Assembly (NCBI GenBank): GCA_023131055.1
Contig: JAGMAB010000002.1
Location: forward strand, 1-48,865
Direction of reading: 5' to 3'
DNA length: 48,865 bases
Source: Candidatus Parcubacteria bacterium
GTDB taxonomy: Bacteria > Patescibacteriota > Minisyncoccia > Minisyncoccales > JAGMAB01
Each line of letters begins with the position of its first letter. Position 1 is the stretch's first letter. Positions 1-48,865 of this stretch are shown here, piece after piece. The translations under genes and the position numbers were made by a program. Below the pieces are notes generated by a model, which did no database searches, was not told where the DNA came from, and saw only the letters and a program-made list of their open reading frames with translations.

Positions 1-1743
1 GACCTGAATATAAAAGTTGGCGCAAAAGAGGTGTATAAATATGGCGGCAAATTCGCGTATGAGTATAGAGGAACATATGATATAGAAAATGAACCGACCG
101 GAAAATGTGTCAATCAAAACATATCTTCCGGTACATATGTAACCGCAAATGATATATGTAATTGGTTAGGAAAAGGTAATTGTGTAGAGGCGTCAGGATT
201 GCTTCGTATCTATGTTGATTCTGATTGTAGTGGTGGGTTTAATGGTGTTAGCGCACATGGGACTAATGGTTGTACTGGTGGTATGACTGCACCAGGGACT
301 CGGAAAAGCGCAGGAGTTGATAATTTGGTCTGTTCCGCAGATGTTGGTAAGGGTAATATAGACCTGCAAGTTAATGGAAAAATAGAAAATGCGAAAATAA
401 CTTTTATCGGCGACGGATTGGAGATTGATATAATCAATAAAGATAATGAATATGATAGTTGCGACCCTTCTTCTGCTTGTGGTGTAAGTCATCAAATACC
501 ACATCCTGAACACGCTTTTCAAACCTGGGCAGTAGGCGGAGCGAGAATTTATACTGATAATGGCAGTATAACAGGATATGTAAAACCAATTTCTACTACT
601 CATCAAGGTTATGTAAAAAAAGCATCTTTAAGCGGCGACATAGATTCTAATTGTAGTTTTCCTCTTTCAACAAGGGATCCTAATCCTTGTAATGATCCAG
701 CTACCGGCCATCCGGATTTTTATGTTTATGTTGATGATGCATTATCAGTGAGTGAAGATGATTATATGCCTAAAAGGTGGGAAGGGCCATCACCTATTAA
801 TCCTTCTCCATTTAACAGTAATGGTAAATCAAAAGTAAAAGTGAAAACCAATGATTCCGTTACTTGGCTTGGACACTCTTATAAATATATTGGTATTGAT
901 ACTTTTGCTTTGAATTACACCCTCTCGGTGCCGACGCGGAATCCACAAGTGACGGTTAATGGCGAGACCGTGGGTGGCGCGAGTGTTGGAGAATTAAAAG
1001 ACCACGAATCAGTAACCTATAATTTAACCAGTTTGACGCAAGGTATAAATCATCTTGATTTTTCAACTGTTGGGCCGGGCAGTGTTTTGAGTTCGCCGCA
1101 TATAATTGATGGCAGTGTCGGCTCCGGCAAGTTCAACTATATTATTACCGGCGATTTAACCCAGACCATTGATTTGGCTTCGGAAATCAATGAGTATGTG
1201 CATACTAATTGCGAAGGCATTGATTGCGTAGTACCTATCAAATTTTCCGGTACCGGGTCAACTATAACCTTTGATACCAGCGGCGCGGCTGTTTTTGGAG
1301 CAGATGAGCAAAAGTGTAATCCATTTGGAACTCCGCCGACTATTACAGATCTTCACTCAGAACCAGGTTGTATTTGGCCTTTGATTTCTCTTAGTTGGAC
1401 ATTTTTAGATACTGGTGATGGTATGTCTGCTTATCAAGTTGAGATCTGGGATCATTCGGATTTTACAGGAACTAGATTATTAGATTCAACAAAAATTACT
1501 ACTACTCCGGCTGATTATCCTGACGGAGCAAGTTTTACTTATGAAGTAGGCGAGCTTCCTATTTCTTCTACTGCTAAATATTATTGGAGGGTAAGGGTTT
1601 GGGATAGTTCAGATACAGAATCTGGATGGTTTGATGGTATGGACACAGGCATTAAACTTCTCTACGACGAGCCGAAAAAAGAGAAAAACTGGCTGGCAAA
1701 CCTTATTGAGATATTCCAGCAACTGTTTAAAACCCGACATTAA
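1..1743 (+). CDS. Large secreted surface protein, 5' end cut by window edge
   Basis: The frame is open from base 1, so the GTG given as the start of the ORF (31) is probably internal and the gene begins upstream of the window. The visible 580 residues are rich in Gly, Ser, Thr, Asn and Asp with scattered Cys, as in an extracellular beta-rich protein. The last third holds a fibronectin-III-like domain ending in YYWRVRVWDSSDTESGW, followed by an aromatic and basic tail (WLANLIEIFQQLFK). No catalytic motif was seen. The next gene, 9 nt downstream, carries a related domain (YFWRVRIWDNKDKVSDW), so the two probably form an operon of related envelope proteins. Surface location is inferred from composition only, because the N-terminal signal lies outside the window. 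Confidence 0.7.
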   Translation, partial: DLNIKVGAKEVYKYGGKFAYEYRGTYDIENEPTGKCVNQNISSGTYVTANDICNWLGKGNCVEASGLLRIYVDSDCSGGFNGVSAHGTNGCTGGMTAPGTRKSAGVDNLVCSADVGKGNIDLQVNGKIENAKITFIGDGLEIDIINKDNEYDSCDPSSACGVSHQIPHPEHAFQTWAVGGARIYTDNGSITGYVKPISTTHQGYVKKASLSGDIDSNCSFPLSTRDPNPCNDPATGHPDFYVYVDDALSVSEDDYMPKRWEGPSPINPSPFNSNGKSKVKVKTNDSVTWLGHSYKYIGIDTFALNYTLSVPTRNPQVTVNGETVGGASVGELKDHESVTYNLTSLTQGINHLDFSTVGPGSVLSSPHIIDGSVGSGKFNYIITGDLTQTIDLASEINEYVHTNCEGIDCVVPIKFSGTGSTITFDTSGAAVFGADEQKCNPFGTPPTITDLHSEPGCIWPLISLSWTFLDTGDGMSAYQVEIWDHSDFTGTRLLDSTKITTTPADYPDGASFTYEVGELPISSTAKYYWRVRVWDSSDTESGWFDGMDTGIKLLYDEPKKEKNWLANLIEIFQQLFKTRH

Positions 1744-1752
1744 ACACTTCTT

Positions 1753-2202
1753 ATGGATTTTTTCAAAAAAGTTTTAATTGTTTGTATAGTTTTTTTGATT
1801 GGCGGTTTTGCTTATTTTATTTTTTTTGGTTCTGAAAATTCTGAAAAAGATACAACGCCTGAGCCGGCTCTGGAGACAAATCATCTGCCGAAAGTGAAAT
1901 CGCTTTCTTCCGCTTTTGGCTGCGGCATTCATAATGTGGCGTTTTTCTGGCGATTTTCTGACATAGATGAAAATGATTTTCAATCAGGTTTTCAAATTCA
2001 GATAGACGATGAAGAAGATTTTACTTCTCCTCTTTTTGATTCCCAAAAATCAGACGTCTGGTCTTTGATTGAAGCAGATTATTTTAGATACGACTTGCCA
2101 AAAGAACTTCCAGAAGCGCAAGAATACTTTTGGCGGGTCAGAATTTGGGACAACAAAGACAAGGTTTCTGACTGGAGCCGAAAGCAGATTTTACCGATAT
2201 AA
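1753..2202 (+). CDS. Small membrane-anchored protein with fibronectin-like domain
   Basis: This 149-residue protein starts with a single hydrophobic helix (about residues 5-25, VLIVCIVFLIGGFAYFIFF), followed by an acidic linker and one beta-sandwich-like domain. That domain ends in EYFWRVRIWDNKDKVSDWS and matches the C-terminal domain of the preceding surface protein, which points to duplication or to two parts of one surface assembly. It lies 9 nt after the upstream stop codon, so co-transcription is likely. The N-terminal helix has no lipobox cysteine, so a membrane anchor rather than a lipoprotein is the simplest reading. Function is unknown. Confidence 0.7.
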   Translation: MDFFKKVLIVCIVFLIGGFAYFIFFGSENSEKDTTPEPALETNHLPKVKSLSSAFGCGIHNVAFFWRFSDIDENDFQSGFQIQIDDEEDFTSPLFDSQKSDVWSLIEADYFRYDLPKELPEAQEYFWRVRIWDNKDKVSDWSRKQILPI

Positions 2203-2226
2203 CTGTTAATTTTCAATTTTCAATCT

Positions 2227-2255
2227 TTGACAAGGGGATTTTTTTTTGTTAAAAT
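2227..2255 (+). promoter_or_regulatory. Sigma-70-type promoter for rny
   Basis: TTGACA (2227-2232) and TAAAAT (2250-2255) are separated by 17 bp and lie about 70 bp upstream of the RNase Y start. The bases between promoter and gene are very AT-rich with no strong Shine-Dalgarno site. Confidence 0.6.
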
Positions 2256-2325
2256 TACTAAAATCAATTATCAATTATTATTTATCAGTAATAAATGATT
2301 AACAATTATTTATTAGTAAAAAAAT

Positions 2326-3822
2326 ATGAATCAACTTATCCCTTTAATAACGGGCATAATTGCTATTGTTATTGGTTCTTTGCTGGGTTATTACGCGCGC
2401 CAGTCAATTGCCAAAAGAAATTATCGGACAATAGAAGCCAAAATCACAAAGAAAATCTCTCAGGCAAAAGCGCAATCTGACCAGATTTTAGAAAAAGCGA
2501 AAAAAGAAACAGACATCAGACGGGACGCTCTTTTTAACACTGAAAAGGTTTTGTTAAAAAGAGAAAACATTTTAGACAGCAAACTTTCTGAATTTGAATT
2601 AACACAAAAAGAATTTCAAGAAAAAGTAGAAAAATTAAGAGGAATCAAAGAGACATTGGAGGAATTAAAATCCCAAGCCCTGAAAAAATTAGAAATAGTT
2701 TCAGGACTTTCCAGTCAGAAAGCAAAACAAGAACTATTGGAAAATCTGGAAAAAGAATACGAGATAGAAATTTTAGAAAGAATGAGAAAATTGGAATCAG
2801 AAGGCCAATCTCGGTTTGAAAAAAGAGCCAAAGAAATATTGGCGCAAACAATTCAAAAATGCGCGGTTTCTCAAGCCCAGGAAATTACCACTACCTCTTT
2901 AACCCTGCCTTCCGAAGAAATTAAAGGAAGAATTATCGGCAAAGAAGGAAGAAATATCAGAACTTTGGAAAAACTTACCGGAGTGGAACTCATAGTTGAC
3001 GAAACGCCGGAAGCGGTAATTATTTCCAGCTTTGACCCTGTTCGCAGGCAAATCGCCAAAAAGGCTCTGGAAAAATTAATTGCTGACGGAAGAATTCAGC
3101 CGGCAAGGATTGAAGAAAAAGTAAAAGACGCGGAAGCGGAAATTAATTCTCAAATAAAGGAAGCAGGCGAGATTGCCGTTTATGAGACCGGTATTTTAGG
3201 TTTAGACCCTAAAATAGTCCAATTATTGGGCAGACTGCGTTTTAGAACCAGTTATGGCCAGAATGTTCTGCTTCATTCAATTGAAGTGGCATTTTTAGCC
3301 GAGGCATTGGCTTCGGAAATTGGCGCTGACGCAGCAGTTTGCAAGAGAGCGGGCCTTTTGCACGATATTGGAAAAGCGGTAGACCATCAGGTGGAAGGTT
3401 CTCATTGCGATATTGGAATCAAAATTTTAGAGAAATTTCAAGAGGAGAAAGAAATAATATCAGCTATGAAATCACATCATGAGGAATATCCTTATGAATC
3501 CCTTGAAGCAATTATTGTTCAGGTGGCAGACCAAATTTCAGGAGCCAGACCCGGCGCCAGAAAAGACACTTTGGAAAATTACTTAAAACGGCTTGGAGAT
3601 TTGGAAAATATCGCTCTTTCTTTTTCCGGCGTGGAAAAAGCGTACGCAATTCAGGCTGGCAGGGAAATAAGGGTTTTTGTAAAACCGGACCAGATTGATG
3701 ATTTAGCCACCAAGAAACTGGCTCAGGAAATTGCCCGAAGAATTCAGGAAGAATTGAGATATCCTGGCGAGATTAAAGTGAGCGTAATCAGGGAAAACCG
3801 GGTAGTTGAATACGCCAAGTGA
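2326..3822 (+). CDS. rny: Ribonuclease Y
   Basis: RNase Y is a membrane-bound endoribonuclease that starts decay and processing of mRNA. The 498 residues show the full family order: an N-terminal membrane helix (about 5-20), a long charged coiled coil (about 30-180), a KH RNA-binding domain with GRIIGKEGRNIR (from about residue 202), and an HD metal-dependent phosphohydrolase domain with HSIEVAFLAEALA and LLHDIGKA (about 320-350). The C-terminus ends in the family-typical EIKVSVIRENRVVEYAK. The length is slightly below the usual 510-520. The ATG at 2326 places the membrane helix at the very N-terminus and is preceded by its own promoter. The overlapping ORF 2295-2480 is a shadow. Confidence 0.96.
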   Translation: MNQLIPLITGIIAIVIGSLLGYYARQSIAKRNYRTIEAKITKKISQAKAQSDQILEKAKKETDIRRDALFNTEKVLLKRENILDSKLSEFELTQKEFQEKVEKLRGIKETLEELKSQALKKLEIVSGLSSQKAKQELLENLEKEYEIEILERMRKLESEGQSRFEKRAKEILAQTIQKCAVSQAQEITTTSLTLPSEEIKGRIIGKEGRNIRTLEKLTGVELIVDETPEAVIISSFDPVRRQIAKKALEKLIADGRIQPARIEEKVKDAEAEINSQIKEAGEIAVYETGILGLDPKIVQLLGRLRFRTSYGQNVLLHSIEVAFLAEALASEIGADAAVCKRAGLLHDIGKAVDHQVEGSHCDIGIKILEKFQEEKEIISAMKSHHEEYPYESLEAIIVQVADQISGARPGARKDTLENYLKRLGDLENIALSFSGVEKAYAIQAGREIRVFVKPDQIDDLATKKLAQEIARRIQEELRYPGEIKVSVIRENRVVEYAK

Positions 3823-3948
3823 GAAAAATCTAAAAGTTAAAACAAAAAACAAAAAAATACAAGTTAAAACTTAAAAGTTTTTGTTAACGTTTATTTTTAA
3901 CTTTTTTGTTGTAGTTTTGGCTTTTTTGTTTTGTGTTTTGGATTTTAA

Positions 3949-4022
3949 TGGAGCGGGTGAAGGGAATCGAACCCTCATCATTTGGTTGGAAACCAAAAGC
4001 TTTACCACTAAGCTACACCCGC
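3949..4022 (-). tRNA. tRNA-Gly (anticodon UCC)
   Basis: The reverse complement gives a full cloverleaf: acceptor GCGGGTG, anticodon stem TTTGG/CCAAA around loop TTTCCAA, T-arm with GGTTCGATTCC, discriminator T and an encoded CCA. It reads GGA and probably other GGN codons. Confidence 0.96.
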
Positions 4023-4023
4023 G

Positions 4024-4094
4024 TCGGGGTACCCAGATTCGAACTGGGACTAAATCCTCCCAAAGGATTCGTGCTACCGTTGCACTATACCCCG
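4024..4094 (-). tRNA. tRNA-Pro (anticodon UGG)
   Basis: On the minus strand the acceptor CGGGGTA pairs with TACCCCG, and anticodon stem AATCC/GGATT encloses TTTGGGA, giving anticodon TGG. The first base is C, as is usual for bacterial tRNA-Pro. CCA is not encoded. It lies one base from tRNA-Gly, so the two probably share a transcript. Confidence 0.95.
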
Positions 4095-4145
4095 TTAATT
4101 TTTTATATCATTTTATTTTCTTTTAAGCAATGTTATACTAAAATA

Positions 4146-5090
4146 ATGGCTTTTAAGAAAATTTTAGAACAATTAGATATCTTTGCCCAATGCAAGAAAT
4201 ATCATATTTCTCTTTGGCAGTGTCCTCAATTCCTTTTTGTATTAATGGGGCTCGTTATTATTACTACAATAGTTGCTAGTTATTTAATCACCGCGCTTTA
4301 TATTACTAATCCTCAAATAGTGATTTTAATTATATTTGTCTTAACCGCAATTTTATTTATTATTGCTTTTATTATCAATAGCAGTTTTGAACGGCTGGCC
4401 GAAGCCAATAGAATGAAATCAGAATTTGTGGGTATAGTTTCTCATCAATTGCGCGCCCCGCTCACCAATTTGAAATACATAATGGAATTTTTAATTTCCG
4501 ATAAAACCATAAAAAAACAGTCAGAATATTTTAAAATTATTCAGGAAAACAACGAAAGAATGAATGAACTAATTAATGATTTGCTGATTGTTTCGCGCAT
4601 TGAACAGGGAAAGATTTTTGTGAATAAAGAAAAAGTAAATATAAAGGACTTGATTGAAAAATTGATTTCAAGATTTAAAACATTTACCAACGCCATTAAC
4701 GCTGAAATAACATTTAAAGCCCAGGAAAATCTGCCAATGGTTTTTGTTGATTCTTCTCAAATAAAATTAGTCATTGAAAATCTCCTGGATAATGCCGTAA
4801 GATATATATCAAACAAAAGCGAAAAAAAAGTAGAAATAAAACTTTCAAAAACAGGCAAAAATCTTTTTTTTGAAATTAAGGATTCAGGCGTTGGTATTCC
4901 CAAACAAGACCAGAAATACATTTTTCAAAGATTTTTCAGGTCAAAAAATGTTATGAAGAACCAAACGCAAGGAACCGGCTTGGGTTTATATATTGCCAAG
5001 GGCATTATTGAAAAGTTGGGAGGGAAAATCGGGTTTAAATCTAAAGAAGAAAAAGGGTCGACATTTTGGTTCACATTACCCATTAAGTGA
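4146..5090 (+). CDS. Membrane-bound sensor histidine kinase
   Basis: This kinase autophosphorylates on histidine and passes phosphate to a response regulator. The listed ORF (from 3933) begins inside tRNA genes on the other strand; the ATG at 4146 gives a 314-residue protein. Two membrane helices (about 28-53 and 57-77) are joined by a loop of only a few residues, so there is no periplasmic sensor domain. A HisKA dimerisation domain follows, with H100 in GIVSHQLRAPLTNLK, then a HATPase_c domain with N-box ENLLDNAVRY, G1 DSGVGIP and G2 GTGLGLYIAKG. A -10-like TATACT ends six bases before the ATG, which suggests a leaderless mRNA. It is 9 nt upstream of the response regulator and in one operon with pilB. 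The signal it senses is unknown. Confidence 0.92.
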   Translation: MAFKKILEQLDIFAQCKKYHISLWQCPQFLFVLMGLVIITTIVASYLITALYITNPQIVILIIFVLTAILFIIAFIINSSFERLAEANRMKSEFVGIVSHQLRAPLTNLKYIMEFLISDKTIKKQSEYFKIIQENNERMNELINDLLIVSRIEQGKIFVNKEKVNIKDLIEKLISRFKTFTNAINAEITFKAQENLPMVFVDSSQIKLVIENLLDNAVRYISNKSEKKVEIKLSKTGKNLFFEIKDSGVGIPKQDQKYIFQRFFRSKNVMKNQTQGTGLGLYIAKGIIEKLGGKIGFKSKEEKGSTFWFTLPIK

Positions 5091-5099
5091 AATTTATTT

Positions 5100-5468
5100 A
5101 TGAAAACAATACTTTTTATAGAAGATGAATCAGCTCTTCAAAAAACCTTTGGCGAAAAATTGTCGCAAGAAGGTTATAAACCCATTTCTGCTTTAGACGG
5201 GGAAATCGGCTTAAAATTAGCCAAAGAAAAAAAGCCGGATTTGATTTTGCTTGATTTGATTTTGCCAAAAATTCACGGGCTTGATGTCTTAAAGAAAATA
5301 AAAGAAGACGAGGAGATAAAAAACATCCCGATAATTGTTCTGACTAATTTAGAAGGAATAGAAGAAATAGAAAAAGCAATGGAATTAGGAGCAAACGCCT
5401 ATCTTGTAAAAGCGAATTATAATTTGGAAGAGCTTGCGGAAAAAGTCAAAAAAGCATTGGAAATATGA
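5100..5468 (+). CDS. Single-domain (CheY-like) response regulator
   Basis: The 122 residues form one receiver domain and nothing else. The acidic pocket is E8/D9, the predicted phosphoacceptor is D52 (LILLDLILP), and T82 and K104 (AYLVKAN) complete the switch. There is no output domain, so the protein must act by binding another protein. It follows the histidine kinase by 9 nt, and its stop overlaps the start of pilB (ATGA). A role in controlling PilB or pilus assembly is therefore plausible, but this rests on gene context only. Confidence 0.93.
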   Translation: MKTILFIEDESALQKTFGEKLSQEGYKPISALDGEIGLKLAKEKKPDLILLDLILPKIHGLDVLKKIKEDEEIKNIPIIVLTNLEGIEEIEKAMELGANAYLVKANYNLEELAEKVKKALEI

Positions 5469-7186
5469 AGGTAGAACCACAGCAATTAAAGGCCTTTTTA
5501 TTGGATAGCGGTTCAATCAGCAAGAAGCAGTTTGAAAGCGCGTTAGAAAAGGCAAAAAAAACCAACCAACAAGTTAGCGATGTTTTGGTTTCAGACGGTT
5601 TAATCAGCCAGGAAAAACTAATTCAGCTTGAAGCGTATATTTTGGGAATTCCTTTTATTGATTTAGAAAAAGAAAAAGTGCCATTAAAGATTTTAAAAAT
5701 TATTCCCGAGCCGATTGCCCGTTCTCATAATATCGTTGCGTTCAGAAAAAAAGGAAATAATATAGAAGTGGCAATGTTAGACCCGAAGGATTTAAGAACT
5801 ATTGAATTTATTAAAAAGACCACTTCCTTAAAGATTTTGCCGCGATTAACCACTTCTGAAAGCATTAAAAATGTTTTAAAACAATATCAAGAAACCTTGG
5901 AAGCGGAATTTGGCGATATAATTAAAAAAGAAGCAAAAGGAATAAAAGAGGAGGACGAACTTAAGAAAGCCGCGGAAGAACTTCCGGTAATAAGAATTGT
6001 TGAGACCTTGTTAAAACACGCTATTTTACAGCGGGCGTCCGACATTCATATTGAATCGTTGGAAAAAGAGGTTTTAGTGCGTTATCGCATTGATGGAATT
6101 CTGCATGACGCAATGACTTTGCCAAAGACAGCCGCGTCCGGGATTGTTGCCAGAATTAAAGTTCTTTCTAATTTAAAGCTTGACGAACACCGGCTTCCCC
6201 AGGACGGCCGATTTAAAATTGAAGCCGAAGATTACAAGTATTCTATTCGGGTTTCCATTTTACCGGTTTTTGCGGGAGAAAAAATTGTTATGCGGCTTTT
6301 ATCCGAAACATCCAAGGCCTTTACTTTAGAATCTTTGGGTTTAAGAGGAGAGGCGTTAGAAAAAGTACAGACCAATTTGAGAAAACCGGTCGGAATGATT
6401 TTAGTAACAGGACCTACCGGCTGCGGAAAAACTACTACCTTATATTCAATGATGGAAATTCTCAATAATCCCGGGGTGAACATTTCCACTATTGAAGACC
6501 CGATTGAATATCGCATGCCAAGGATTAATCAAACTCAGGTTAGGGCAAAAATTGGACTTACTTTTGCTTCAGGTTTAAGGTCTTTGGTTAGGCAGGACCC
6601 TGATATTATTATGGTTGGTGAAATTAGAGACAAAGAAACCAGCAATCTGGCTATTAACGCGGCTTTAACCGGCCATTTGGTTTTATCTACTTTGCATACA
6701 ACTAATGCCGCGGGCACTATTCCCCGTTTGATTGATATGAAAGCGGAGCCGTTTTTAATTTCTTCAACTTTAAATTTGATTTTAGCCCAGCGGCTCACAA
6801 GAAAACTTTGTAAAGGGAAAATTAAATACAAATTGTCGTTTTCAGAAATTAAAAATTTAAAAAAATATTGCGACTTGGATAAAATTAATAAAATTTTAAG
6901 AGAAAACAAGTTATTGAAAGCAAATCAGACCTTAAAAGATATTCCATTTTACAAGCCAAAACCATCCAAGGAATGTTCCGAGGGCTATAAGGGACGGCTC
7001 GGTATTTTTGAGGTTTTATTAATTACTGAAAGCATTAAAGAATTAATCGTTAAAAGAGCAGATTCTGACCAAATTACCGAACAGGCAAAAAAAGAAGGAA
7101 TGCTCACAATGATTGAGGATGGTTTTATTAAGGCGGCGCAGGGAATAACTTCAATTGAGGAAATACTCCGCGTCATTATAGAGTGA
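5465..7186 (+). CDS. pilB: Type IV pilus assembly ATPase PilB (GspE family)
   Basis: PilB is the cytoplasmic hexameric ATPase that powers pilin polymerisation. The 573 residues contain an N-terminal MshEN-type domain (about 1-150), a linker domain (ADIHIE-type motif RASDIHIES near 195) and the motor domain with Walker A GPTGCGKTTT (about 316-325), an Asp-box IEDPIEYR, Walker B DIIMVGEIRD and a His box LVLSTLHTTNA. The zinc site found in most PilB/GspE proteins is degenerate: one Cys (RKLCKGK) remains of the first pair and one (KECSEGYKGR) of the second. It is translationally coupled to the response regulator. The partner pilC and the pilins lie about 9.7 kb downstream, beyond the giant fibre gene. 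The retraction ATPase pilT is not in the window. Confidence 0.95.
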   Translation: MKVEPQQLKAFLLDSGSISKKQFESALEKAKKTNQQVSDVLVSDGLISQEKLIQLEAYILGIPFIDLEKEKVPLKILKIIPEPIARSHNIVAFRKKGNNIEVAMLDPKDLRTIEFIKKTTSLKILPRLTTSESIKNVLKQYQETLEAEFGDIIKKEAKGIKEEDELKKAAEELPVIRIVETLLKHAILQRASDIHIESLEKEVLVRYRIDGILHDAMTLPKTAASGIVARIKVLSNLKLDEHRLPQDGRFKIEAEDYKYSIRVSILPVFAGEKIVMRLLSETSKAFTLESLGLRGEALEKVQTNLRKPVGMILVTGPTGCGKTTTLYSMMEILNNPGVNISTIEDPIEYRMPRINQTQVRAKIGLTFASGLRSLVRQDPDIIMVGEIRDKETSNLAINAALTGHLVLSTLHTTNAAGTIPRLIDMKAEPFLISSTLNLILAQRLTRKLCKGKIKYKLSFSEIKNLKKYCDLDKINKILRENKLLKANQTLKDIPFYKPKPSKECSEGYKGRLGIFEVLLITESIKELIVKRADSDQITEQAKKEGMLTMIEDGFIKAAQGITSIEEILRVIIE

Positions 7187-7218
7187 GGAATTAATTGGGG
7201 TCAAACCCCAATCAATTC
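7187..7218. repeat. Palindromic interspersed repeat, copy A
   Basis: An imperfect palindrome centred on TTGGGGTCAAACCCCAA, flanked by GGAATT on the left and CAATTC on the right. It begins at the base after the pilB stop. Related copies lie at 15125, 23712 (diverged) and 48497. Confidence 0.8.
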
Positions 7219-7256
7219 TTTTCAATCGATTAGAGTATATATATTCGCTGAGATTT

Positions 7257-7279
7257 AACAGGGGTTTTCCCCTGTTTTT
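7257..7279 (+). terminator. Rho-independent terminator after pilB
   Basis: AACAGGGG-TTTT-CCCCTGTT forms an 8-bp stem followed directly by a T run. It ends the kinase-regulator-pilB operon. Confidence 0.85.
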
Positions 7280-7346
7280 CATTTGACAATCCATATTGGA
7301 TGTCGGAAAATGAAGATAGATATGGATTTACATTCATACTATCTTC

Positions 7347-7369
7347 TTTTTTTCGCAAAGCGAAAAAAA
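7347..7369. other. Perfect 10-bp hairpin upstream of the giant fibre gene
   Basis: Seven T plus CGC, a three-base loop AAA, then GCG plus seven A. It is perfectly symmetric and lies 31 bp upstream of the next start codon. A TTGACA box at 7283-7288 precedes it without a convincing -10 box. The hairpin could act as a leader structure or as a weak terminator. Confidence 0.5.
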
Positions 7370-7399
7370 TAAAATAATCTATTAAGAATATGTATTCGT

Positions 7400-10300
7400 A
7401 TGAAGAATAATTCAAAGGGAAAAAAATTAATCTCACTTCAAGAGGCGACAAAATATTGTTCTTACTCGCAGCCCTATTTAAGATTGCGAGTGAGGCAGGG
7501 AAAATTAAAGGCAGTAAAGATAGAAAATAATTGGTTCACTACTAAAAAATGGATAGAAGAATATTTACAAAAAATTGAAAGTTTTAATGGAAAAAGAAAC
7601 TCTTATTTCCAAAAAGACATTGGAAAATTAAAAACTGAAATTGAAAGATTAAAAAAAGAGATAAAAGTTTTAGAGCCGAAAAAAACTTTTCCAACTTCTC
7701 CAATTCTTGTTTTAAAACCAGCTCTCATTGCAGCCCTGGTTTTTATTTTGTTATGTACAGGAATTGTTTTTGGTAAAGATTCAATTATTAATTTTGCTGA
7801 AGATGTTTCTGAAAACATTTCTGAAAATATTTCTAAAGGGGCAAATATAGCAGGGGAAATAGTATCGGAAATCTCTGTGCCAAAAGTATCTTTACCAAAA
7901 GTATCCTTGCCAAAAGTATCTCTGCCAGAAATATCCGGTTCAGAAATTTCAGCAACAGTGTTTGATACATTCAACATATTGATTTCCGAAATCAATATGT
8001 TGTCCAATAGGGTTGGAAATAAAGCAGCAGATGTTAGCCAATCTGCCAGTCAGGGTATTCAAACAATTCCCCAAACCATAATTCAGGGCTACACTTTTGC
8101 TGATGATTTTGTTGAACAAAAAATTTCCTTGTTTGGTAAAAATATTACTGAAAGATATTTAGCGGCTGATAATTTTGTGGAGCAAAAAATTTCATTATTT
8201 GGAAGACAGATGACTGAAGGAACTAAGGAAGTAGTGGAGATGGTCAGTCAGCCATTTAAAAAAGAGATTGTCATAGAAAAAGTTGCCCCGGTTTCGGGAA
8301 TAACTGAAAAGGAAATTGAAACTTTAAAATCCCAAAGTAAAGAACTAAAAGAAAAAATTGAAAAATTAGAAAGAGAGGGAATTACAGCAAAAGAAATTAT
8401 CAAAGAAGTTGAGGTTTCAAGAATTACAAGAATTGAGCCGGTGAAAGAAATTACAAAAGAAAAAATAATCACTAAGATAGATGACAAGGAATTAAAAAAA
8501 CTCAAAGCCCAAGTAGCTGAATTTTCTCTCTGGGGAACTGACATTGAAGAATTAAGAAACATTACCAAGAAACTTCAGTCCAGGCCTACGGCAACATACG
8601 CGGCAAGCGCTCCAATATATATTGCTTCCCAGGGCCTTCAGGTAGGCGGCACCGGAACATTTGCTTCATTGGGCGTTTCCGGTTCTGCCGGCATAGGTCA
8701 TTTAGGTGTTGGCGGTTCAACTTCTCTTGGCTCAACTTCTTCTGATTATTTAACCGTTAACGCCACTTCTGCTTTTAAGTCAGCAGTAACAGCGGAAGCC
8801 GGGCTGACAGTCGGCACCTCAACCTTGGTTATTGATTCCCAAGGCAATATCTCCACTACCGGAAACATTACCACTACCGGCACAGGCGATCTTATTATTT
8901 CCGGAGACCTTACTATTGCCGGGGCTCAAGTTTTATCCGGAGCATCCAGTTTTACCACTGGAACTTTTAGCGGCGATTTAACAACTGCCGGCAATTTAAT
9001 TTTTGATTTAGCTGAAGATGTAACCATTCAAACAACCGCTCCTTCAGTAGCCAGAATCTATACTATTCCCGACTTTGGAGATGACGATACTTTTGTCGGC
9101 TTGGCTGCTAATCAGGCCTTAACTAATAAGACATACGATGGTTTAAGTTTAACCGCTGAAACCACTGGCTTTACAATTGCTGGTGGAACTACTTCAAAGA
9201 CCTTAACTATAGATGCAGATGGAACTGCTTCCAATTGGAATACGGCTTATACTTATTCTACAGTAGGCCATCTTCCTTTGGTTGGCGGAACATTGACAGG
9301 CAATATAATTTTTGAGGGAGCGAGTGTTGACGAATTTGAAACAACTTTAACAGTTGAAGATCCGACCACTCCCGATAAAACTTTAACCTTGCCCAACTTT
9401 ACTGGATATGTGGTTGCTAATGTTAATAAAGTTACAAATATTGAGGGAACTGGATTGTCTGTTACAGGCGGAACTCTTAACTTTTCAAGTACGGGATTGA
9501 CTTGGGCAGGTAATGTAATAGGATTGAGTGTTGGAGGAACAGGAAAAAATCTAACCGCGACAAACGGCGGCATTGTATGGTCAGATACTGACAGTTTAGA
9601 GATTTTGGCTGCTGGCAGTTCCGGGCAGATGTTAATTTCCGGCGGCGCTGGCACTCCGTCTTGGACAACAACTACAATTCCGTCAACCGCGGCTTCCGGT
9701 TCTATTCTTGCCGCTAATTCGGCTAATACATTATCAGCAATAACTTCAACTTCTGGCACAAAAGTTTTAACAAACACAGCCGGAACAATTACTTGGGAAA
9801 CACTATCTATGACTGCTTCAAGTATTACTGAAACCTGGGCAGGCAGTGTTCAGCAGGCAATTGATAATTTAAGGCAGATGACCGGGCAAATTCGTCCAAT
9901 TAGTCAGGTGCTGGAGATAATAGATACAGGGAGTTATAGCAATATTGAAGCATCAGGAAATAATTATGTTTTAACAGCTGCAGCCACTTCGGGAAATGTT
10001 TTAACAGATGTTATTTCTTCTGATTCAAAACTTCTTTTGTATTTTAAGTCCCTTGAATTAACAGTTATTAATGGCGTTGGAAACACTCACGCAACACCGG
10101 TTCAGGTAGAAATTTACGGCAACGCTGATTCTTACGCGACAGCACTGAATGGAACCACTAAATTCACCATAGACCCAAGTAGTTCGCTTATAGAATTGAA
10201 AAGAAAAGATATAACTGAAGTTGCCACTGGCGCCAATCAAACCGATTGGACAATGACCGCTGCCGGATGTTTTCCATCTGTTGCCGGCGATGAATACGAA

Positions 10301-13123
10301 ACAATCTTGGCTCAGGAAATCGGGGTGGCAGCTGTTTTGGTAGTGGAAAAATCCGTGCTTGGGAGTTTCGCCGATACAGTAGTTTTGGAAGGCGGAACCG
10401 ACTATACAGTTGATTCTTCAACCAGAACAGCCACAAAAATCACTTTAAGTTCATCCGCTGCCAGCGACATTACAACAAGTTCAAAACTCCGCGTAACCTG
10501 GGTGGCTGATGTGATGAAAATTGACAACTCAAATATCAATACATCATTAAAACTGAAAATTTATCTCAATAGAAATGGCGTTGAAGCAACTCCGGAAATC
10601 CAAGAAGTTGCCACTGGCAAATACGTTGAAATGCTGTATGAATATACTTCCAAACCAATGTTGACTGAGAAAGATATTTTACAGCATGACATTGAAACCC
10701 TTACAATGGCAAATGTAATTAACGACGCTATGGGCGCCGGCGTGTCAGCTGACGCTATCGCTACTCAAATAAACACCGCGATTGACGAAGGCGTGAAAAC
10801 CGCCGCAGAGATTGGCGATATTTTTAATACCACTAACTTAACCGCTGCTAATCTCAATTTAATTTGTGATAGTTCTAATATAACATCAACAAATATCAAA
10901 GCGGTTTTGGATAGCGGAAATGTAACGGTAGCGTCACAACTTGGCGCTATGTTAGAAGGAACATCACTAACAGCAGCTAATGCAGCAACTGTATGCAATG
11001 AAAAGTACACGGATGCACAAAAAGCAGCGGCATTCGATAATGCAATAATGTCAGCTGCAAGAATAGCAGCCGTTTGTAACGAAGCAGGATTTACCGCAGC
11101 GAACAAAGCATTAGTATTCAACGAAGCAGGATTTATTGCTGCGAACAAAGCATTAGTATTCAACGAAGCAGGATTTACCGCAGCGAACAAAGCATTAGTA
11201 TTCAACGAAGCAGGATTTATTGCTGCGAACAAAGCAGGTGTATGCAATCACACTAATCTCACAGCAGCAGTATTAAATGCAATCTGTGATAACGCAAATA
11301 TATTATCTGCAACGATAAAAGCGATTCTTGATACCGGGGGAGTTACAGTCGCTTCTCAACTTGGCGCGATGTTAGAAGGCGCGCAACTAACAGCGGCGCA
11401 TGGTGGCGCTGTTCTTAACGCGAAATATTCTGACGCGCAAAAGGGAGCTGCTCTGGCGAACGCTATTATGTCAACAGCAAGAGTAGCATCTTTGCTTGAA
11501 ATAGCGGATTTGACAGCAGGAGTCGCGGGCACAATTTGTAATGCTGCTGAATTCACAGCGGCAAATCTAAACGCAGCTTGCGACCATGTAAATATGAGTT
11601 CTGCGCGGATAAAAGCAATATTAGATACAGCCGGCGTCACAGTAGCATCACAACTTGGCGCGATGTTAGAAGGAACCCAGCTAACCGCAGCCAACGCGGC
11701 AACTTTCTGCGAAGCAGGAACTGTTAACGACGACCAATTAAACGCTGCCTGCGATAACGCAATAATGTCATCAGCCAGAATCAAAGCAATTCTTGATGAA
11801 GGAACAGTTATTACAGCAGGACATTTAGGCGCGATGCTCGAAGGAACGCAGTTAACAGCGGCGCACGCGGCAACTTTCTGCGAAGCAGGAACTGTTAACG
11901 ACGACCAATTAAACGCTGCCTGCGATAACGCGATAATGAGTTCAGCGAGAATTAAAGCAATCCTTGATATAGGAACAGTTACAACAGCAGGTCATTTAGG
12001 CGCGATGTTAGAAGGCGCGCAACTAACCGCGGCCAACGCGGCTAATGTTTGCGAGAACAAATACACAGATGCGCAAAAAGCCGCTGCATTTGATAACGCT
12101 ATTATGACCGCGACTAAAGCCGCCTCTATTTTAGATAATACAAATCTCACTGCTGATAATACTCAAAGTATAATGAGAACAATGAGCAATTACACCAAAA
12201 TTATTGACATTATTGTTGATGACGCTTCTGACACTACTATTTCTTCTAATACCTCTGTTTCTAATGAAGTCAAGCGCTACGGAGACCTGACTATTAACAG
12301 TTCTATTACCCTTACCTTAGATGCTGCTCATAACAGAAAGGTAGTTATTGCTAAGAATGTGATCAATAATGGAACAATCAGCAAGGTCAATCTCGCAAAT
12401 AATGCTGGTGGTGGATTAATTATCATTACTAAAAATTGGGATAATAATAATCTTGTAAAGGCTGATGGAGAAGGAACCGATTCTATTGGTGCGGCTGGAG
12501 CAATTGCTAGGATAGGAACAGATGCGGTGGGAACTGGAGGCGATGGAGGGAATTCGTATGGGCCTTCTGGTGCCGCAGGTAATCCCAATGGTGGCGGCGG
12601 TGGAGGTGGAGCTTTCGGATCCGATCCTACCCCTGGTGGTTCTGTTTCCTATACTGACTATACCGCTGCTTCCCTTTATCAAACCTTTCGCAATGCAACT
12701 ATTGACTGGTGGCTTGCCAATGTTGGCACTGTTAAAAATCCTATTTCTCCTCAATCTTTTCCCAATATCTATGGAGCAAGCGGGGGAGATAGAGGGTATC
12801 ATAATGCTGATTTCTATGGGGGCTACGGAGGTTCTGGTGGAGGGGAAATTATTGTTCTTTCTGATGTTTTTGACAATACTGGTGGGACATTAAGAGCAAA
12901 CGGTTCTAATGGGGGAGACGGTCATACCGCGAACTGCAGCTATTATGCCGGTGGTGGAGGTGGTGGCGGAAGTGGTTTGATCTATGGTTTATATCGTTCT
13001 ACTTTGACCGCCGCTGGAATTCTTACTGCCAGCGGCGGGAGTGGTGGTAATGGCAACTGTTGCCATGTAGGTGGTGTCGGAGTTGCTGGCACTGCCACAA
13101 CCTATTCAGTCTCTGGAGGTTAG
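7400..13123 (+). CDS. Giant surface fibre protein with cytoplasmic helix-turn-helix and one membrane helix
   Basis: This 1907-residue protein has an unusual order of parts. Residues 8-57 resemble a MerR/excisionase-type helix-turn-helix (LISLQEATKYCSYSQPYLR). A short coiled coil and one membrane helix (about 103-125, PALIAALVFILLCTGIVFG) follow. Next come short repeats (KVSLPKVSLPKVSLP; FVEQKISLFG twice), a coiled coil (about 300-390), and a long region of tail-fibre-like beta repeats (TSTLVIDSQGNISTTG, GGTLTGNIIFEG). Residues about 1100-1600 are Ala-rich helical repeats, two sets of which are near identical at DNA level. The C-terminus (about 1610-1907) is Gly-rich with runs such as GGGGGGGAFG and resembles a beta-helix. 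With the N-terminus inside the cell, the rest would be outside. It sits between pilB and pilC, so a role in attachment is plausible. No enzyme motif was seen. Confidence 0.85.
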   Translation: MKNNSKGKKLISLQEATKYCSYSQPYLRLRVRQGKLKAVKIENNWFTTKKWIEEYLQKIESFNGKRNSYFQKDIGKLKTEIERLKKEIKVLEPKKTFPTSPILVLKPALIAALVFILLCTGIVFGKDSIINFAEDVSENISENISKGANIAGEIVSEISVPKVSLPKVSLPKVSLPEISGSEISATVFDTFNILISEINMLSNRVGNKAADVSQSASQGIQTIPQTIIQGYTFADDFVEQKISLFGKNITERYLAADNFVEQKISLFGRQMTEGTKEVVEMVSQPFKKEIVIEKVAPVSGITEKEIETLKSQSKELKEKIEKLEREGITAKEIIKEVEVSRITRIEPVKEITKEKIITKIDDKELKKLKAQVAEFSLWGTDIEELRNITKKLQSRPTATYAASAPIYIASQGLQVGGTGTFASLGVSGSAGIGHLGVGGSTSLGSTSSDYLTVNATSAFKSAVTAEAGLTVGTSTLVIDSQGNISTTGNITTTGTGDLIISGDLTIAGAQVLSGASSFTTGTFSGDLTTAGNLIFDLAEDVTIQTTAPSVARIYTIPDFGDDDTFVGLAANQALTNKTYDGLSLTAETTGFTIAGGTTSKTLTIDADGTASNWNTAYTYSTVGHLPLVGGTLTGNIIFEGASVDEFETTLTVEDPTTPDKTLTLPNFTGYVVANVNKVTNIEGTGLSVTGGTLNFSSTGLTWAGNVIGLSVGGTGKNLTATNGGIVWSDTDSLEILAAGSSGQMLISGGAGTPSWTTTTIPSTAASGSILAANSANTLSAITSTSGTKVLTNTAGTITWETLSMTASSITETWAGSVQQAIDNLRQMTGQIRPISQVLEIIDTGSYSNIEASGNNYVLTAAATSGNVLTDVISSDSKLLLYFKSLELTVINGVGNTHATPVQVEIYGNADSYATALNGTTKFTIDPSSSLIELKRKDITEVATGANQTDWTMTAAGCFPSVAGDEYETILAQEIGVAAVLVVEKSVLGSFADTVVLEGGTDYTVDSSTRTATKITLSSSAASDITTSSKLRVTWVADVMKIDNSNINTSLKLKIYLNRNGVEATPEIQEVATGKYVEMLYEYTSKPMLTEKDILQHDIETLTMANVINDAMGAGVSADAIATQINTAIDEGVKTAAEIGDIFNTTNLTAANLNLICDSSNITSTNIKAVLDSGNVTVASQLGAMLEGTSLTAANAATVCNEKYTDAQKAAAFDNAIMSAARIAAVCNEAGFTAANKALVFNEAGFIAANKALVFNEAGFTAANKALVFNEAGFIAANKAGVCNHTNLTAAVLNAICDNANILSATIKAILDTGGVTVASQLGAMLEGAQLTAAHGGAVLNAKYSDAQKGAALANAIMSTARVASLLEIADLTAGVAGTICNAAEFTAANLNAACDHVNMSSARIKAILDTAGVTVASQLGAMLEGTQLTAANAATFCEAGTVNDDQLNAACDNAIMSSARIKAILDEGTVITAGHLGAMLEGTQLTAAHAATFCEAGTVNDDQLNAACDNAIMSSARIKAILDIGTVTTAGHLGAMLEGAQLTAANAANVCENKYTDAQKAAAFDNAIMTATKAASILDNTNLTADNTQSIMRTMSNYTKIIDIIVDDASDTTISSNTSVSNEVKRYGDLTINSSITLTLDAAHNRKVVIAKNVINNGTISKVNLANNAGGGLIIITKNWDNNNLVKADGEGTDSIGAAGAIARIGTDAVGTGGDGGNSYGPSGAAGNPNGGGGGGGAFGSDPTPGGSVSYTDYTAASLYQTFRNATIDWWLANVGTVKNPISPQSFPNIYGASGGDRGYHNADFYGGYGGSGGGEIIVLSDVFDNTGGTLRANGSNGGDGHTANCSYYAGGGGGGGSGLIYGLYRSTLTAAGILTASGGSGGNGNCCHVGGVGVAGTATTYSVSGG
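11078..11245 (+). repeat. Four 42-bp tandem repeats inside the fibre gene
   Basis: Copies start at 11078, 11120, 11162 and 11204, each encoding NEAGF-AANKALVF. Copies 1 and 3 share GCAGGATTTACCGCAGC, and copies 2 and 4 share GCAGGATTTATTGCTGC, so the array looks like an 84-bp block duplicated once. Confidence 0.9.
11697..11939 (+). repeat. 171-bp-spaced long repeat in the fibre gene
   Basis: A block of about 65 bp encoding ATFCEAGTVNDDQLNAACDNA occurs at about 11697 and again 171 bp later, nearly identical. This gives a 57-residue period and indicates recent duplication within the Ala-rich domain. Confidence 0.85.
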
Positions 13124-13164
13124 TATTATAAGAAAACGGGGTCAACTTTGTTTTCGAAAAAGAG

Positions 13165-13231
13165 AATGTCAATCCTAAACCATAAAAAATTGAAAAAACC
13201 GAGAATTCACAATTATCTACTTGACACCTAA
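13165..13231 (+). pseudogene. Truncated copy of the start of the secreted protein gene at 14534
   Basis: Bases 13165-13199 match 14533-14567 with one mismatch, encoding MSILNHKKLKK, then diverge and stop after 22 codons (TAA at 13229). It is too short to be a gene in its own right. It lies directly upstream of the first DUF4143-type ATPase, while the intact copy overlaps that ATPase's 3' end, so the ATPase is bracketed by a direct repeat. Confidence 0.7.
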
Positions 13232-13248
13232 AATAGTAATGCTAAAAT
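13221..13248 (+). promoter_or_regulatory. Promoter of ATPase 1, leaderless
   Basis: TTGACA (13221-13226), a 16-bp spacer and TAAAAT (13243-13248), followed by only 8 bp before the ATG at 13257. Transcription would start at or very near the start codon. Confidence 0.65.
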
Positions 13249-13256
13249 AGGGATAT

Positions 13257-14546
13257 ATGCAGAAAATAGAAAAGAACAAAATCATTCAACGGGAAGTTTT
13301 TCCTAAAATTGTCGCTCATCTTGGAAAACCGGAAATAACCCTGATTACCGGGGCAAGGCAAACCGGCAAGACAACGCTTTTAGGAATGCTTAAAGAACGG
13401 CTGATCAAAGAAAAAAAAGTTGCTTCTGAAAACATTTTTTACTTTAATTTGGATATTGTAAAGGATTGGGAGTTTTTTCAAGACCAGACAAAGTTTATAG
13501 AATTTCTCAAAGACCGAAGCCAAGAGCAGAAGATTTATGTATTAGTAGACGAGGCGCAGAGAGTTCCGAATTGTTCTCGATTTTTTAAAGGCGTTTATGA
13601 TTCAGATTTAAATGTTAAATTGGTCCTGACCGGCTCAAGCTCATTGGAATTAAAAACACGTTTTCAGGAATCATTAGCCGGCAGAAAACAAGTTTTTCAT
13701 CTTTTTTCTTTTTCTTTTACCGAATTTTTACAGGCAAAGGATAAAATATTAGCCGAACTATTAGAAAAGAAATCTAAAATATCCGAAATTTCCAAGAAGC
13801 AGATTTTATCCTTATTTAAAGAATATGTTATTTGGGGCGGTTATCCGCGAGTAGTTCTTTCTTCAACCAATCAAGAAAAATCAGATGTTTTGTCTGATAT
13901 TTATTCCAGCTATATTGAAAAAGACATTGTTGGTTTATTGGAAATAAAAAATCGGCTGAAATTTTCTGATTTAGTGAAACTTTTAGCCGGGCAAATAGGA
14001 CAGCTAGTTAATATAAGCGAGTTGTCTAACTCATTAAATTTAGACAGAGAAACAGTGGAAAGATATTTGAAAGCGCTGGAAGAGACATTTATTATCAGTC
14101 CTTTAATCCCTTATTTTAAAAATCCTCGCCAGGAAATAGTAAAACAAAATAAAATATATTTTAATGATACTGGAATTAGGAATTACGCTTTGGATAATTT
14201 CTCATTGCTTTCCGAAAGGCAGGATGCGGGATTGGTCTTAGAAAATACTGTTTTTAGAGAAATTTTGCTTTCTTTGTCTTTATTTCAAAAGATTCGTTTT
14301 TGGCGGACAAAACAGGGAGCTGAAGTTGATTTTTTAATTTTGAAAGGAGAAAAAATAGTTCCGATAGAGGTAAAATCAAAGATAAGAAAACCAGTTATTT
14401 CTTTAGGTTTAAGGAGTTTTATTGAAAAATATGTTCCAGAAAAAGCTTTTATAGTTAATCTATCATTAGAACAAGGAGTAAAAATTAAAAAAACAAAAGT
14501 TGATTTTATTTATCCTTTTGAGATTCAAGGAAAATGTCAATCCTAA
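13257..14546 (+). CDS. AAA ATPase with DUF4143 domain (AAA_14 family), copy 1
   Basis: The 429 residues show Walker A GARQTGKTT (32-40), Walker B IYVLVDEAQ (about 97-105) and the sensor-like VLTGSSSLEL. A winged-helix-like segment (LVNISELSNSLNLDRETVERYL) and the DUF4143 region with IYFNDTGIRNY follow. The C-terminus carries a PD-(D/E)XK-like fold signature (EVDFLI...PIEVKSK). Proteins of this family are common in archaea and CPR bacteria and their cellular role is not settled. A second, diverged member lies at 15498. The gene is bracketed by copies of a 35-bp sequence, which suggests insertion or duplication. Its last 13 bp overlap the start of the next gene. Confidence 0.88.
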   Translation: MQKIEKNKIIQREVFPKIVAHLGKPEITLITGARQTGKTTLLGMLKERLIKEKKVASENIFYFNLDIVKDWEFFQDQTKFIEFLKDRSQEQKIYVLVDEAQRVPNCSRFFKGVYDSDLNVKLVLTGSSSLELKTRFQESLAGRKQVFHLFSFSFTEFLQAKDKILAELLEKKSKISEISKKQILSLFKEYVIWGGYPRVVLSSTNQEKSDVLSDIYSSYIEKDIVGLLEIKNRLKFSDLVKLLAGQIGQLVNISELSNSLNLDRETVERYLKALEETFIISPLIPYFKNPRQEIVKQNKIYFNDTGIRNYALDNFSLLSERQDAGLVLENTVFREILLSLSLFQKIRFWRTKQGAEVDFLILKGEKIVPIEVKSKIRKPVISLGLRSFIEKYVPEKAFIVNLSLEQGVKIKKTKVDFIYPFEIQGKCQS

Positions 14547-15388
14547 ACCATAAAAAATTAAAAAAACTACTCTTTGCCTTATTTATTATAGGAGTGTTTT
14601 GCTTTTCCTTGGCTGATTTTAGTTACGCTAAAACCGAGCAGGAATGGTTGTCTGAAATCAACCAACTTTTAACCGAGTCCAAAGAAAATTCTGATTTACC
14701 TAAAGATAAACAAGAATGGCTGTCTGAATTAGAACAAGTAGCGAAAGAAGAAACAGAGAAGAGAGCTGTTGAGATAGAGTGCCTGAAAAATCCAGAAACC
14801 TGCCCTGTTGCTTTAGAATCTCTATTGATTGATAAAAAAGGAAACATTGAAGGAGTTGAGGAATTTGATTTACAATTTGAACATGCGTCTTTATTTGAAA
14901 ACTTCACCCAAAAATTAAAACAAGCCCTGGTTTCGCTCGGGCTTGTTGTTGAAAATGGAATTGCTCAAGTTAAAGAATTAATGGCTGATAAAATCACTGC
15001 TACCGAAAGGATTGTCGCGCCTGTTGGCCAGTTTGAAAAAATTGAGATGCGAGATAAACTTACTGGCGAGATTTACTGCACTTGGATTGAAAACAACGAG
15101 TGGATAAAAGTCAAAGGCGAGTGTGGAATGTTCGGGGTCAAACCCCAATCAATTCCCCCAACAGAACCAGAGTCAGAAGAATTACTAACACCAGCGGAAC
15201 CAGAAGTATTGACTGAGCCAGAACCTCCAGTTGAGGAGGAACCGTCAGTAGAAACTGAGGAATTGCCGGTTGAAGAGCCAGCGGTTGAACCTATGATAGA
15301 AGAACCAATTGAGGAACCAACAGAAGAACCAATAATTGAGGAAGAAATAATTAGTGAAGAAGAACTACCGGAAGAACCACAGGAATAA
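14534..15388 (+). CDS. Secreted Glu/Pro-rich protein of unknown function
   Basis: The 284 residues begin with a signal peptide or membrane helix (KKLLFALFIIGVFCFSLADFSYA). Two copies of a short motif follow (EQEWLSEINQLL, KQEWLSELEQV), then a middle domain (LVVENGIAQVKELMADKITATER, then GEIYCTWIENNEWIKVKGEC). The last 80 residues are almost only Glu, Pro, Ile and Val, an extended acidic tail. The stretch GMFGVKPQSIPP is encoded by a copy of the window's interspersed palindrome, so a mobile repeat supplied part of the protein. Its start overlaps ATPase 1 by 13 bp. Two truncated copies of its first codons occur at 13165 and 16710. Confidence 0.75.
   Translation: MSILNHKKLKKLLFALFIIGVFCFSLADFSYAKTEQEWLSEINQLLTESKENSDLPKDKQEWLSELEQVAKEETEKRAVEIECLKNPETCPVALESLLIDKKGNIEGVEEFDLQFEHASLFENFTQKLKQALVSLGLVVENGIAQVKELMADKITATERIVAPVGQFEKIEMRDKLTGEIYCTWIENNEWIKVKGECGMFGVKPQSIPPTEPESEELLTPAEPEVLTEPEPPVEEEPSVETEELPVEEPAVEPMIEEPIEEPTEEPIIEEEIISEEELPEEPQE
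15125..15156. repeat. Palindromic interspersed repeat, copy B, inside a coding sequence
   Basis: GGAATGTTCGGGGTCAAACC begins a palindrome ending in CAATTCC. It lies in frame within the gene at 14534-15388, just before the Glu/Pro tail, and keeps the frame open. Confidence 0.8.
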
Positions 15389-15432
15389 ATTTTCAATTAA
15401 CAATAAAAAATTTAAAAAAACTGCAAGAAAAT

Positions 15433-15460
15433 TTGACAAATACAAAATATCAGATAAAAT
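15433..15460 (+). promoter_or_regulatory. Promoter of ATPase 2
   Basis: TTGACA (15433-15438) and TAAAAT (15455-15460) with a 16-bp spacer, the same layout as the promoter of ATPase 1. The start codon is 37 bp downstream. Confidence 0.6.
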
Positions 15461-15497
15461 GTATTTAGGGATAAAGAATTATTAAAATTATCTTAAA

Positions 15498-16706
15498 ATG
15501 AGTATTATTAGAGATTTAACCCTAAAAATCCAAAAATATTTAGATAGAGACGAAATCTTGCTTATTATTGGAGCAAGGCAGTCCGGAAAAACAACTCTCT
15601 TACATCAAATAGAGGATATTTTGAAAAAGCAAAACCAAGCCAATTATTTTTTGAATCTTGAAGACCCGGATTATTTATCCCTGCTTAATCAATCTCCCAA
15701 AAATCTATTTAAAATTTTTTCTTTTGATTTGAAGCAGAAAACTTTTATTCTTATAGATGAAGTTCAGTATTTAGACAACCCTTCTAATTTTTTGAAATAT
15801 TTTTACGATGAATATTATGGCAAAATTAAAATAATTGCCTCCGGCTCATCGGCGTTTTATCTTGATAAAAAATTTAAAGATTCTTTGGTAGGCAGGAAAA
15901 GAATTTTCCATCTTTTCACCCTTTCTTTTAGAGAATTTTTGCGGTTCAAAGATGAGAATCAACTCAGCCAAAAAGATTTCCAGAATTTAAGTTTACAGGA
16001 GCGAGAGAAAATCATTCTTTATTATCAGGAATACATCACTTTCGGCGGTTATCCGAGAGTTGTCTTAACTCCCTTAAAAGAAAAAGAGGAGATATTAAGA
16101 GATATCGCTTATTCCTATATTAAAAAAGATATTTACGAGGCAAATATCCGTCAGGACGAAGTTTTTTATAAATTATTTAAGATTCTCGCTTCGCAAATTG
16201 GAAATTTAGTCAACAGTTTTGAACTTGCTTCTACCTTAGGAATTTCCAAAACAGCCATAGATAACTATCTCTACGTAATGCAGAAGTCCTTCCATATTCG
16301 TTTAATCAACCCCTTTTTCAAAAATTTAAGAAAAGAATTAACAAAAATGCCAAAGGTCTACTTTTTGGATTTAGGAATAAGAAATTTCTTTCTTAAAAAT
16401 TTCAAACTATTTCAGGAAAGGGAAGATAAAGGTCCTTTATTAGAAAATGCTCTTTTTAGACAACTGATAGAGAAATATAATTTTGACGAAATAAGGTTCT
16501 GGCGGACTATTCAGAAGCAGGAGCTAGATTTTATTATTGATGAAAAAATGGCTTTTGAGGTTAAAGTTCAACCGGATAAATTTAAGAAGAAAAATTATAA
16601 AGTATTTTTAGAAAACTATCCTCAGATAAAATTTTCCATTGTTTCTTTTGATACAAAAGAAAAATTAGTTGCTTCGCATCAAGTTTTTGAAATCTATCAA
16701 ATATAA
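15498..16706 (+). CDS. AAA ATPase with DUF4143 domain, copy 2
   Basis: The 402 residues have the same architecture as the gene at 13257: Walker A GARQSGKTT (25-33), Walker B FILIDEVQY, GSSAFYL, the shared REFLRF and GGYPRVVL motifs, DUF4143 with VYFLDLGIRN, and a C-terminal nuclease-like signature (ELDFII...AFEVKVQ). Similarity is clear but far from identical, so this is an old paralogue rather than a recent tandem copy. It has its own promoter. The function is unknown; the C-terminal fold suggests nucleic acid or partner binding. Confidence 0.87.
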   Translation: MSIIRDLTLKIQKYLDRDEILLIIGARQSGKTTLLHQIEDILKKQNQANYFLNLEDPDYLSLLNQSPKNLFKIFSFDLKQKTFILIDEVQYLDNPSNFLKYFYDEYYGKIKIIASGSSAFYLDKKFKDSLVGRKRIFHLFTLSFREFLRFKDENQLSQKDFQNLSLQEREKIILYYQEYITFGGYPRVVLTPLKEKEEILRDIAYSYIKKDIYEANIRQDEVFYKLFKILASQIGNLVNSFELASTLGISKTAIDNYLYVMQKSFHIRLINPFFKNLRKELTKMPKVYFLDLGIRNFFLKNFKLFQEREDKGPLLENALFRQLIEKYNFDEIRFWRTIQKQELDFIIDEKMAFEVKVQPDKFKKKNYKVFLENYPQIKFSIVSFDTKEKLVASHQVFEIYQI

Positions 16707-16709
16707 GAG

Positions 16710-16757
16710 TGCCTATCCCAAACCATAAAAAATTAAAAAAACAAAAGTTGATTTTAT
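16710..16757 (+). repeat. Chimeric repeat scar after ATPase 2
   Basis: The first 33 bases match the start of the gene at 14534 with three mismatches. From 16729 to 16757 the sequence is identical to the 3' end of ATPase 1 (14481-14509). The two parents share AAAATTAAAAAAAC, so this is a junction formed across a short homology, with the order reversed relative to the parent locus. Confidence 0.75.
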
Positions 16758-16795
16758 GGAAAAATAGTGCAGAGTCCCGACCTCTGTAAAAATTT

Positions 16796-16820
16796 AAACT
16801 CCTCTGTCCAGGAGTTTTTA
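16796..16820 (+). terminator. Rho-independent terminator before pilC
   Basis: AAACTCCT and AGGAGTTT pair across CTGTCC, followed by a T run. A second small hairpin (CAGAG...CTCTG) lies just upstream, near 16770-16787. Confidence 0.75.
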
Positions 16821-16839
16821 ATTATGTTAAGATTAAAAA

Positions 16840-18054
16840 ATGCCAAAGTATTTTTACACGGCTAAATCTCTAAAAGGGGAAAGTAAATCAGGAACTTTGG
16901 AAGCAAAAGGCAAATATCAGTTGGCAAAAACCCTGCGTAATCAGGGTTTGATTTTAATTGAAGCAAAATCCATTTCCACTGCTTCTCAGAAAAAAAAGTG
17001 GTGGGAGGCTTTTTTAAACCGCGTGAGTTTGGAAGAGAAAATGTTCTTTACCAGAAATTTACAGGTAATGATTGGCGCAGGTCTTTCTTTGCCAAGGACT
17101 TTAGATTCTTTGGCTAATCAGTCAAAAAATAAGAATTTTAAAAAAAACTTGTTGGATATAAAAGAAAAAATTACTAAAGGAACAAGTTTTTCTGACGCTT
17201 TAGCCTGTTATCCTGAAATCTTTTCAGAGCTTTTCCGAAATATGATAAAAGTAGGCGAGGAAGCCGGCACTCTGGAACAGGTTTTGAAAACTTTAACGTT
17301 GCAGATGGAAAGACAGCACAAATTATCGTCAAAAGTAAAAGGAGCAATGCTTTATCCCGCGGTTATTATAACGGCAATGCTTGGAATTGGGGTTTTAATG
17401 TTAGTTATGGTTGTGCCAAAAATAAGCAAGATACTTGAGGATTTAAACATAGAATTGCCGATGACTACTCAATTTATAATTGGTTTAACTGATTTTTTAA
17501 TTACAAAATGGTATTTGGTTATTTTAATTCTTGTTTTCTTTCTTTTTTCTTTTTGGCAGTTTATTAAAAACAAAAAGGGAAAAGAAATCATAGACGCTAT
17601 TTTTTTACGACTGCCTTTTATTTCGCCAATCATTAAAAAAACCAACTCTGCTTTTACGGTGCGAACTTTAAGTTCTTTAATTGCTTCAGGAATTCCTATT
17701 GTCAGGTCGCTGGAAATTGTTTCTGAAACAATGGGAAATGTTCATTATAAAAATGCCTTAAAGCAAGCCGCTGAAAAAGTCAAAAAAGGAGAAAAACTGT
17801 CTGAAGCGCTGAAACCTTATGAGGATATTTATCCATTAACCGTAATCCAGATGATTGCCGTGGGAGAAGAAACAGGCGAAACATCGGGAATTTTAGCGAA
17901 ATTGGCTGATTTTTTTGAAGAAGAAGTAAATAGAATTACTGATAATTTCAGTTCGGTGATTGAACCGATTTTAATGATTGTTGTCGGGATAGCGGTAGGT
18001 TTTTTCGCTGTTTCAATGCTTCAGCCAATGTATTCAATATTAGGAGGAATATAA
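16840..18054 (+). CDS. pilC: Type IV pilus inner-membrane platform protein PilC (GspF family)
   Basis: PilC anchors the assembly ATPase and extracts pilins from the membrane. The 404 residues match the family length and show two T2SSF repeats, each with the FTRNLQVMIGAGLSLPRTLD / FTVRTLSSLIASGIPIVRSL pattern. There are membrane helices near 173-193, 224-245 and 375-398. The N-terminal MPKYFYTAKSLKGE is typical. A -10-like TAAGAT ends six bases before the ATG, so the mRNA is probably leaderless. It heads an operon with pilins and pilMNO. Confidence 0.95.
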   Translation: MPKYFYTAKSLKGESKSGTLEAKGKYQLAKTLRNQGLILIEAKSISTASQKKKWWEAFLNRVSLEEKMFFTRNLQVMIGAGLSLPRTLDSLANQSKNKNFKKNLLDIKEKITKGTSFSDALACYPEIFSELFRNMIKVGEEAGTLEQVLKTLTLQMERQHKLSSKVKGAMLYPAVIITAMLGIGVLMLVMVVPKISKILEDLNIELPMTTQFIIGLTDFLITKWYLVILILVFFLFSFWQFIKNKKGKEIIDAIFLRLPFISPIIKKTNSAFTVRTLSSLIASGIPIVRSLEIVSETMGNVHYKNALKQAAEKVKKGEKLSEALKPYEDIYPLTVIQMIAVGEETGETSGILAKLADFFEEEVNRITDNFSSVIEPILMIVVGIAVGFFAVSMLQPMYSILGGI

Positions 18055-18060
18055 ACAATT

Positions 18061-18942
18061 ATGAAGGGGTTTACTCTTATTGAATTATTAATAATAGTTG
18101 GGACTTTAATGGTTTTAATCGTGGTTGCTGACACAACCATTAGTCTTTTTGAACAAGAATCAGATTTAAACAATTCTGCGGAACAAATTATTAATGTTTT
18201 GAGATTAGCTCAAAATAAAACCTTAACTTCAGAGCAAGATACTCAATGGGGAGTTTATTTTGAAACCGATAAATATGTTTTATTTAAGGGTTCAGACTAT
18301 AATCCTTTGGAAACTGATAATGAAATCCATAATCTCTCAAAAATAGTTGAAATTTCTAAAATTGCTTTGGAGGGTTTGGGTTCAAAAATAGTTTTTGACA
18401 GAGTGATTGGCTCAACTAATCAATTCGGTGAGATTTCTTTAGAATTAAAAACAGATACATCTAAAACAAAAAGTATTTATATTGAAAATTCCGGCCAAAT
18501 AGGATTAACCGAACCTTCAACTCCTTCTAACATTGCCAGAATAAAAGATTCCCGCCACATTCATTTTGATTTAGGCTGGTCTATTCAAGATGCCATTACT
18601 TTAAAGTTTAAATTTTTAGGTCCTGAACCGGACCAAATTGAAACGATTGATATGGCTGATTATTTTGATGTTAGCAAAACAGAATTTGATTGGTCTAATG
18701 AAGATACGCCTTTTGTGGTAAATGGTTTCAATCAAGTTTTTCGCATTCACACCCATTTTCTTGACGCTTTTAATACCATTCTTTGTATTCATCGTGATAG
18801 AAACAACAACAAGAATAATGAAGAGGTGCTCATTTATATTATTGATGGAGGAATTGAGAAAGACATTGTTCATTATTCAGCCGATGTTGATGATACTGTA
18901 GAAAAAGGTTTTTATGTTTTTAATACAATGGAAACACAATAA
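18061..18942 (+). CDS. Type IV pilin-like protein (GspH-like), long form
   Basis: It starts with the class III signal MKG-FTLIELLIIVG, whose glycine would be cut by a prepilin peptidase, and a hydrophobic helix of about 20 residues. The first part resembles GspH/FimT minor pilins (LRLAQNKTLTSEQDTQWGVYF). The 293 residues exceed a typical minor pilin by roughly 120, and the extra C-terminal part (about 160-293) is not recognised. It lies 6 nt after pilC. It may be a minor or tip pilin. Confidence 0.85.
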   Translation: MKGFTLIELLIIVGTLMVLIVVADTTISLFEQESDLNNSAEQIINVLRLAQNKTLTSEQDTQWGVYFETDKYVLFKGSDYNPLETDNEIHNLSKIVEISKIALEGLGSKIVFDRVIGSTNQFGEISLELKTDTSKTKSIYIENSGQIGLTEPSTPSNIARIKDSRHIHFDLGWSIQDAITLKFKFLGPEPDQIETIDMADYFDVSKTEFDWSNEDTPFVVNGFNQVFRIHTHFLDAFNTILCIHRDRNNNKNNEEVLIYIIDGGIEKDIVHYSADVDDTVEKGFYVFNTMETQ

Positions 18943-19417
18943 AAAAGGAATTGCCGTCATAGAAATTTTGATTATTATTGTTATTATTACTACCGCGTTA
19001 ACCGCTCTTTTAGGTTTGGTTGCTTTTTCTTTAAGAGCGTCTGTTTTAATTAAAGAAACAACTCAGGCAAAGAATATTGCCGAGGGAATAATAGAACAAA
19101 CGCGAAATTTCAGAGACGGAACAATTTGGGACACTGACGGGCTTGGCGTTTTATCCACAGGGATTATTTATCATATTGAAAAAACAACAGATGCGTTGCC
19201 GAAATGGCAAATAGTTGCCGGGGAGGAAACAATTGACGGTTTTACGAGAAAAGTTATTTTTGGAGAGGTTCAAAGAGATGGAGATGATAATATTGTTGAA
19301 ACAGAAGGAACTATTGATTCTGACACTAAAAAAATAACCGCTGCTGTTTCCTGGCAGACAAAAGGAAAAACCCGTCAAATAGAAATCATAACTTTTTTAA
19401 CCAATTGGAAACAATGA
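18914..19417 (+). CDS. Type IV pilin-like protein (PilV-like)
   Basis: This 167-residue protein has the prepilin pattern KKG-IAVIEILIIIVIITTAL, with Ile in place of the usual Phe at the first mature position and the conserved Glu five residues after the cut site. It overlaps the previous gene by 29 bp. AAAAGG five bases before the ATG at 18914 supports this start. The position between a GspH-like and a GspJ/PilW-like gene fits a minor pilin set that primes pilus assembly. Confidence 0.82.
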   Translation: MFLIQWKHNKKGIAVIEILIIIVIITTALTALLGLVAFSLRASVLIKETTQAKNIAEGIIEQTRNFRDGTIWDTDGLGVLSTGIIYHIEKTTDALPKWQIVAGEETIDGFTRKVIFGEVQRDGDDNIVETEGTIDSDTKKITAAVSWQTKGKTRQIEIITFLTNWKQ

Positions 19418-19935
19418 GAAAAGGATTTACATTAATTGAAACTTTAGTTTATGTAGCAATATTGGCAATTGTTATTTCAGCGGTTTTTTCTTATTTTTTT
19501 TGGACTGTTAATTCTAATATTAAAACCAAGGCAATGCGGGAAACCTTGGATAACGCCAGAAGAGCTATGGAAATAATAACCCATGAAATAAAAGAATCAG
19601 AAAGTATTTATATTCCAACCAGTGTTTTCGGTTCTCATCCAGGCCAGATTTCTTTAGAAACAAAAAAATACCTGCCGGAAGGAGAGGTCATTACTTATAT
19701 TGATTTTTTTCTTTGCGAAGATAAAATCTGTTTTAAAAAAGAATCTCAAAATGCAATCGCTTTAACTTCTAACAGAGTAAAAGTAAGTAAATTGGAATTT
19801 AATCAAGTTGCCACTGATTTGCTTTACCCTTCTATTCAAATTGAGCTAAAGGTTGATTATAATACCTTGGCTGATAAGCCGGAATATCAGGCGTCAGTTG
19901 AACTTTTTTCTACCGCTTCTTTAAGGTCTTTTTAA
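19414..19935 (+). CDS. Type IV pilin-like protein (GspJ/PilW-like)
   Basis: The ATG at 19414 overlaps the previous stop (ATGA) and gives MRKG-FTLIETLVYVAILAIVIS, an ideal class III signal. The track's longer form from TTG at 19405 adds only three residues and is less likely. The mature part contains TMRETLDNARRAMEIITHEIKES-like sequence, as in GspJ/PilW minor pilins. It belongs to the pilC-pilO operon. Confidence 0.85.
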   Translation: MRKGFTLIETLVYVAILAIVISAVFSYFFWTVNSNIKTKAMRETLDNARRAMEIITHEIKESESIYIPTSVFGSHPGQISLETKKYLPEGEVITYIDFFLCEDKICFKKESQNAIALTSNRVKVSKLEFNQVATDLLYPSIQIELKVDYNTLADKPEYQASVELFSTASLRSF

Positions 19936-19936
19936 A

Positions 19937-21223
19937 ATGTTAAAAAGAGACAAAAATCAAAAAGGGTTTGCCGCGTTTTATCTTACTGTTTTAATTTTAG
20001 CAGTTGTTTTTACTATTGGTACAAGTATCTCTATTTTAATTTATGGGCAGGAAAAAATTTCCAGAAATATTGTAAGAAGCAGTCAGGCATATTATACTGC
20101 TGAAGCGGGAATTGAAGACGCGCTTTTACGTTTAGAAAAAAAACTTAATTGGTCAAGCCCTTATCTGTTAAACATTGGCAATAATATTAGCGCTATAGAA
20201 ATATCAGATATTATTGGCGGTTCAAGAGTTATTACAGCGAAAGGAAGCGCGGGAAATCAAGTTAGAAAAATAGAAGTGTATTACGGGATAAAAACAGGTA
20301 AGACTGCTTTTCGTTACGGGGTTCAGGTTGATGAAGGGGGAATTGTGATGCATAACAATAGCGAAATTAAAGGAAATATTTTTTCAAATGGCAGTATTGT
20401 AGGCGCAGGCGTAATTACCGGCGATGTTGTGGTGGCTAGCGCCAGCGTTGTTTATGGAAACAATGAAATCAATGGTTTAGAAATTGGAGAAGAAAGCGGC
20501 GCGGATGCTTATGCGTATTCTTGTCAAGATTGCGAAATATGGGGGAAACTTTATCTAAGCGGGGGTAGCGCCGTAAATTGTACGGCAGATGAAATAATTA
20601 CTGAAACTGAAACAATAACAAAAAAGGATTTGCCAATTACCCAGGAACAAATTGACGGCTGGGAAACAGAAGCTAGTTCTTCTGAAATTTATATCGGAGA
20701 TTATGTAGTTTCTGGCGGAGATACTGAATCTTTTGGGCCTCGCAAGATTGAAGGTTCTTTAACAATAAAAAATAACGCTGTTTTAATTATGGAGGGTACT
20801 ATTTGGGTTACAGGGCTTATGACTATAGAAAATAACGCAGTTATTAGATTAGATCAAGCCGCCTATGGTTCAAAAAGCGGGGTTTTAATCGTTGATGATG
20901 GAAAAATTATTGTTGAGAACGGCGCTGAACTTTTTGGCTCCGGCGAAGAAAGCAGTTATCTTATGCTCCTTTCCACCAATACTTCTCAAATTGAGGAGAG
21001 TCCGGCTATTGATATAGGAAATAATTCCATAGGCGCAATTTTTTACACCAATAAAGGTTTAATAGTTCTAAATAATAATATGGAAGCGAGAGAGGTTACG
21101 GGCTATAAAATTCTTCTTAAACCCAATACGGTAATAGAGTACGAAACCGGCTTAATGCACGTTTTTTTTACAAGCGGGCCCGGTGGTTCTTGGGAAGTAA
21201 CCAGTTGGAAAGAAATAGAATAA
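19937..21223 (+). CDS. PilX-like pilus protein with bactofilin-like C-terminal repeats
   Basis: The N-terminus (KGFAAFYLTVLILAVVFTIG...YYTAEAGIEDALLRL) matches PilX N-terminal domains, which resemble pilins but lack the usual FTLIE. The mature region is a series of short beta-strand repeats (EIKGNIFSNGSIVGAGVITGD, NEINGLEIG), as in beta-helical proteins. A 428-residue length is far above the roughly 170-200 of classical PilX, so it could form a large knob on the pilus. It starts 1 nt after the preceding gene. Confidence 0.82.
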   Translation: MLKRDKNQKGFAAFYLTVLILAVVFTIGTSISILIYGQEKISRNIVRSSQAYYTAEAGIEDALLRLEKKLNWSSPYLLNIGNNISAIEISDIIGGSRVITAKGSAGNQVRKIEVYYGIKTGKTAFRYGVQVDEGGIVMHNNSEIKGNIFSNGSIVGAGVITGDVVVASASVVYGNNEINGLEIGEESGADAYAYSCQDCEIWGKLYLSGGSAVNCTADEIITETETITKKDLPITQEQIDGWETEASSSEIYIGDYVVSGGDTESFGPRKIEGSLTIKNNAVLIMEGTIWVTGLMTIENNAVIRLDQAAYGSKSGVLIVDDGKIIVENGAELFGSGEESSYLMLLSTNTSQIEESPAIDIGNNSIGAIFYTNKGLIVLNNNMEAREVTGYKILLKPNTVIEYETGLMHVFFTSGPGGSWEVTSWKEIE

Positions 21224-21246
21224 AAGAGTAAAATGAAAATAAAACA

Positions 21247-22311
21247 ATGTTTAATTTTTTAACATTAAAACAAGAGGCGTTTGGATTGGACATTTCTGAT
21301 TTATCTTTAAAGCTCATAAAACTTAAAAGAAAAGGAAAGTTTTTTGATTTGGCTTCATTCAACGAGGCAGACATTAAACCGGGAATAATCAAGCAAGGAG
21401 AAATTAAAAAAGAAAATGACTTGGTAAAAATTATTAAAGATGTTTGTTCTAAAATAAATGGAGAAAAACTAAAGACAAAATATGTTGTTGCGTCTTTGCC
21501 GGAAGAAAAAGCGTTCTTACAAGTAATTCAAATGCCCTTAATGTCAAAACAGGATTTGCAGTCAGCTGTTGTTTATGAGGCGGAAAATTATATTCCTTTG
21601 CCGATTGAAAAAGTTTATTTATCTTCTCAAGTTATTTCTCCTGTTAATAACCGTGAAAATCATCTTGATGTTTTAATCGCCGCTTTGCCTAAAACAACGG
21701 TTGATGCTTATGTATCTTGTCTTAAAAAAGCCGGACTTCAGCCAATTGCCTTGGAAGTTGAGTCATTGGCTATTTCTCGGGCATTAATAAAAAATGAAAC
21801 TGCTGTTTCTCCGGTTCTCTTGATTGATTTGGGAGCGAATAGAACCGGTTTTATTGTTTTTGCCGGTAATTCTTTGAGGTTCACTTCCTCTATTCCGGTT
21901 TCTTCCCAAAGTTTTACTAATATTATTTCTAAAACCTTAAAAGTAAATTTGTCTGAGGCGGAAAAATTAAAATTACAATATGGCTTAAAAGAAAAAAAGG
22001 TTTTTGACGCCTTAATTCCGGCATTAGTTGATTTAGTTGAACAAATTCAAAAATATCTTGATTATTATCAAACCCACGCTTCTCACATAAAGAAGATTTT
22101 TCTTTGCGGCGGCGGCGCCAAACTAAAAGGTTTTACTGATTTTCTTTCGGATAAATTGAAAATTACGGTTGATGTCGGCAATCCCTGGATAAATATCCTG
22201 CCGCATGATTTTTTAATACCAAAGAAATTGCTGATTTATAAAAAAGAAGAATCGCTTAGATATACTACGGCTTTAGGCTTGGCCATAAGAGCAATCAAAA
22301 AAAATGATTAA
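21247..22311 (+). CDS. pilM: Type IV pilus assembly protein PilM
   Basis: PilM is an actin-fold cytoplasmic protein that binds the N-terminus of PilN. The 354 residues show the FtsA/PilM pattern: FGLDISDLSLKLIKL at the start, ASLPEEKAFLQVIQMP, LLIDLGANRTGFIVF (phosphate 2 loop) and IFLCGGGAKLKGF (adenosine loop). It overlaps pilN by 8 bp. Confidence 0.93.
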   Translation: MFNFLTLKQEAFGLDISDLSLKLIKLKRKGKFFDLASFNEADIKPGIIKQGEIKKENDLVKIIKDVCSKINGEKLKTKYVVASLPEEKAFLQVIQMPLMSKQDLQSAVVYEAENYIPLPIEKVYLSSQVISPVNNRENHLDVLIAALPKTTVDAYVSCLKKAGLQPIALEVESLAISRALIKNETAVSPVLLIDLGANRTGFIVFAGNSLRFTSSIPVSSQSFTNIISKTLKVNLSEAEKLKLQYGLKEKKVFDALIPALVDLVEQIQKYLDYYQTHASHIKKIFLCGGGAKLKGFTDFLSDKLKITVDVGNPWINILPHDFLIPKKLLIYKKEESLRYTTALGLAIRAIKKND

Positions 22312-22876
22312 TCTTTTACCGTCTCAATATAAAAAAGAATTAAAGCAAGAGGAAAGTTTGAAGATAATAGTAATTTTAGGAATTATTATTCTAAGTTTTT
22401 TGATTTGTTTTTGTTTAATTCTTTTTTTAATAAAAATAGATATTTCCGAAGAAATTACTACCCAAAAAATTTTTATTGAAGTAAAAGAAAAAGAATATAG
22501 AATATCAGAGACAAAAAATTTAGAGAAAGAAATGCTTTTACTCAATCAGACACTTTTGAAATTGAATTCTTTTTATAAAGAGCAGATTAATTTAACTGAA
22601 GCATTGGAAAAAATTGCTCAAATACTTCCTTCAAAAGGTTATCTTACCGGCTTTAATTTTATGTTATTAAATGAAGAATATATTGCGGGCAAGCTTTCGT
22701 TTTCCGGTTTTTCTCCAACCAGAGAGATTTTACTCCTTTTTAAGGAAAACCTTGATAAACAAGAGATTTTCACGGAAATTTATTTCCCTTCGTCTAATTG
22801 GGTTAAACCAAGCGACATTGATTTTTCAGCAACCTTGAAAATAAATAATTTGTATGATTTTGAAAAACAAAATTAA
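22304..22876 (+). CDS. pilN: Type IV pilus assembly protein PilN
   Basis: The very N-terminus MINLLPSQYKKELKQE matches the INLLP motif that binds PilM. One membrane helix (about 25-46) and a coiled coil are followed by a small periplasmic-side domain. The 190 residues fit the family. The gene overlaps both pilM and pilO, so tight translational coupling is expected. Confidence 0.9.
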   Translation: MINLLPSQYKKELKQEESLKIIVILGIIILSFLICFCLILFLIKIDISEEITTQKIFIEVKEKEYRISETKNLEKEMLLLNQTLLKLNSFYKEQINLTEALEKIAQILPSKGYLTGFNFMLLNEEYIAGKLSFSGFSPTREILLLFKENLDKQEIFTEIYFPSSNWVKPSDIDFSATLKINNLYDFEKQN

Positions 22877-23408
22877 TTTATCTTCACCCGCCCAAATTTT
22901 AGTACGTAAAACTTGGGCGGGTTTAGCGGTTTTTAGCATTTTAATTATATTCTTGATTGTTTTTGTAATTGACCCGCTTTTCAAAGGAATAAAGAATAAT
23001 TCAAATGATTTAATTTTCCAGAAACAACAATTTGTTTCTTTGGAAACAAAAATTAAAGACTTGCAGGAATTCAAGGTTTTTTCTCAAAATGAGAAAAAAA
23101 ATCTGGAAAAAATCGCTAAATTATTCATAAACCCTGATTTGCCGGTAGAATTTATTAGTTTCTTGGAAAACATTTCCAATGATTGTCAGATTCCAATTAA
23201 AATTTCAGCGCTTCCTTCCAAAAAAGAAAAAGAAGAAGCGATTTGGCAATCGCTTAATTTTCAAATTTCTTGTTCCGGCGCATTCCCTAAATTTTTGAGA
23301 TTTCTGGAAAAGTTAGAAAATAGCCCTTATTTAATTACAATCCAAAATGTGAATATCAATGATGTTAATATTAATCTTTCAATAAAAGTTTATGCCAAAG
23401 CGAATTAA
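22854..23408 (+). CDS. pilO: PilO-like pilus assembly protein
   Basis: The 184 residues contain one membrane helix (about 23-42, FSILIIFLIVFVIDPLF), a coiled coil (about 48-85) and a ferredoxin-like C-terminal domain, as in PilO. Sequence identity is low; the call rests on topology and on the position right after pilN. The start at 22854 lies 23 bp inside pilN. A strong palindrome (22887-22921) is embedded just after the start and would fold in the mRNA. Confidence 0.8.
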   Translation: MILKNKINLSSPAQILVRKTWAGLAVFSILIIFLIVFVIDPLFKGIKNNSNDLIFQKQQFVSLETKIKDLQEFKVFSQNEKKNLEKIAKLFINPDLPVEFISFLENISNDCQIPIKISALPSKKEKEEAIWQSLNFQISCSGAFPKFLRFLEKLENSPYLITIQNVNINDVNINLSIKVYAKAN

Positions 23409-23691
23409 TTTTAAAAAAATTACGGATTTTTTTGGAAAACTGCCTGAATTTTTAGATAAACGCGCCTTTTTATTTTTTTTAGTGTTTTTGTTAATATCTT
23501 TGATTTTGGGAAGTTTTCTTTTTTACAAATATAGTATTTTAATTGACAAGGAAAAACCGGATGTTGTTATTGGGGCAATAAAGTTTAATAAACAACTTTA
23601 TCAGGAAATTTTGGAAATTCAGCAAATAAAAGAACAGCAATTTGAAAAAACTAACTTAAAAGAATATCCTTCTCTTTTCAAAATTGACTGA
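23392..23691 (+). CDS. Small membrane protein at the end of the pilus operon
   Basis: The 99 residues have a basic N-terminus, one membrane helix (about 26-45, FLFFLVFLLISLILGSFLFY) and a short charged tail. It occupies the place of pilP in other operons but lacks a lipobox and resembles no PilP I recognise. It overlaps pilO by 17 bp, so it is very likely part of the same machine. Confidence 0.7.
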   Translation: MPKRINFKKITDFFGKLPEFLDKRAFLFFLVFLLISLILGSFLFYKYSILIDKEKPDVVIGAIKFNKQLYQEILEIQQIKEQQFEKTNLKEYPSLFKID

Positions 23692-23711
23692 ATAGGAAAT
23701 TTTAGGTATAA

Positions 23712-23758
23712 TGAGGTCAATCCTCCTCAGGAGGAGGTTTGACCTCAATCAATTCCCC
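23712..23758. repeat. Palindromic interspersed repeat, copy C (diverged)
   Basis: TGAGGTCAA and TTTGACCTCA flank the inner palindrome TCCTCCTCAGGAGGA, and the element ends in the family-typical CAATCAATTCCCC. It lies 20 bp after the last pilus gene and could also stop transcription. Confidence 0.6.
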
Positions 23759-23788
23759 AGTGCTTAGTTATCAGTTATCAATCTTGTT

Positions 23789-23863
23789 GCCCTCGTAGTT
23801 CAACGGATAGAATACGGGTTTTCTAAACCTGAAATGGGAGTTCGATTCTTCCCGAGGGCACCA
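23789..23863 (+). tRNA. tRNA-Arg (anticodon UCU)
   Basis: Acceptor GCCCTCG/CGAGGGC, D-arm GTTCAACGGATAGAAT, anticodon stem CGGGT/ACCTG with loop TTTCTAA, T-arm GGGAGTTCGATTCTTCC and an encoded CCA. It decodes AGA and AGG. Confidence 0.96.
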
Positions 23864-23893
23864 CTAAGAAAAAGAAAATTTTTTAATCAGTTT

Positions 23894-24661
23894 ATGAATA
23901 AAAATTTAATACCAGAAAATTACAATTCTCAAAATCTTGTTAATATGTGGCGAGATTATATTGATTGGGATAAACGGAGAATCGGAGAAGAAAATTTTTT
24001 AGTAAATCAACTTCGCAAATATAATGTTAAAAAAGTTTTTGATGCCGCTTTAGGTGACGGTTGCGATTCTATATATTTAATCAAACAGGGTTTTGATGTT
24101 ATTAGTAATGAGATAGATAAAATCTTTTTAAATAAAGCTTTAGAGCATGCGAAATCTGAAAATATTGAACTTAAAACTACTTCTTTAGATTGGCGAGAAC
24201 TTGATAAAGAATTGCTCGAAAAATCCTTTGATGCTGTTTTATGTTTAGGTAATTCGCTAACATATCTTTTTACTGAAAAAAACCAAATAGATGTTTTAAA
24301 TCAATTCCGCCGTATTTTAAGAAATAAGAGTATTTTCATAATTGATGAAAGAAATTATCAATACATTTTAGATAACCGAAAAGAAATTTTAAAAGGTAAT
24401 TTTCGTTATAGTGGTAGATATATTTATTGCGGCAAAAAGGTACATAATTATCCGGTGGAAATATCCGATCAAAAAGTCAAATTTGAAATCGTTGACAAAC
24501 GAACTGGCAAGAAGGATCATTTTATTGTCTACCCATTTAAGCGTGGGGAGATGAAAAATCTTTTGAGTAAAGCAAGTTTTAAATCTGTTGAACAATTTAG
24601 TGATTTTAAATCAGGCGAAGATATAAACGCTGATTTTTATCAATATGTTTGTGTGAAGTAA
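23894..24661 (+). CDS. SAM-dependent methyltransferase, class I
   Basis: The ORF in the track starts inside tRNA-Arg; the ATG at 23894 gives 255 residues. The Rossmann core shows motif I VFDAALGDGCDSIYLIKQG, an acidic loop VISNEIDK and the motif SFDAVLCLGNSLTYLF, which resembles glycine and sarcosine N-methyltransferases and related small-molecule enzymes. The substrate cannot be read from the sequence. It starts 30 bp after the tRNA and may share its transcript. Confidence 0.82.
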   Translation: MNKNLIPENYNSQNLVNMWRDYIDWDKRRIGEENFLVNQLRKYNVKKVFDAALGDGCDSIYLIKQGFDVISNEIDKIFLNKALEHAKSENIELKTTSLDWRELDKELLEKSFDAVLCLGNSLTYLFTEKNQIDVLNQFRRILRNKSIFIIDERNYQYILDNRKEILKGNFRYSGRYIYCGKKVHNYPVEISDQKVKFEIVDKRTGKKDHFIVYPFKRGEMKNLLSKASFKSVEQFSDFKSGEDINADFYQYVCVK

Positions 24662-24749
24662 TTTTTTAGTATTTTGTCGTTAGAAAAAATTTGAACTACT
24701 CCACAACCGAGTGCTTTTACTTTTTAGTTTTTTGTGATAGAATTAGATA

Positions 24750-25244
24750 ATGAAAAGAAAGACAAAACAAATTTTTAATAGGAAATGTAAAATTTGTGGA
24801 AAAGAATTTCATGTTAAACCATATTTTATAAAACACGGCTGGGGTCAATATTGTTCTCGCGAGTGTCAATACAAAGCATACCGAAAAGGAAAATTTGTAT
24901 ATTGCGAAATCTGCGGTAAAAAAATTTGGAGGCAACCTCACGAGTTTGAACAATCGAAAAGCAACAAATTTTTTTGTAGCAAGTCCCATCAAACTTTATG
25001 GAGAAATAAAGAGTTTAGTGGCCCGCGTCACGGAAATTGGAAAGGCGGAGAACATATACACCATAAAAGACTTCTAATCCAAAATAAAATTAAGCCAGTT
25101 TGTAAATTATGTGATTGTAAAGATAAAAGAGTGCTTGTTGTGCATCATCTCGATAGAAATAGAAAACATAATAATATAAAAAATTTAGTATACTTGTGCC
25201 ATAATTGTCATCATTTAGTTCATTGTCATAATATTTCAGTATAA
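24750..25244 (+). CDS. HNH endonuclease with N-terminal zinc fingers
   Basis: The 164 residues begin with two CxxC...CxxxC zinc-binding units (CKICGKEF...CSRECQ and CEICGKK...CSKSHQ). The NUMOD-like linker GPRHGNWKGG follows, then an HNH domain with CKLCDC, VVHHLDRNRKHNNIKNLVYLC and HNCHHLVH. This layout is typical of free-standing homing-type nucleases. It stands between tRNA-Arg and tRNA-His with no intron seen, so it looks like a small mobile gene. A -10-like TAGAAT ends six bases before the ATG. Confidence 0.9.
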   Translation: MKRKTKQIFNRKCKICGKEFHVKPYFIKHGWGQYCSRECQYKAYRKGKFVYCEICGKKIWRQPHEFEQSKSNKFFCSKSHQTLWRNKEFSGPRHGNWKGGEHIHHKRLLIQNKIKPVCKLCDCKDKRVLVVHHLDRNRKHNNIKNLVYLCHNCHHLVHCHNISV

Positions 25245-25250
25245 ATTCAT

Positions 25251-25325
25251 GGTGGTCGTAGTGTAGTGGCTTAGCACAAGAATTTGTGGAATTCTTAGGG
25301 GGAGTTCAAATCTCCTCGACCACCA
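25251..25325 (+). tRNA. tRNA-His (anticodon GUG)
   Basis: Anticodon stem AGAAT/ATTCT with loop TTGTGGA. The extra G at position -1 typical of tRNA-His is encoded, before acceptor GTGGTCG/CGACCAC, and C73 follows. CCA is only partly encoded. Confidence 0.95.
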
Positions 25326-25329
25326 ATTT

Positions 25330-26355
25330 TCACTTTTTTTCTTCTAATTTTGCGCGCAACTCTATTTGTTTTTTCTCTCTTAGAATTTTCAAGGAGATTT
25401 CCTGACCGATTTTGTATTTCTGCAGAATAAAAGTTAAAGGATTTTTAAAAGTAATTTTTTCCCCTTGGCACTCTAAAATTATATCGTATTCTTTCAAGCC
25501 GGCTTTATCTGCCGCGGAATCTTTCGCTATTGCCGGCTCGCCTAAATTTTCTCTGGCAATTAAAGCGCCGTAATCAACAGGCAAATGGTTTGACTTGGCT
25601 ATTTCCTTGCTTAAAATTATGTATTTTACTCCTAAAAACGGCCTCTTGATTTTTCCATATTTTTTGACTTCTTCCAAATCATTTCTGGCATAATCTATTG
25701 GAATGGCAAAACCAATATTTTGCGCTCCCATAACCATTGCCGTATTAACGCCGATTGCTTTGCTTTCCATATTTATCAAGGGTCCTCCGGAATTTCCAGG
25801 ATTGATTGCCGCATCTGTCTGAATTAGCCCTCTTAAACTGGTTGCCTTTGAAGAAAAACCGTCAATAGCCGTAATTCTGCGGCTTAACCCTGAAACAATT
25901 CCGGCAGACAAAGTGTCTTCAAATTCTCCCAAAGGATTTCCTACCGCCACAACTGTTTCTCCTAATTCAATTTCTTTTGAACTGCCTAATTCCAAATAAG
26001 GGAATTTTTTCCCCTGAATTTTTAGAACCGCTATGTCAATTAAAGAATCTCTGACCAAAACCTTGGCAGGATATTTATGTTTTATATCAAGTATTACAGT
26101 ATAATCTGCTCCATGGTCTTTGACTACATGATTGCAGGTTAAAACATATCCGTCAGGCGAAACAATAAACCCTGACCCACCGCCGATTTTTGTTTTTTCT
26201 TTTCCTTTTTTAAGTTTTGGCAAAATCAATTCTTGACCGCCAAGAGGAAAAAGATAAAAACCCTCTATTTTAGGCAGGTCTTTTGAAATAGCAATAGTTA
26301 TTACCGCGGGACAAACCTTTTTCGCTACTTTTACAATTGGCGATTGTTCTTTCAT
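25330..26355 (-). CDS. HtrA/DegP-like serine protease with PDZ domain
   Basis: HtrA proteases degrade misfolded proteins. The track ORF runs back into tRNA-Arg; the ATG at 26355 lies 8 bp after a good -10 box and gives 341 residues. The catalytic triad is H76 (LTCNHVVKDH), D107 (SLIDIAVLK) and S189 (INPGNSGGPL). One PDZ domain follows (about 240-335, with AADKAGLKEYDIILECQGE). There is no signal peptide or membrane helix in front of the protease domain, unlike most bacterial HtrA proteins, so the protein may be cytoplasmic or the true start may differ. Confidence 0.92.
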   Translation of the reverse strand: MKEQSPIVKVAKKVCPAVITIAISKDLPKIEGFYLFPLGGQELILPKLKKGKEKTKIGGGSGFIVSPDGYVLTCNHVVKDHGADYTVILDIKHKYPAKVLVRDSLIDIAVLKIQGKKFPYLELGSSKEIELGETVVAVGNPLGEFEDTLSAGIVSGLSRRITAIDGFSSKATSLRGLIQTDAAINPGNSGGPLINMESKAIGVNTAMVMGAQNIGFAIPIDYARNDLEEVKKYGKIKRPFLGVKYIILSKEIAKSNHLPVDYGALIARENLGEPAIAKDSAADKAGLKEYDIILECQGEKITFKNPLTFILQKYKIGQEISLKILREKKQIELRAKLEEKK

Positions 26356-26363
26356 ACAAGTAT

Positions 26364-26391
26364 ATTTTAACATATATGCTCTTGTTAGCAA
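26364..26391 (-). promoter_or_regulatory. Promoter of the HtrA-like gene, leaderless
   Basis: On the minus strand TTGCTA (26391-26386), a 16-bp spacer and TAAAAT (26369-26364), then 8 bp to the ATG. Confidence 0.6.
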
Positions 26392-26424
26392 AGGTAAAAT
26401 ATGATAATTTGATAATTGAACTCT

Positions 26425-26496
26425 GCCCTTGTAGTTCAATGGATAGAATATTTCCCCCCTAAGGAAAAAATGGAAGTTCGACTCTTCCCAAGGGCA
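26425..26496 (+). tRNA. tRNA-Arg (anticodon CCU) with unusual C33
   Basis: Acceptor GCCCTTG/CAAGGGC and D- and T-arms nearly identical to the tRNA-Arg at 23789. The anticodon stem TTTCC/GGAAA encloses CCCCTAA, so the anticodon is CCT but the base before it is C instead of the nearly invariant U33. CCA is not encoded. The minus-strand recombinase frame ends inside this gene. Confidence 0.88.
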
Positions 26497-28094
26497 CATA
26501 AGGGCCCATAATCTAGTGGTAAAATACCTCTATGGCATAGAGGAGTCGGGAGTTCGACTCTCCCTGGGTCCACTACTTGTGATTTTTGGGGAGATTTCAC
26601 CCTCAAAAACTGCTGATTTAAGTTAAAAATCACACCTAATTTAGCGGTTCCAAATCCCTTATTTTTGTCATAGGGAATTCCTTCTGGAAACACTAACTTT
26701 TGGAACCGAGGACGCGATTCAGGCAGTAGATCAAACCACTGCCTGCCTAAATTACTAATGAAGTTAGTAGCGTAAGTTAGAACCCCTTCAATATCAAACT
26801 GCTCTATCCGGGATTCATCCAAAGATATTTTTGTAGTAACGATTTCATTATCTGTTTCTTCTTTGCGTTCCTGAAATTCTTGTTTGGTATAAGAGCCATC
26901 TTCTCTCATCTCAAAAATTCTTTTTCTTTTGGCTTGGATTATTTCAAGTCTTTTTTCATATTTCTTGGCTTCTGATTCAAATCCTTTCCCTTTTTCTTGC
27001 CATAAATCCAACACGGTTTCCTTAAACAAATTTAGGAATTTTTCTTTGGGAGTAATTTTTTCTAAATACTGTAAAAATTCTTTTTCAATTGTTTTTTTTA
27101 CTATACTCTTGCCAAACATTTGGCATTCTTTGTTGCGGCAATGATAATAAAAATATCTGCCGCCATTGCCACGAGGAGAACTTCCTGTTAATGGTGTGTT
27201 GCATAAAGCGCAAATTATAGTTCTGCGAAGCGGAAAATTTGGGTTATACCTCACATATTTATTTAGCTGTTTTTTGCCAGTCCGAATAAGTTGAATTTTG
27301 TGAAATTCTTCTTTTGTAATCATTGCTTTGTGCAGACCTTCAATTTTTTCTCCGGTCCAAGGATTCACTAAAACACCTGTATAAAAATTCAAGTATTTTC
27401 CGAGTATTCTGTTAATAAATTGTAATGTGGTTTCTTTGCCGCGAATAGATTTTAATCCCCATTTATCAAGCAATTTTGATAGTTCTACTTGTGAATATAA
27501 TCCTTTAGCGTATTCTTTGAGCGCTTTCTGAATAATTGGGAAAATTTCTTTATCCGGTAAATCAGGTTCAGTTTTCTTTTCTCCTTGTTTTTTGAAATGA
27601 GAGCATTCATAGCCAATCGGTGGTTTCCATGGGAAAATGCCTTTATTTATTCTTTCTGACATGCCATCAATACAGCGTTGTTTTCGGATGGCATTATCAA
27701 ATTCTGAGCTGCCAGCTAAAACAGTTTCAATAAATTTTTCAGCAGGATTATTACCAATGGGTTCGGCAACTGAACGTAATGTAACCTTATAATCAAGTAA
27801 TGTTTTTCTTACATAAAAGTGGTCTTCAGTGTTTCGTGCAAATCTATCAACTTTAGCTACAACAAAAGCGTCAATCTTGCCTTTGTTTTTTCTACAAAAT
27901 TCTATTGCCCGTAAAAATTCAGCCCTATCAGCTGTTTTGGCAGAAGCGCCTTCTTCGCGAAAGACGGCTAATACTTCAATACCTTTTTCTTTACAGTAAT
28001 TGCGGCACTGTTCTTCTTGGAAATCCAAAGAAGTTCCTTTTACTTGTTCGTCGCTTGATACCCTTGTATAAATAATTCCTTTTATCTTTTCCAT
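26436..28094 (-). CDS. Large serine recombinase (integrase) reading into tRNA genes
   Basis: Large serine recombinases insert and excise phages and mobile elements. The ATG at 28094 gives 552 residues: an N-terminal resolvase domain with catalytic Ser in YTRVSSDEQ and VVAKVDRFARN, a recombinase domain (GIFPWKPPIGYE), a zinc ribbon (CALCNTPLTG...CRNKECQ), then a coiled coil and tail. The last 45 or so residues (from DPGRVELPTPLCHRG) are encoded antisense to tRNA-Ala and tRNA-Arg, with the stop inside tRNA-Arg. The element therefore probably sits in the tRNA-Ala gene and the host supplies the recombinase stop codon. The track's longer start at 28181 lies in a structured leader and is unlikely. 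Confidence 0.9.
   Translation of the reverse strand: MEKIKGIIYTRVSSDEQVKGTSLDFQEEQCRNYCKEKGIEVLAVFREEGASAKTADRAEFLRAIEFCRKNKGKIDAFVVAKVDRFARNTEDHFYVRKTLLDYKVTLRSVAEPIGNNPAEKFIETVLAGSSEFDNAIRKQRCIDGMSERINKGIFPWKPPIGYECSHFKKQGEKKTEPDLPDKEIFPIIQKALKEYAKGLYSQVELSKLLDKWGLKSIRGKETTLQFINRILGKYLNFYTGVLVNPWTGEKIEGLHKAMITKEEFHKIQLIRTGKKQLNKYVRYNPNFPLRRTIICALCNTPLTGSSPRGNGGRYFYYHCRNKECQMFGKSIVKKTIEKEFLQYLEKITPKEKFLNLFKETVLDLWQEKGKGFESEAKKYEKRLEIIQAKRKRIFEMREDGSYTKQEFQERKEETDNEIVTTKISLDESRIEQFDIEGVLTYATNFISNLGRQWFDLLPESRPRFQKLVFPEGIPYDKNKGFGTAKLGVIFNLNQQFLRVKSPQKSQVVDPGRVELPTPLCHRGILPLDYGPLCALGKSRTSIFSLGGKYSIH
26502..26572 (+). tRNA. tRNA-Ala (anticodon GGC)
   Basis: Acceptor GGGCCCA/TGGGTCC, anticodon stem CCTCT/AGAGG with loop ATGGCAT, T-arm GGGAGTTCGACTCTCCC, discriminator A, no encoded CCA. 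It lies 5 bp after tRNA-Arg(CCU). Its 3' end is the likely left boundary of the integrated element. Confidence 0.94.
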
Positions 28095-28101
28095 AATACT
28101 T

Positions 28102-28183
28102 AAAGGGACGGTCTGGTTGACCCAACCTGCTTGCTCCGAAGAGTAGCCCATGCTGGCAGACCGCCCCTTTAGGGTCAGCATGG
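28102..28183 (-). promoter_or_regulatory. Leader of the recombinase gene with mutually exclusive hairpins
   Basis: A 14-base inverted repeat with one mismatch (28102-28115 with 28157-28170; AAAGGGACGGTCTG) overlaps another (28148-28155 with 28176-28183; CCATGCTG). A third pairing joins TGACCC (28118) and GGGTCA (28172). The pairings cannot all form at once. The region ends 7 bp before the recombinase start. Confidence 0.55.
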
Positions 28184-28229
28184 ATAAAAAATCTCTTCGG
28201 ATATGCTACAGGATAGGTCAACACTTTTA

Positions 28230-28421
28230 TTATACAATATTTTCTTTTTTAGATAAAGTATATTTCTGTGGACAAACTTTTTCTTTTGGCTTTTTTTCTT
28301 TCTGCCATTTCTCAAAAATGATTTCAGCAAGATCACGAAAACCATCTCGGATTTCTTCTATTTCTTTGTTTGAAAATGTGTCATCGTTAAGAAGTTTCTT
28401 TACATGTTCAACACTTAACAT
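28230..28421 (-). CDS. Small hypothetical protein of the integrated element
   Basis: A 63-residue charged helical protein (VEHVKKLLNDDTFSNKEIEEIRDGFRDLAEIIFEKWQ) with no recognised domain. It lies between the recombinase and the terminase-like gene on the same strand. Size and charge fit a small regulatory or accessory protein, but it may also be a chance ORF. Confidence 0.5.
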   Translation of the reverse strand: MLSVEHVKKLLNDDTFSNKEIEEIRDGFRDLAEIIFEKWQKEKKPKEKVCPQKYTLSKKENIV

Positions 28422-28471
28422 GATTGTTTTTAATAACCAATTTATTTAGAAAAAGTATGTGTGCGACTCAC

Positions 28472-28936
28472 TCACTTTTTCTTTTTGATTTCTTTTTGGT
28501 TTTCTTCTGTAGTAATCTTAATAGCTTCTGATATGATTTCGGCGATTTCTCCTTCAAGTTCTTCATCAGACAAATTACTATATTCGTGCTCAACTACAAT
28601 GTTCTCCTTATATCTTCCCTTAATCTTATATGCCTTATCTAATCCGGCATCTCTAGCACGCCATTGATCGTTTGAAAGCAGTTCTTTATGGACTTTAGTT
28701 AATAATTCATCTGGCAACTGTTTTTGAATCAATTCTTGCCAATTGTGCGTTGATAATAATTGGCGCGGAGTTTCCGAATAAGATTTAGAATATCCTTCTA
28801 ATCGCATTGCTTCTCCAATACCAACACCTTTTCCGAGATTATCCGAGATTCTTTTGAGTAATCTTTTATGGCGTTCATTAACCACTTTATGCTTTTTTCT
28901 TGGCACTTTTTTATTTTTCTTAATTTTTTTGTTCAT
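28472..28936 (-). CDS. Terminase small subunit-like / DNA-binding protein
   Basis: The 154 residues start with a very basic stretch (MNKKIKKNKKVPRKKHK), then a helix-turn-helix-like segment (KGVGIGEAMRLEGYSKSYSETP) and a second helical part (NWQELIQKQLPDELLTKVHKELL). This pattern resembles phage terminase small subunits, which bind DNA for packaging. No large terminase subunit or capsid gene is in the window, so the protein could instead be a regulator of the element. An A/T-rich hairpin at its 3' end (28448-28482) may be a terminator. Confidence 0.5.
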   Translation of the reverse strand: MNKKIKKNKKVPRKKHKVVNERHKRLLKRISDNLGKGVGIGEAMRLEGYSKSYSETPRQLLSTHNWQELIQKQLPDELLTKVHKELLSNDQWRARDAGLDKAYKIKGRYKENIVVEHEYSNLSDEELEGEIAEIISEAIKITTEENQKEIKKKK

Positions 28937-28946
28937 TACTATTCTG

Positions 28947-29147
28947 CTTGTTAATCTTGTTAAAACGCTATTAACAAGTTTTTATACTTAAATTGGTTCG
29001 TTTGTTAAACTTGTTAAATTTTGTTGACCAAAACCTTGCTTTTCAAGAAGATAATCAACTATTGATTATCTTCTGAAAGTTTGGTGTATTTTTGAAAAGC
29101 TTGTTAGTTTATTAATACATATAGGTTATCAAGCTTTTTTTAACAAG
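28947..29147. repeat. Iteron-like repeats and long palindrome, candidate replication origin
   Basis: Seven copies of TTAACAAG or its complement, some with one mismatch, occur at 28947, 28956, 28971, 29001, 29010, 29100 and 29140. Between them lies a perfect 13-bp inverted repeat with a 3-bp spacer (29046-29074, AGAAGATAATCAA). The block fills the gap between the terminase-like and replication ATPase genes. Confidence 0.6.
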
Positions 29148-29160
29148 CTTTTTGCTGTTT

Positions 29161-30213
29161 TTAGATGTTTTTTGATGGTAAAAAATAAAACTTCTTGTTT
29201 TGTTTGCCTGTCTTATTTTTGAGTATTCCTGTTTGTGTTAGTTCTTTGAGAGCATCTCGTAAATTATTTTTTCCAAAATTAAGCCCTTTTTTTGTTTTTT
29301 CTTCCATTAAATCATTTACTGACCATTCTTTATTCTCTTTAATAGTCGTTAAAATAAAGTCTTTAGCAATATCCTTTGCTTTTTTCTCTTCAAATTCACC
29401 TGTATATCTCCAAAAAGTTTTTTTCTTGAAAGGATTATACCAAATATCAACTCCAAATGATTTTAAGTTTTCTGTTAATCGCGCCTTATATTGAGTAATT
29501 GTTATGTGTAATCCATTAAAATCAGCTCCATCTTTATCAACAACCATTATCTTTCGGCTATCTAATAATAAATGACTGGCAACTTTTGCTAATATTTCTG
29601 TGCTTCCCCGGCTACTTGCTTGCCCGTAGTTCTCTCCCTTTTGCGGCTTTCTATGATGATGAAGGTATAAAATAGTAACATTTGTTTTATCAATTAAATT
29701 GAGTAATGTTCGGTTCACTTCTCGCATTTCAGAGGCGCTGTTTTCTTCCTTGCTGTGAGCAGAATTTAGAGTATCAATGATAAGCATTTCAAATTTATTT
29801 TTTTTAATAACTTTAACTAACCATTCATAATCGTCTTTACTATCAATCTGAAAATCCTGATTATGAAAAGAAATATCTGTTGGTTTATTAATAACTGTAT
29901 GAACCCGGTTAGTAATATCATATTCACTCATTTCTAAATCTAAGATTAAAACTTTCTTTTTCTTTGTTTTATAAATATCAAATAATTTCGTGCCTTCAGC
30001 AATTGCTTGTGCTATTTTGAGAGCAAATAATGATTTTCCTTTACCAACATCAGCGGTTAGAGCTGTAATAGCATTCTCCGGTATCATCTTATCAAGAATA
30101 AAAGGTTGTTTCTTGACTTCTTTTTTAAGAATATCTACTACTGATTCAATTTTTCGTTCAGTTTCTCTTTTAACTTGTTCTTCTATTTCTTCAGTTGATT
30201 TGATATCTACCAT
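29161..30213 (-). CDS. RepA-like replication ATPase (RecA fold, AAA_25 type)
   Basis: The core has Walker A LTADVGKGKS, Walker B KKVLILDLEM and MLIIDTLNSAHS, and the conserved ILYLHHHRKP followed by ASSRGSTEI. This is the pattern of plasmid RepA and phage helicase-like ATPases. A winged-helix-like C-terminus follows (DLMEEKTKKGLNFGKNNLRDALKEL). I start it at the ATG at 30213 (350 residues), because the track's start at 30282 lies inside a large inverted repeat. Together with the CHC2 protein upstream it would form the element's replication module. An inverted repeat of AAAAGCTTGTTA follows the stop. Confidence 0.8.
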   Translation of the reverse strand: MVDIKSTEEIEEQVKRETERKIESVVDILKKEVKKQPFILDKMIPENAITALTADVGKGKSLFALKIAQAIAEGTKLFDIYKTKKKKVLILDLEMSEYDITNRVHTVINKPTDISFHNQDFQIDSKDDYEWLVKVIKKNKFEMLIIDTLNSAHSKEENSASEMREVNRTLLNLIDKTNVTILYLHHHRKPQKGENYGQASSRGSTEILAKVASHLLLDSRKIMVVDKDGADFNGLHITITQYKARLTENLKSFGVDIWYNPFKKKTFWRYTGEFEEKKAKDIAKDFILTTIKENKEWSVNDLMEEKTKKGLNFGKNNLRDALKELTQTGILKNKTGKQNKKFYFLPSKNI

Positions 30214-30289
30214 AACGGATGTATCCCTAAGTGGAAGTGTAATGTCATCCGTTATGAATAAACTTTCATTACACCTCCACATAGGGATA
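30212..30289 (-). promoter_or_regulatory. Interlocked inverted repeats at the replication ATPase start
   Basis: Arms of a 10-bp perfect repeat (30212-30221 and 30246-30255, ATAACGGATG) alternate with arms of a 23-bp repeat with two mismatches (30222-30244 and 30267-30289). The order is A1-B1-A2-B2, a pseudoknot layout. One arm covers the start codon at 30213. A five-codon ORF (30269-30252) with GGAGG before it lies inside. Confidence 0.6.
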
Positions 30290-30299
30290 AAGTTATTTT

Positions 30300-30875
30300 T
30301 TAAGTTAAAAATTTAACTGTTTCAACAAACGAAAACCCTTTGGTTTCTTGAATAAATTTGATTATATCTCCGTGCCAGCAGCAAGCAAAGCAATAAGCGA
30401 ATCCATTCTTAATATAGAAGCTTCCTTTTTTCTCGGAATGAAATGGACATAAAGCAAAATTCTTTTTTACTTCAATAAATCTTTCAAATGAGACCTGCCG
30501 TGCTTTTTCAATTTGTTGTTTAGTAATTTTTCCCCTTGTCTTTTTGAGTGGAAATAAAACCAATTTTATTTTAGAAATTTCTTTTATCATTTTATCCAAT
30601 TCCTCACCCTTCCAAGTTTTTATAATTTGTTTGAAAAACCAAAGGTTAAAACCGTTATATTTCTTTTGAACTCTCAGAAAATCAAGGTAAATTATCTGAC
30701 TTAGTTTATGAGCTTTTATTTCCATCTCTTTTAATTTTTTCTTCAAATAAGGTCTCACCTCTGGAAAAATCTGTAAAAGTTCAATACCAGAATATATTGG
30801 CAAAGATTTTTTCCACTCTTTTTCTAATTCTTTAATAAACGGGTCAAAACATAAATTTTGATTAAAGTTTTTCAT
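30300..30875 (-). CDS. CHC2 zinc-finger primase-like protein
   Basis: The C-terminal third of this 191-residue protein is a CHC2 zinc finger of the DnaG primase type (CPFHSEKKGSFYI...AYCFACCWHGDIIKFI), ending with a VETVKFL helix as in primases. There is no Toprim catalytic domain, and the first 130 residues are helical and unrecognised. It may load or guide a host primase, or work with the RepA-like ATPase 86 bp downstream. Upstream, on the same strand, a promoter and an intrinsic terminator define a structured leader or small RNA. Confidence 0.8.
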   Translation of the reverse strand: MKNFNQNLCFDPFIKELEKEWKKSLPIYSGIELLQIFPEVRPYLKKKLKEMEIKAHKLSQIIYLDFLRVQKKYNGFNLWFFKQIIKTWKGEELDKMIKEISKIKLVLFPLKKTRGKITKQQIEKARQVSFERFIEVKKNFALCPFHSEKKGSFYIKNGFAYCFACCWHGDIIKFIQETKGFSFVETVKFLT

Positions 30876-31043
30876 ATTTTTTTTCGCCGTTTTTGTTATT
30901 GTTTTATTTGATTATTCAATACTCAATATATTATTTAGTAGTGCTTTCAAAATAAAATCCACTAAGTGTTTGGCAGTCCGGCGGCGAGTGCGAATATGAA
31001 GCCCGCAGTGAGTTTGCTTAATTTCTCGTTACCAGAATATCAC
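30876..31043. other. Non-coding stretch between the CHC2 gene and the terminator
   Basis: AT-rich near the gene, with a more GC-rich patch (about 30970-31015) that contains GCGGGC/GCCGCC-type complementarity on the minus strand. No gene, clear promoter or perfect repeat longer than 8 bp was seen. Confidence 0.5.
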
Positions 31044-31083
31044 CCAAAAATAAAAAACCGGATGTATTACGTAACACCCGGTT
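31044..31083 (-). terminator. Intrinsic terminator ending the candidate RNA
   Basis: Read on the minus strand, AACCGGGTGT pairs with ACATCCGGTT across TACGTAAT, with one mismatch, and TTTTTTATTTTT follows. The next gene on this strand begins about 170 bp further on. Confidence 0.8.
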
Positions 31084-31219
31084 GATAAATCTTTGGAATT
31101 AAAAACTGGGTGTAAAACAATAATAGTAATTAGTGTTTCAAGGCCCAGTATTTACAAATTCTCGTTATACGAGAGTAGTCATCCACTTGACTACTAGTGG
31201 CTTCACTATTCAATTGTAT
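31044..31219 (-). ncRNA. Candidate structured RNA or attenuator upstream of the CHC2 gene
   Basis: On the minus strand a promoter is followed by four hairpins: AGTAGTCA/TGACTACT (31174-31195), TCTCGT/ACGAGA (31160-31174), ACTGGG/CCCAGT (31105-31149), then a terminator stem AACCGGGTGT/ACATCCGGTT ending in TTTTTTATTTTT. Length is about 175 nt. No ORF runs through it. It resembles no RNA family I recognise. Confidence 0.6.
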
Positions 31220-31225
31220 ATTTTA

Positions 31226-31253
31226 ATAATAACAAACCCAAAAGATCTGTCAA
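31226..31253 (-). promoter_or_regulatory. Promoter of the candidate RNA / replication operon
   Basis: Minus-strand TTGACA (31253-31248), 16-bp spacer, TATTAT (31231-31226). This matches the TTGACA-N16-TAAAAT layout of other promoters in the window. Confidence 0.65.
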
Positions 31254-31302
31254 GGGTTTAATTTATTTACTGCTTATGCTATCTTAAAATTAGAAAAATT
31301 AA

Positions 31303-31470
31303 TAGCCTAACCTTCATAGATTTTTTATGAAGTATGGCATAAAAACCCGTCTAAGGTATCAAGCTCCTCGTCAGAGCACCTTAGACGGGTTATATCCCGA
31401 AAGGGGTATAGGTAGCGAAAGCTATCGCTGGCGGGGAGCTTTGTGTTTACCCGCAAAGACACACGAAATT
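31303..31470 (+). ncRNA. Candidate structured 5' leader RNA with GAAA tetraloops and pseudoknot
   Basis: Five hairpins follow each other: CTTCATA/TATGAAG (31312-31332); a perfect 14-bp stem AACCCGTCTAAGGT (31344-31391) with an inner GCTC/GAGC hairpin; TATATCCC-GAAA-GGGGTATA (31391-31410); GGTAGC-GAAA-GCTATC (31411-31426); and GCGGG/CCCGC (31431-31454). AAGCTCC at 31361-31367 is complementary to GGAGCTT at 31435-31441, allowing a pseudoknot. It ends 16 bp before the protease start. No known riboswitch or ribozyme signature was found. Confidence 0.65.
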
Positions 31471-32589
31471 ATGAATAAGATTGTAAAAACGCTTTACAGA
31501 GTTGTCGGTGGCGTCGTCATATTTATTGTTGGCTCTATCGCTTACAGAGTTACAGCTGAGACGGTTCCCGTATTGATTCCATCTTTTGTTCTGATAGGAA
31601 TGCTGATAGTGTTTTTGAAGTTTACTGGGTTGTGGAATTGGCTTTTTGTGAAAAGAAAAAACAAACATCAAAAAGGTTCTATTCAAATATCAATTTTAGC
31701 AGTTATTGTTTTTGGAGTAGTTATCATTGGTGGGTTTGGTTACAATGAATACAAAAATTTTCAGAATGAAAAAATTGAAAACGAGAAATTATTAAGAAAA
31801 CAACAGGATAAACAAATTCAAGAGATAACTATAGCTCAACAAAAAGAGTTAGAGGAAACTAAGCAGGAGATCGAAAAATTAAAATCCGAAAATCAAGAAG
31901 ATAGTAAAAAAATTGAGGAATTGGAACAAAAACAGAAAGACGAAGAATTAAAAGCGATAGGAGAAAATTACCAACCGTTAAGCGCAACTACTTGGTATTT
32001 TGCAACACATATCGTAAAAATAATTTGTTCTGATGATGACTCGCAAGTGGTTAAAAATGGTAGTGGGACTGTTTTCGGATTAAATAGATTTATAATAACA
32101 AATTATCACGTTGTAAAAGATACTACTCAATGCGTTATTGGTATTACTGACGACATAAAAAAGCCACCTTCAAGGTGGTATGATGCGACCGTCGCTTCAA
32201 GTGTTCCATCTCTTGATATTGCCACCCTTAGACCAACACTACCGCTCCCAGACGATGTTATAAGGGTTGGCTCTGATTTTATATGTTCTACTGATGATAT
32301 TGAGCTGGGGGATGAAGTAATAATCATAGGGTATCCTACAGTTGGTGGAAGTACCATTACCGTTACAGAGGGTATTGTAAGCGGGTTTGATGGTTTTCTT
32401 GTTAAAACTTCTGCAAAAATGGAATTTGGAAACTCCGGTGGAGGCGCTTTCCTGCAAAAGCCAAAAACACCCGTTAGGGGCATTATGAGTTGTTGGTTCG
32501 GTATTCCTACTTTTGTGACTCAGGGCCAGTTAGAAAGTATTGGCAGTATTATCAATTATTCACTCATACACGAACAAGCAAATCAATAA
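31471..32589 (+). CDS. Membrane-anchored trypsin-like serine protease
   Basis: I start at the ATG at 31471; the track start (31327) lies inside a hairpin of the upstream RNA. The 372 residues have two or three membrane helices (about 8-24, 33-53 and 73-91), a coiled coil (about 95-165) and a chymotrypsin-fold protease domain. The triad is H213 (IITNYHVVKD), D249 (VPSLDIATL) and S322 (EFGNSGGGAF). It differs from the HtrA at 25330 in lacking a PDZ domain and in being membrane bound. It heads the accessory region and follows the structured leader RNA directly, so leader-mediated control is plausible. Confidence 0.85.
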   Translation: MNKIVKTLYRVVGGVVIFIVGSIAYRVTAETVPVLIPSFVLIGMLIVFLKFTGLWNWLFVKRKNKHQKGSIQISILAVIVFGVVIIGGFGYNEYKNFQNEKIENEKLLRKQQDKQIQEITIAQQKELEETKQEIEKLKSENQEDSKKIEELEQKQKDEELKAIGENYQPLSATTWYFATHIVKIICSDDDSQVVKNGSGTVFGLNRFIITNYHVVKDTTQCVIGITDDIKKPPSRWYDATVASSVPSLDIATLRPTLPLPDDVIRVGSDFICSTDDIELGDEVIIIGYPTVGGSTITVTEGIVSGFDGFLVKTSAKMEFGNSGGGAFLQKPKTPVRGIMSCWFGIPTFVTQGQLESIGSIINYSLIHEQANQ

Positions 32590-32599
32590 GTTAAAAATA

Positions 32600-32818
32600 A
32601 TGGAAAACAAATCATTTAACCTATTTAACCAAAAGAAGGAGTTAGTGGTAGCCGGGAAGAAGTTAGACCCGAAGAATTACCCGGTGCTTTATCGGTGGGC
32701 AGAGAGAAATCCGGAAACTCTTACAGAGCGCTTACAAGATTTAGCCGATAAGGTGTATAGCGGCGATATAGTGAGCGCCGCGCAAATGTTAGAGAGCGAT
32801 TTGGAACATAGTCAATAA
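32600..32818 (+). CDS. Small hypothetical protein
   Basis: The track ORF starts inside the protease gene; the ATG at 32600, 10 bp after the protease stop, gives 72 residues (MENKSFNLFNQKKELVVAGK). It is soluble and helical in its second half (RWAERNPETLTERLQDLADKVYSGDI), with no recognised domain. Codon use and the close spacing to the protease suggest a real gene in the same transcript. Confidence 0.6.
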   Translation: MENKSFNLFNQKKELVVAGKKLDPKNYPVLYRWAERNPETLTERLQDLADKVYSGDIVSAAQMLESDLEHSQ

Positions 32819-32890
32819 TTAATCACTAAAAATAGTAAGAGATATTTTTAATTATCATGGATTTTCTTTTAGATTACCGTCAGAGTAGAG

Positions 32891-32896
32891 TATAAT
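32891..32896 (+). promoter_or_regulatory. -10 box before the HD-domain gene
   Basis: A perfect TATAAT with an 8-bp gap to an ATG at 32905 and a 12-bp gap to the gene's ATG at 32909. A weak -35 (TTAGAT) lies 16 bp upstream. Confidence 0.6.
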
Positions 32897-32908
32897 TAAA
32901 GACCATGA

Positions 32909-33397
32909 ATGAAGCCACAAAAAAAAATACAAAAAGAGATTCTTAATTTAATAACAAGGCAATTTAAGTTAGATATTGAGTTAGAACACGGAATATCTCA
33001 TTGGAAGAGAGTTAAAGAGATTGGCAATTACTTAGCTAAACACACTAAAGCAGACCTTAAAGTTATTAATCTTTTTGCTTATCTTCACGACTCAAAAAGA
33101 GAGAACGAAAACCACGATCCGGAGCACGGATTAAGAGCAAGCTTTTTTATTAAAGAACTATACAATAAAGACATATTGAATATCTCACAAAAACAATTAA
33201 ATCAACTATCCTTTGCCTGCGAGCACCATAATAATTCAAAGGTTAAAAGCGACGATATCACTATTCAAACTTGTTGGGACGCAGATAGATTAGATTTATG
33301 GAGAATTGGGGTTATTCCGGAACTGTCTTTATTAAATACAGCCATTGCTAAACAAGAAGAAACCATTGAACTTGCATGGAAATTAGGTAGGAAATAA
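32909..33397 (+). CDS. HD-domain phosphohydrolase
   Basis: The 162 residues carry the HD metal-binding pattern: H in ELEHGISHWKRV, the HD pair in FAYLHDSKREN, H in HDPEHG, a later His pair in ACEHHNN and Asp in CWDADRLDLWRIG. It resembles small YfbR/uncharacterised HD hydrolases acting on nucleotides or phosphate esters; the substrate is unknown. A second ATG four bases upstream (32905) opens a 13-codon ORF in another frame, which could act as a leader peptide. Confidence 0.82.
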   Translation: MKPQKKIQKEILNLITRQFKLDIELEHGISHWKRVKEIGNYLAKHTKADLKVINLFAYLHDSKRENENHDPEHGLRASFFIKELYNKDILNISQKQLNQLSFACEHHNNSKVKSDDITIQTCWDADRLDLWRIGVIPELSLLNTAIAKQEETIELAWKLGRK

Positions 33398-33401
33398 AAT
33401 T

Positions 33402-33427
33402 AAAAAGCCCATCGCTGGGCAATTTTT
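33402..33427 (+). terminator. Terminator after the HD-domain gene
   Basis: GCCCA-TCGC-TGGGC, preceded by AAAAA and followed by AATTTTT, so it may work in both directions. Confidence 0.75.
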
Positions 33428-33584
33428 ATCTTAAATATTAGCAGGCGGAATCTTATTGGTTTCGTCTTTTTGATTCCGGACAGAAAAATTTCGGCATCTT
33501 GCTTTATATTTTAGAAATGGTAGAACAAAAATAATACTGTATTATTCTTACGGTATCTATATGAGGCACTGAGTGTAACAGCTC

Positions 33585-33621
33585 GTAGCTTCGGCTACAA
33601 AACTTTATGTGGGTTTTGTAG
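33585..33621 (+). promoter_or_regulatory. Competing hairpins upstream of the gene at 33671
   Basis: GTAGC-TTCG-GCTAC (33585-33598) overlaps a 9-bp stem CTACAAAAC/GTTTTGTAG (33595-33621). Only one can form at a time. The stretch 33428-33670 holds no gene that I can support. Confidence 0.45.
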
Positions 33622-33670
33622 TTGAGGCAAAAGGTTGATTACTACGAATAAAATTTATTTAGAAACAACT

Positions 33671-34162
33671 ATGGGAATTTTAGATAGCATAAAAAAATCA
33701 TTGAAACAACAAAAAAAATCATTAGAACAACAAATTGAAGAAGCAAAAAGAACAGTTCACCTTACTTATTTAGGAGGACACCCTGATATTTCTTCTTCCA
33801 TGCCTATTCGACTAAAACGAGAGAATGATAATCTTAATTTATATAGATATGGTGGATATGGTGGTGAGAAATTCCTTACAAATATTCCCTTATCTGCTAT
33901 TAAATCAGTCCAATTCCAACGAGCTGGCAGTCGTTCTTTGGGTAAAGCTGCTGCTGGTGCAATTGGCGGAGGTATCTTACTTGGACCCCTTGGGTTGATT
34001 GTTGGTGGAGCTCTTGGTGGTAAAAAAAAGGACGAAAGTGTTATTGTAGTTACTATTCAACATGATTCTATGGAATTACAAATCTTATTTGGTAGCATTA
34101 CAGGAAAAAAGGGAATAATAGAAAGAAAATATTCTAAGTTTGTCCAGTTAATTAAACCATAG
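33671..34162 (+). CDS. Hypothetical protein with glycine-zipper segment
   Basis: The ATG at 33671 gives 164 residues; the track start is TTG at 33635. A basic coiled coil (SIKKSLKQQKKSLEQQIEEAKR) is followed by a PH-like beta region and a glycine-rich hydrophobic stretch (AAAGAIGGGILLGPLGLIVGGALGG) flanked by basic residues. The C-terminal part is beta-rich. The glycine-rich segment could insert in a membrane or mediate assembly. The family is not recognised with certainty. Confidence 0.6.
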   Translation: MGILDSIKKSLKQQKKSLEQQIEEAKRTVHLTYLGGHPDISSSMPIRLKRENDNLNLYRYGGYGGEKFLTNIPLSAIKSVQFQRAGSRSLGKAAAGAIGGGILLGPLGLIVGGALGGKKKDESVIVVTIQHDSMELQILFGSITGKKGIIERKYSKFVQLIKP

Positions 34163-34272
34163 ACAATTTTTGAAAAATATTTTCTTTTTTTAAAAAACTA
34201 AAAAGAACTGGTAGGATAAAATTAGAAAACTAAAAAGGTCGGTTTTAAATAATTTAATCAAAGTTATAAAAT

Positions 34273-34512
34273 ATGACAGAAGAAATACAATCAACTATAG
34301 AAAAATCCGAGAAAGATTGGTTAATTACTTTGTTACTTTCAATCTTTGTTGGAGCTTTTGGAATAGATCGTTTTTATCTGGGTAAAACAGGAACTGGTAT
34401 ATTAAAGTTAATTACCGGAGGCGGTTTTGGAATTTGGTGGTTGATAGATGTGATTTCAATCGCCACAGGAAAAATGAAGGATTCTGATGGAAAGATAGTG
34501 AAAGAAAAATAG
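34273..34512 (+). CDS. TM2-domain membrane protein
   Basis: The 79 residues contain the TM2 domain: two membrane helices joined by a short turn with the motif FGIDRFYLGKTGTGILKL and GIWWLIDVISIATG. TM2 proteins are small and widespread and their role in bacteria is mostly unknown. It sits between two hypothetical envelope genes. Confidence 0.88.
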   Translation: MTEEIQSTIEKSEKDWLITLLLSIFVGAFGIDRFYLGKTGTGILKLITGGGFGIWWLIDVISIATGKMKDSDGKIVKEK

Positions 34513-34563
34513 AAAAAGTGGACGATAATAAAAGTCGATCATGATAAAAAATTTATCAAAATT

Positions 34564-35739
34564 ATGAACAAAAATATCCTAACATTTGGAGGAATAGTGA
34601 AAAGGAAACTTCAAACTAGTTATTCAAGAAAAGAAAAATTAGAAAAGTTAATTAAAAATTTAGAAGAACTTAAGGAAAAAGAATCAGTTAGTGAGGATAG
34701 ATATAATTTATTAAAGCAGGAATATAATAAATTCCTCGGACAATCAGAGAATACAATTAAAGAAATAAAGGAAGATTTAAAAAGGAAAGTTGAAGAAAAA
34801 GAGAACAAGCTGAAAACATTGAAAGAGGATTTAGAAAATTTAGAGACAAGATCTAAGGTGGGAGAAATTGAACAGAAGGATTTCCAAAAGTCTAAAATTT
34901 CTGTAGTAAAAAGGATTGAACAATTAGAAAAAGAAATTCCCAAACTGAAAGAACTTCTTAATTCAGAATTCTCTTCGGATTTAGGCGGGTATTTAGATGT
35001 CAAAATAGAAGAGGGAAAAGGATTAGGTGGTATTATAAAAACAGTTGGCATTAGTTCTGATACATTGGATAGAATAAAAGAATTTTTTTTAGGATTGAGT
35101 GTTTCTCCTAAAAAATTAGCAGTAGGAATAGGTATGATTATAGCAATTCTTTATTTGATTGTTTTTTCAGGAAGTGGATTACCAGGCAAGTATGTGAATA
35201 TCAATAATGAGAGCGACATTGTAGAACTTAAAACAGACAAAACCTTTACATCTAAAGAATATGGAGTTTCTTTTTCAGGAAATTATAAAATTAAGGGCAA
35301 AAAACTTATATTTGAACTTGATGTTTTTGGAGCATCTTTTCCTACAGAATGTACACGAGTCAAAAATGGTTTTGATTGTCCGGATGGTAGTCAATATAGA
35401 AAAGTCAAGGAAAAATCATCTGTAAAAGTAAAAAGGAATTCACCGTCAGCGACAGTTAAAACTTTTTTTGAAGCGATTGAGAAAGGAGAATATTCTAAAA
35501 TGATAGATTATATTAGTTCTCGTACTCTAATGTCAGAACCGTTTAGCGTACAATATTTTAACGAAATAAAAGAAGAAATGAACAATAAAGGTGGAATTAA
35601 GAAAATTGATATTATAAAAGAAGAAATTGAGGGTGAAACTGCTAAGGTTTGTTATAGTATTGAATATGGTAATGGTAGTACCGATGGACGTTGTAATTAT
35701 TTTATAAAAGAAGAGGGTGCTTGGAAAATATCGGAATAA
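34564..35739 (+). CDS. Membrane protein with coiled coil, lipocalin-like and DUF4878-like domains
   Basis: The 391 residues are built as a long coiled coil (about 20-140), one membrane helix (about 182-203, LAVGIGMIIAILYLIVF), a beta domain (GKYVNINNESDIVELKTDKTF ... FDCPDGSQYRK), and a C-terminal NTF2-like DUF4878 domain (SATVKTFFEAIEKGEYSKMI). The coiled coil would be cytoplasmic and the two C-terminal domains outside. The beta domain recurs in the gene at 36354, so the two may bind the same ligand or partner. The function is not known. Confidence 0.72.
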   Translation: MNKNILTFGGIVKRKLQTSYSRKEKLEKLIKNLEELKEKESVSEDRYNLLKQEYNKFLGQSENTIKEIKEDLKRKVEEKENKLKTLKEDLENLETRSKVGEIEQKDFQKSKISVVKRIEQLEKEIPKLKELLNSEFSSDLGGYLDVKIEEGKGLGGIIKTVGISSDTLDRIKEFFLGLSVSPKKLAVGIGMIIAILYLIVFSGSGLPGKYVNINNESDIVELKTDKTFTSKEYGVSFSGNYKIKGKKLIFELDVFGASFPTECTRVKNGFDCPDGSQYRKVKEKSSVKVKRNSPSATVKTFFEAIEKGEYSKMIDYISSRTLMSEPFSVQYFNEIKEEMNNKGGIKKIDIIKEEIEGETAKVCYSIEYGNGSTDGRCNYFIKEEGAWKISE

Positions 35740-35762
35740 TAAATTTGAGATTTTGACTTTTC

Positions 35763-36329
35763 ATGAATAAAAAATTTACCATTTTAATAATCGGTATTTT
35801 ACTTTTAGCTATCACCGGAGGAATTTTTTGGTGGCAGAGTGAAAAGGAATTAAAAGAGCTAAATAAAAATTTGCCTGATGGAGTAAAAATAGAGAAAAAA
35901 GAAGGACAGTATAAGGTAGTAAATAAAAGAGATGGATACGAAATAAAAATGCCTAAAGAATGGGAAGAATTATATTGGGTTGATTACATTTTTGAGAAAG
36001 GAATGATAGGCCACGTCATTGTTTTAGAACCATTTGAAAAAGAAGGGGTGGGAATTAGTTGCATCATACCGGACCCACCAGATGTAAATTTAGAAATTTG
36101 GATACAAGATTATTGTGAAAAATTCTTTAAGAATCCTCTGATAGAAAGGGGAAAGATAGGGGATTTTGAAATAACTAAATTAAAAAAGGAGTATTCTATT
36201 CGAGGTGGAAAAGAAAAAATAAGTAAGTATTTATATGTGTTTCGACAAAACTCAAAAATTTGTCAAATTGGCGGTGAATCAAAAGATTCTATCCACTACA
36301 TAATCCTAAATAGTAAATGGTCATTGTAA
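35763..36329 (+). CDS. Hypothetical single-pass envelope protein
   Basis: The 188 residues have an N-terminal membrane helix or uncleaved signal (FTILIIGILLLAITGGIFWW) followed by a soluble domain with four Cys (ISCIIPDPP, QDYCEKFF, SKICQIGG). The pattern (GYEIKMPKEWEE near the start, ending YIILNSKWSL) is reminiscent of PsbP/DUF1795-like lipid or ligand-binding domains, but I cannot confirm this. It lies 23 bp after the preceding gene. Confidence 0.65.
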   Translation: MNKKFTILIIGILLLAITGGIFWWQSEKELKELNKNLPDGVKIEKKEGQYKVVNKRDGYEIKMPKEWEELYWVDYIFEKGMIGHVIVLEPFEKEGVGISCIIPDPPDVNLEIWIQDYCEKFFKNPLIERGKIGDFEITKLKKEYSIRGGKEKISKYLYVFRQNSKICQIGGESKDSIHYIILNSKWSL

Positions 36330-36353
36330 GTTTAATACCTTAGACAACGACAT

Positions 36354-38357
36354 ATAAAATTTAAATCCATAATTCTAAAATTTAGTAGAATAGGATTAAC
36401 TACATTATTAGTAGCTGCGATTTTTCTTTCTTTAAATATCCCAACCGCAATGGCTTGGGATTGGTCTTGGTTGTCTTGGGTTGAATCAAAAGAATTTAAA
36501 ATTAAAGAAGATGATGAGAATTTTTTAAAAATTAAAGAGGAATTAGGAATTGAAGAGATATATACATGGACAGAAGAAAATATCATTCGCTCCCCTGAAC
36601 TGATTACTTTTACTGATCACGAATTAGAAAAAATTCTTAATGAAAAAATAGGTTCCGAAGTTTCAGATTTAACCTATGGAGTTGCTATTTTAGATATTTT
36701 GTATGAAAGAGATATAGTTGATGCCCTTCCCGGTTCTTCATGGCACCAGAAAAAGTATATAGATATTTATTTTGAAAATATGTCTAATATAAACTTTTGG
36801 GCTAAAGAAGGTCAATTTACGGCTGAAAAATTTTTAGGAGAATGCTCGGGAGTTATTGGAAGTACTATTCTTATGATACCTGATTTGCTTGAAGCAGGAG
36901 TTAGCTTTAAAATGCTATCGAAAACATTTAAGAGTAAAGTTTACTGGCATTATTTTCAGGAATGTTCTCAAGGTATAGATAGCGATAATACATTTATGAT
37001 TGGAATAGAAGTAGGATGTTATCCTGTTGGAGGTCTTCCACGTATATATTTAGACTCGGCAGGAAATTTAAACGAGAAGGGCAAAAAAACAAAGGAATAC
37101 TTGGAAAAACTATGGAACCAATATGGAGAAGGTTATGATTCAGACTCGCGTAAAGGAGGATTAACAAAAGAGTTTAAATTTCAACATAAGAAGGAACTCA
37201 CAGAAATTCTTATTTTTGCGATTAAAGAATTACGAGAAGAGAAAAAATTTCTGCCACTTCCTACTTGGGAAGAAATAGAAAAACCCAAATCTGCTGAAGA
37301 TAAAGATTCCGAAACAGCATCATTAGTTCTGCCATCAGTCATAGAAGAAATCGCAGAACAAGGAGAGAAAGAGCAAGCGAAAGAAGAAAAAAAACCGCCG
37401 GCCAAAGAAAAAGATATTTTGTCAGGAAAATATGTAAGCATAGTTGACGAAGATGATTTTGTAGAACTTTATAAAGATAAAACTTTTTACACACCGGAAT
37501 CTTTTTCTTACTCTATGAAAGCCTACGGGATGGAGTATGGCGCGGAAGCGAAGTATGAATTTTTTGGAAAGTATAATATTCGAGATAATAATATCTTCTT
37601 CAAATATAATAAGGTTAAAATTGAATCAGGAGGATTTGAAATTGAGACAGATCTTTTTGGCGTTTCTATCAACTGTACTTTATCTCTTGATGGTTTTGAT
37701 TGTCCGGATGGAAGTCAATATAGGAAATATGAAAAAGATGAATTCATAGAGCAAGGAGAAAAAGAGCCAAGAGAAGAAAAAACAGAAGGATCGGGGGTCG
37801 GAGAATCTGTTCTTTTAAAATATCGTTTGTGTTCTCCGATGAATCAGAAAAAAGAAAAAGTTGATTCTCAAATAGAAGTAAGTTTGGGAACATGGATTGA
37901 TAAAAATCTTGGTCTTAAAATGAGATGGATTAGTTGTAGAGAAAACGAGGGTATATGGAGTAGTGGATATCTTGACATTGAAGACCATACAGTGATTGGA
38001 GAACATCTTTGGGTAGTGGGAACCATAGAGGGTGGTGATGGTTTGATTTTTTATAGTCGAGATGGCGGAATATCTTGGGAACTTCAATGGAACGAACCTC
38101 ATAAGATGTTTGGTGGATCCTATCCTTTTGTGGTATATTTTTTAAATATAACAGAAGGATGGGTTGGAATGAAAGGTGATTTTTTTTATACTAAAAATGG
38201 TGGCAAAAACTGGATATCCAACGATGTGCCCAACGAAGGTTCTTATATAAAAGAATATTGGTTTTATAACGATCAACGGATTGTAGCAAAAACTGCCTAT
38301 GGTAATATCGTTTGCGAATCGGTTAATGGTGGAGAAAATTGGGAGTGTGATCCTTAA
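36354..38357 (+). CDS. Secreted multidomain protein with lipocalin-like and BNR-like repeats; probable non-ATG start
   Basis: The track starts at the ATG at 36450, but the frame stays open upstream. Translation from ATA at 36354 gives a textbook signal peptide, KFKSIILKFSRIGLTTLLVA, with a cleavage site PTAMA just before WDWSW. No ATG, GTG or TTG lies in this stretch, so the start is ATA or ATT, or a base is wrong. The mature protein has an unrecognised N-terminal domain (about 35-280), an acidic linker, the beta domain shared with the gene at 34564 (GKYVSIVDEDDF ... FDCPDGSQYRK), and a C-terminal beta-propeller-like region with Asp-box motifs (YSRDGGISWE, YTKNGGKNW, SVNGGENW), as in YCF48/BNR proteins. 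Confidence 0.75.
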   Translation: MKFKSIILKFSRIGLTTLLVAAIFLSLNIPTAMAWDWSWLSWVESKEFKIKEDDENFLKIKEELGIEEIYTWTEENIIRSPELITFTDHELEKILNEKIGSEVSDLTYGVAILDILYERDIVDALPGSSWHQKKYIDIYFENMSNINFWAKEGQFTAEKFLGECSGVIGSTILMIPDLLEAGVSFKMLSKTFKSKVYWHYFQECSQGIDSDNTFMIGIEVGCYPVGGLPRIYLDSAGNLNEKGKKTKEYLEKLWNQYGEGYDSDSRKGGLTKEFKFQHKKELTEILIFAIKELREEKKFLPLPTWEEIEKPKSAEDKDSETASLVLPSVIEEIAEQGEKEQAKEEKKPPAKEKDILSGKYVSIVDEDDFVELYKDKTFYTPESFSYSMKAYGMEYGAEAKYEFFGKYNIRDNNIFFKYNKVKIESGGFEIETDLFGVSINCTLSLDGFDCPDGSQYRKYEKDEFIEQGEKEPREEKTEGSGVGESVLLKYRLCSPMNQKKEKVDSQIEVSLGTWIDKNLGLKMRWISCRENEGIWSSGYLDIEDHTVIGEHLWVVGTIEGGDGLIFYSRDGGISWELQWNEPHKMFGGSYPFVVYFLNITEGWVGMKGDFFYTKNGGKNWISNDVPNEGSYIKEYWFYNDQRIVAKTAYGNIVCESVNGGENWECDP

Positions 38358-38447
38358 TTGTCTAAATGAGCAGTCATAAATCTAAAATATAAAAGAGAAT
38401 TCGTTAATTATTTGTTTCTATACAAAAGAAGCAATAATGTATAAAAA

Positions 38448-38473
38448 AGCAGGTATTTCCCCCTGCTTTCTTT
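38448..38473 (+). terminator. Terminator after the accessory envelope genes
   Basis: AGCAGG and CCTGCT pair across an 8-base loop, followed by TTCTTT; an A run precedes the stem. Confidence 0.75.
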
Positions 38474-38477
38474 ATTA

Positions 38478-38504
38478 CTGACAACTAAAAAATAGTGCTA
38501 TAAT
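38478..38504 (+). promoter_or_regulatory. Promoter-like sequence
   Basis: CTGACA (38478-38483), a 15-bp spacer and a perfect TATAAT (38499-38504), directly after the terminator. Downstream a 29-codon ORF (38534-38623) and then the gene at 38637 follow. Confidence 0.5.
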
Positions 38505-38533
38505 TATACAAAAGATAAAACTGTATAAAAAAT

Positions 38534-38623
38534 ATGCAGGGAAAATCACTCATACAAAAAAGAACAGGGAAAATTAAGGTCAACTCTATTTTTTTAGAAA
38601 TAGTGAATAATAAGATAGGATGA
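38534..38623 (+). CDS. Possible 29-residue peptide
   Basis: This ORF (MQGKSLIQKRTGKIKVN...) begins 30 bp after the TATAAT box and ends 13 bp before the next gene. It is basic. No family is recognised and it may be chance. Confidence 0.25.
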   Translation: MQGKSLIQKRTGKIKVNSIFLEIVNNKIG

Positions 38624-38636
38624 GTAATAAGCTATT

Positions 38637-38918
38637 ATGACTGAAGTAACTAAATTTATAAAACAAGAAGCAAAAGAAAATGGTGAAGTGGTAAGAACAT
38701 GCCCGCTTGTATATGGTGGAGCCTCTGTGGAAGTTAAGCTTTATATCTTTTTCAAAAATGGAAAAATCACGAGGTCTATAAAATGGAGTTTTATGAACAA
38801 TCTTTTTCTTCCTAAAGATCAATGTCGATTGACTTATTATGATTTTAAAGAAACAATGGAACAGATTTCATTTTGGCATAAAATAGGCAAGGTGCCGATT
38901 TTCAAAAATAGTGAGTAG
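38637..38918 (+). CDS. Hypothetical protein
   Basis: The 93 residues contain a beta-strand pattern (EVVRTCPLVYGGASVEVKLYIFFKNGKITRSIKWSF) and two Cys, with no signal or membrane helix. An AGGATGAG stretch 15-22 bases upstream is a weak ribosome site. No domain is recognised. The promoter at 38478 and the short distance to the next gene support a real transcript. Confidence 0.55.
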   Translation: MTEVTKFIKQEAKENGEVVRTCPLVYGGASVEVKLYIFFKNGKITRSIKWSFMNNLFLPKDQCRLTYYDFKETMEQISFWHKIGKVPIFKNSE

Positions 38919-38973
38919 CCATAAGTAATAAAATAAAATAAATCTATGGAAGAAAAAAATAAAGAGAAAAATT

Positions 38974-39324
38974 ATGACTAGAAATAAAATCATCTTAACT
39001 TTAATTTTGACGATATTTTTATTTTTTTTGTCACTTTTCTATGTGAGAAATGAAGTATGTTGTATGTTTTCCAGTATTCGACATCGTGGATTTCCTTATC
39101 AAATAATAGCAATATCTAAAGGAACCGATAATTGGGAAGAAGCAAAAAAAGTTTATTCTCTTAATGACTTAGAGCTTTTAAATCAGGGTTGGAAATTAAA
39201 AATAGGTTCTGGCTTTGATCCACTTTTTTGGAGTATTTCTTTTAATTTTATATTTTATTTAGCCATAAGCAGAGGATTAATTTTTATATTTGAACGAGTA
39301 AAACAAAACTATGATCAGAAATAA
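38974..39324 (+). CDS. Small membrane protein with two helices
   Basis: The 116 residues have membrane helices at about 6-23 (IILTLILTIFLFFLSLFYV) and 85-105 (WSISFNFIFYLAISRGLIFIF), with a 60-residue loop probably outside the cell. It overlaps mltG by 14 bp, so it is co-translated with a wall enzyme. The family is unknown. Confidence 0.65.
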   Translation: MTRNKIILTLILTIFLFFLSLFYVRNEVCCMFSSIRHRGFPYQIIAISKGTDNWEEAKKVYSLNDLELLNQGWKLKIGSGFDPLFWSISFNFIFYLAISRGLIFIFERVKQNYDQK

Positions 39325-40567
39325 AAAAATCGCAATCGCAGGCGGGATAATTTTGGTGATAGGGATTTTTATTGGAGCATACCAATGTTTATTTTCAGCG
39401 CCGGAAAAAGAATTTGAAATGGAAAGAATTGTAATCAATCTTGGTACAACCGAAGAAGAATTAATTCCCAAATTAAAAGAACAGGGGTATATAAGAAGCG
39501 AATGGGCTTTCAAATTTGTGCTAAAAAGAAAAGATTGGCAAGGCAAAATCAAGCCGGGTGGATATAAGGTTTCAAAGAATATGAATGTTTGGATGTTGGC
39601 AGAAACTTTTATTAGATTTCGAGACCAGAATTGGATAGTGATACCAGAGGGGCTAAGGAAAGAAGAAATAGCAGAAATAGCAAAGAAAGAACTTGGCTGG
39701 ATAGATAACACAAAAGAGGAATTCTTAAATTACGCTAAAGAAGGATACTTATTTCCTGACACTTACTTACTTGATGTGTTTAATATTAGAGATGCAGGTA
39801 AGAAAGTAGCCAAAAGAATGGAAAATAATTTCAATGAAAAATGCCAAGAAATCTTTAAAGAATTTGAAGAGGCGAATATTCGCAATGACACAGCAATCAC
39901 TCTTGCTTCAATCATTCAAAGAGAAGCAGCTAATAAAGAACAAATGCCGCTGATAGCGGGAATTATCTGGAACAGGTTGTTAAAACCAATGCCTTTACAG
40001 GTAGACGCGACTATTCAATACATTGTCGGAGAGCCGGGTAATTGGTGGCGGCCGGTAACGCCAGAAGAATACAAAATAGAATCACTATATAATACCTATT
40101 TACATGAAGGAAGACCGCCGGCGCCAATCTGCAATCCGGGATTAGCGGCAATTGAAGCGGTGGTTTACGACCAGCCCAGCGATTACTTTTACTACTTACA
40201 CGACAGTAAGGGAGAAATTCATCTTGCCAAAACTTATAAAGAACACAAAGCGAATATAGAGCAATACCTGCTTGAAATTATAATAGGAACAATTACAGAT
40301 GTAGCATTAAGCGCCAAAGTCATCACAATACAAAACCAAGAAGGGAAGGAAATAAGTTTGGCAATTACTGACGAAACAAAACTTTTTCTAAATAGTTTAG
40401 GAGAAAGAGTAGAAGTAAAATTAAAAGATTTCCAGCAAGGCATGGAAATTAGAAGTGCAGGGAGATGGACAGGCAAAAATACATTTCTCCCAAAAATGAT
40501 TCAGATACAAGTAAATGCAAGTATAGAGCTTCCAACTGAACCACCGGAAATAATCTTTGTTCCCTGA
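39311..40567 (+). CDS. mltG: Endolytic peptidoglycan transglycosylase MltG (YceG family)
   Basis: MltG cuts nascent glycan strands and helps end their elongation. The 418 residues show an N-terminal membrane helix (about 8-26), a LysM-like part (VINLGTTEEELIPKLKEQG), and the YceG catalytic domain with LASIIQREAANKEQMPLIAGIIWNRL, where the Glu of QREA is the expected catalytic residue. PLQVDATIQYIVG, YNTYLHEGRPPAPICNPG and YYLHDSKGEIHLAKTYKEH complete it. About 90 extra residues follow the usual end and form a small beta domain like DUF5666. The start overlaps the upstream membrane protein. Confidence 0.94.
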   Translation: MIRNKKIAIAGGIILVIGIFIGAYQCLFSAPEKEFEMERIVINLGTTEEELIPKLKEQGYIRSEWAFKFVLKRKDWQGKIKPGGYKVSKNMNVWMLAETFIRFRDQNWIVIPEGLRKEEIAEIAKKELGWIDNTKEEFLNYAKEGYLFPDTYLLDVFNIRDAGKKVAKRMENNFNEKCQEIFKEFEEANIRNDTAITLASIIQREAANKEQMPLIAGIIWNRLLKPMPLQVDATIQYIVGEPGNWWRPVTPEEYKIESLYNTYLHEGRPPAPICNPGLAAIEAVVYDQPSDYFYYLHDSKGEIHLAKTYKEHKANIEQYLLEIIIGTITDVALSAKVITIQNQEGKEISLAITDETKLFLNSLGERVEVKLKDFQQGMEIRSAGRWTGKNTFLPKMIQIQVNASIELPTEPPEIIFVP

Positions 40568-40821
40568 CTTACATCAAGGCATAGCTGGCCGTAATAATTC
40601 TTTCATTTGTTTTAGTGCTCTTTTTGGATAATCGAATACTTCTTTTTAATCTAATGTTTTTAAATGGTTCGTCAAAGCGAGCTATTTTTTTGTAATTTTA
40701 GAGATTTTGTGATAAAGTAATGGCGTTAAAGTGTCGGATTAAGATTTAAATTAAGTTTTAGTTGTTGCCAATTTTGTAATTCTTGTATGATTTGGTTCCA
40801 ATTAAATTCTATATACTCCAC

Positions 40822-41838
40822 ATGGAAGGGAAAAAAATAGCGATAATTGGAGTTGGCGGACGGACCGGAACAATGTTTGCTTTTGAATTGGGAAAAGCTA
40901 ATAATATTTTGGGCATTAGCAGAGAAAAAGAAGTTGAACAAATCAAAGAAAGAAAACTTTATGTCCAGAGACAAGGCAGGCAGCCAGAATTATTTGAGGG
41001 AAAAGTGAGCAGCGATTTTCAATTTTCTTCCGCGGAAGTACCTGACATTATTTTCATGGCTACCAAAAATCCGGTTGGCCCGGTAGTAAAATACTATTAT
41101 CAAAAAATTAAAGATACTGGAAAATTTCCGGCTTTAGTTCTTTCTCAAAACGGCATTGCCGCAATACAGGACGCTATACAGGCGTTGGAAGAAGTTTTCG
41201 GTTTAGAACAAAGCAAGAAAATTCAAATAATACGGCTCAATCTTTTTAACGCAATAGACAGAAAAGAACTTGGAGACAAAATTTATGTGAGTTATTCTCT
41301 GCCAATCAGAATTGCTTTTACCAGCGCTTATGGTCCAAAAGACATTCAAGACATTGCTTTTCTTTTTAAGCAAGCAGGGTTTGAAGCCAAAGAATTTCCT
41401 TGCTCGCAAGTCAAGGATATGGAATTTTCCAAACTCTTTTTAAATTTAATTGGCATGGCTTCAGCAGTTAAAGGACTTTCAATAAACCAAGGATTTAGAG
41501 ATAAGCAAACATTCAAACAGGAAGCAGAAGCGCTCAAAGAATATATCAAGGTTGTTCACGCTAGCGGAAGCAATTTTGTTAATTTCCCTCATTATCCGGT
41601 AAAACTGCTTGCTTGCTTGTTTTTTTTCCTGCCAATGAATATTCTTTTAATTTTCAGGAATTATTTGGCTAAACTAATAAGCAAAGGAAGGCAGGGAAAG
41701 CCAAAAGGCAATTTAGATGAAATTGAATATTACAACGGCGCAGTAATTGATTTGGCAGAAAAAAATAATATACCCGCCACATTAAATCAACAAATACTCA
41801 AAAAAGCGTTAGAATTGGAGGCGTGCGAGAGTGGTTGA
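40822..41838 (+). CDS. Ketopantoate-reductase-like dehydrogenase (PanE/ApbA family)
   Basis: The ATG at 40822 gives 338 residues starting MEGKKIAIIGVGGRTGTMFAFEL, an NAD(P)-binding Rossmann motif (GxGxxG in a variant form, GVGGRTG). An N-terminal ApbA domain with MATKNP and LSQNGI and a helical C-terminal ApbA_C domain follow. Substrate specificity is uncertain because no other pantothenate gene is present. The hydrophobic stretch near 255-285 is unusual for the family. The last seven codons and the stop lie inside tRNA-Ser (22 bp overlap). Confidence 0.75.
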   Translation: MEGKKIAIIGVGGRTGTMFAFELGKANNILGISREKEVEQIKERKLYVQRQGRQPELFEGKVSSDFQFSSAEVPDIIFMATKNPVGPVVKYYYQKIKDTGKFPALVLSQNGIAAIQDAIQALEEVFGLEQSKKIQIIRLNLFNAIDRKELGDKIYVSYSLPIRIAFTSAYGPKDIQDIAFLFKQAGFEAKEFPCSQVKDMEFSKLFLNLIGMASAVKGLSINQGFRDKQTFKQEAEALKEYIKVVHASGSNFVNFPHYPVKLLACLFFFLPMNILLIFRNYLAKLISKGRQGKPKGNLDEIEYYNGAVIDLAEKNNIPATLNQQILKKALELEACESG

Positions 41839-41906
41839 ATCGGGCAGTTTCGAAAACTGCTATAGCTGAAAAGTTATCGAAGGTTCGAATCCTTCCGCCT
41901 CCGCCA
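41817..41906 (+). tRNA. tRNA-Ser (anticodon CGA)
   Basis: Acceptor GGAGGCG/CGCCTCC, anticodon stem GCAGT/ACTGC with loop TTCGAAA, a long variable arm typical of tRNA-Ser, T-arm AAGGTTCGAATCCTT, discriminator G and encoded CCA. Its first 22 bases are also the end of the preceding gene. Confidence 0.95.
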
Positions 41907-41979
41907 CGCAAAAAACAGGTAATTTTATCTGTTTTTTCTTGCTTAAAAGCAAAAAAAGTGCTATTATTAAACGCACAAT

Positions 41980-42405
41980 ATGTTTAATTTTTTCAAAAAG
42001 AAAAAACAACAGCCGAAAAATTTTAAAGAAATTTTATGTGGTTTTGCAATCCTGGAAGAAAAAATTGAGAAGATTTCTAAAGAGATTGAGCTCTTGAAAA
42101 AGGAAAATAAATTTTCAATAAAGAAAATAGGAGTAATCAGATTTAATCCTTTTAAGGAAGTTGGCGGAGACCAGAGCTTTTGTTTAGCTTTATTAGATAG
42201 TGATGATACAGGCGTTGTTATTACGAGTTTATATAATAGGGAAGGAAACAGGGTCTATGGCAAAGCGATAAAAAACAGCCGGTCCCAATATGAACTTTCT
42301 CAAGAAGAAATCAAAGCAATTGAAAAGGCAAAATATGAAAATGAACACAAAGACGCAAAATTCAATAATTCGTCCGCCAATAGTAGTGGTTCTGGGACAC
42401 ATTGA
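41980..42405 (+). CDS. DUF4446 family protein
   Basis: The 141 residues match the DUF4446 pattern: a coiled coil (about 22-45) followed by IGVIRFNPFKEVGGDQSFCLALLDSDDTGVVITSLYNREGNRVYGKAI and a LSQEEIKAIEKA helix. The usual N-terminal membrane helix of the family is absent here. Function is unknown. It overlaps infB by 71 bp in another frame, an unusually long overlap that suggests translational coupling or a shorter real C-terminus. Confidence 0.85.
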   Translation: MFNFFKKKKQQPKNFKEILCGFAILEEKIEKISKEIELLKKENKFSIKKIGVIRFNPFKEVGGDQSFCLALLDSDDTGVVITSLYNREGNRVYGKAIKNSRSQYELSQEEIKAIEKAKYENEHKDAKFNNSSANSSGSGTH

Positions 42406-43828
42406 CCATGGAAAATCAAGCTTGCTTTGCGCCATTAAGGACTTCAAAATTACTGAAAAAGAATCAGGCGGCATTACCCAGCATATCGGCGCTTACCAGA
42501 TTGAACAGCAGGGCAAAAAAATTACTTTTATTGACACTCCCGGCCATGAAGCGTTTTCAGCTATGCGCTCGCGCGGAGCCAAAGTAGCTGACATTGCTGT
42601 TTTAGTGGTGGATTGTTCAGAGGGAGTAAAAACGCAGACAAAAGAAGCGATTTTGGACATTAAAAAAGCAGGAATTCCCATAATTATTGCTTTGAATAAA
42701 ATTGACAAGCCCGCGGCAGACCCGGAAAGAGTAAAAAAAGAATTATCCAAACAAGACATTTTAGTGGAATCAATAGGCGGAAAAATTCCTTCGGTTGAAA
42801 CATCAGCTAAAACAGGAAAAGGAATTTCTGAACTTTTGGAAATAATATTATTGGTGGCTGAAATGGAAAATCTGCAGGCAGACCTTTCAAAACAAGCAGA
42901 GGGCTTGGTTATTGAGTCATATATGGATAAATTAAGAGGTCCGACTGCCACTTTGCTTTTAACAAACGGAACTTTGGAAAAAGGAGATATTTTAGCCACT
43001 TTTTCCTGTTCAGGGAAGATTAAAAAATTAGAAAACTTTCAAGGAATTTCAGTTGAGCAAATCTTTCCTTCAGACCCGGCTATCATTATAGGTTTTGAAA
43101 ATGTTCCAAAAACAGGCGAAAAATTTAAAGTTTTTTCCAATTTGGAAGACGCGAAAAATTACCAAAAAACGGCTGAAAAAAGAATTGCCGAAGTGTTAGA
43201 GATTTCGCCTGACCAAAAAGTTTTAAATTTAGTTCTAAAAACGGATGTGGTTGGCACAATTGAAGCAATTGAAACAGTTTTAAAAAATCTTCCCCAGGAA
43301 AAAGTAATTTTAAGAATTTTGAAAGCAGAAGCCGGAGACATAAACGAATCAGACATTAAATTAGCCAAATCCGGAAAAGCGATAATTTTGGGCTTTCGGG
43401 TAAAAATGAATTCGTCTGCCAAACTCATGTTTGAAAGGGAGAAAATAAGAGTAATGAATTTTGATGTTATTTATGATTTAGTGGAAGGAACGCGGAAAGC
43501 AATGGAGAAAAGAATGGAAGTTGAACAGGTTAGAATTGATGTTGGCAAAGTTAAAGCGCTTATTATTTTTCTGACTGAAAAAAACCGCCAGATTGTCGGC
43601 GGAAAAGTGATTGAGGGCGAAGTTAAAAAAGGAACTAAAATTGAGGTTTTGAGGAATGAGGAAAAGATTGGTCAGGGAAAACTTATCAGTCTTCAAAAAG
43701 ATAAAAAAGACATTGACAAGGTGAGCAAAGGAGGAGAGTGCGGAATACTTTATGAAGGAAATGTTAAAGTTGAACAAGGAGATGTATTGAAGATATACAC
43801 GGAAGAGCGGAAAAAAGGAGAACTTTGA
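42335..43828 (+). CDS. infB: Translation initiation factor IF-2, short form
   Basis: IF-2 brings initiator tRNA to the ribosome using GTP. From the ATG at 42335 (AAGG six bases upstream) the protein is 497 residues, lacking the long N-terminal domains of typical IF-2. The G domain begins almost at once: G1 LGHIDHGKSSLL, switch I GGITQHIGAY, G3 DTPGHEAF, G4 NKIDKP and G5 SAKTGKG. Domains 2 to 4 follow, ending in the typical KKGTKIEVLRNEEKIGQGKLISLQ. Short IF-2 is known in CPR bacteria. rbfA follows 1 bp later. Confidence 0.96.
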   Translation: MKMNTKTQNSIIRPPIVVVLGHIDHGKSSLLCAIKDFKITEKESGGITQHIGAYQIEQQGKKITFIDTPGHEAFSAMRSRGAKVADIAVLVVDCSEGVKTQTKEAILDIKKAGIPIIIALNKIDKPAADPERVKKELSKQDILVESIGGKIPSVETSAKTGKGISELLEIILLVAEMENLQADLSKQAEGLVIESYMDKLRGPTATLLLTNGTLEKGDILATFSCSGKIKKLENFQGISVEQIFPSDPAIIIGFENVPKTGEKFKVFSNLEDAKNYQKTAEKRIAEVLEISPDQKVLNLVLKTDVVGTIEAIETVLKNLPQEKVILRILKAEAGDINESDIKLAKSGKAIILGFRVKMNSSAKLMFEREKIRVMNFDVIYDLVEGTRKAMEKRMEVEQVRIDVGKVKALIIFLTEKNRQIVGGKVIEGEVKKGTKIEVLRNEEKIGQGKLISLQKDKKDIDKVSKGGECGILYEGNVKVEQGDVLKIYTEERKKGEL

Positions 43829-43829
43829 T

Positions 43830-44168
43830 ATGAGTGAACGCATTAGAAAAGTTAATGAGCTTATAAAACGGGAATTATCCCAGATTATTCTTCGGGAAAT
43901 TGATTTTTCAAAAGGTGTCTTGGTAACCATAACCAGAGTGGAAGCATCTCCTAATTTAATTCAGGCAAAAGTTTATATAAGCGCGCTTCCCGAAGACCAG
44001 CTCACAAATGTTTTTCATATCTTGAAACAAAGAGTTTACAACATTCAGCAATTATTGAACAAGCGTTTGAAAATGCGTCCAATGCCCAAGATTGAAATTA
44101 TGGAAGAAAAAGAGACCAAACAAGCCGGCAGAATTGAAGAAATTCTGGAAAAAATTAAAAAACAATAA
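43830..44168 (+). CDS. rbfA: Ribosome-binding factor A
   Basis: RbfA matures the 30S subunit and the 5' end of 16S rRNA. The 112 residues have the KH-like fold pattern: RIRKVNELIKRELSQII at the start, VLVTITRVEASPNLIQAKVYIS in the middle and LNKRLKMRPMPKIEIM towards the end. The gene follows infB as in most bacteria and precedes tRNA-Cys by 5 bp. Confidence 0.95.
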   Translation: MSERIRKVNELIKRELSQIILREIDFSKGVLVTITRVEASPNLIQAKVYISALPEDQLTNVFHILKQRVYNIQQLLNKRLKMRPMPKIEIMEEKETKQAGRIEEILEKIKKQ

Positions 44169-44173
44169 ATTAT

Positions 44174-44246
44174 GGCACGGTAGCCAAGTAGCTAAGGCAT
44201 TGGTCTGCAAAACCAATATACATGGGTGCAATTCCCATCCGTGCCT
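44174..44246 (+). tRNA. tRNA-Cys (anticodon GCA)
   Basis: Acceptor GGCACGG/CCGTGCC, anticodon stem TTGGT/ACCAA with loop CTGCAAA, discriminator T as expected for Cys. CCA is not encoded. Confidence 0.95.
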
Positions 44247-44254
44247 CAAGATTT

Positions 44255-44337
44255 GCCCGGGTGCTGGAATGGTAGACAGTCTTGGCTTAAAACCAAGTGA
44301 GGTTTTCCTCGTGTGGGTTCGAATCCCACTCCGGGCA
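44255..44337 (+). tRNA. tRNA-Leu (anticodon UAA)
   Basis: Acceptor GCCCGGG/TCCGGGC, anticodon stem CTTGG/CCAAG with loop CTTAAAA, a long variable arm TGAGGTTTTCCTCGT and discriminator A. It lies 8 bp after tRNA-Cys. Confidence 0.95.
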
Positions 44338-44340
44338 CAT

Positions 44341-44372
44341 AAAAAGTCCCGCTTTCATAGCGGGACTTTTTT
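44341..44372 (+). terminator. Terminator after infB-rbfA-tRNA cluster
   Basis: AAAAAGTCCCGC and GCGGGACTTTTT form a 12-bp perfect stem around TTTCATA, ending in a T run. It can act in both directions between the convergent genes. Confidence 0.9.
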
Positions 44373-44437
44373 ATTACTTAAATCATTGATTCGTGGTCAG
44401 TAGAATAGAGTAAAATTGAATTTAAGGAAATTAAATT

Positions 44438-44923
44438 TTAACTTTCTAGAATTTCGATAAAAGTTCTTTTTGCTCCGAAGTTTTTTGCCTCCTCGTAAGA
44501 AGCGCACCAAACATCAATATGATAATTTCCTTTTCTCCAGTGCATTCTGTCTTCAACTACAAAAATTTTATCTCCGTAAATTTCCGGCATACGGATTTTC
44601 GTTCCAAAAGGATATTTGTTATTTGCCACAATTCCGTCTTTAACCCAGGTTCCGGCGGCGGTAATAAACGGGTCATTGTCTGTTTGCCAGACAGTGCTTG
44701 AATAAGCGGTTACTATTACACGGATTTTTTGGACAACTTCAGGCTCTGGATTTTGAGGATTGCTGTTTGCTGAAAGAGTATTTTCCTGAACAAAAAACAA
44801 TCTTTCTTCAACAGAAAATTCTGTCTCAGTATTTTGAGTTTTTGATTCTAAAATCGGAAAAAAATCAAACAAGACCGCTGAACCAATTATTAGAATAATT
44901 AATAATAAGAGATTTTTATTCAT
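44438..44923 (-). CDS. 3D-domain cell-wall protein (RlpA/MltA-like barrel)
   Basis: The ATG at 44923 gives 161 residues; the track begins at a TTG two codons upstream. An N-terminal membrane helix (NLLLLIILIIGSAVLFDFF) leads to a linker and a 3D domain with VTAYSS, PFITAAGT, GIVANNKYPFGTKIRMP and VEDRMH...HIDVWCAS, where the three conserved Asp residues are visible. Related domains bind or cut peptidoglycan. A 9-bp hairpin (44927-44949) stands directly before the start codon. Confidence 0.85.
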   Translation of the reverse strand: MNKNLLLLIILIIGSAVLFDFFPILESKTQNTETEFSVEERLFFVQENTLSANSNPQNPEPEVVQKIRVIVTAYSSTVWQTDNDPFITAAGTWVKDGIVANNKYPFGTKIRMPEIYGDKIFVVEDRMHWRKGNYHIDVWCASYEEAKNFGAKRTFIEILES

Positions 44924-44926
44924 TTT

Positions 44927-44949
44927 CAATCCCGCTTTTAGCGGGATTG
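44927..44949 (-). promoter_or_regulatory. Hairpin adjoining the 3D-gene start codon
   Basis: CAATCCCGC and GCGGGATTG pair perfectly around five bases, ending three bases before the ATG at 44923. It would occupy the ribosome-binding region of the mRNA. Confidence 0.6.
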
Positions 44950-45008
44950 TATTATATTAGTTTGTTTTGTGAGTTTGTCAACCCTTCGGCAAATTTAGGG
45001 CAAGTATA

Positions 45009-45083
45009 TGGAGCGGGTGAGCGGAATTGAACCGCCGTTGTCTCGTTGGCAACGAGACGTAATAGCCACTATACGACACCCGC
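45009..45083 (-). tRNA. tRNA-Gly (anticodon GCC)
   Basis: Minus-strand acceptor GCGGGTG/CACCCGC, anticodon stem TCTCG/CGAGA with loop TTGCCAA, discriminator T and encoded CCA. Confidence 0.95.
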
Positions 45084-45090
45084 GCTCCTG

Positions 45091-45162
45091 TGCCGCGGGT
45101 GAGAATTGAACTCACGACTTCTTCTTTTTCAGAGAAGCGCTCTACCACTGAGCTACCGCGGC
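45091..45162 (-). tRNA. tRNA-Phe (anticodon GAA)
   Basis: Acceptor GCCGCGG/CCGCGGC, D-arm GCTCAGTGGTAGAGC, anticodon stem CTTCT/AGAAG with loop CTGAAAA, T-arm GTGAGTTCAATTCTCAC, discriminator A, no CCA. Confidence 0.94.
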
Positions 45163-45206
45163 GTGATTAAAATAATAATTATCAATGATTATTAATCAAT
45201 AATTAG

Positions 45207-45280
45207 TGGACGGTACAGGACTTGAACCTGTAACCCCCGCGATGTAAACGCGATGCTCTAGCCAATTGAGCTAACCGTCC
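45207..45280 (-). tRNA. tRNA-Val (anticodon UAC)
   Basis: Acceptor GGACGGT/ACCGTCC, anticodon stem TCGCG/CGCGG with loop TTTACAT, T-arm ACAGGTTCAAGTCCTGT, discriminator A, no CCA. Confidence 0.94.
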
Positions 45281-45297
45281 CTATATTTCTTCTTTTT

Positions 45298-45332
45298 AAT
45301 TAAAAATTAAAAATTAAAAATTAAAAATTAAT
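45298..45332. repeat. Seven-base microsatellite
   Basis: About five copies of TTAAAAA in a row between tRNA-Val and tRNA-Leu. Confidence 0.8.
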
Positions 45333-45339
45333 TTGGGGG

Positions 45340-45422
45340 TGCCCAGGGCGGGACTCGAACCCGCACGCTCTTACGAGCATAGAGCCTCAGTCTATTGCGT
45401 TTACCAATTACGCCACCTGGGC
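45340..45422 (-). tRNA. tRNA-Leu (anticodon GAG)
   Basis: Acceptor GCCCAGG/CCTGGGC, anticodon stem ATAGA/TCTAT with loop CTGAGGC, long variable arm TGCTCGTAAGAGCG, discriminator A, no CCA. It lies 7 bp downstream of rplS. Confidence 0.94.
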
Positions 45423-45429
45423 TTAGGGC

Positions 45430-45819
45430 TTATTCCCTTTTCTTTAATCGCGCTTTTTTGCCTTTTGCTTCTCTCAAATAATAAAGTTTTGCCCGTCTCA
45501 CTTTTCCTTGTTTTATTATGTCTATTTTTTCAATTAGCGGCGAATGAATTGGAAAGATTTTTTCAACACCAATTCCGGAAATTACTTTTCGCACAGTAAT
45601 TGTTGCTGTTAATCCTTTTCCATGTTTCTTCGCCAAAACCAGCCCTTCAAAAACTTGAATTCTTTCTTTTTCTCCTTCTTTTTTGCCTCCCGCGGCCTTG
45701 CTTTTTAGCGGGGTAAATGCCGGGATTTTTTGATAAACCTGAACAGTATCACCCGGTCTGATTTTAGGCAAGTCATTTTTTAATTGATTTTTATTGAATG
45801 CTTCTGATTTAGTAATCAT
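45430..45819 (-). CDS. rplS: 50S ribosomal protein L19
   Basis: The 129 residues show the L19 pattern: [13 protein letters not shown] near the start, [49 protein letters not shown], and the basic end [22 protein letters not shown]. An insertion around residues 38-52 ([14 protein letters not shown]) is longer than in E. coli. It overlaps the upstream pseudouridine synthase by 4 bp. Confidence 0.96.
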
Positions 45820-46436
45820 AGTTTTAATTTATTTTTAATTTCTTTTAATTCTTTTGGCAATTCTGACACAAATTCTTTTTCTTTTCCATCCGGCAGTTTT
45901 ATTTTCAGGAAGCTTGCGTGCAAGAATTGTCTTGTTAGCCCAACCGGGCAGGGTTGGTTCTTAAATCCATATAATTTATCTCCAACAATCGGACAGGATA
46001 TATAAGCAAGATGGCATCTGATTTGATGTTTTCTTCCGGTTTTCAGAGCAATTTCTAACAAAGTATATTTTTCATATTGCTTTAAGACTTTATATTCAGT
46101 GCTCGCGTTTCTTTTTCCGTTTGTTTGCGGTTCGTTAAGTAAATATACTTTTTGTTTTCTACGGTCTTTAGGGGAGCGGCCTATTAAGGTTTCAATTTTA
46201 CCATTTTTGGAAGACGGGCATCCAACTACTAAAGCAATATAATGCTTTTTTACTTTTCTTTCTTGAAATTGCTTTTGCAGGAATTCCAGCGCGTCATCAT
46301 TTTTTGCCGTCAATAAAATTCCCGAAGTATCTTTGTCTAATCTATGAGCAGGTCTGTCAAAATTATCAATAGTAATTCTTGCTGGCTTGTCAAAAACTTT
46401 AACATTTTCATCCTCGTAAATAATTTTCATTTCCAT
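45816..46436 (-). CDS. RluA-family pseudouridine synthase
   Basis: This enzyme turns uridine into pseudouridine in rRNA or tRNA. The 206 residues hold the catalytic motif [12 protein letters not shown] with the essential Asp (about residue 36), KHYIALVVG, and the closing [20 protein letters not shown]. There is no N-terminal S4 domain, so it resembles the short RluA type. The start codon lies 3 bp from the end of tRNA-Val, so the mRNA is probably released by tRNA processing or is leaderless. Confidence 0.92.
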
Positions 46437-46439
46437 ATG

Positions 46440-46513
46440 TGGGCGGTACAGGATTCGAACCTGTCACCTCTTCAATGTCACTGAAGCACTCTAACCAAAT
46501 GAGCTAACCGCCC
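46440..46513 (-). tRNA. tRNA-Val (anticodon GAC)
   Basis: Acceptor GGGCGGT/ACCGCCC, anticodon stem CTTCA/TGAAG with loop GTGACAT, T-arm ACAGGTTCGAATCCTGT, discriminator A, no CCA. Having both UAC and GAC tRNA-Val is more than a minimal set needs. Confidence 0.93.
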
Positions 46514-46524
46514 TCGCGCGTGTG

Positions 46525-46597
46525 TGCGCGTGGATGGATTTGAACCATCGGCCTTTCGCTTATAAGACGAATGCTCTAACCACTGAGCTACACGCGC
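46525..46597 (-). tRNA. tRNA-Ile (anticodon UAU)
   Basis: Acceptor GCGCGTG/CACGCGC, D-arm GCTCAGTGGTTAGAGC, anticodon stem TTCGT/GCGAA with loop CTTATAA, T-arm GATGGTTCAAATCCATC, discriminator A, no CCA. The anticodon reads AUA directly. Its first 10 bases overlap the end of ftsH. Confidence 0.92.
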
Positions 46598-48477
46598 TTG
46601 ATTTTTATGTTAATTGATTTCTTTTGTCTTGTTTTTTCTTTCTTCTCCGGTTTTAATAATTCTTCAAATTCTTGTCTTTCAATTGTTTCTTTTTTTATAA
46701 GCACTTTGGCAATTTTATCAAGCAGTTTTCTGTTTTTAATTAAAATGTTTGTCGCTTGCTTTTCCGCGTTTTTAATAAATTTTGCCACTTCTTCATCAAT
46801 CCGGATAGCTATTTTTTCAGAATAATTTTTTTGTTCTCCGAGTTCTTTTCCTAAAAACACCATTTCTTCTTTTTTGCCGAAAGAAATCGGGCCCAAAGCA
46901 GACATTCCATATTCTTTAACTAATTTTCTTGCCAGTTCCGACGCCTTTTCCAAATCATTTGCCGCGCCCGTGGTAATTTCATTAAATTTTAATTTCTCGG
47001 CGCAGTAACCGCCCAATAAAGTGGTTAATTCAGATAAGAACTGCGTTTTCGTATGAATTTTTCTTTCTTCTTTAGGCATTTTTAAGGTATAGCCGGCAGC
47101 CATTCCGCGGGAAATAATTGATATTTTTCTTATCGGTTCCGCGTCCGGCGAGAAAGTTGATGTTAAAGCATGCCCGGTTTCATGATAAGCGGCAATTTCT
47201 TTCTCTTTTACTGACAAAATATGTGATTTTCTTTCAGGCCCCAATAAAACCTTTTCAATTGAGTCCAAAAATTCTTCCTGAAAGACCTGGTGTTTGTTTT
47301 TTCTCGCTGCTAAAATTGCGGCTTCATTAACCACATTTGCCAAGTCAGCTCCGGAAAATCCGGGCGTTCTTTCAGCCACTTCTCTTAAACCGACATTTAA
47401 AGCCAAAGGTTTTCCTCGGCAGTGAATTTTCAAAATTTCTTCCCTGTCATTGATATCAGGCAGGTCTAAAACGACTATTCTGTCAAACCTTCCGGGACGC
47501 AGCAGGGCAGGATCTAAAACATCCGGGCGGTTGGTAGCCGCAAAAACTAAAGTTGTGGATTCTTTTTCAAAGCCGTCCATTTCAACCAGGATTTGATTTA
47601 AAGTTTGTTCTCTTTCATCATGGCCTCCGCCTATGCCAGAACCTCTCACCCGGCCGATAGCGTCCAGCTCGTCAATAAAAATAATTGACTTGCCTGCTTT
47701 TTTGGCAGTGGAGAATAAATCCCTCACGCGCGAGCTTCCGACCCCCACAAACATCTCAATAAATTCTGAACCGGAAATTGAAAAGAACGGCACATTGCTT
47801 TCAGCTGCCACAGCTCTGGCAAGCATTGTTTTTCCTGTTCCCGGAGCGCCCACTAACAAAACTCCTCTTGGTATTCTGGCGCCGATGCTTAAATATTTTT
47901 TGGGATTTTTCAGAAAATCAACAATTTCTTTTAATTCTTCTTTCGCCTCTTTCAAACCCGCCACATCTTTAAAACTAATTTTTTCTTTTGACGCGCCTTT
48001 GGCGCCGAATAATTTAGCTCTGGCTTTTGAAAAATTAAACGCCTGCATTGCTCCTGTTTTTGCCTGCCGAAAAATCATCCAGAAAAAGAAACCAAAAAAT
48101 AAAAGAGGCAAAAAAAGCAATAAAAACGGAGCCAATCCCGCCCACGCGCCTCCTCCTTTTTTTGTTTCAACTTCTACTTTTTTCAGCTTTTCCAAAGACA
48201 CGCCATAATTTATCAGTGATTGTGAAAGCGCTGTTTCTGTTTCTTTTCGCGATATCGCTTTTGTTTCATCTTGGTATAAAATTGAAAGCTCGGACCCGGC
48301 AACAGTGATTTTTTTAACTTTTTCCTGCTCAATGTCTTCAACTAATTGAGTAATGGATACTATTTCTTTTTTTTCAAACGGTTGGAAAAACAAACTAAAA
48401 ACAGACGATATGAGCAGGAAAATCAGCACAACAAATATAAAATTTTTAATTAAACTATTAATATTTTTCTTTTTCAT
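46588..48477 (-). CDS. ftsH: ATP-dependent zinc metalloprotease FtsH
   Basis: FtsH is a membrane-bound hexameric AAA+ protease for quality control of membrane and regulatory proteins. The 629 residues have two membrane helices (about 11-31 and 112-136) flanking a small outer domain, the AAA domain with Walker A GAPGTGKT (210-217), Walker B SIIFIDELDAIG and SRH TNRPDVLDPALLRPGRFD, and the M41 protease domain with zinc motif HETGH (432-436). The final codons for RV and the stop are inside tRNA-Ile. The family length is typical. Confidence 0.97.
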   Translation of the reverse strand: MKKKNINSLIKNFIFVVLIFLLISSVFSLFFQPFEKKEIVSITQLVEDIEQEKVKKITVAGSELSILYQDETKAISRKETETALSQSLINYGVSLEKLKKVEVETKKGGGAWAGLAPFLLLFLPLLFFGFFFWMIFRQAKTGAMQAFNFSKARAKLFGAKGASKEKISFKDVAGLKEAKEELKEIVDFLKNPKKYLSIGARIPRGVLLVGAPGTGKTMLARAVAAESNVPFFSISGSEFIEMFVGVGSSRVRDLFSTAKKAGKSIIFIDELDAIGRVRGSGIGGGHDEREQTLNQILVEMDGFEKESTTLVFAATNRPDVLDPALLRPGRFDRIVVLDLPDINDREEILKIHCRGKPLALNVGLREVAERTPGFSGADLANVVNEAAILAARKNKHQVFQEEFLDSIEKVLLGPERKSHILSVKEKEIAAYHETGHALTSTFSPDAEPIRKISIISRGMAAGYTLKMPKEERKIHTKTQFLSELTTLLGGYCAEKLKFNEITTGAANDLEKASELARKLVKEYGMSALGPISFGKKEEMVFLGKELGEQKNYSEKIAIRIDEEVAKFIKNAEKQATNILIKNRKLLDKIAKVLIKKETIERQEFEELLKPEKKEKTRQKKSINIKIKRV

Positions 48478-48496
48478 CTATGTATTTTTATTGGCG

Positions 48497-48528
48497 GGAA
48501 TGTTTGGGGTCAGACCCCAAACAATTCC
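48497..48528. repeat. Palindromic interspersed repeat, copy D
   Basis: GTTTGGGGTCAGACCCCAAAC with GGAAT and AATTCC outside, between ftsH and the S1-domain gene. It is the most symmetric copy. Confidence 0.85.
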
Positions 48529-48532
48529 TCAT

Positions 48533-48865
48533 TCACTTTTCTAATTTTAGGGTCATTCTGTGCTGTTCGGGACGAATTTCTAAAATCTGAAAATTATATT
48601 TTTTGTCAATTTCCAGCGCCTCTTCCATTTTTATCTTTGTTCCGAATTCAGAAATATGGCACAGCCCTTGAATTTCAGGCGTTATTTCAATAAAAGCCCC
48701 AAAAGGATTAAATTTACTCACCTTGCCTTTGATAGCGTCTCCTTTTTTATATTTTTTTTCAATATCCTGCCAAGGGTCTTTTTTCAGGGCTTTCAAAGAA
48801 AGAGAAACCTTGTTATTTGATATGTCAATAATTTTCGCTTTAATTTTTTGCCCTATTTTAACAAT
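48533..48865 (-). CDS. S1-domain RNA-binding protein, possibly ribosomal protein S1 (5' end outside window)
   Basis: The frame is open to the window edge, so the TTG at 48796 given as the start in the track is internal and the gene continues beyond base 48865. The visible 110 residues are the end of one S1 domain (IVKIGQKIKAKIIDIS) and a full S1 domain (GDAIKGKVSKFNPFGAFIEI...LCHISEFG...HRMTLKLE). Repeated S1 domains suggest ribosomal protein S1 or a related translation protein. Confidence 0.85.
   Translation of the reverse strand: MVKIGQKIKAKIIDISNNKVSLSLKALKKDPWQDIEKKYKKGDAIKGKVSKFNPFGAFIEITPEIQGLCHISEFGTKIKMEEALEIDKKYNFQILEIRPEQHRMTLKLEK

Follow-up and report, generated by a model that had tools for sequence, protein, structure and literature searches.

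The giant protein encoded downstream of pilB is best read as a membrane-tethered winged helix–turn–helix (wHTH) transcription regulator fused to a large, variable surface fibre or adhesin and acting on its own promoter, a reading to which we give a probability of about 60%. The gene lies in a 48,865-nt stretch of a Candidatus Parcubacteria contig, referred to here as the window; gene calls were mechanical throughout. In the proposed mechanism, the MerR/Xis-type wHTH would stay in the cytoplasm and recognise short sites in the promoter region of its own gene, located upstream of the −35 box, between the two boxes and downstream of the −10 box, whereas the single helix would anchor the molecule and the fibre would project outward. 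In this way the amount of fibre would be limited or tuned by the membrane-bound protein itself, and either stretching or binding on the outer side could alter wHTH binding inside. We infer from sequence comparison that the domain binds directly, that it represses and does not activate, that a signal is transferred and that the diverged window copy still works in this way.

The layout of the gene and its surroundings is given in Table 1. The wHTH was placed using an HMM built from relatives, and transmembrane (TM) helices were called by hydropathy. In Pfam searches, HTH_17 (PF12728) matched residues 11–58 weakly, at 16.1–22.5 bits and under the curated cut-off of 27; the same domain gave E = 8e-5 in a search of its own genome, and one relative scored 33.8 bits. 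The score under the cut-off could be taken to mean that the HTH is a chance or annotation artefact, produced by a wrong start or by composition, but the architecture is conserved in ~100 relatives and the fold is confidently predicted, so that this explanation was set aside with next to no residual weight. The initial annotation had described an N-terminal HTH, a membrane helix and about 1780 outer residues, and had asked whether the HTH might come from a start error. Both the HTH (HMM at residues 9–56, pLDDT 97–98 and DNA-binding-type fold matches) and the single hydrophobic helix (residues 102–120), followed by ~1,787 residues, proved real, and the same order in a paralogue on contig C35 and in ~100 relatives speaks against a wrong start.

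Table 1. Features of the window around the giant gene (positions within the window)
Feature	Position	Strand	Basis
pilB (T2SSE ATPase), upstream neighbour	5465..7186	+	Pfam T2SSE, E=9e-123
Degenerate DnaA-box-like TTTTCCCCT, 18 nt upstream of TTGAC, a spacing also seen in relatives	7265..7273	+	Alignment
−35-like TTGACA	7283..7288	+	Promoter scan; identical and aligned in C35 and G001 promoters
Operator-like site TATTGGATG, degenerate; the paralogue has TATCGGATA at the aligned position	7294..7302	+	Alignment, family motif statistics
−10-like GAAAAT	7306..7311	+	Promoter scan, 10/12 matches for the −35/−10 pair
Terminator-like leader hairpin, then T run	7312..7346	+	Fold z = −5.3 for 7305–7399
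wHTH-TM-ectodomain protein gene (1907 aa, ATG start)	7400..13123	+	ORF list, homologous order in relatives
Winged helix–turn–helix, residues 9–56	7424..7567	+	Relatives' HMM, subthreshold HTH_17, AlphaFold2, fold matches
Cytoplasmic linker, residues 57–101	7568..7702	+	AlphaFold2 secondary structure
Single TM helix, residues 102–120	7703..7759	+	Hydropathy; family charge bias
Stalk common to window protein and C35 paralogue, up to residue 524	7760..8971	+	
Outer part, variable: a region rich in Thr/Ser/Gly/Ala, with repeats and a Gly-rich end	8972..13120	+	Composition, tandem repeats
pilC (T2SSF), downstream neighbour	16840..18054	+	Pfam T2SSF, E=9e-57
Pseudopilin gene nearby	19405–19935		N_methyl match (Pfam)

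A positive-inside bias was seen family-wide, with a mean net charge of +1.66 before the TM helix and −0.07 after it (n=107), and a cytoplasmic position of the wHTH is favoured. Small residues occur at −3/−1 past the helix in many relatives, and signal-peptidase cleavage after the helix was considered as a candidate. The outer part matched no Pfam or PHROG family; the window protein as a whole gave no PHROG match that would place it among phage tail fibres, and Pfam found no N_methyl (class III N-terminal methylation motif) that would place it among type IV pilins. Its description as a fibre draws on composition, repeats and relatives and is meant in that qualified sense. Near-perfect tandem repeats of 42/84 nt and 171 nt occupy 11078–11268 and 11657–12042 of the ectodomain coding region and are likely a site of length variation.

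For the N-terminal domain, AlphaFold2 run on a 45-sequence alignment gave pLDDT values of 97–98 over residues 11–60. The model contains a long helix (residues 49–91) that runs into the linker, possibly as a coiled coil, and the protein might dimerise through this linker helix. Foldseek's top PDB matches included Pukovnik Xis, a MerR regulator, RdfS, GlnR, TraN, BldC and CbpM (3ucs), with the MerR/Xis group dominating the top of the list; E-values were weak because the domain is small. TM-scores normalised by target were ~0.7 to 6ama and 4j2n, both BldC/excisionase wHTH proteins. Structure prediction, proposed in the initial annotation as a check of the N-terminus, thus returned a confident wHTH fold with its closest PDB matches of the Xis/BldC/MerR kind, and as modelled this assignment is secure. 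The domain is not an OmpR-type winged HTH, as Pfam returned no OmpR-type domain and the fold matched Xis/MerR/BldC. The C-terminal 347 residues, modelled without an alignment, reached a pLDDT of only 32.

Base-contacting residues of BldC were taken from the published work (PMC5859096). Arg30 of BldC corresponds to Leu29 in the class-a domains defined below, and the wing residues His46/Arg47/Arg48 correspond to Trp/Val/Thr, so the binding mode must differ from that of BldC. MerR-type proteins read DNA by residues other than BldC's, and the BldC contacts were therefore dropped as a decisive test of DNA binding.

The C35 paralogue (1286 aa) has the same wHTH-TM-ectodomain order and is 57% identical to the window protein over residues 9–524, with no match between the two past residue 524; wHTH, membrane helix and stalk are therefore shared and the tip is different. 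Using the first 157 residues as query, matches were found in 33/60 related genomes, while a profile of the wHTH domain matched 91/196 genomes of the order and, at a strict limit, 30/287 genomes of the phylum. Scanning named genomes brought up 170 relatives, and the 80 of these that were listed are mainly from Parcubacteria, e.g. Nealson-, Wildermuth-, Portnoy- and Gribaldobacteria; a search for viral relatives gave one weak match. Of the 113 family ORFs left after de-duplication, 86 combine one or two wHTH copies with a single TM helix and an ectodomain (83 with at least 150 residues after the TM helix, plus three cut by contig ends), 18 are short wHTH-TM proteins and two were identified by eye as Fic proteins whose wHTH is C-terminal. 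The survey for the HTH-TM-fibre order suggested in the initial annotation thus yielded ~100 relatives across Parcubacteria. Fic-like proteins with the same type of wHTH at the C-terminus were also noted at L058, L062, L206, L207, L210, L222 and L227. Ectodomains reach ~5,200 residues in relatives and vary in content, comprising LVIVD and RCC1 propellers, F5/8C, an S74 chaperone (only in relative L048) or nothing known.

An unbiased k-mer count upstream of family genes was aimed at a shared operator and had already picked out the motif when the classes were drawn up. Class-a was then set by a residue pattern in the recognition helix, with class-b comprising tandem wHTH proteins with a different recognition helix. 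The site TATCCGATA was present upstream of 45/87 class-a genes and of 6/626 controls (P ~3e-40, a value that overstates independence since the sequences are related), and with one mismatch allowed in 72/87 and 37/626, respectively. Only one of 14 class-b promoters carried it; these instead had TCTCGAnnnTCGAGA (at most two mismatches) in 11/14 cases, against 0/87 class-a genes and 6/626 controls. A sequence-specific domain that acts on the promoter of its own gene would be expected to show such a change of site with wHTH subfamily; a protein-binding anchor would not. A split-half test recovered the motif in 23/43 genes of the discovery half and 22/44 of the test half, compared with 11/659 controls. 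With one mismatch allowed, the class-a site was found before 45/52 rodA-linked genes and 27/35 others; its presence both beside rodA and elsewhere ties it to the gene, not to the location. In the regions preceding rodA, ligA and pseudopilin genes of the same loci, 9-mers with at least three G/C were common to at most 11–24%, versus 52–53% for family genes. The initial annotation had suggested that one molecule would touch DNA inside the cell; the DNA-binding wHTH fold and upstream sites that change with subfamily lend this good indirect support, the binding itself being a prediction.

The sites lie 20–40 nt before TTGAC, in the −35/−10 spacer and 40–60 nt after TTGAC, and those in the spacer and past the −10 box suggest autorepression. 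Most class-a genes have several sites per promoter, as might be expected if DNA served as a tether, binding near the gene fixing the fibre at one membrane spot and regulation being secondary; diffusion and capture gather CadC into clusters at its DNA site, where its operator can hold it (PMC6320335). By likeness to operator-held CadC, the fibre may be anchored near the nucleoid. As the main role of the domain, tethering is nevertheless very unlikely, since the sites occupy promoter positions, which regulation explains directly.

The promoter sites could also be read by another protein, such as a small wHTH relative, leaving the fibre wHTH as a remnant or a membrane-side weight. Short wHTH-TM genes adjoin giant ones at L037, L096, L057 and L114, and relatives of other classes include soluble wHTH-only proteins of 73–84 aa that, like other members of these classes, have related palindromic TATCGG(A/C)TA-like sites upstream (read by eye). 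The wHTH of the fibre proteins is, however, very strongly conserved across ~100 genes, and the only two HTH_17-type domains found in the genome that contains the window are both on giant proteins, those of the window and C35. We regard a separate reader as decidedly improbable.

A DnaA-box sequence, TTATCCACA, was found upstream of 46/87 class-a genes, and in 43/47 cases TTATCCACA or TTTTCCACA stood 17–19 nt from the TTGAC −35 box. The element TTATCCACA precedes wHTH-TM genes at, e.g., L037, L052 and L055 and was also noted at L238 and L253; some of the non-family genes behind it, judged from their starts, look like ribonucleotide reductase genes. Such a DnaA-box-like element, at a nearly fixed spacing and in front of such genes as well, hints at replication-coupled control. 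Occurring before other genes too, TTATCCACA is therefore a wider promoter element.

The window promoter aligns with the promoters of the C35 paralogue and of a relative of the same genus (G001). The exact class-a site occurs twice in the 505 kb of the genome, once ~100 nt before the start of the C35 paralogue, and neither an exact nor a one-mismatch copy was found upstream of the window gene. In its wHTH, positions 25, 28, 31, 42 and 43 differ from the family consensus. By these alignments the window copy is a paralogue that has diverged and whose site is degenerate, and the case is therefore weaker for it than for the family; either its specificity has shifted along with the site, or site and wHTH would both be decaying. 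The leader hairpin is kept in the C35 paralogue, with changes on both sides, and is possibly an attenuator. No Rfam family matched at the curated threshold in the loci of 12 relatives, and the matches in the window leader were weak and no better than chance.

Terminator-like hairpins were found past pilB by a terminator scan (7194–7212 and 7257–7276), and together with the gene's own promoter they suggest a transcription unit separate from pilB. The initial annotation set the gene between pilB and pilC, which is broadly correct, with three other genes also in the interval. Two AAA_14/DUF4143 ATPases (13257–14546 and 15498–16706) lie between the giant gene and pilC. This pil position is atypical for the family, whose members are most often found straight after rodA: the nearest upstream gene was rodA in 50 cases and ftsX in five, and family genes often stand last in a series made up of pilus genes, ligA and rodA (gene names in the neighbour survey were read from cluster representatives unless a Pfam search had been made). 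An NLP motif, mostly PP-x-NLP, was present in 34/107 cytoplasmic linkers against ~2 in shuffles, in 28/49 rodA-linked proteins versus 4/55 others, and as P[PA]xNLP in only 1/928 other genes of the loci. This is suggestive of a partner in the cytoplasm, possibly one connected with rodA. In L036, L045, L047, L079 and others, PP-x-NLP-[VIT] is conserved amid variable linkers.

These associations with rodA and with the linker motif are what a RodZ-like anchor would lead one to expect, in which the cytoplasmic wHTH binds a cell-shape or pilus machinery protein and positions the fibre, DNA binding having been lost. MreB was found in the genome itself (G000) and in 60/60 related genomes, usually in two copies, and the RodZ-type HTH_25 scored above cut-off in only 3/60 of the latter, with no match in the former; the HTH/MerR folds of RodZ and CbpM are known to bind protein (PMC6946637, PMC4063869). 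An anchor of this kind was favoured at first and was lowered to an unlikely alternative because the promoter sites change with wHTH subfamily, which it does not predict, and they are also found away from rodA. In addition, the window copy does not adjoin rodA, and its linker lacks PP-x-NLP.

The closest published class to the autoregulator preferred here is that of the transmembrane transcription regulators (TTRs) of the ToxR and CadC types (PMC10269533, Demey et al. 2023). Like TTRs, which are mostly single-pass, the family combines an N-terminal DNA-binding-type domain, predicted to be cytoplasmic, with a single TM helix and an outer domain; the window protein carries a wHTH and one TM helix in one chain, where the class is defined by a DNA-binding-type domain with at least one such helix. 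It differs from ToxR and CadC in having a wHTH of the Xis/BldC/MerR kind instead of the OmpR type, and from TTRs in its adhesin- or fibre-like outer part of up to ~5,200 residues and its candidate sites in the own promoter. BldC/excisionase (HTH_17) proteins share the fold of the wHTH, whereas the family domain is membrane-tethered, has key BldC base contacts replaced and in the window falls below the Pfam cut-off. RodZ, with a cytoplasmic HTH, one TM helix and an outer domain, has the layout predicted for the family, and family members often adjoin rodA, but the HTH family is another one (HTH_25 being absent from the own genome), the ectodomain is giant and promoter sites are present. CbpM resembles the wHTH in its MerR-like fold (3ucs) and is by contrast a soluble, protein-binding co-chaperone regulator for which operator sites are not reported. 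Among the open-access papers covered, no description of a wHTH-TM-giant-ectodomain architecture was found.

Parcubacteria combine tiny genomes with ultra-small cells and presumably live attached to other cells. Coupling of contact to gene expression, as raised in the initial annotation, would be compatible with a regulator held in the membrane. A single polypeptide might here be adhesin and transcription factor at once, so that binding to a host or surface alters promoter occupancy with no kinase or second messenger and an episymbiont controls its attachment fibre directly by contact, a proposal that we regard as possible but doubtful. The operators predicted for the family make the autoregulator reading testable with short purified domains, no culture of the organism being needed. 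If that reading holds, hardly any simpler circuit for attachment control could be conceived than a fibre that itself carries the domain binding its promoter, and the known range of membrane transcription regulators would come to include very large adhesin-like proteins.
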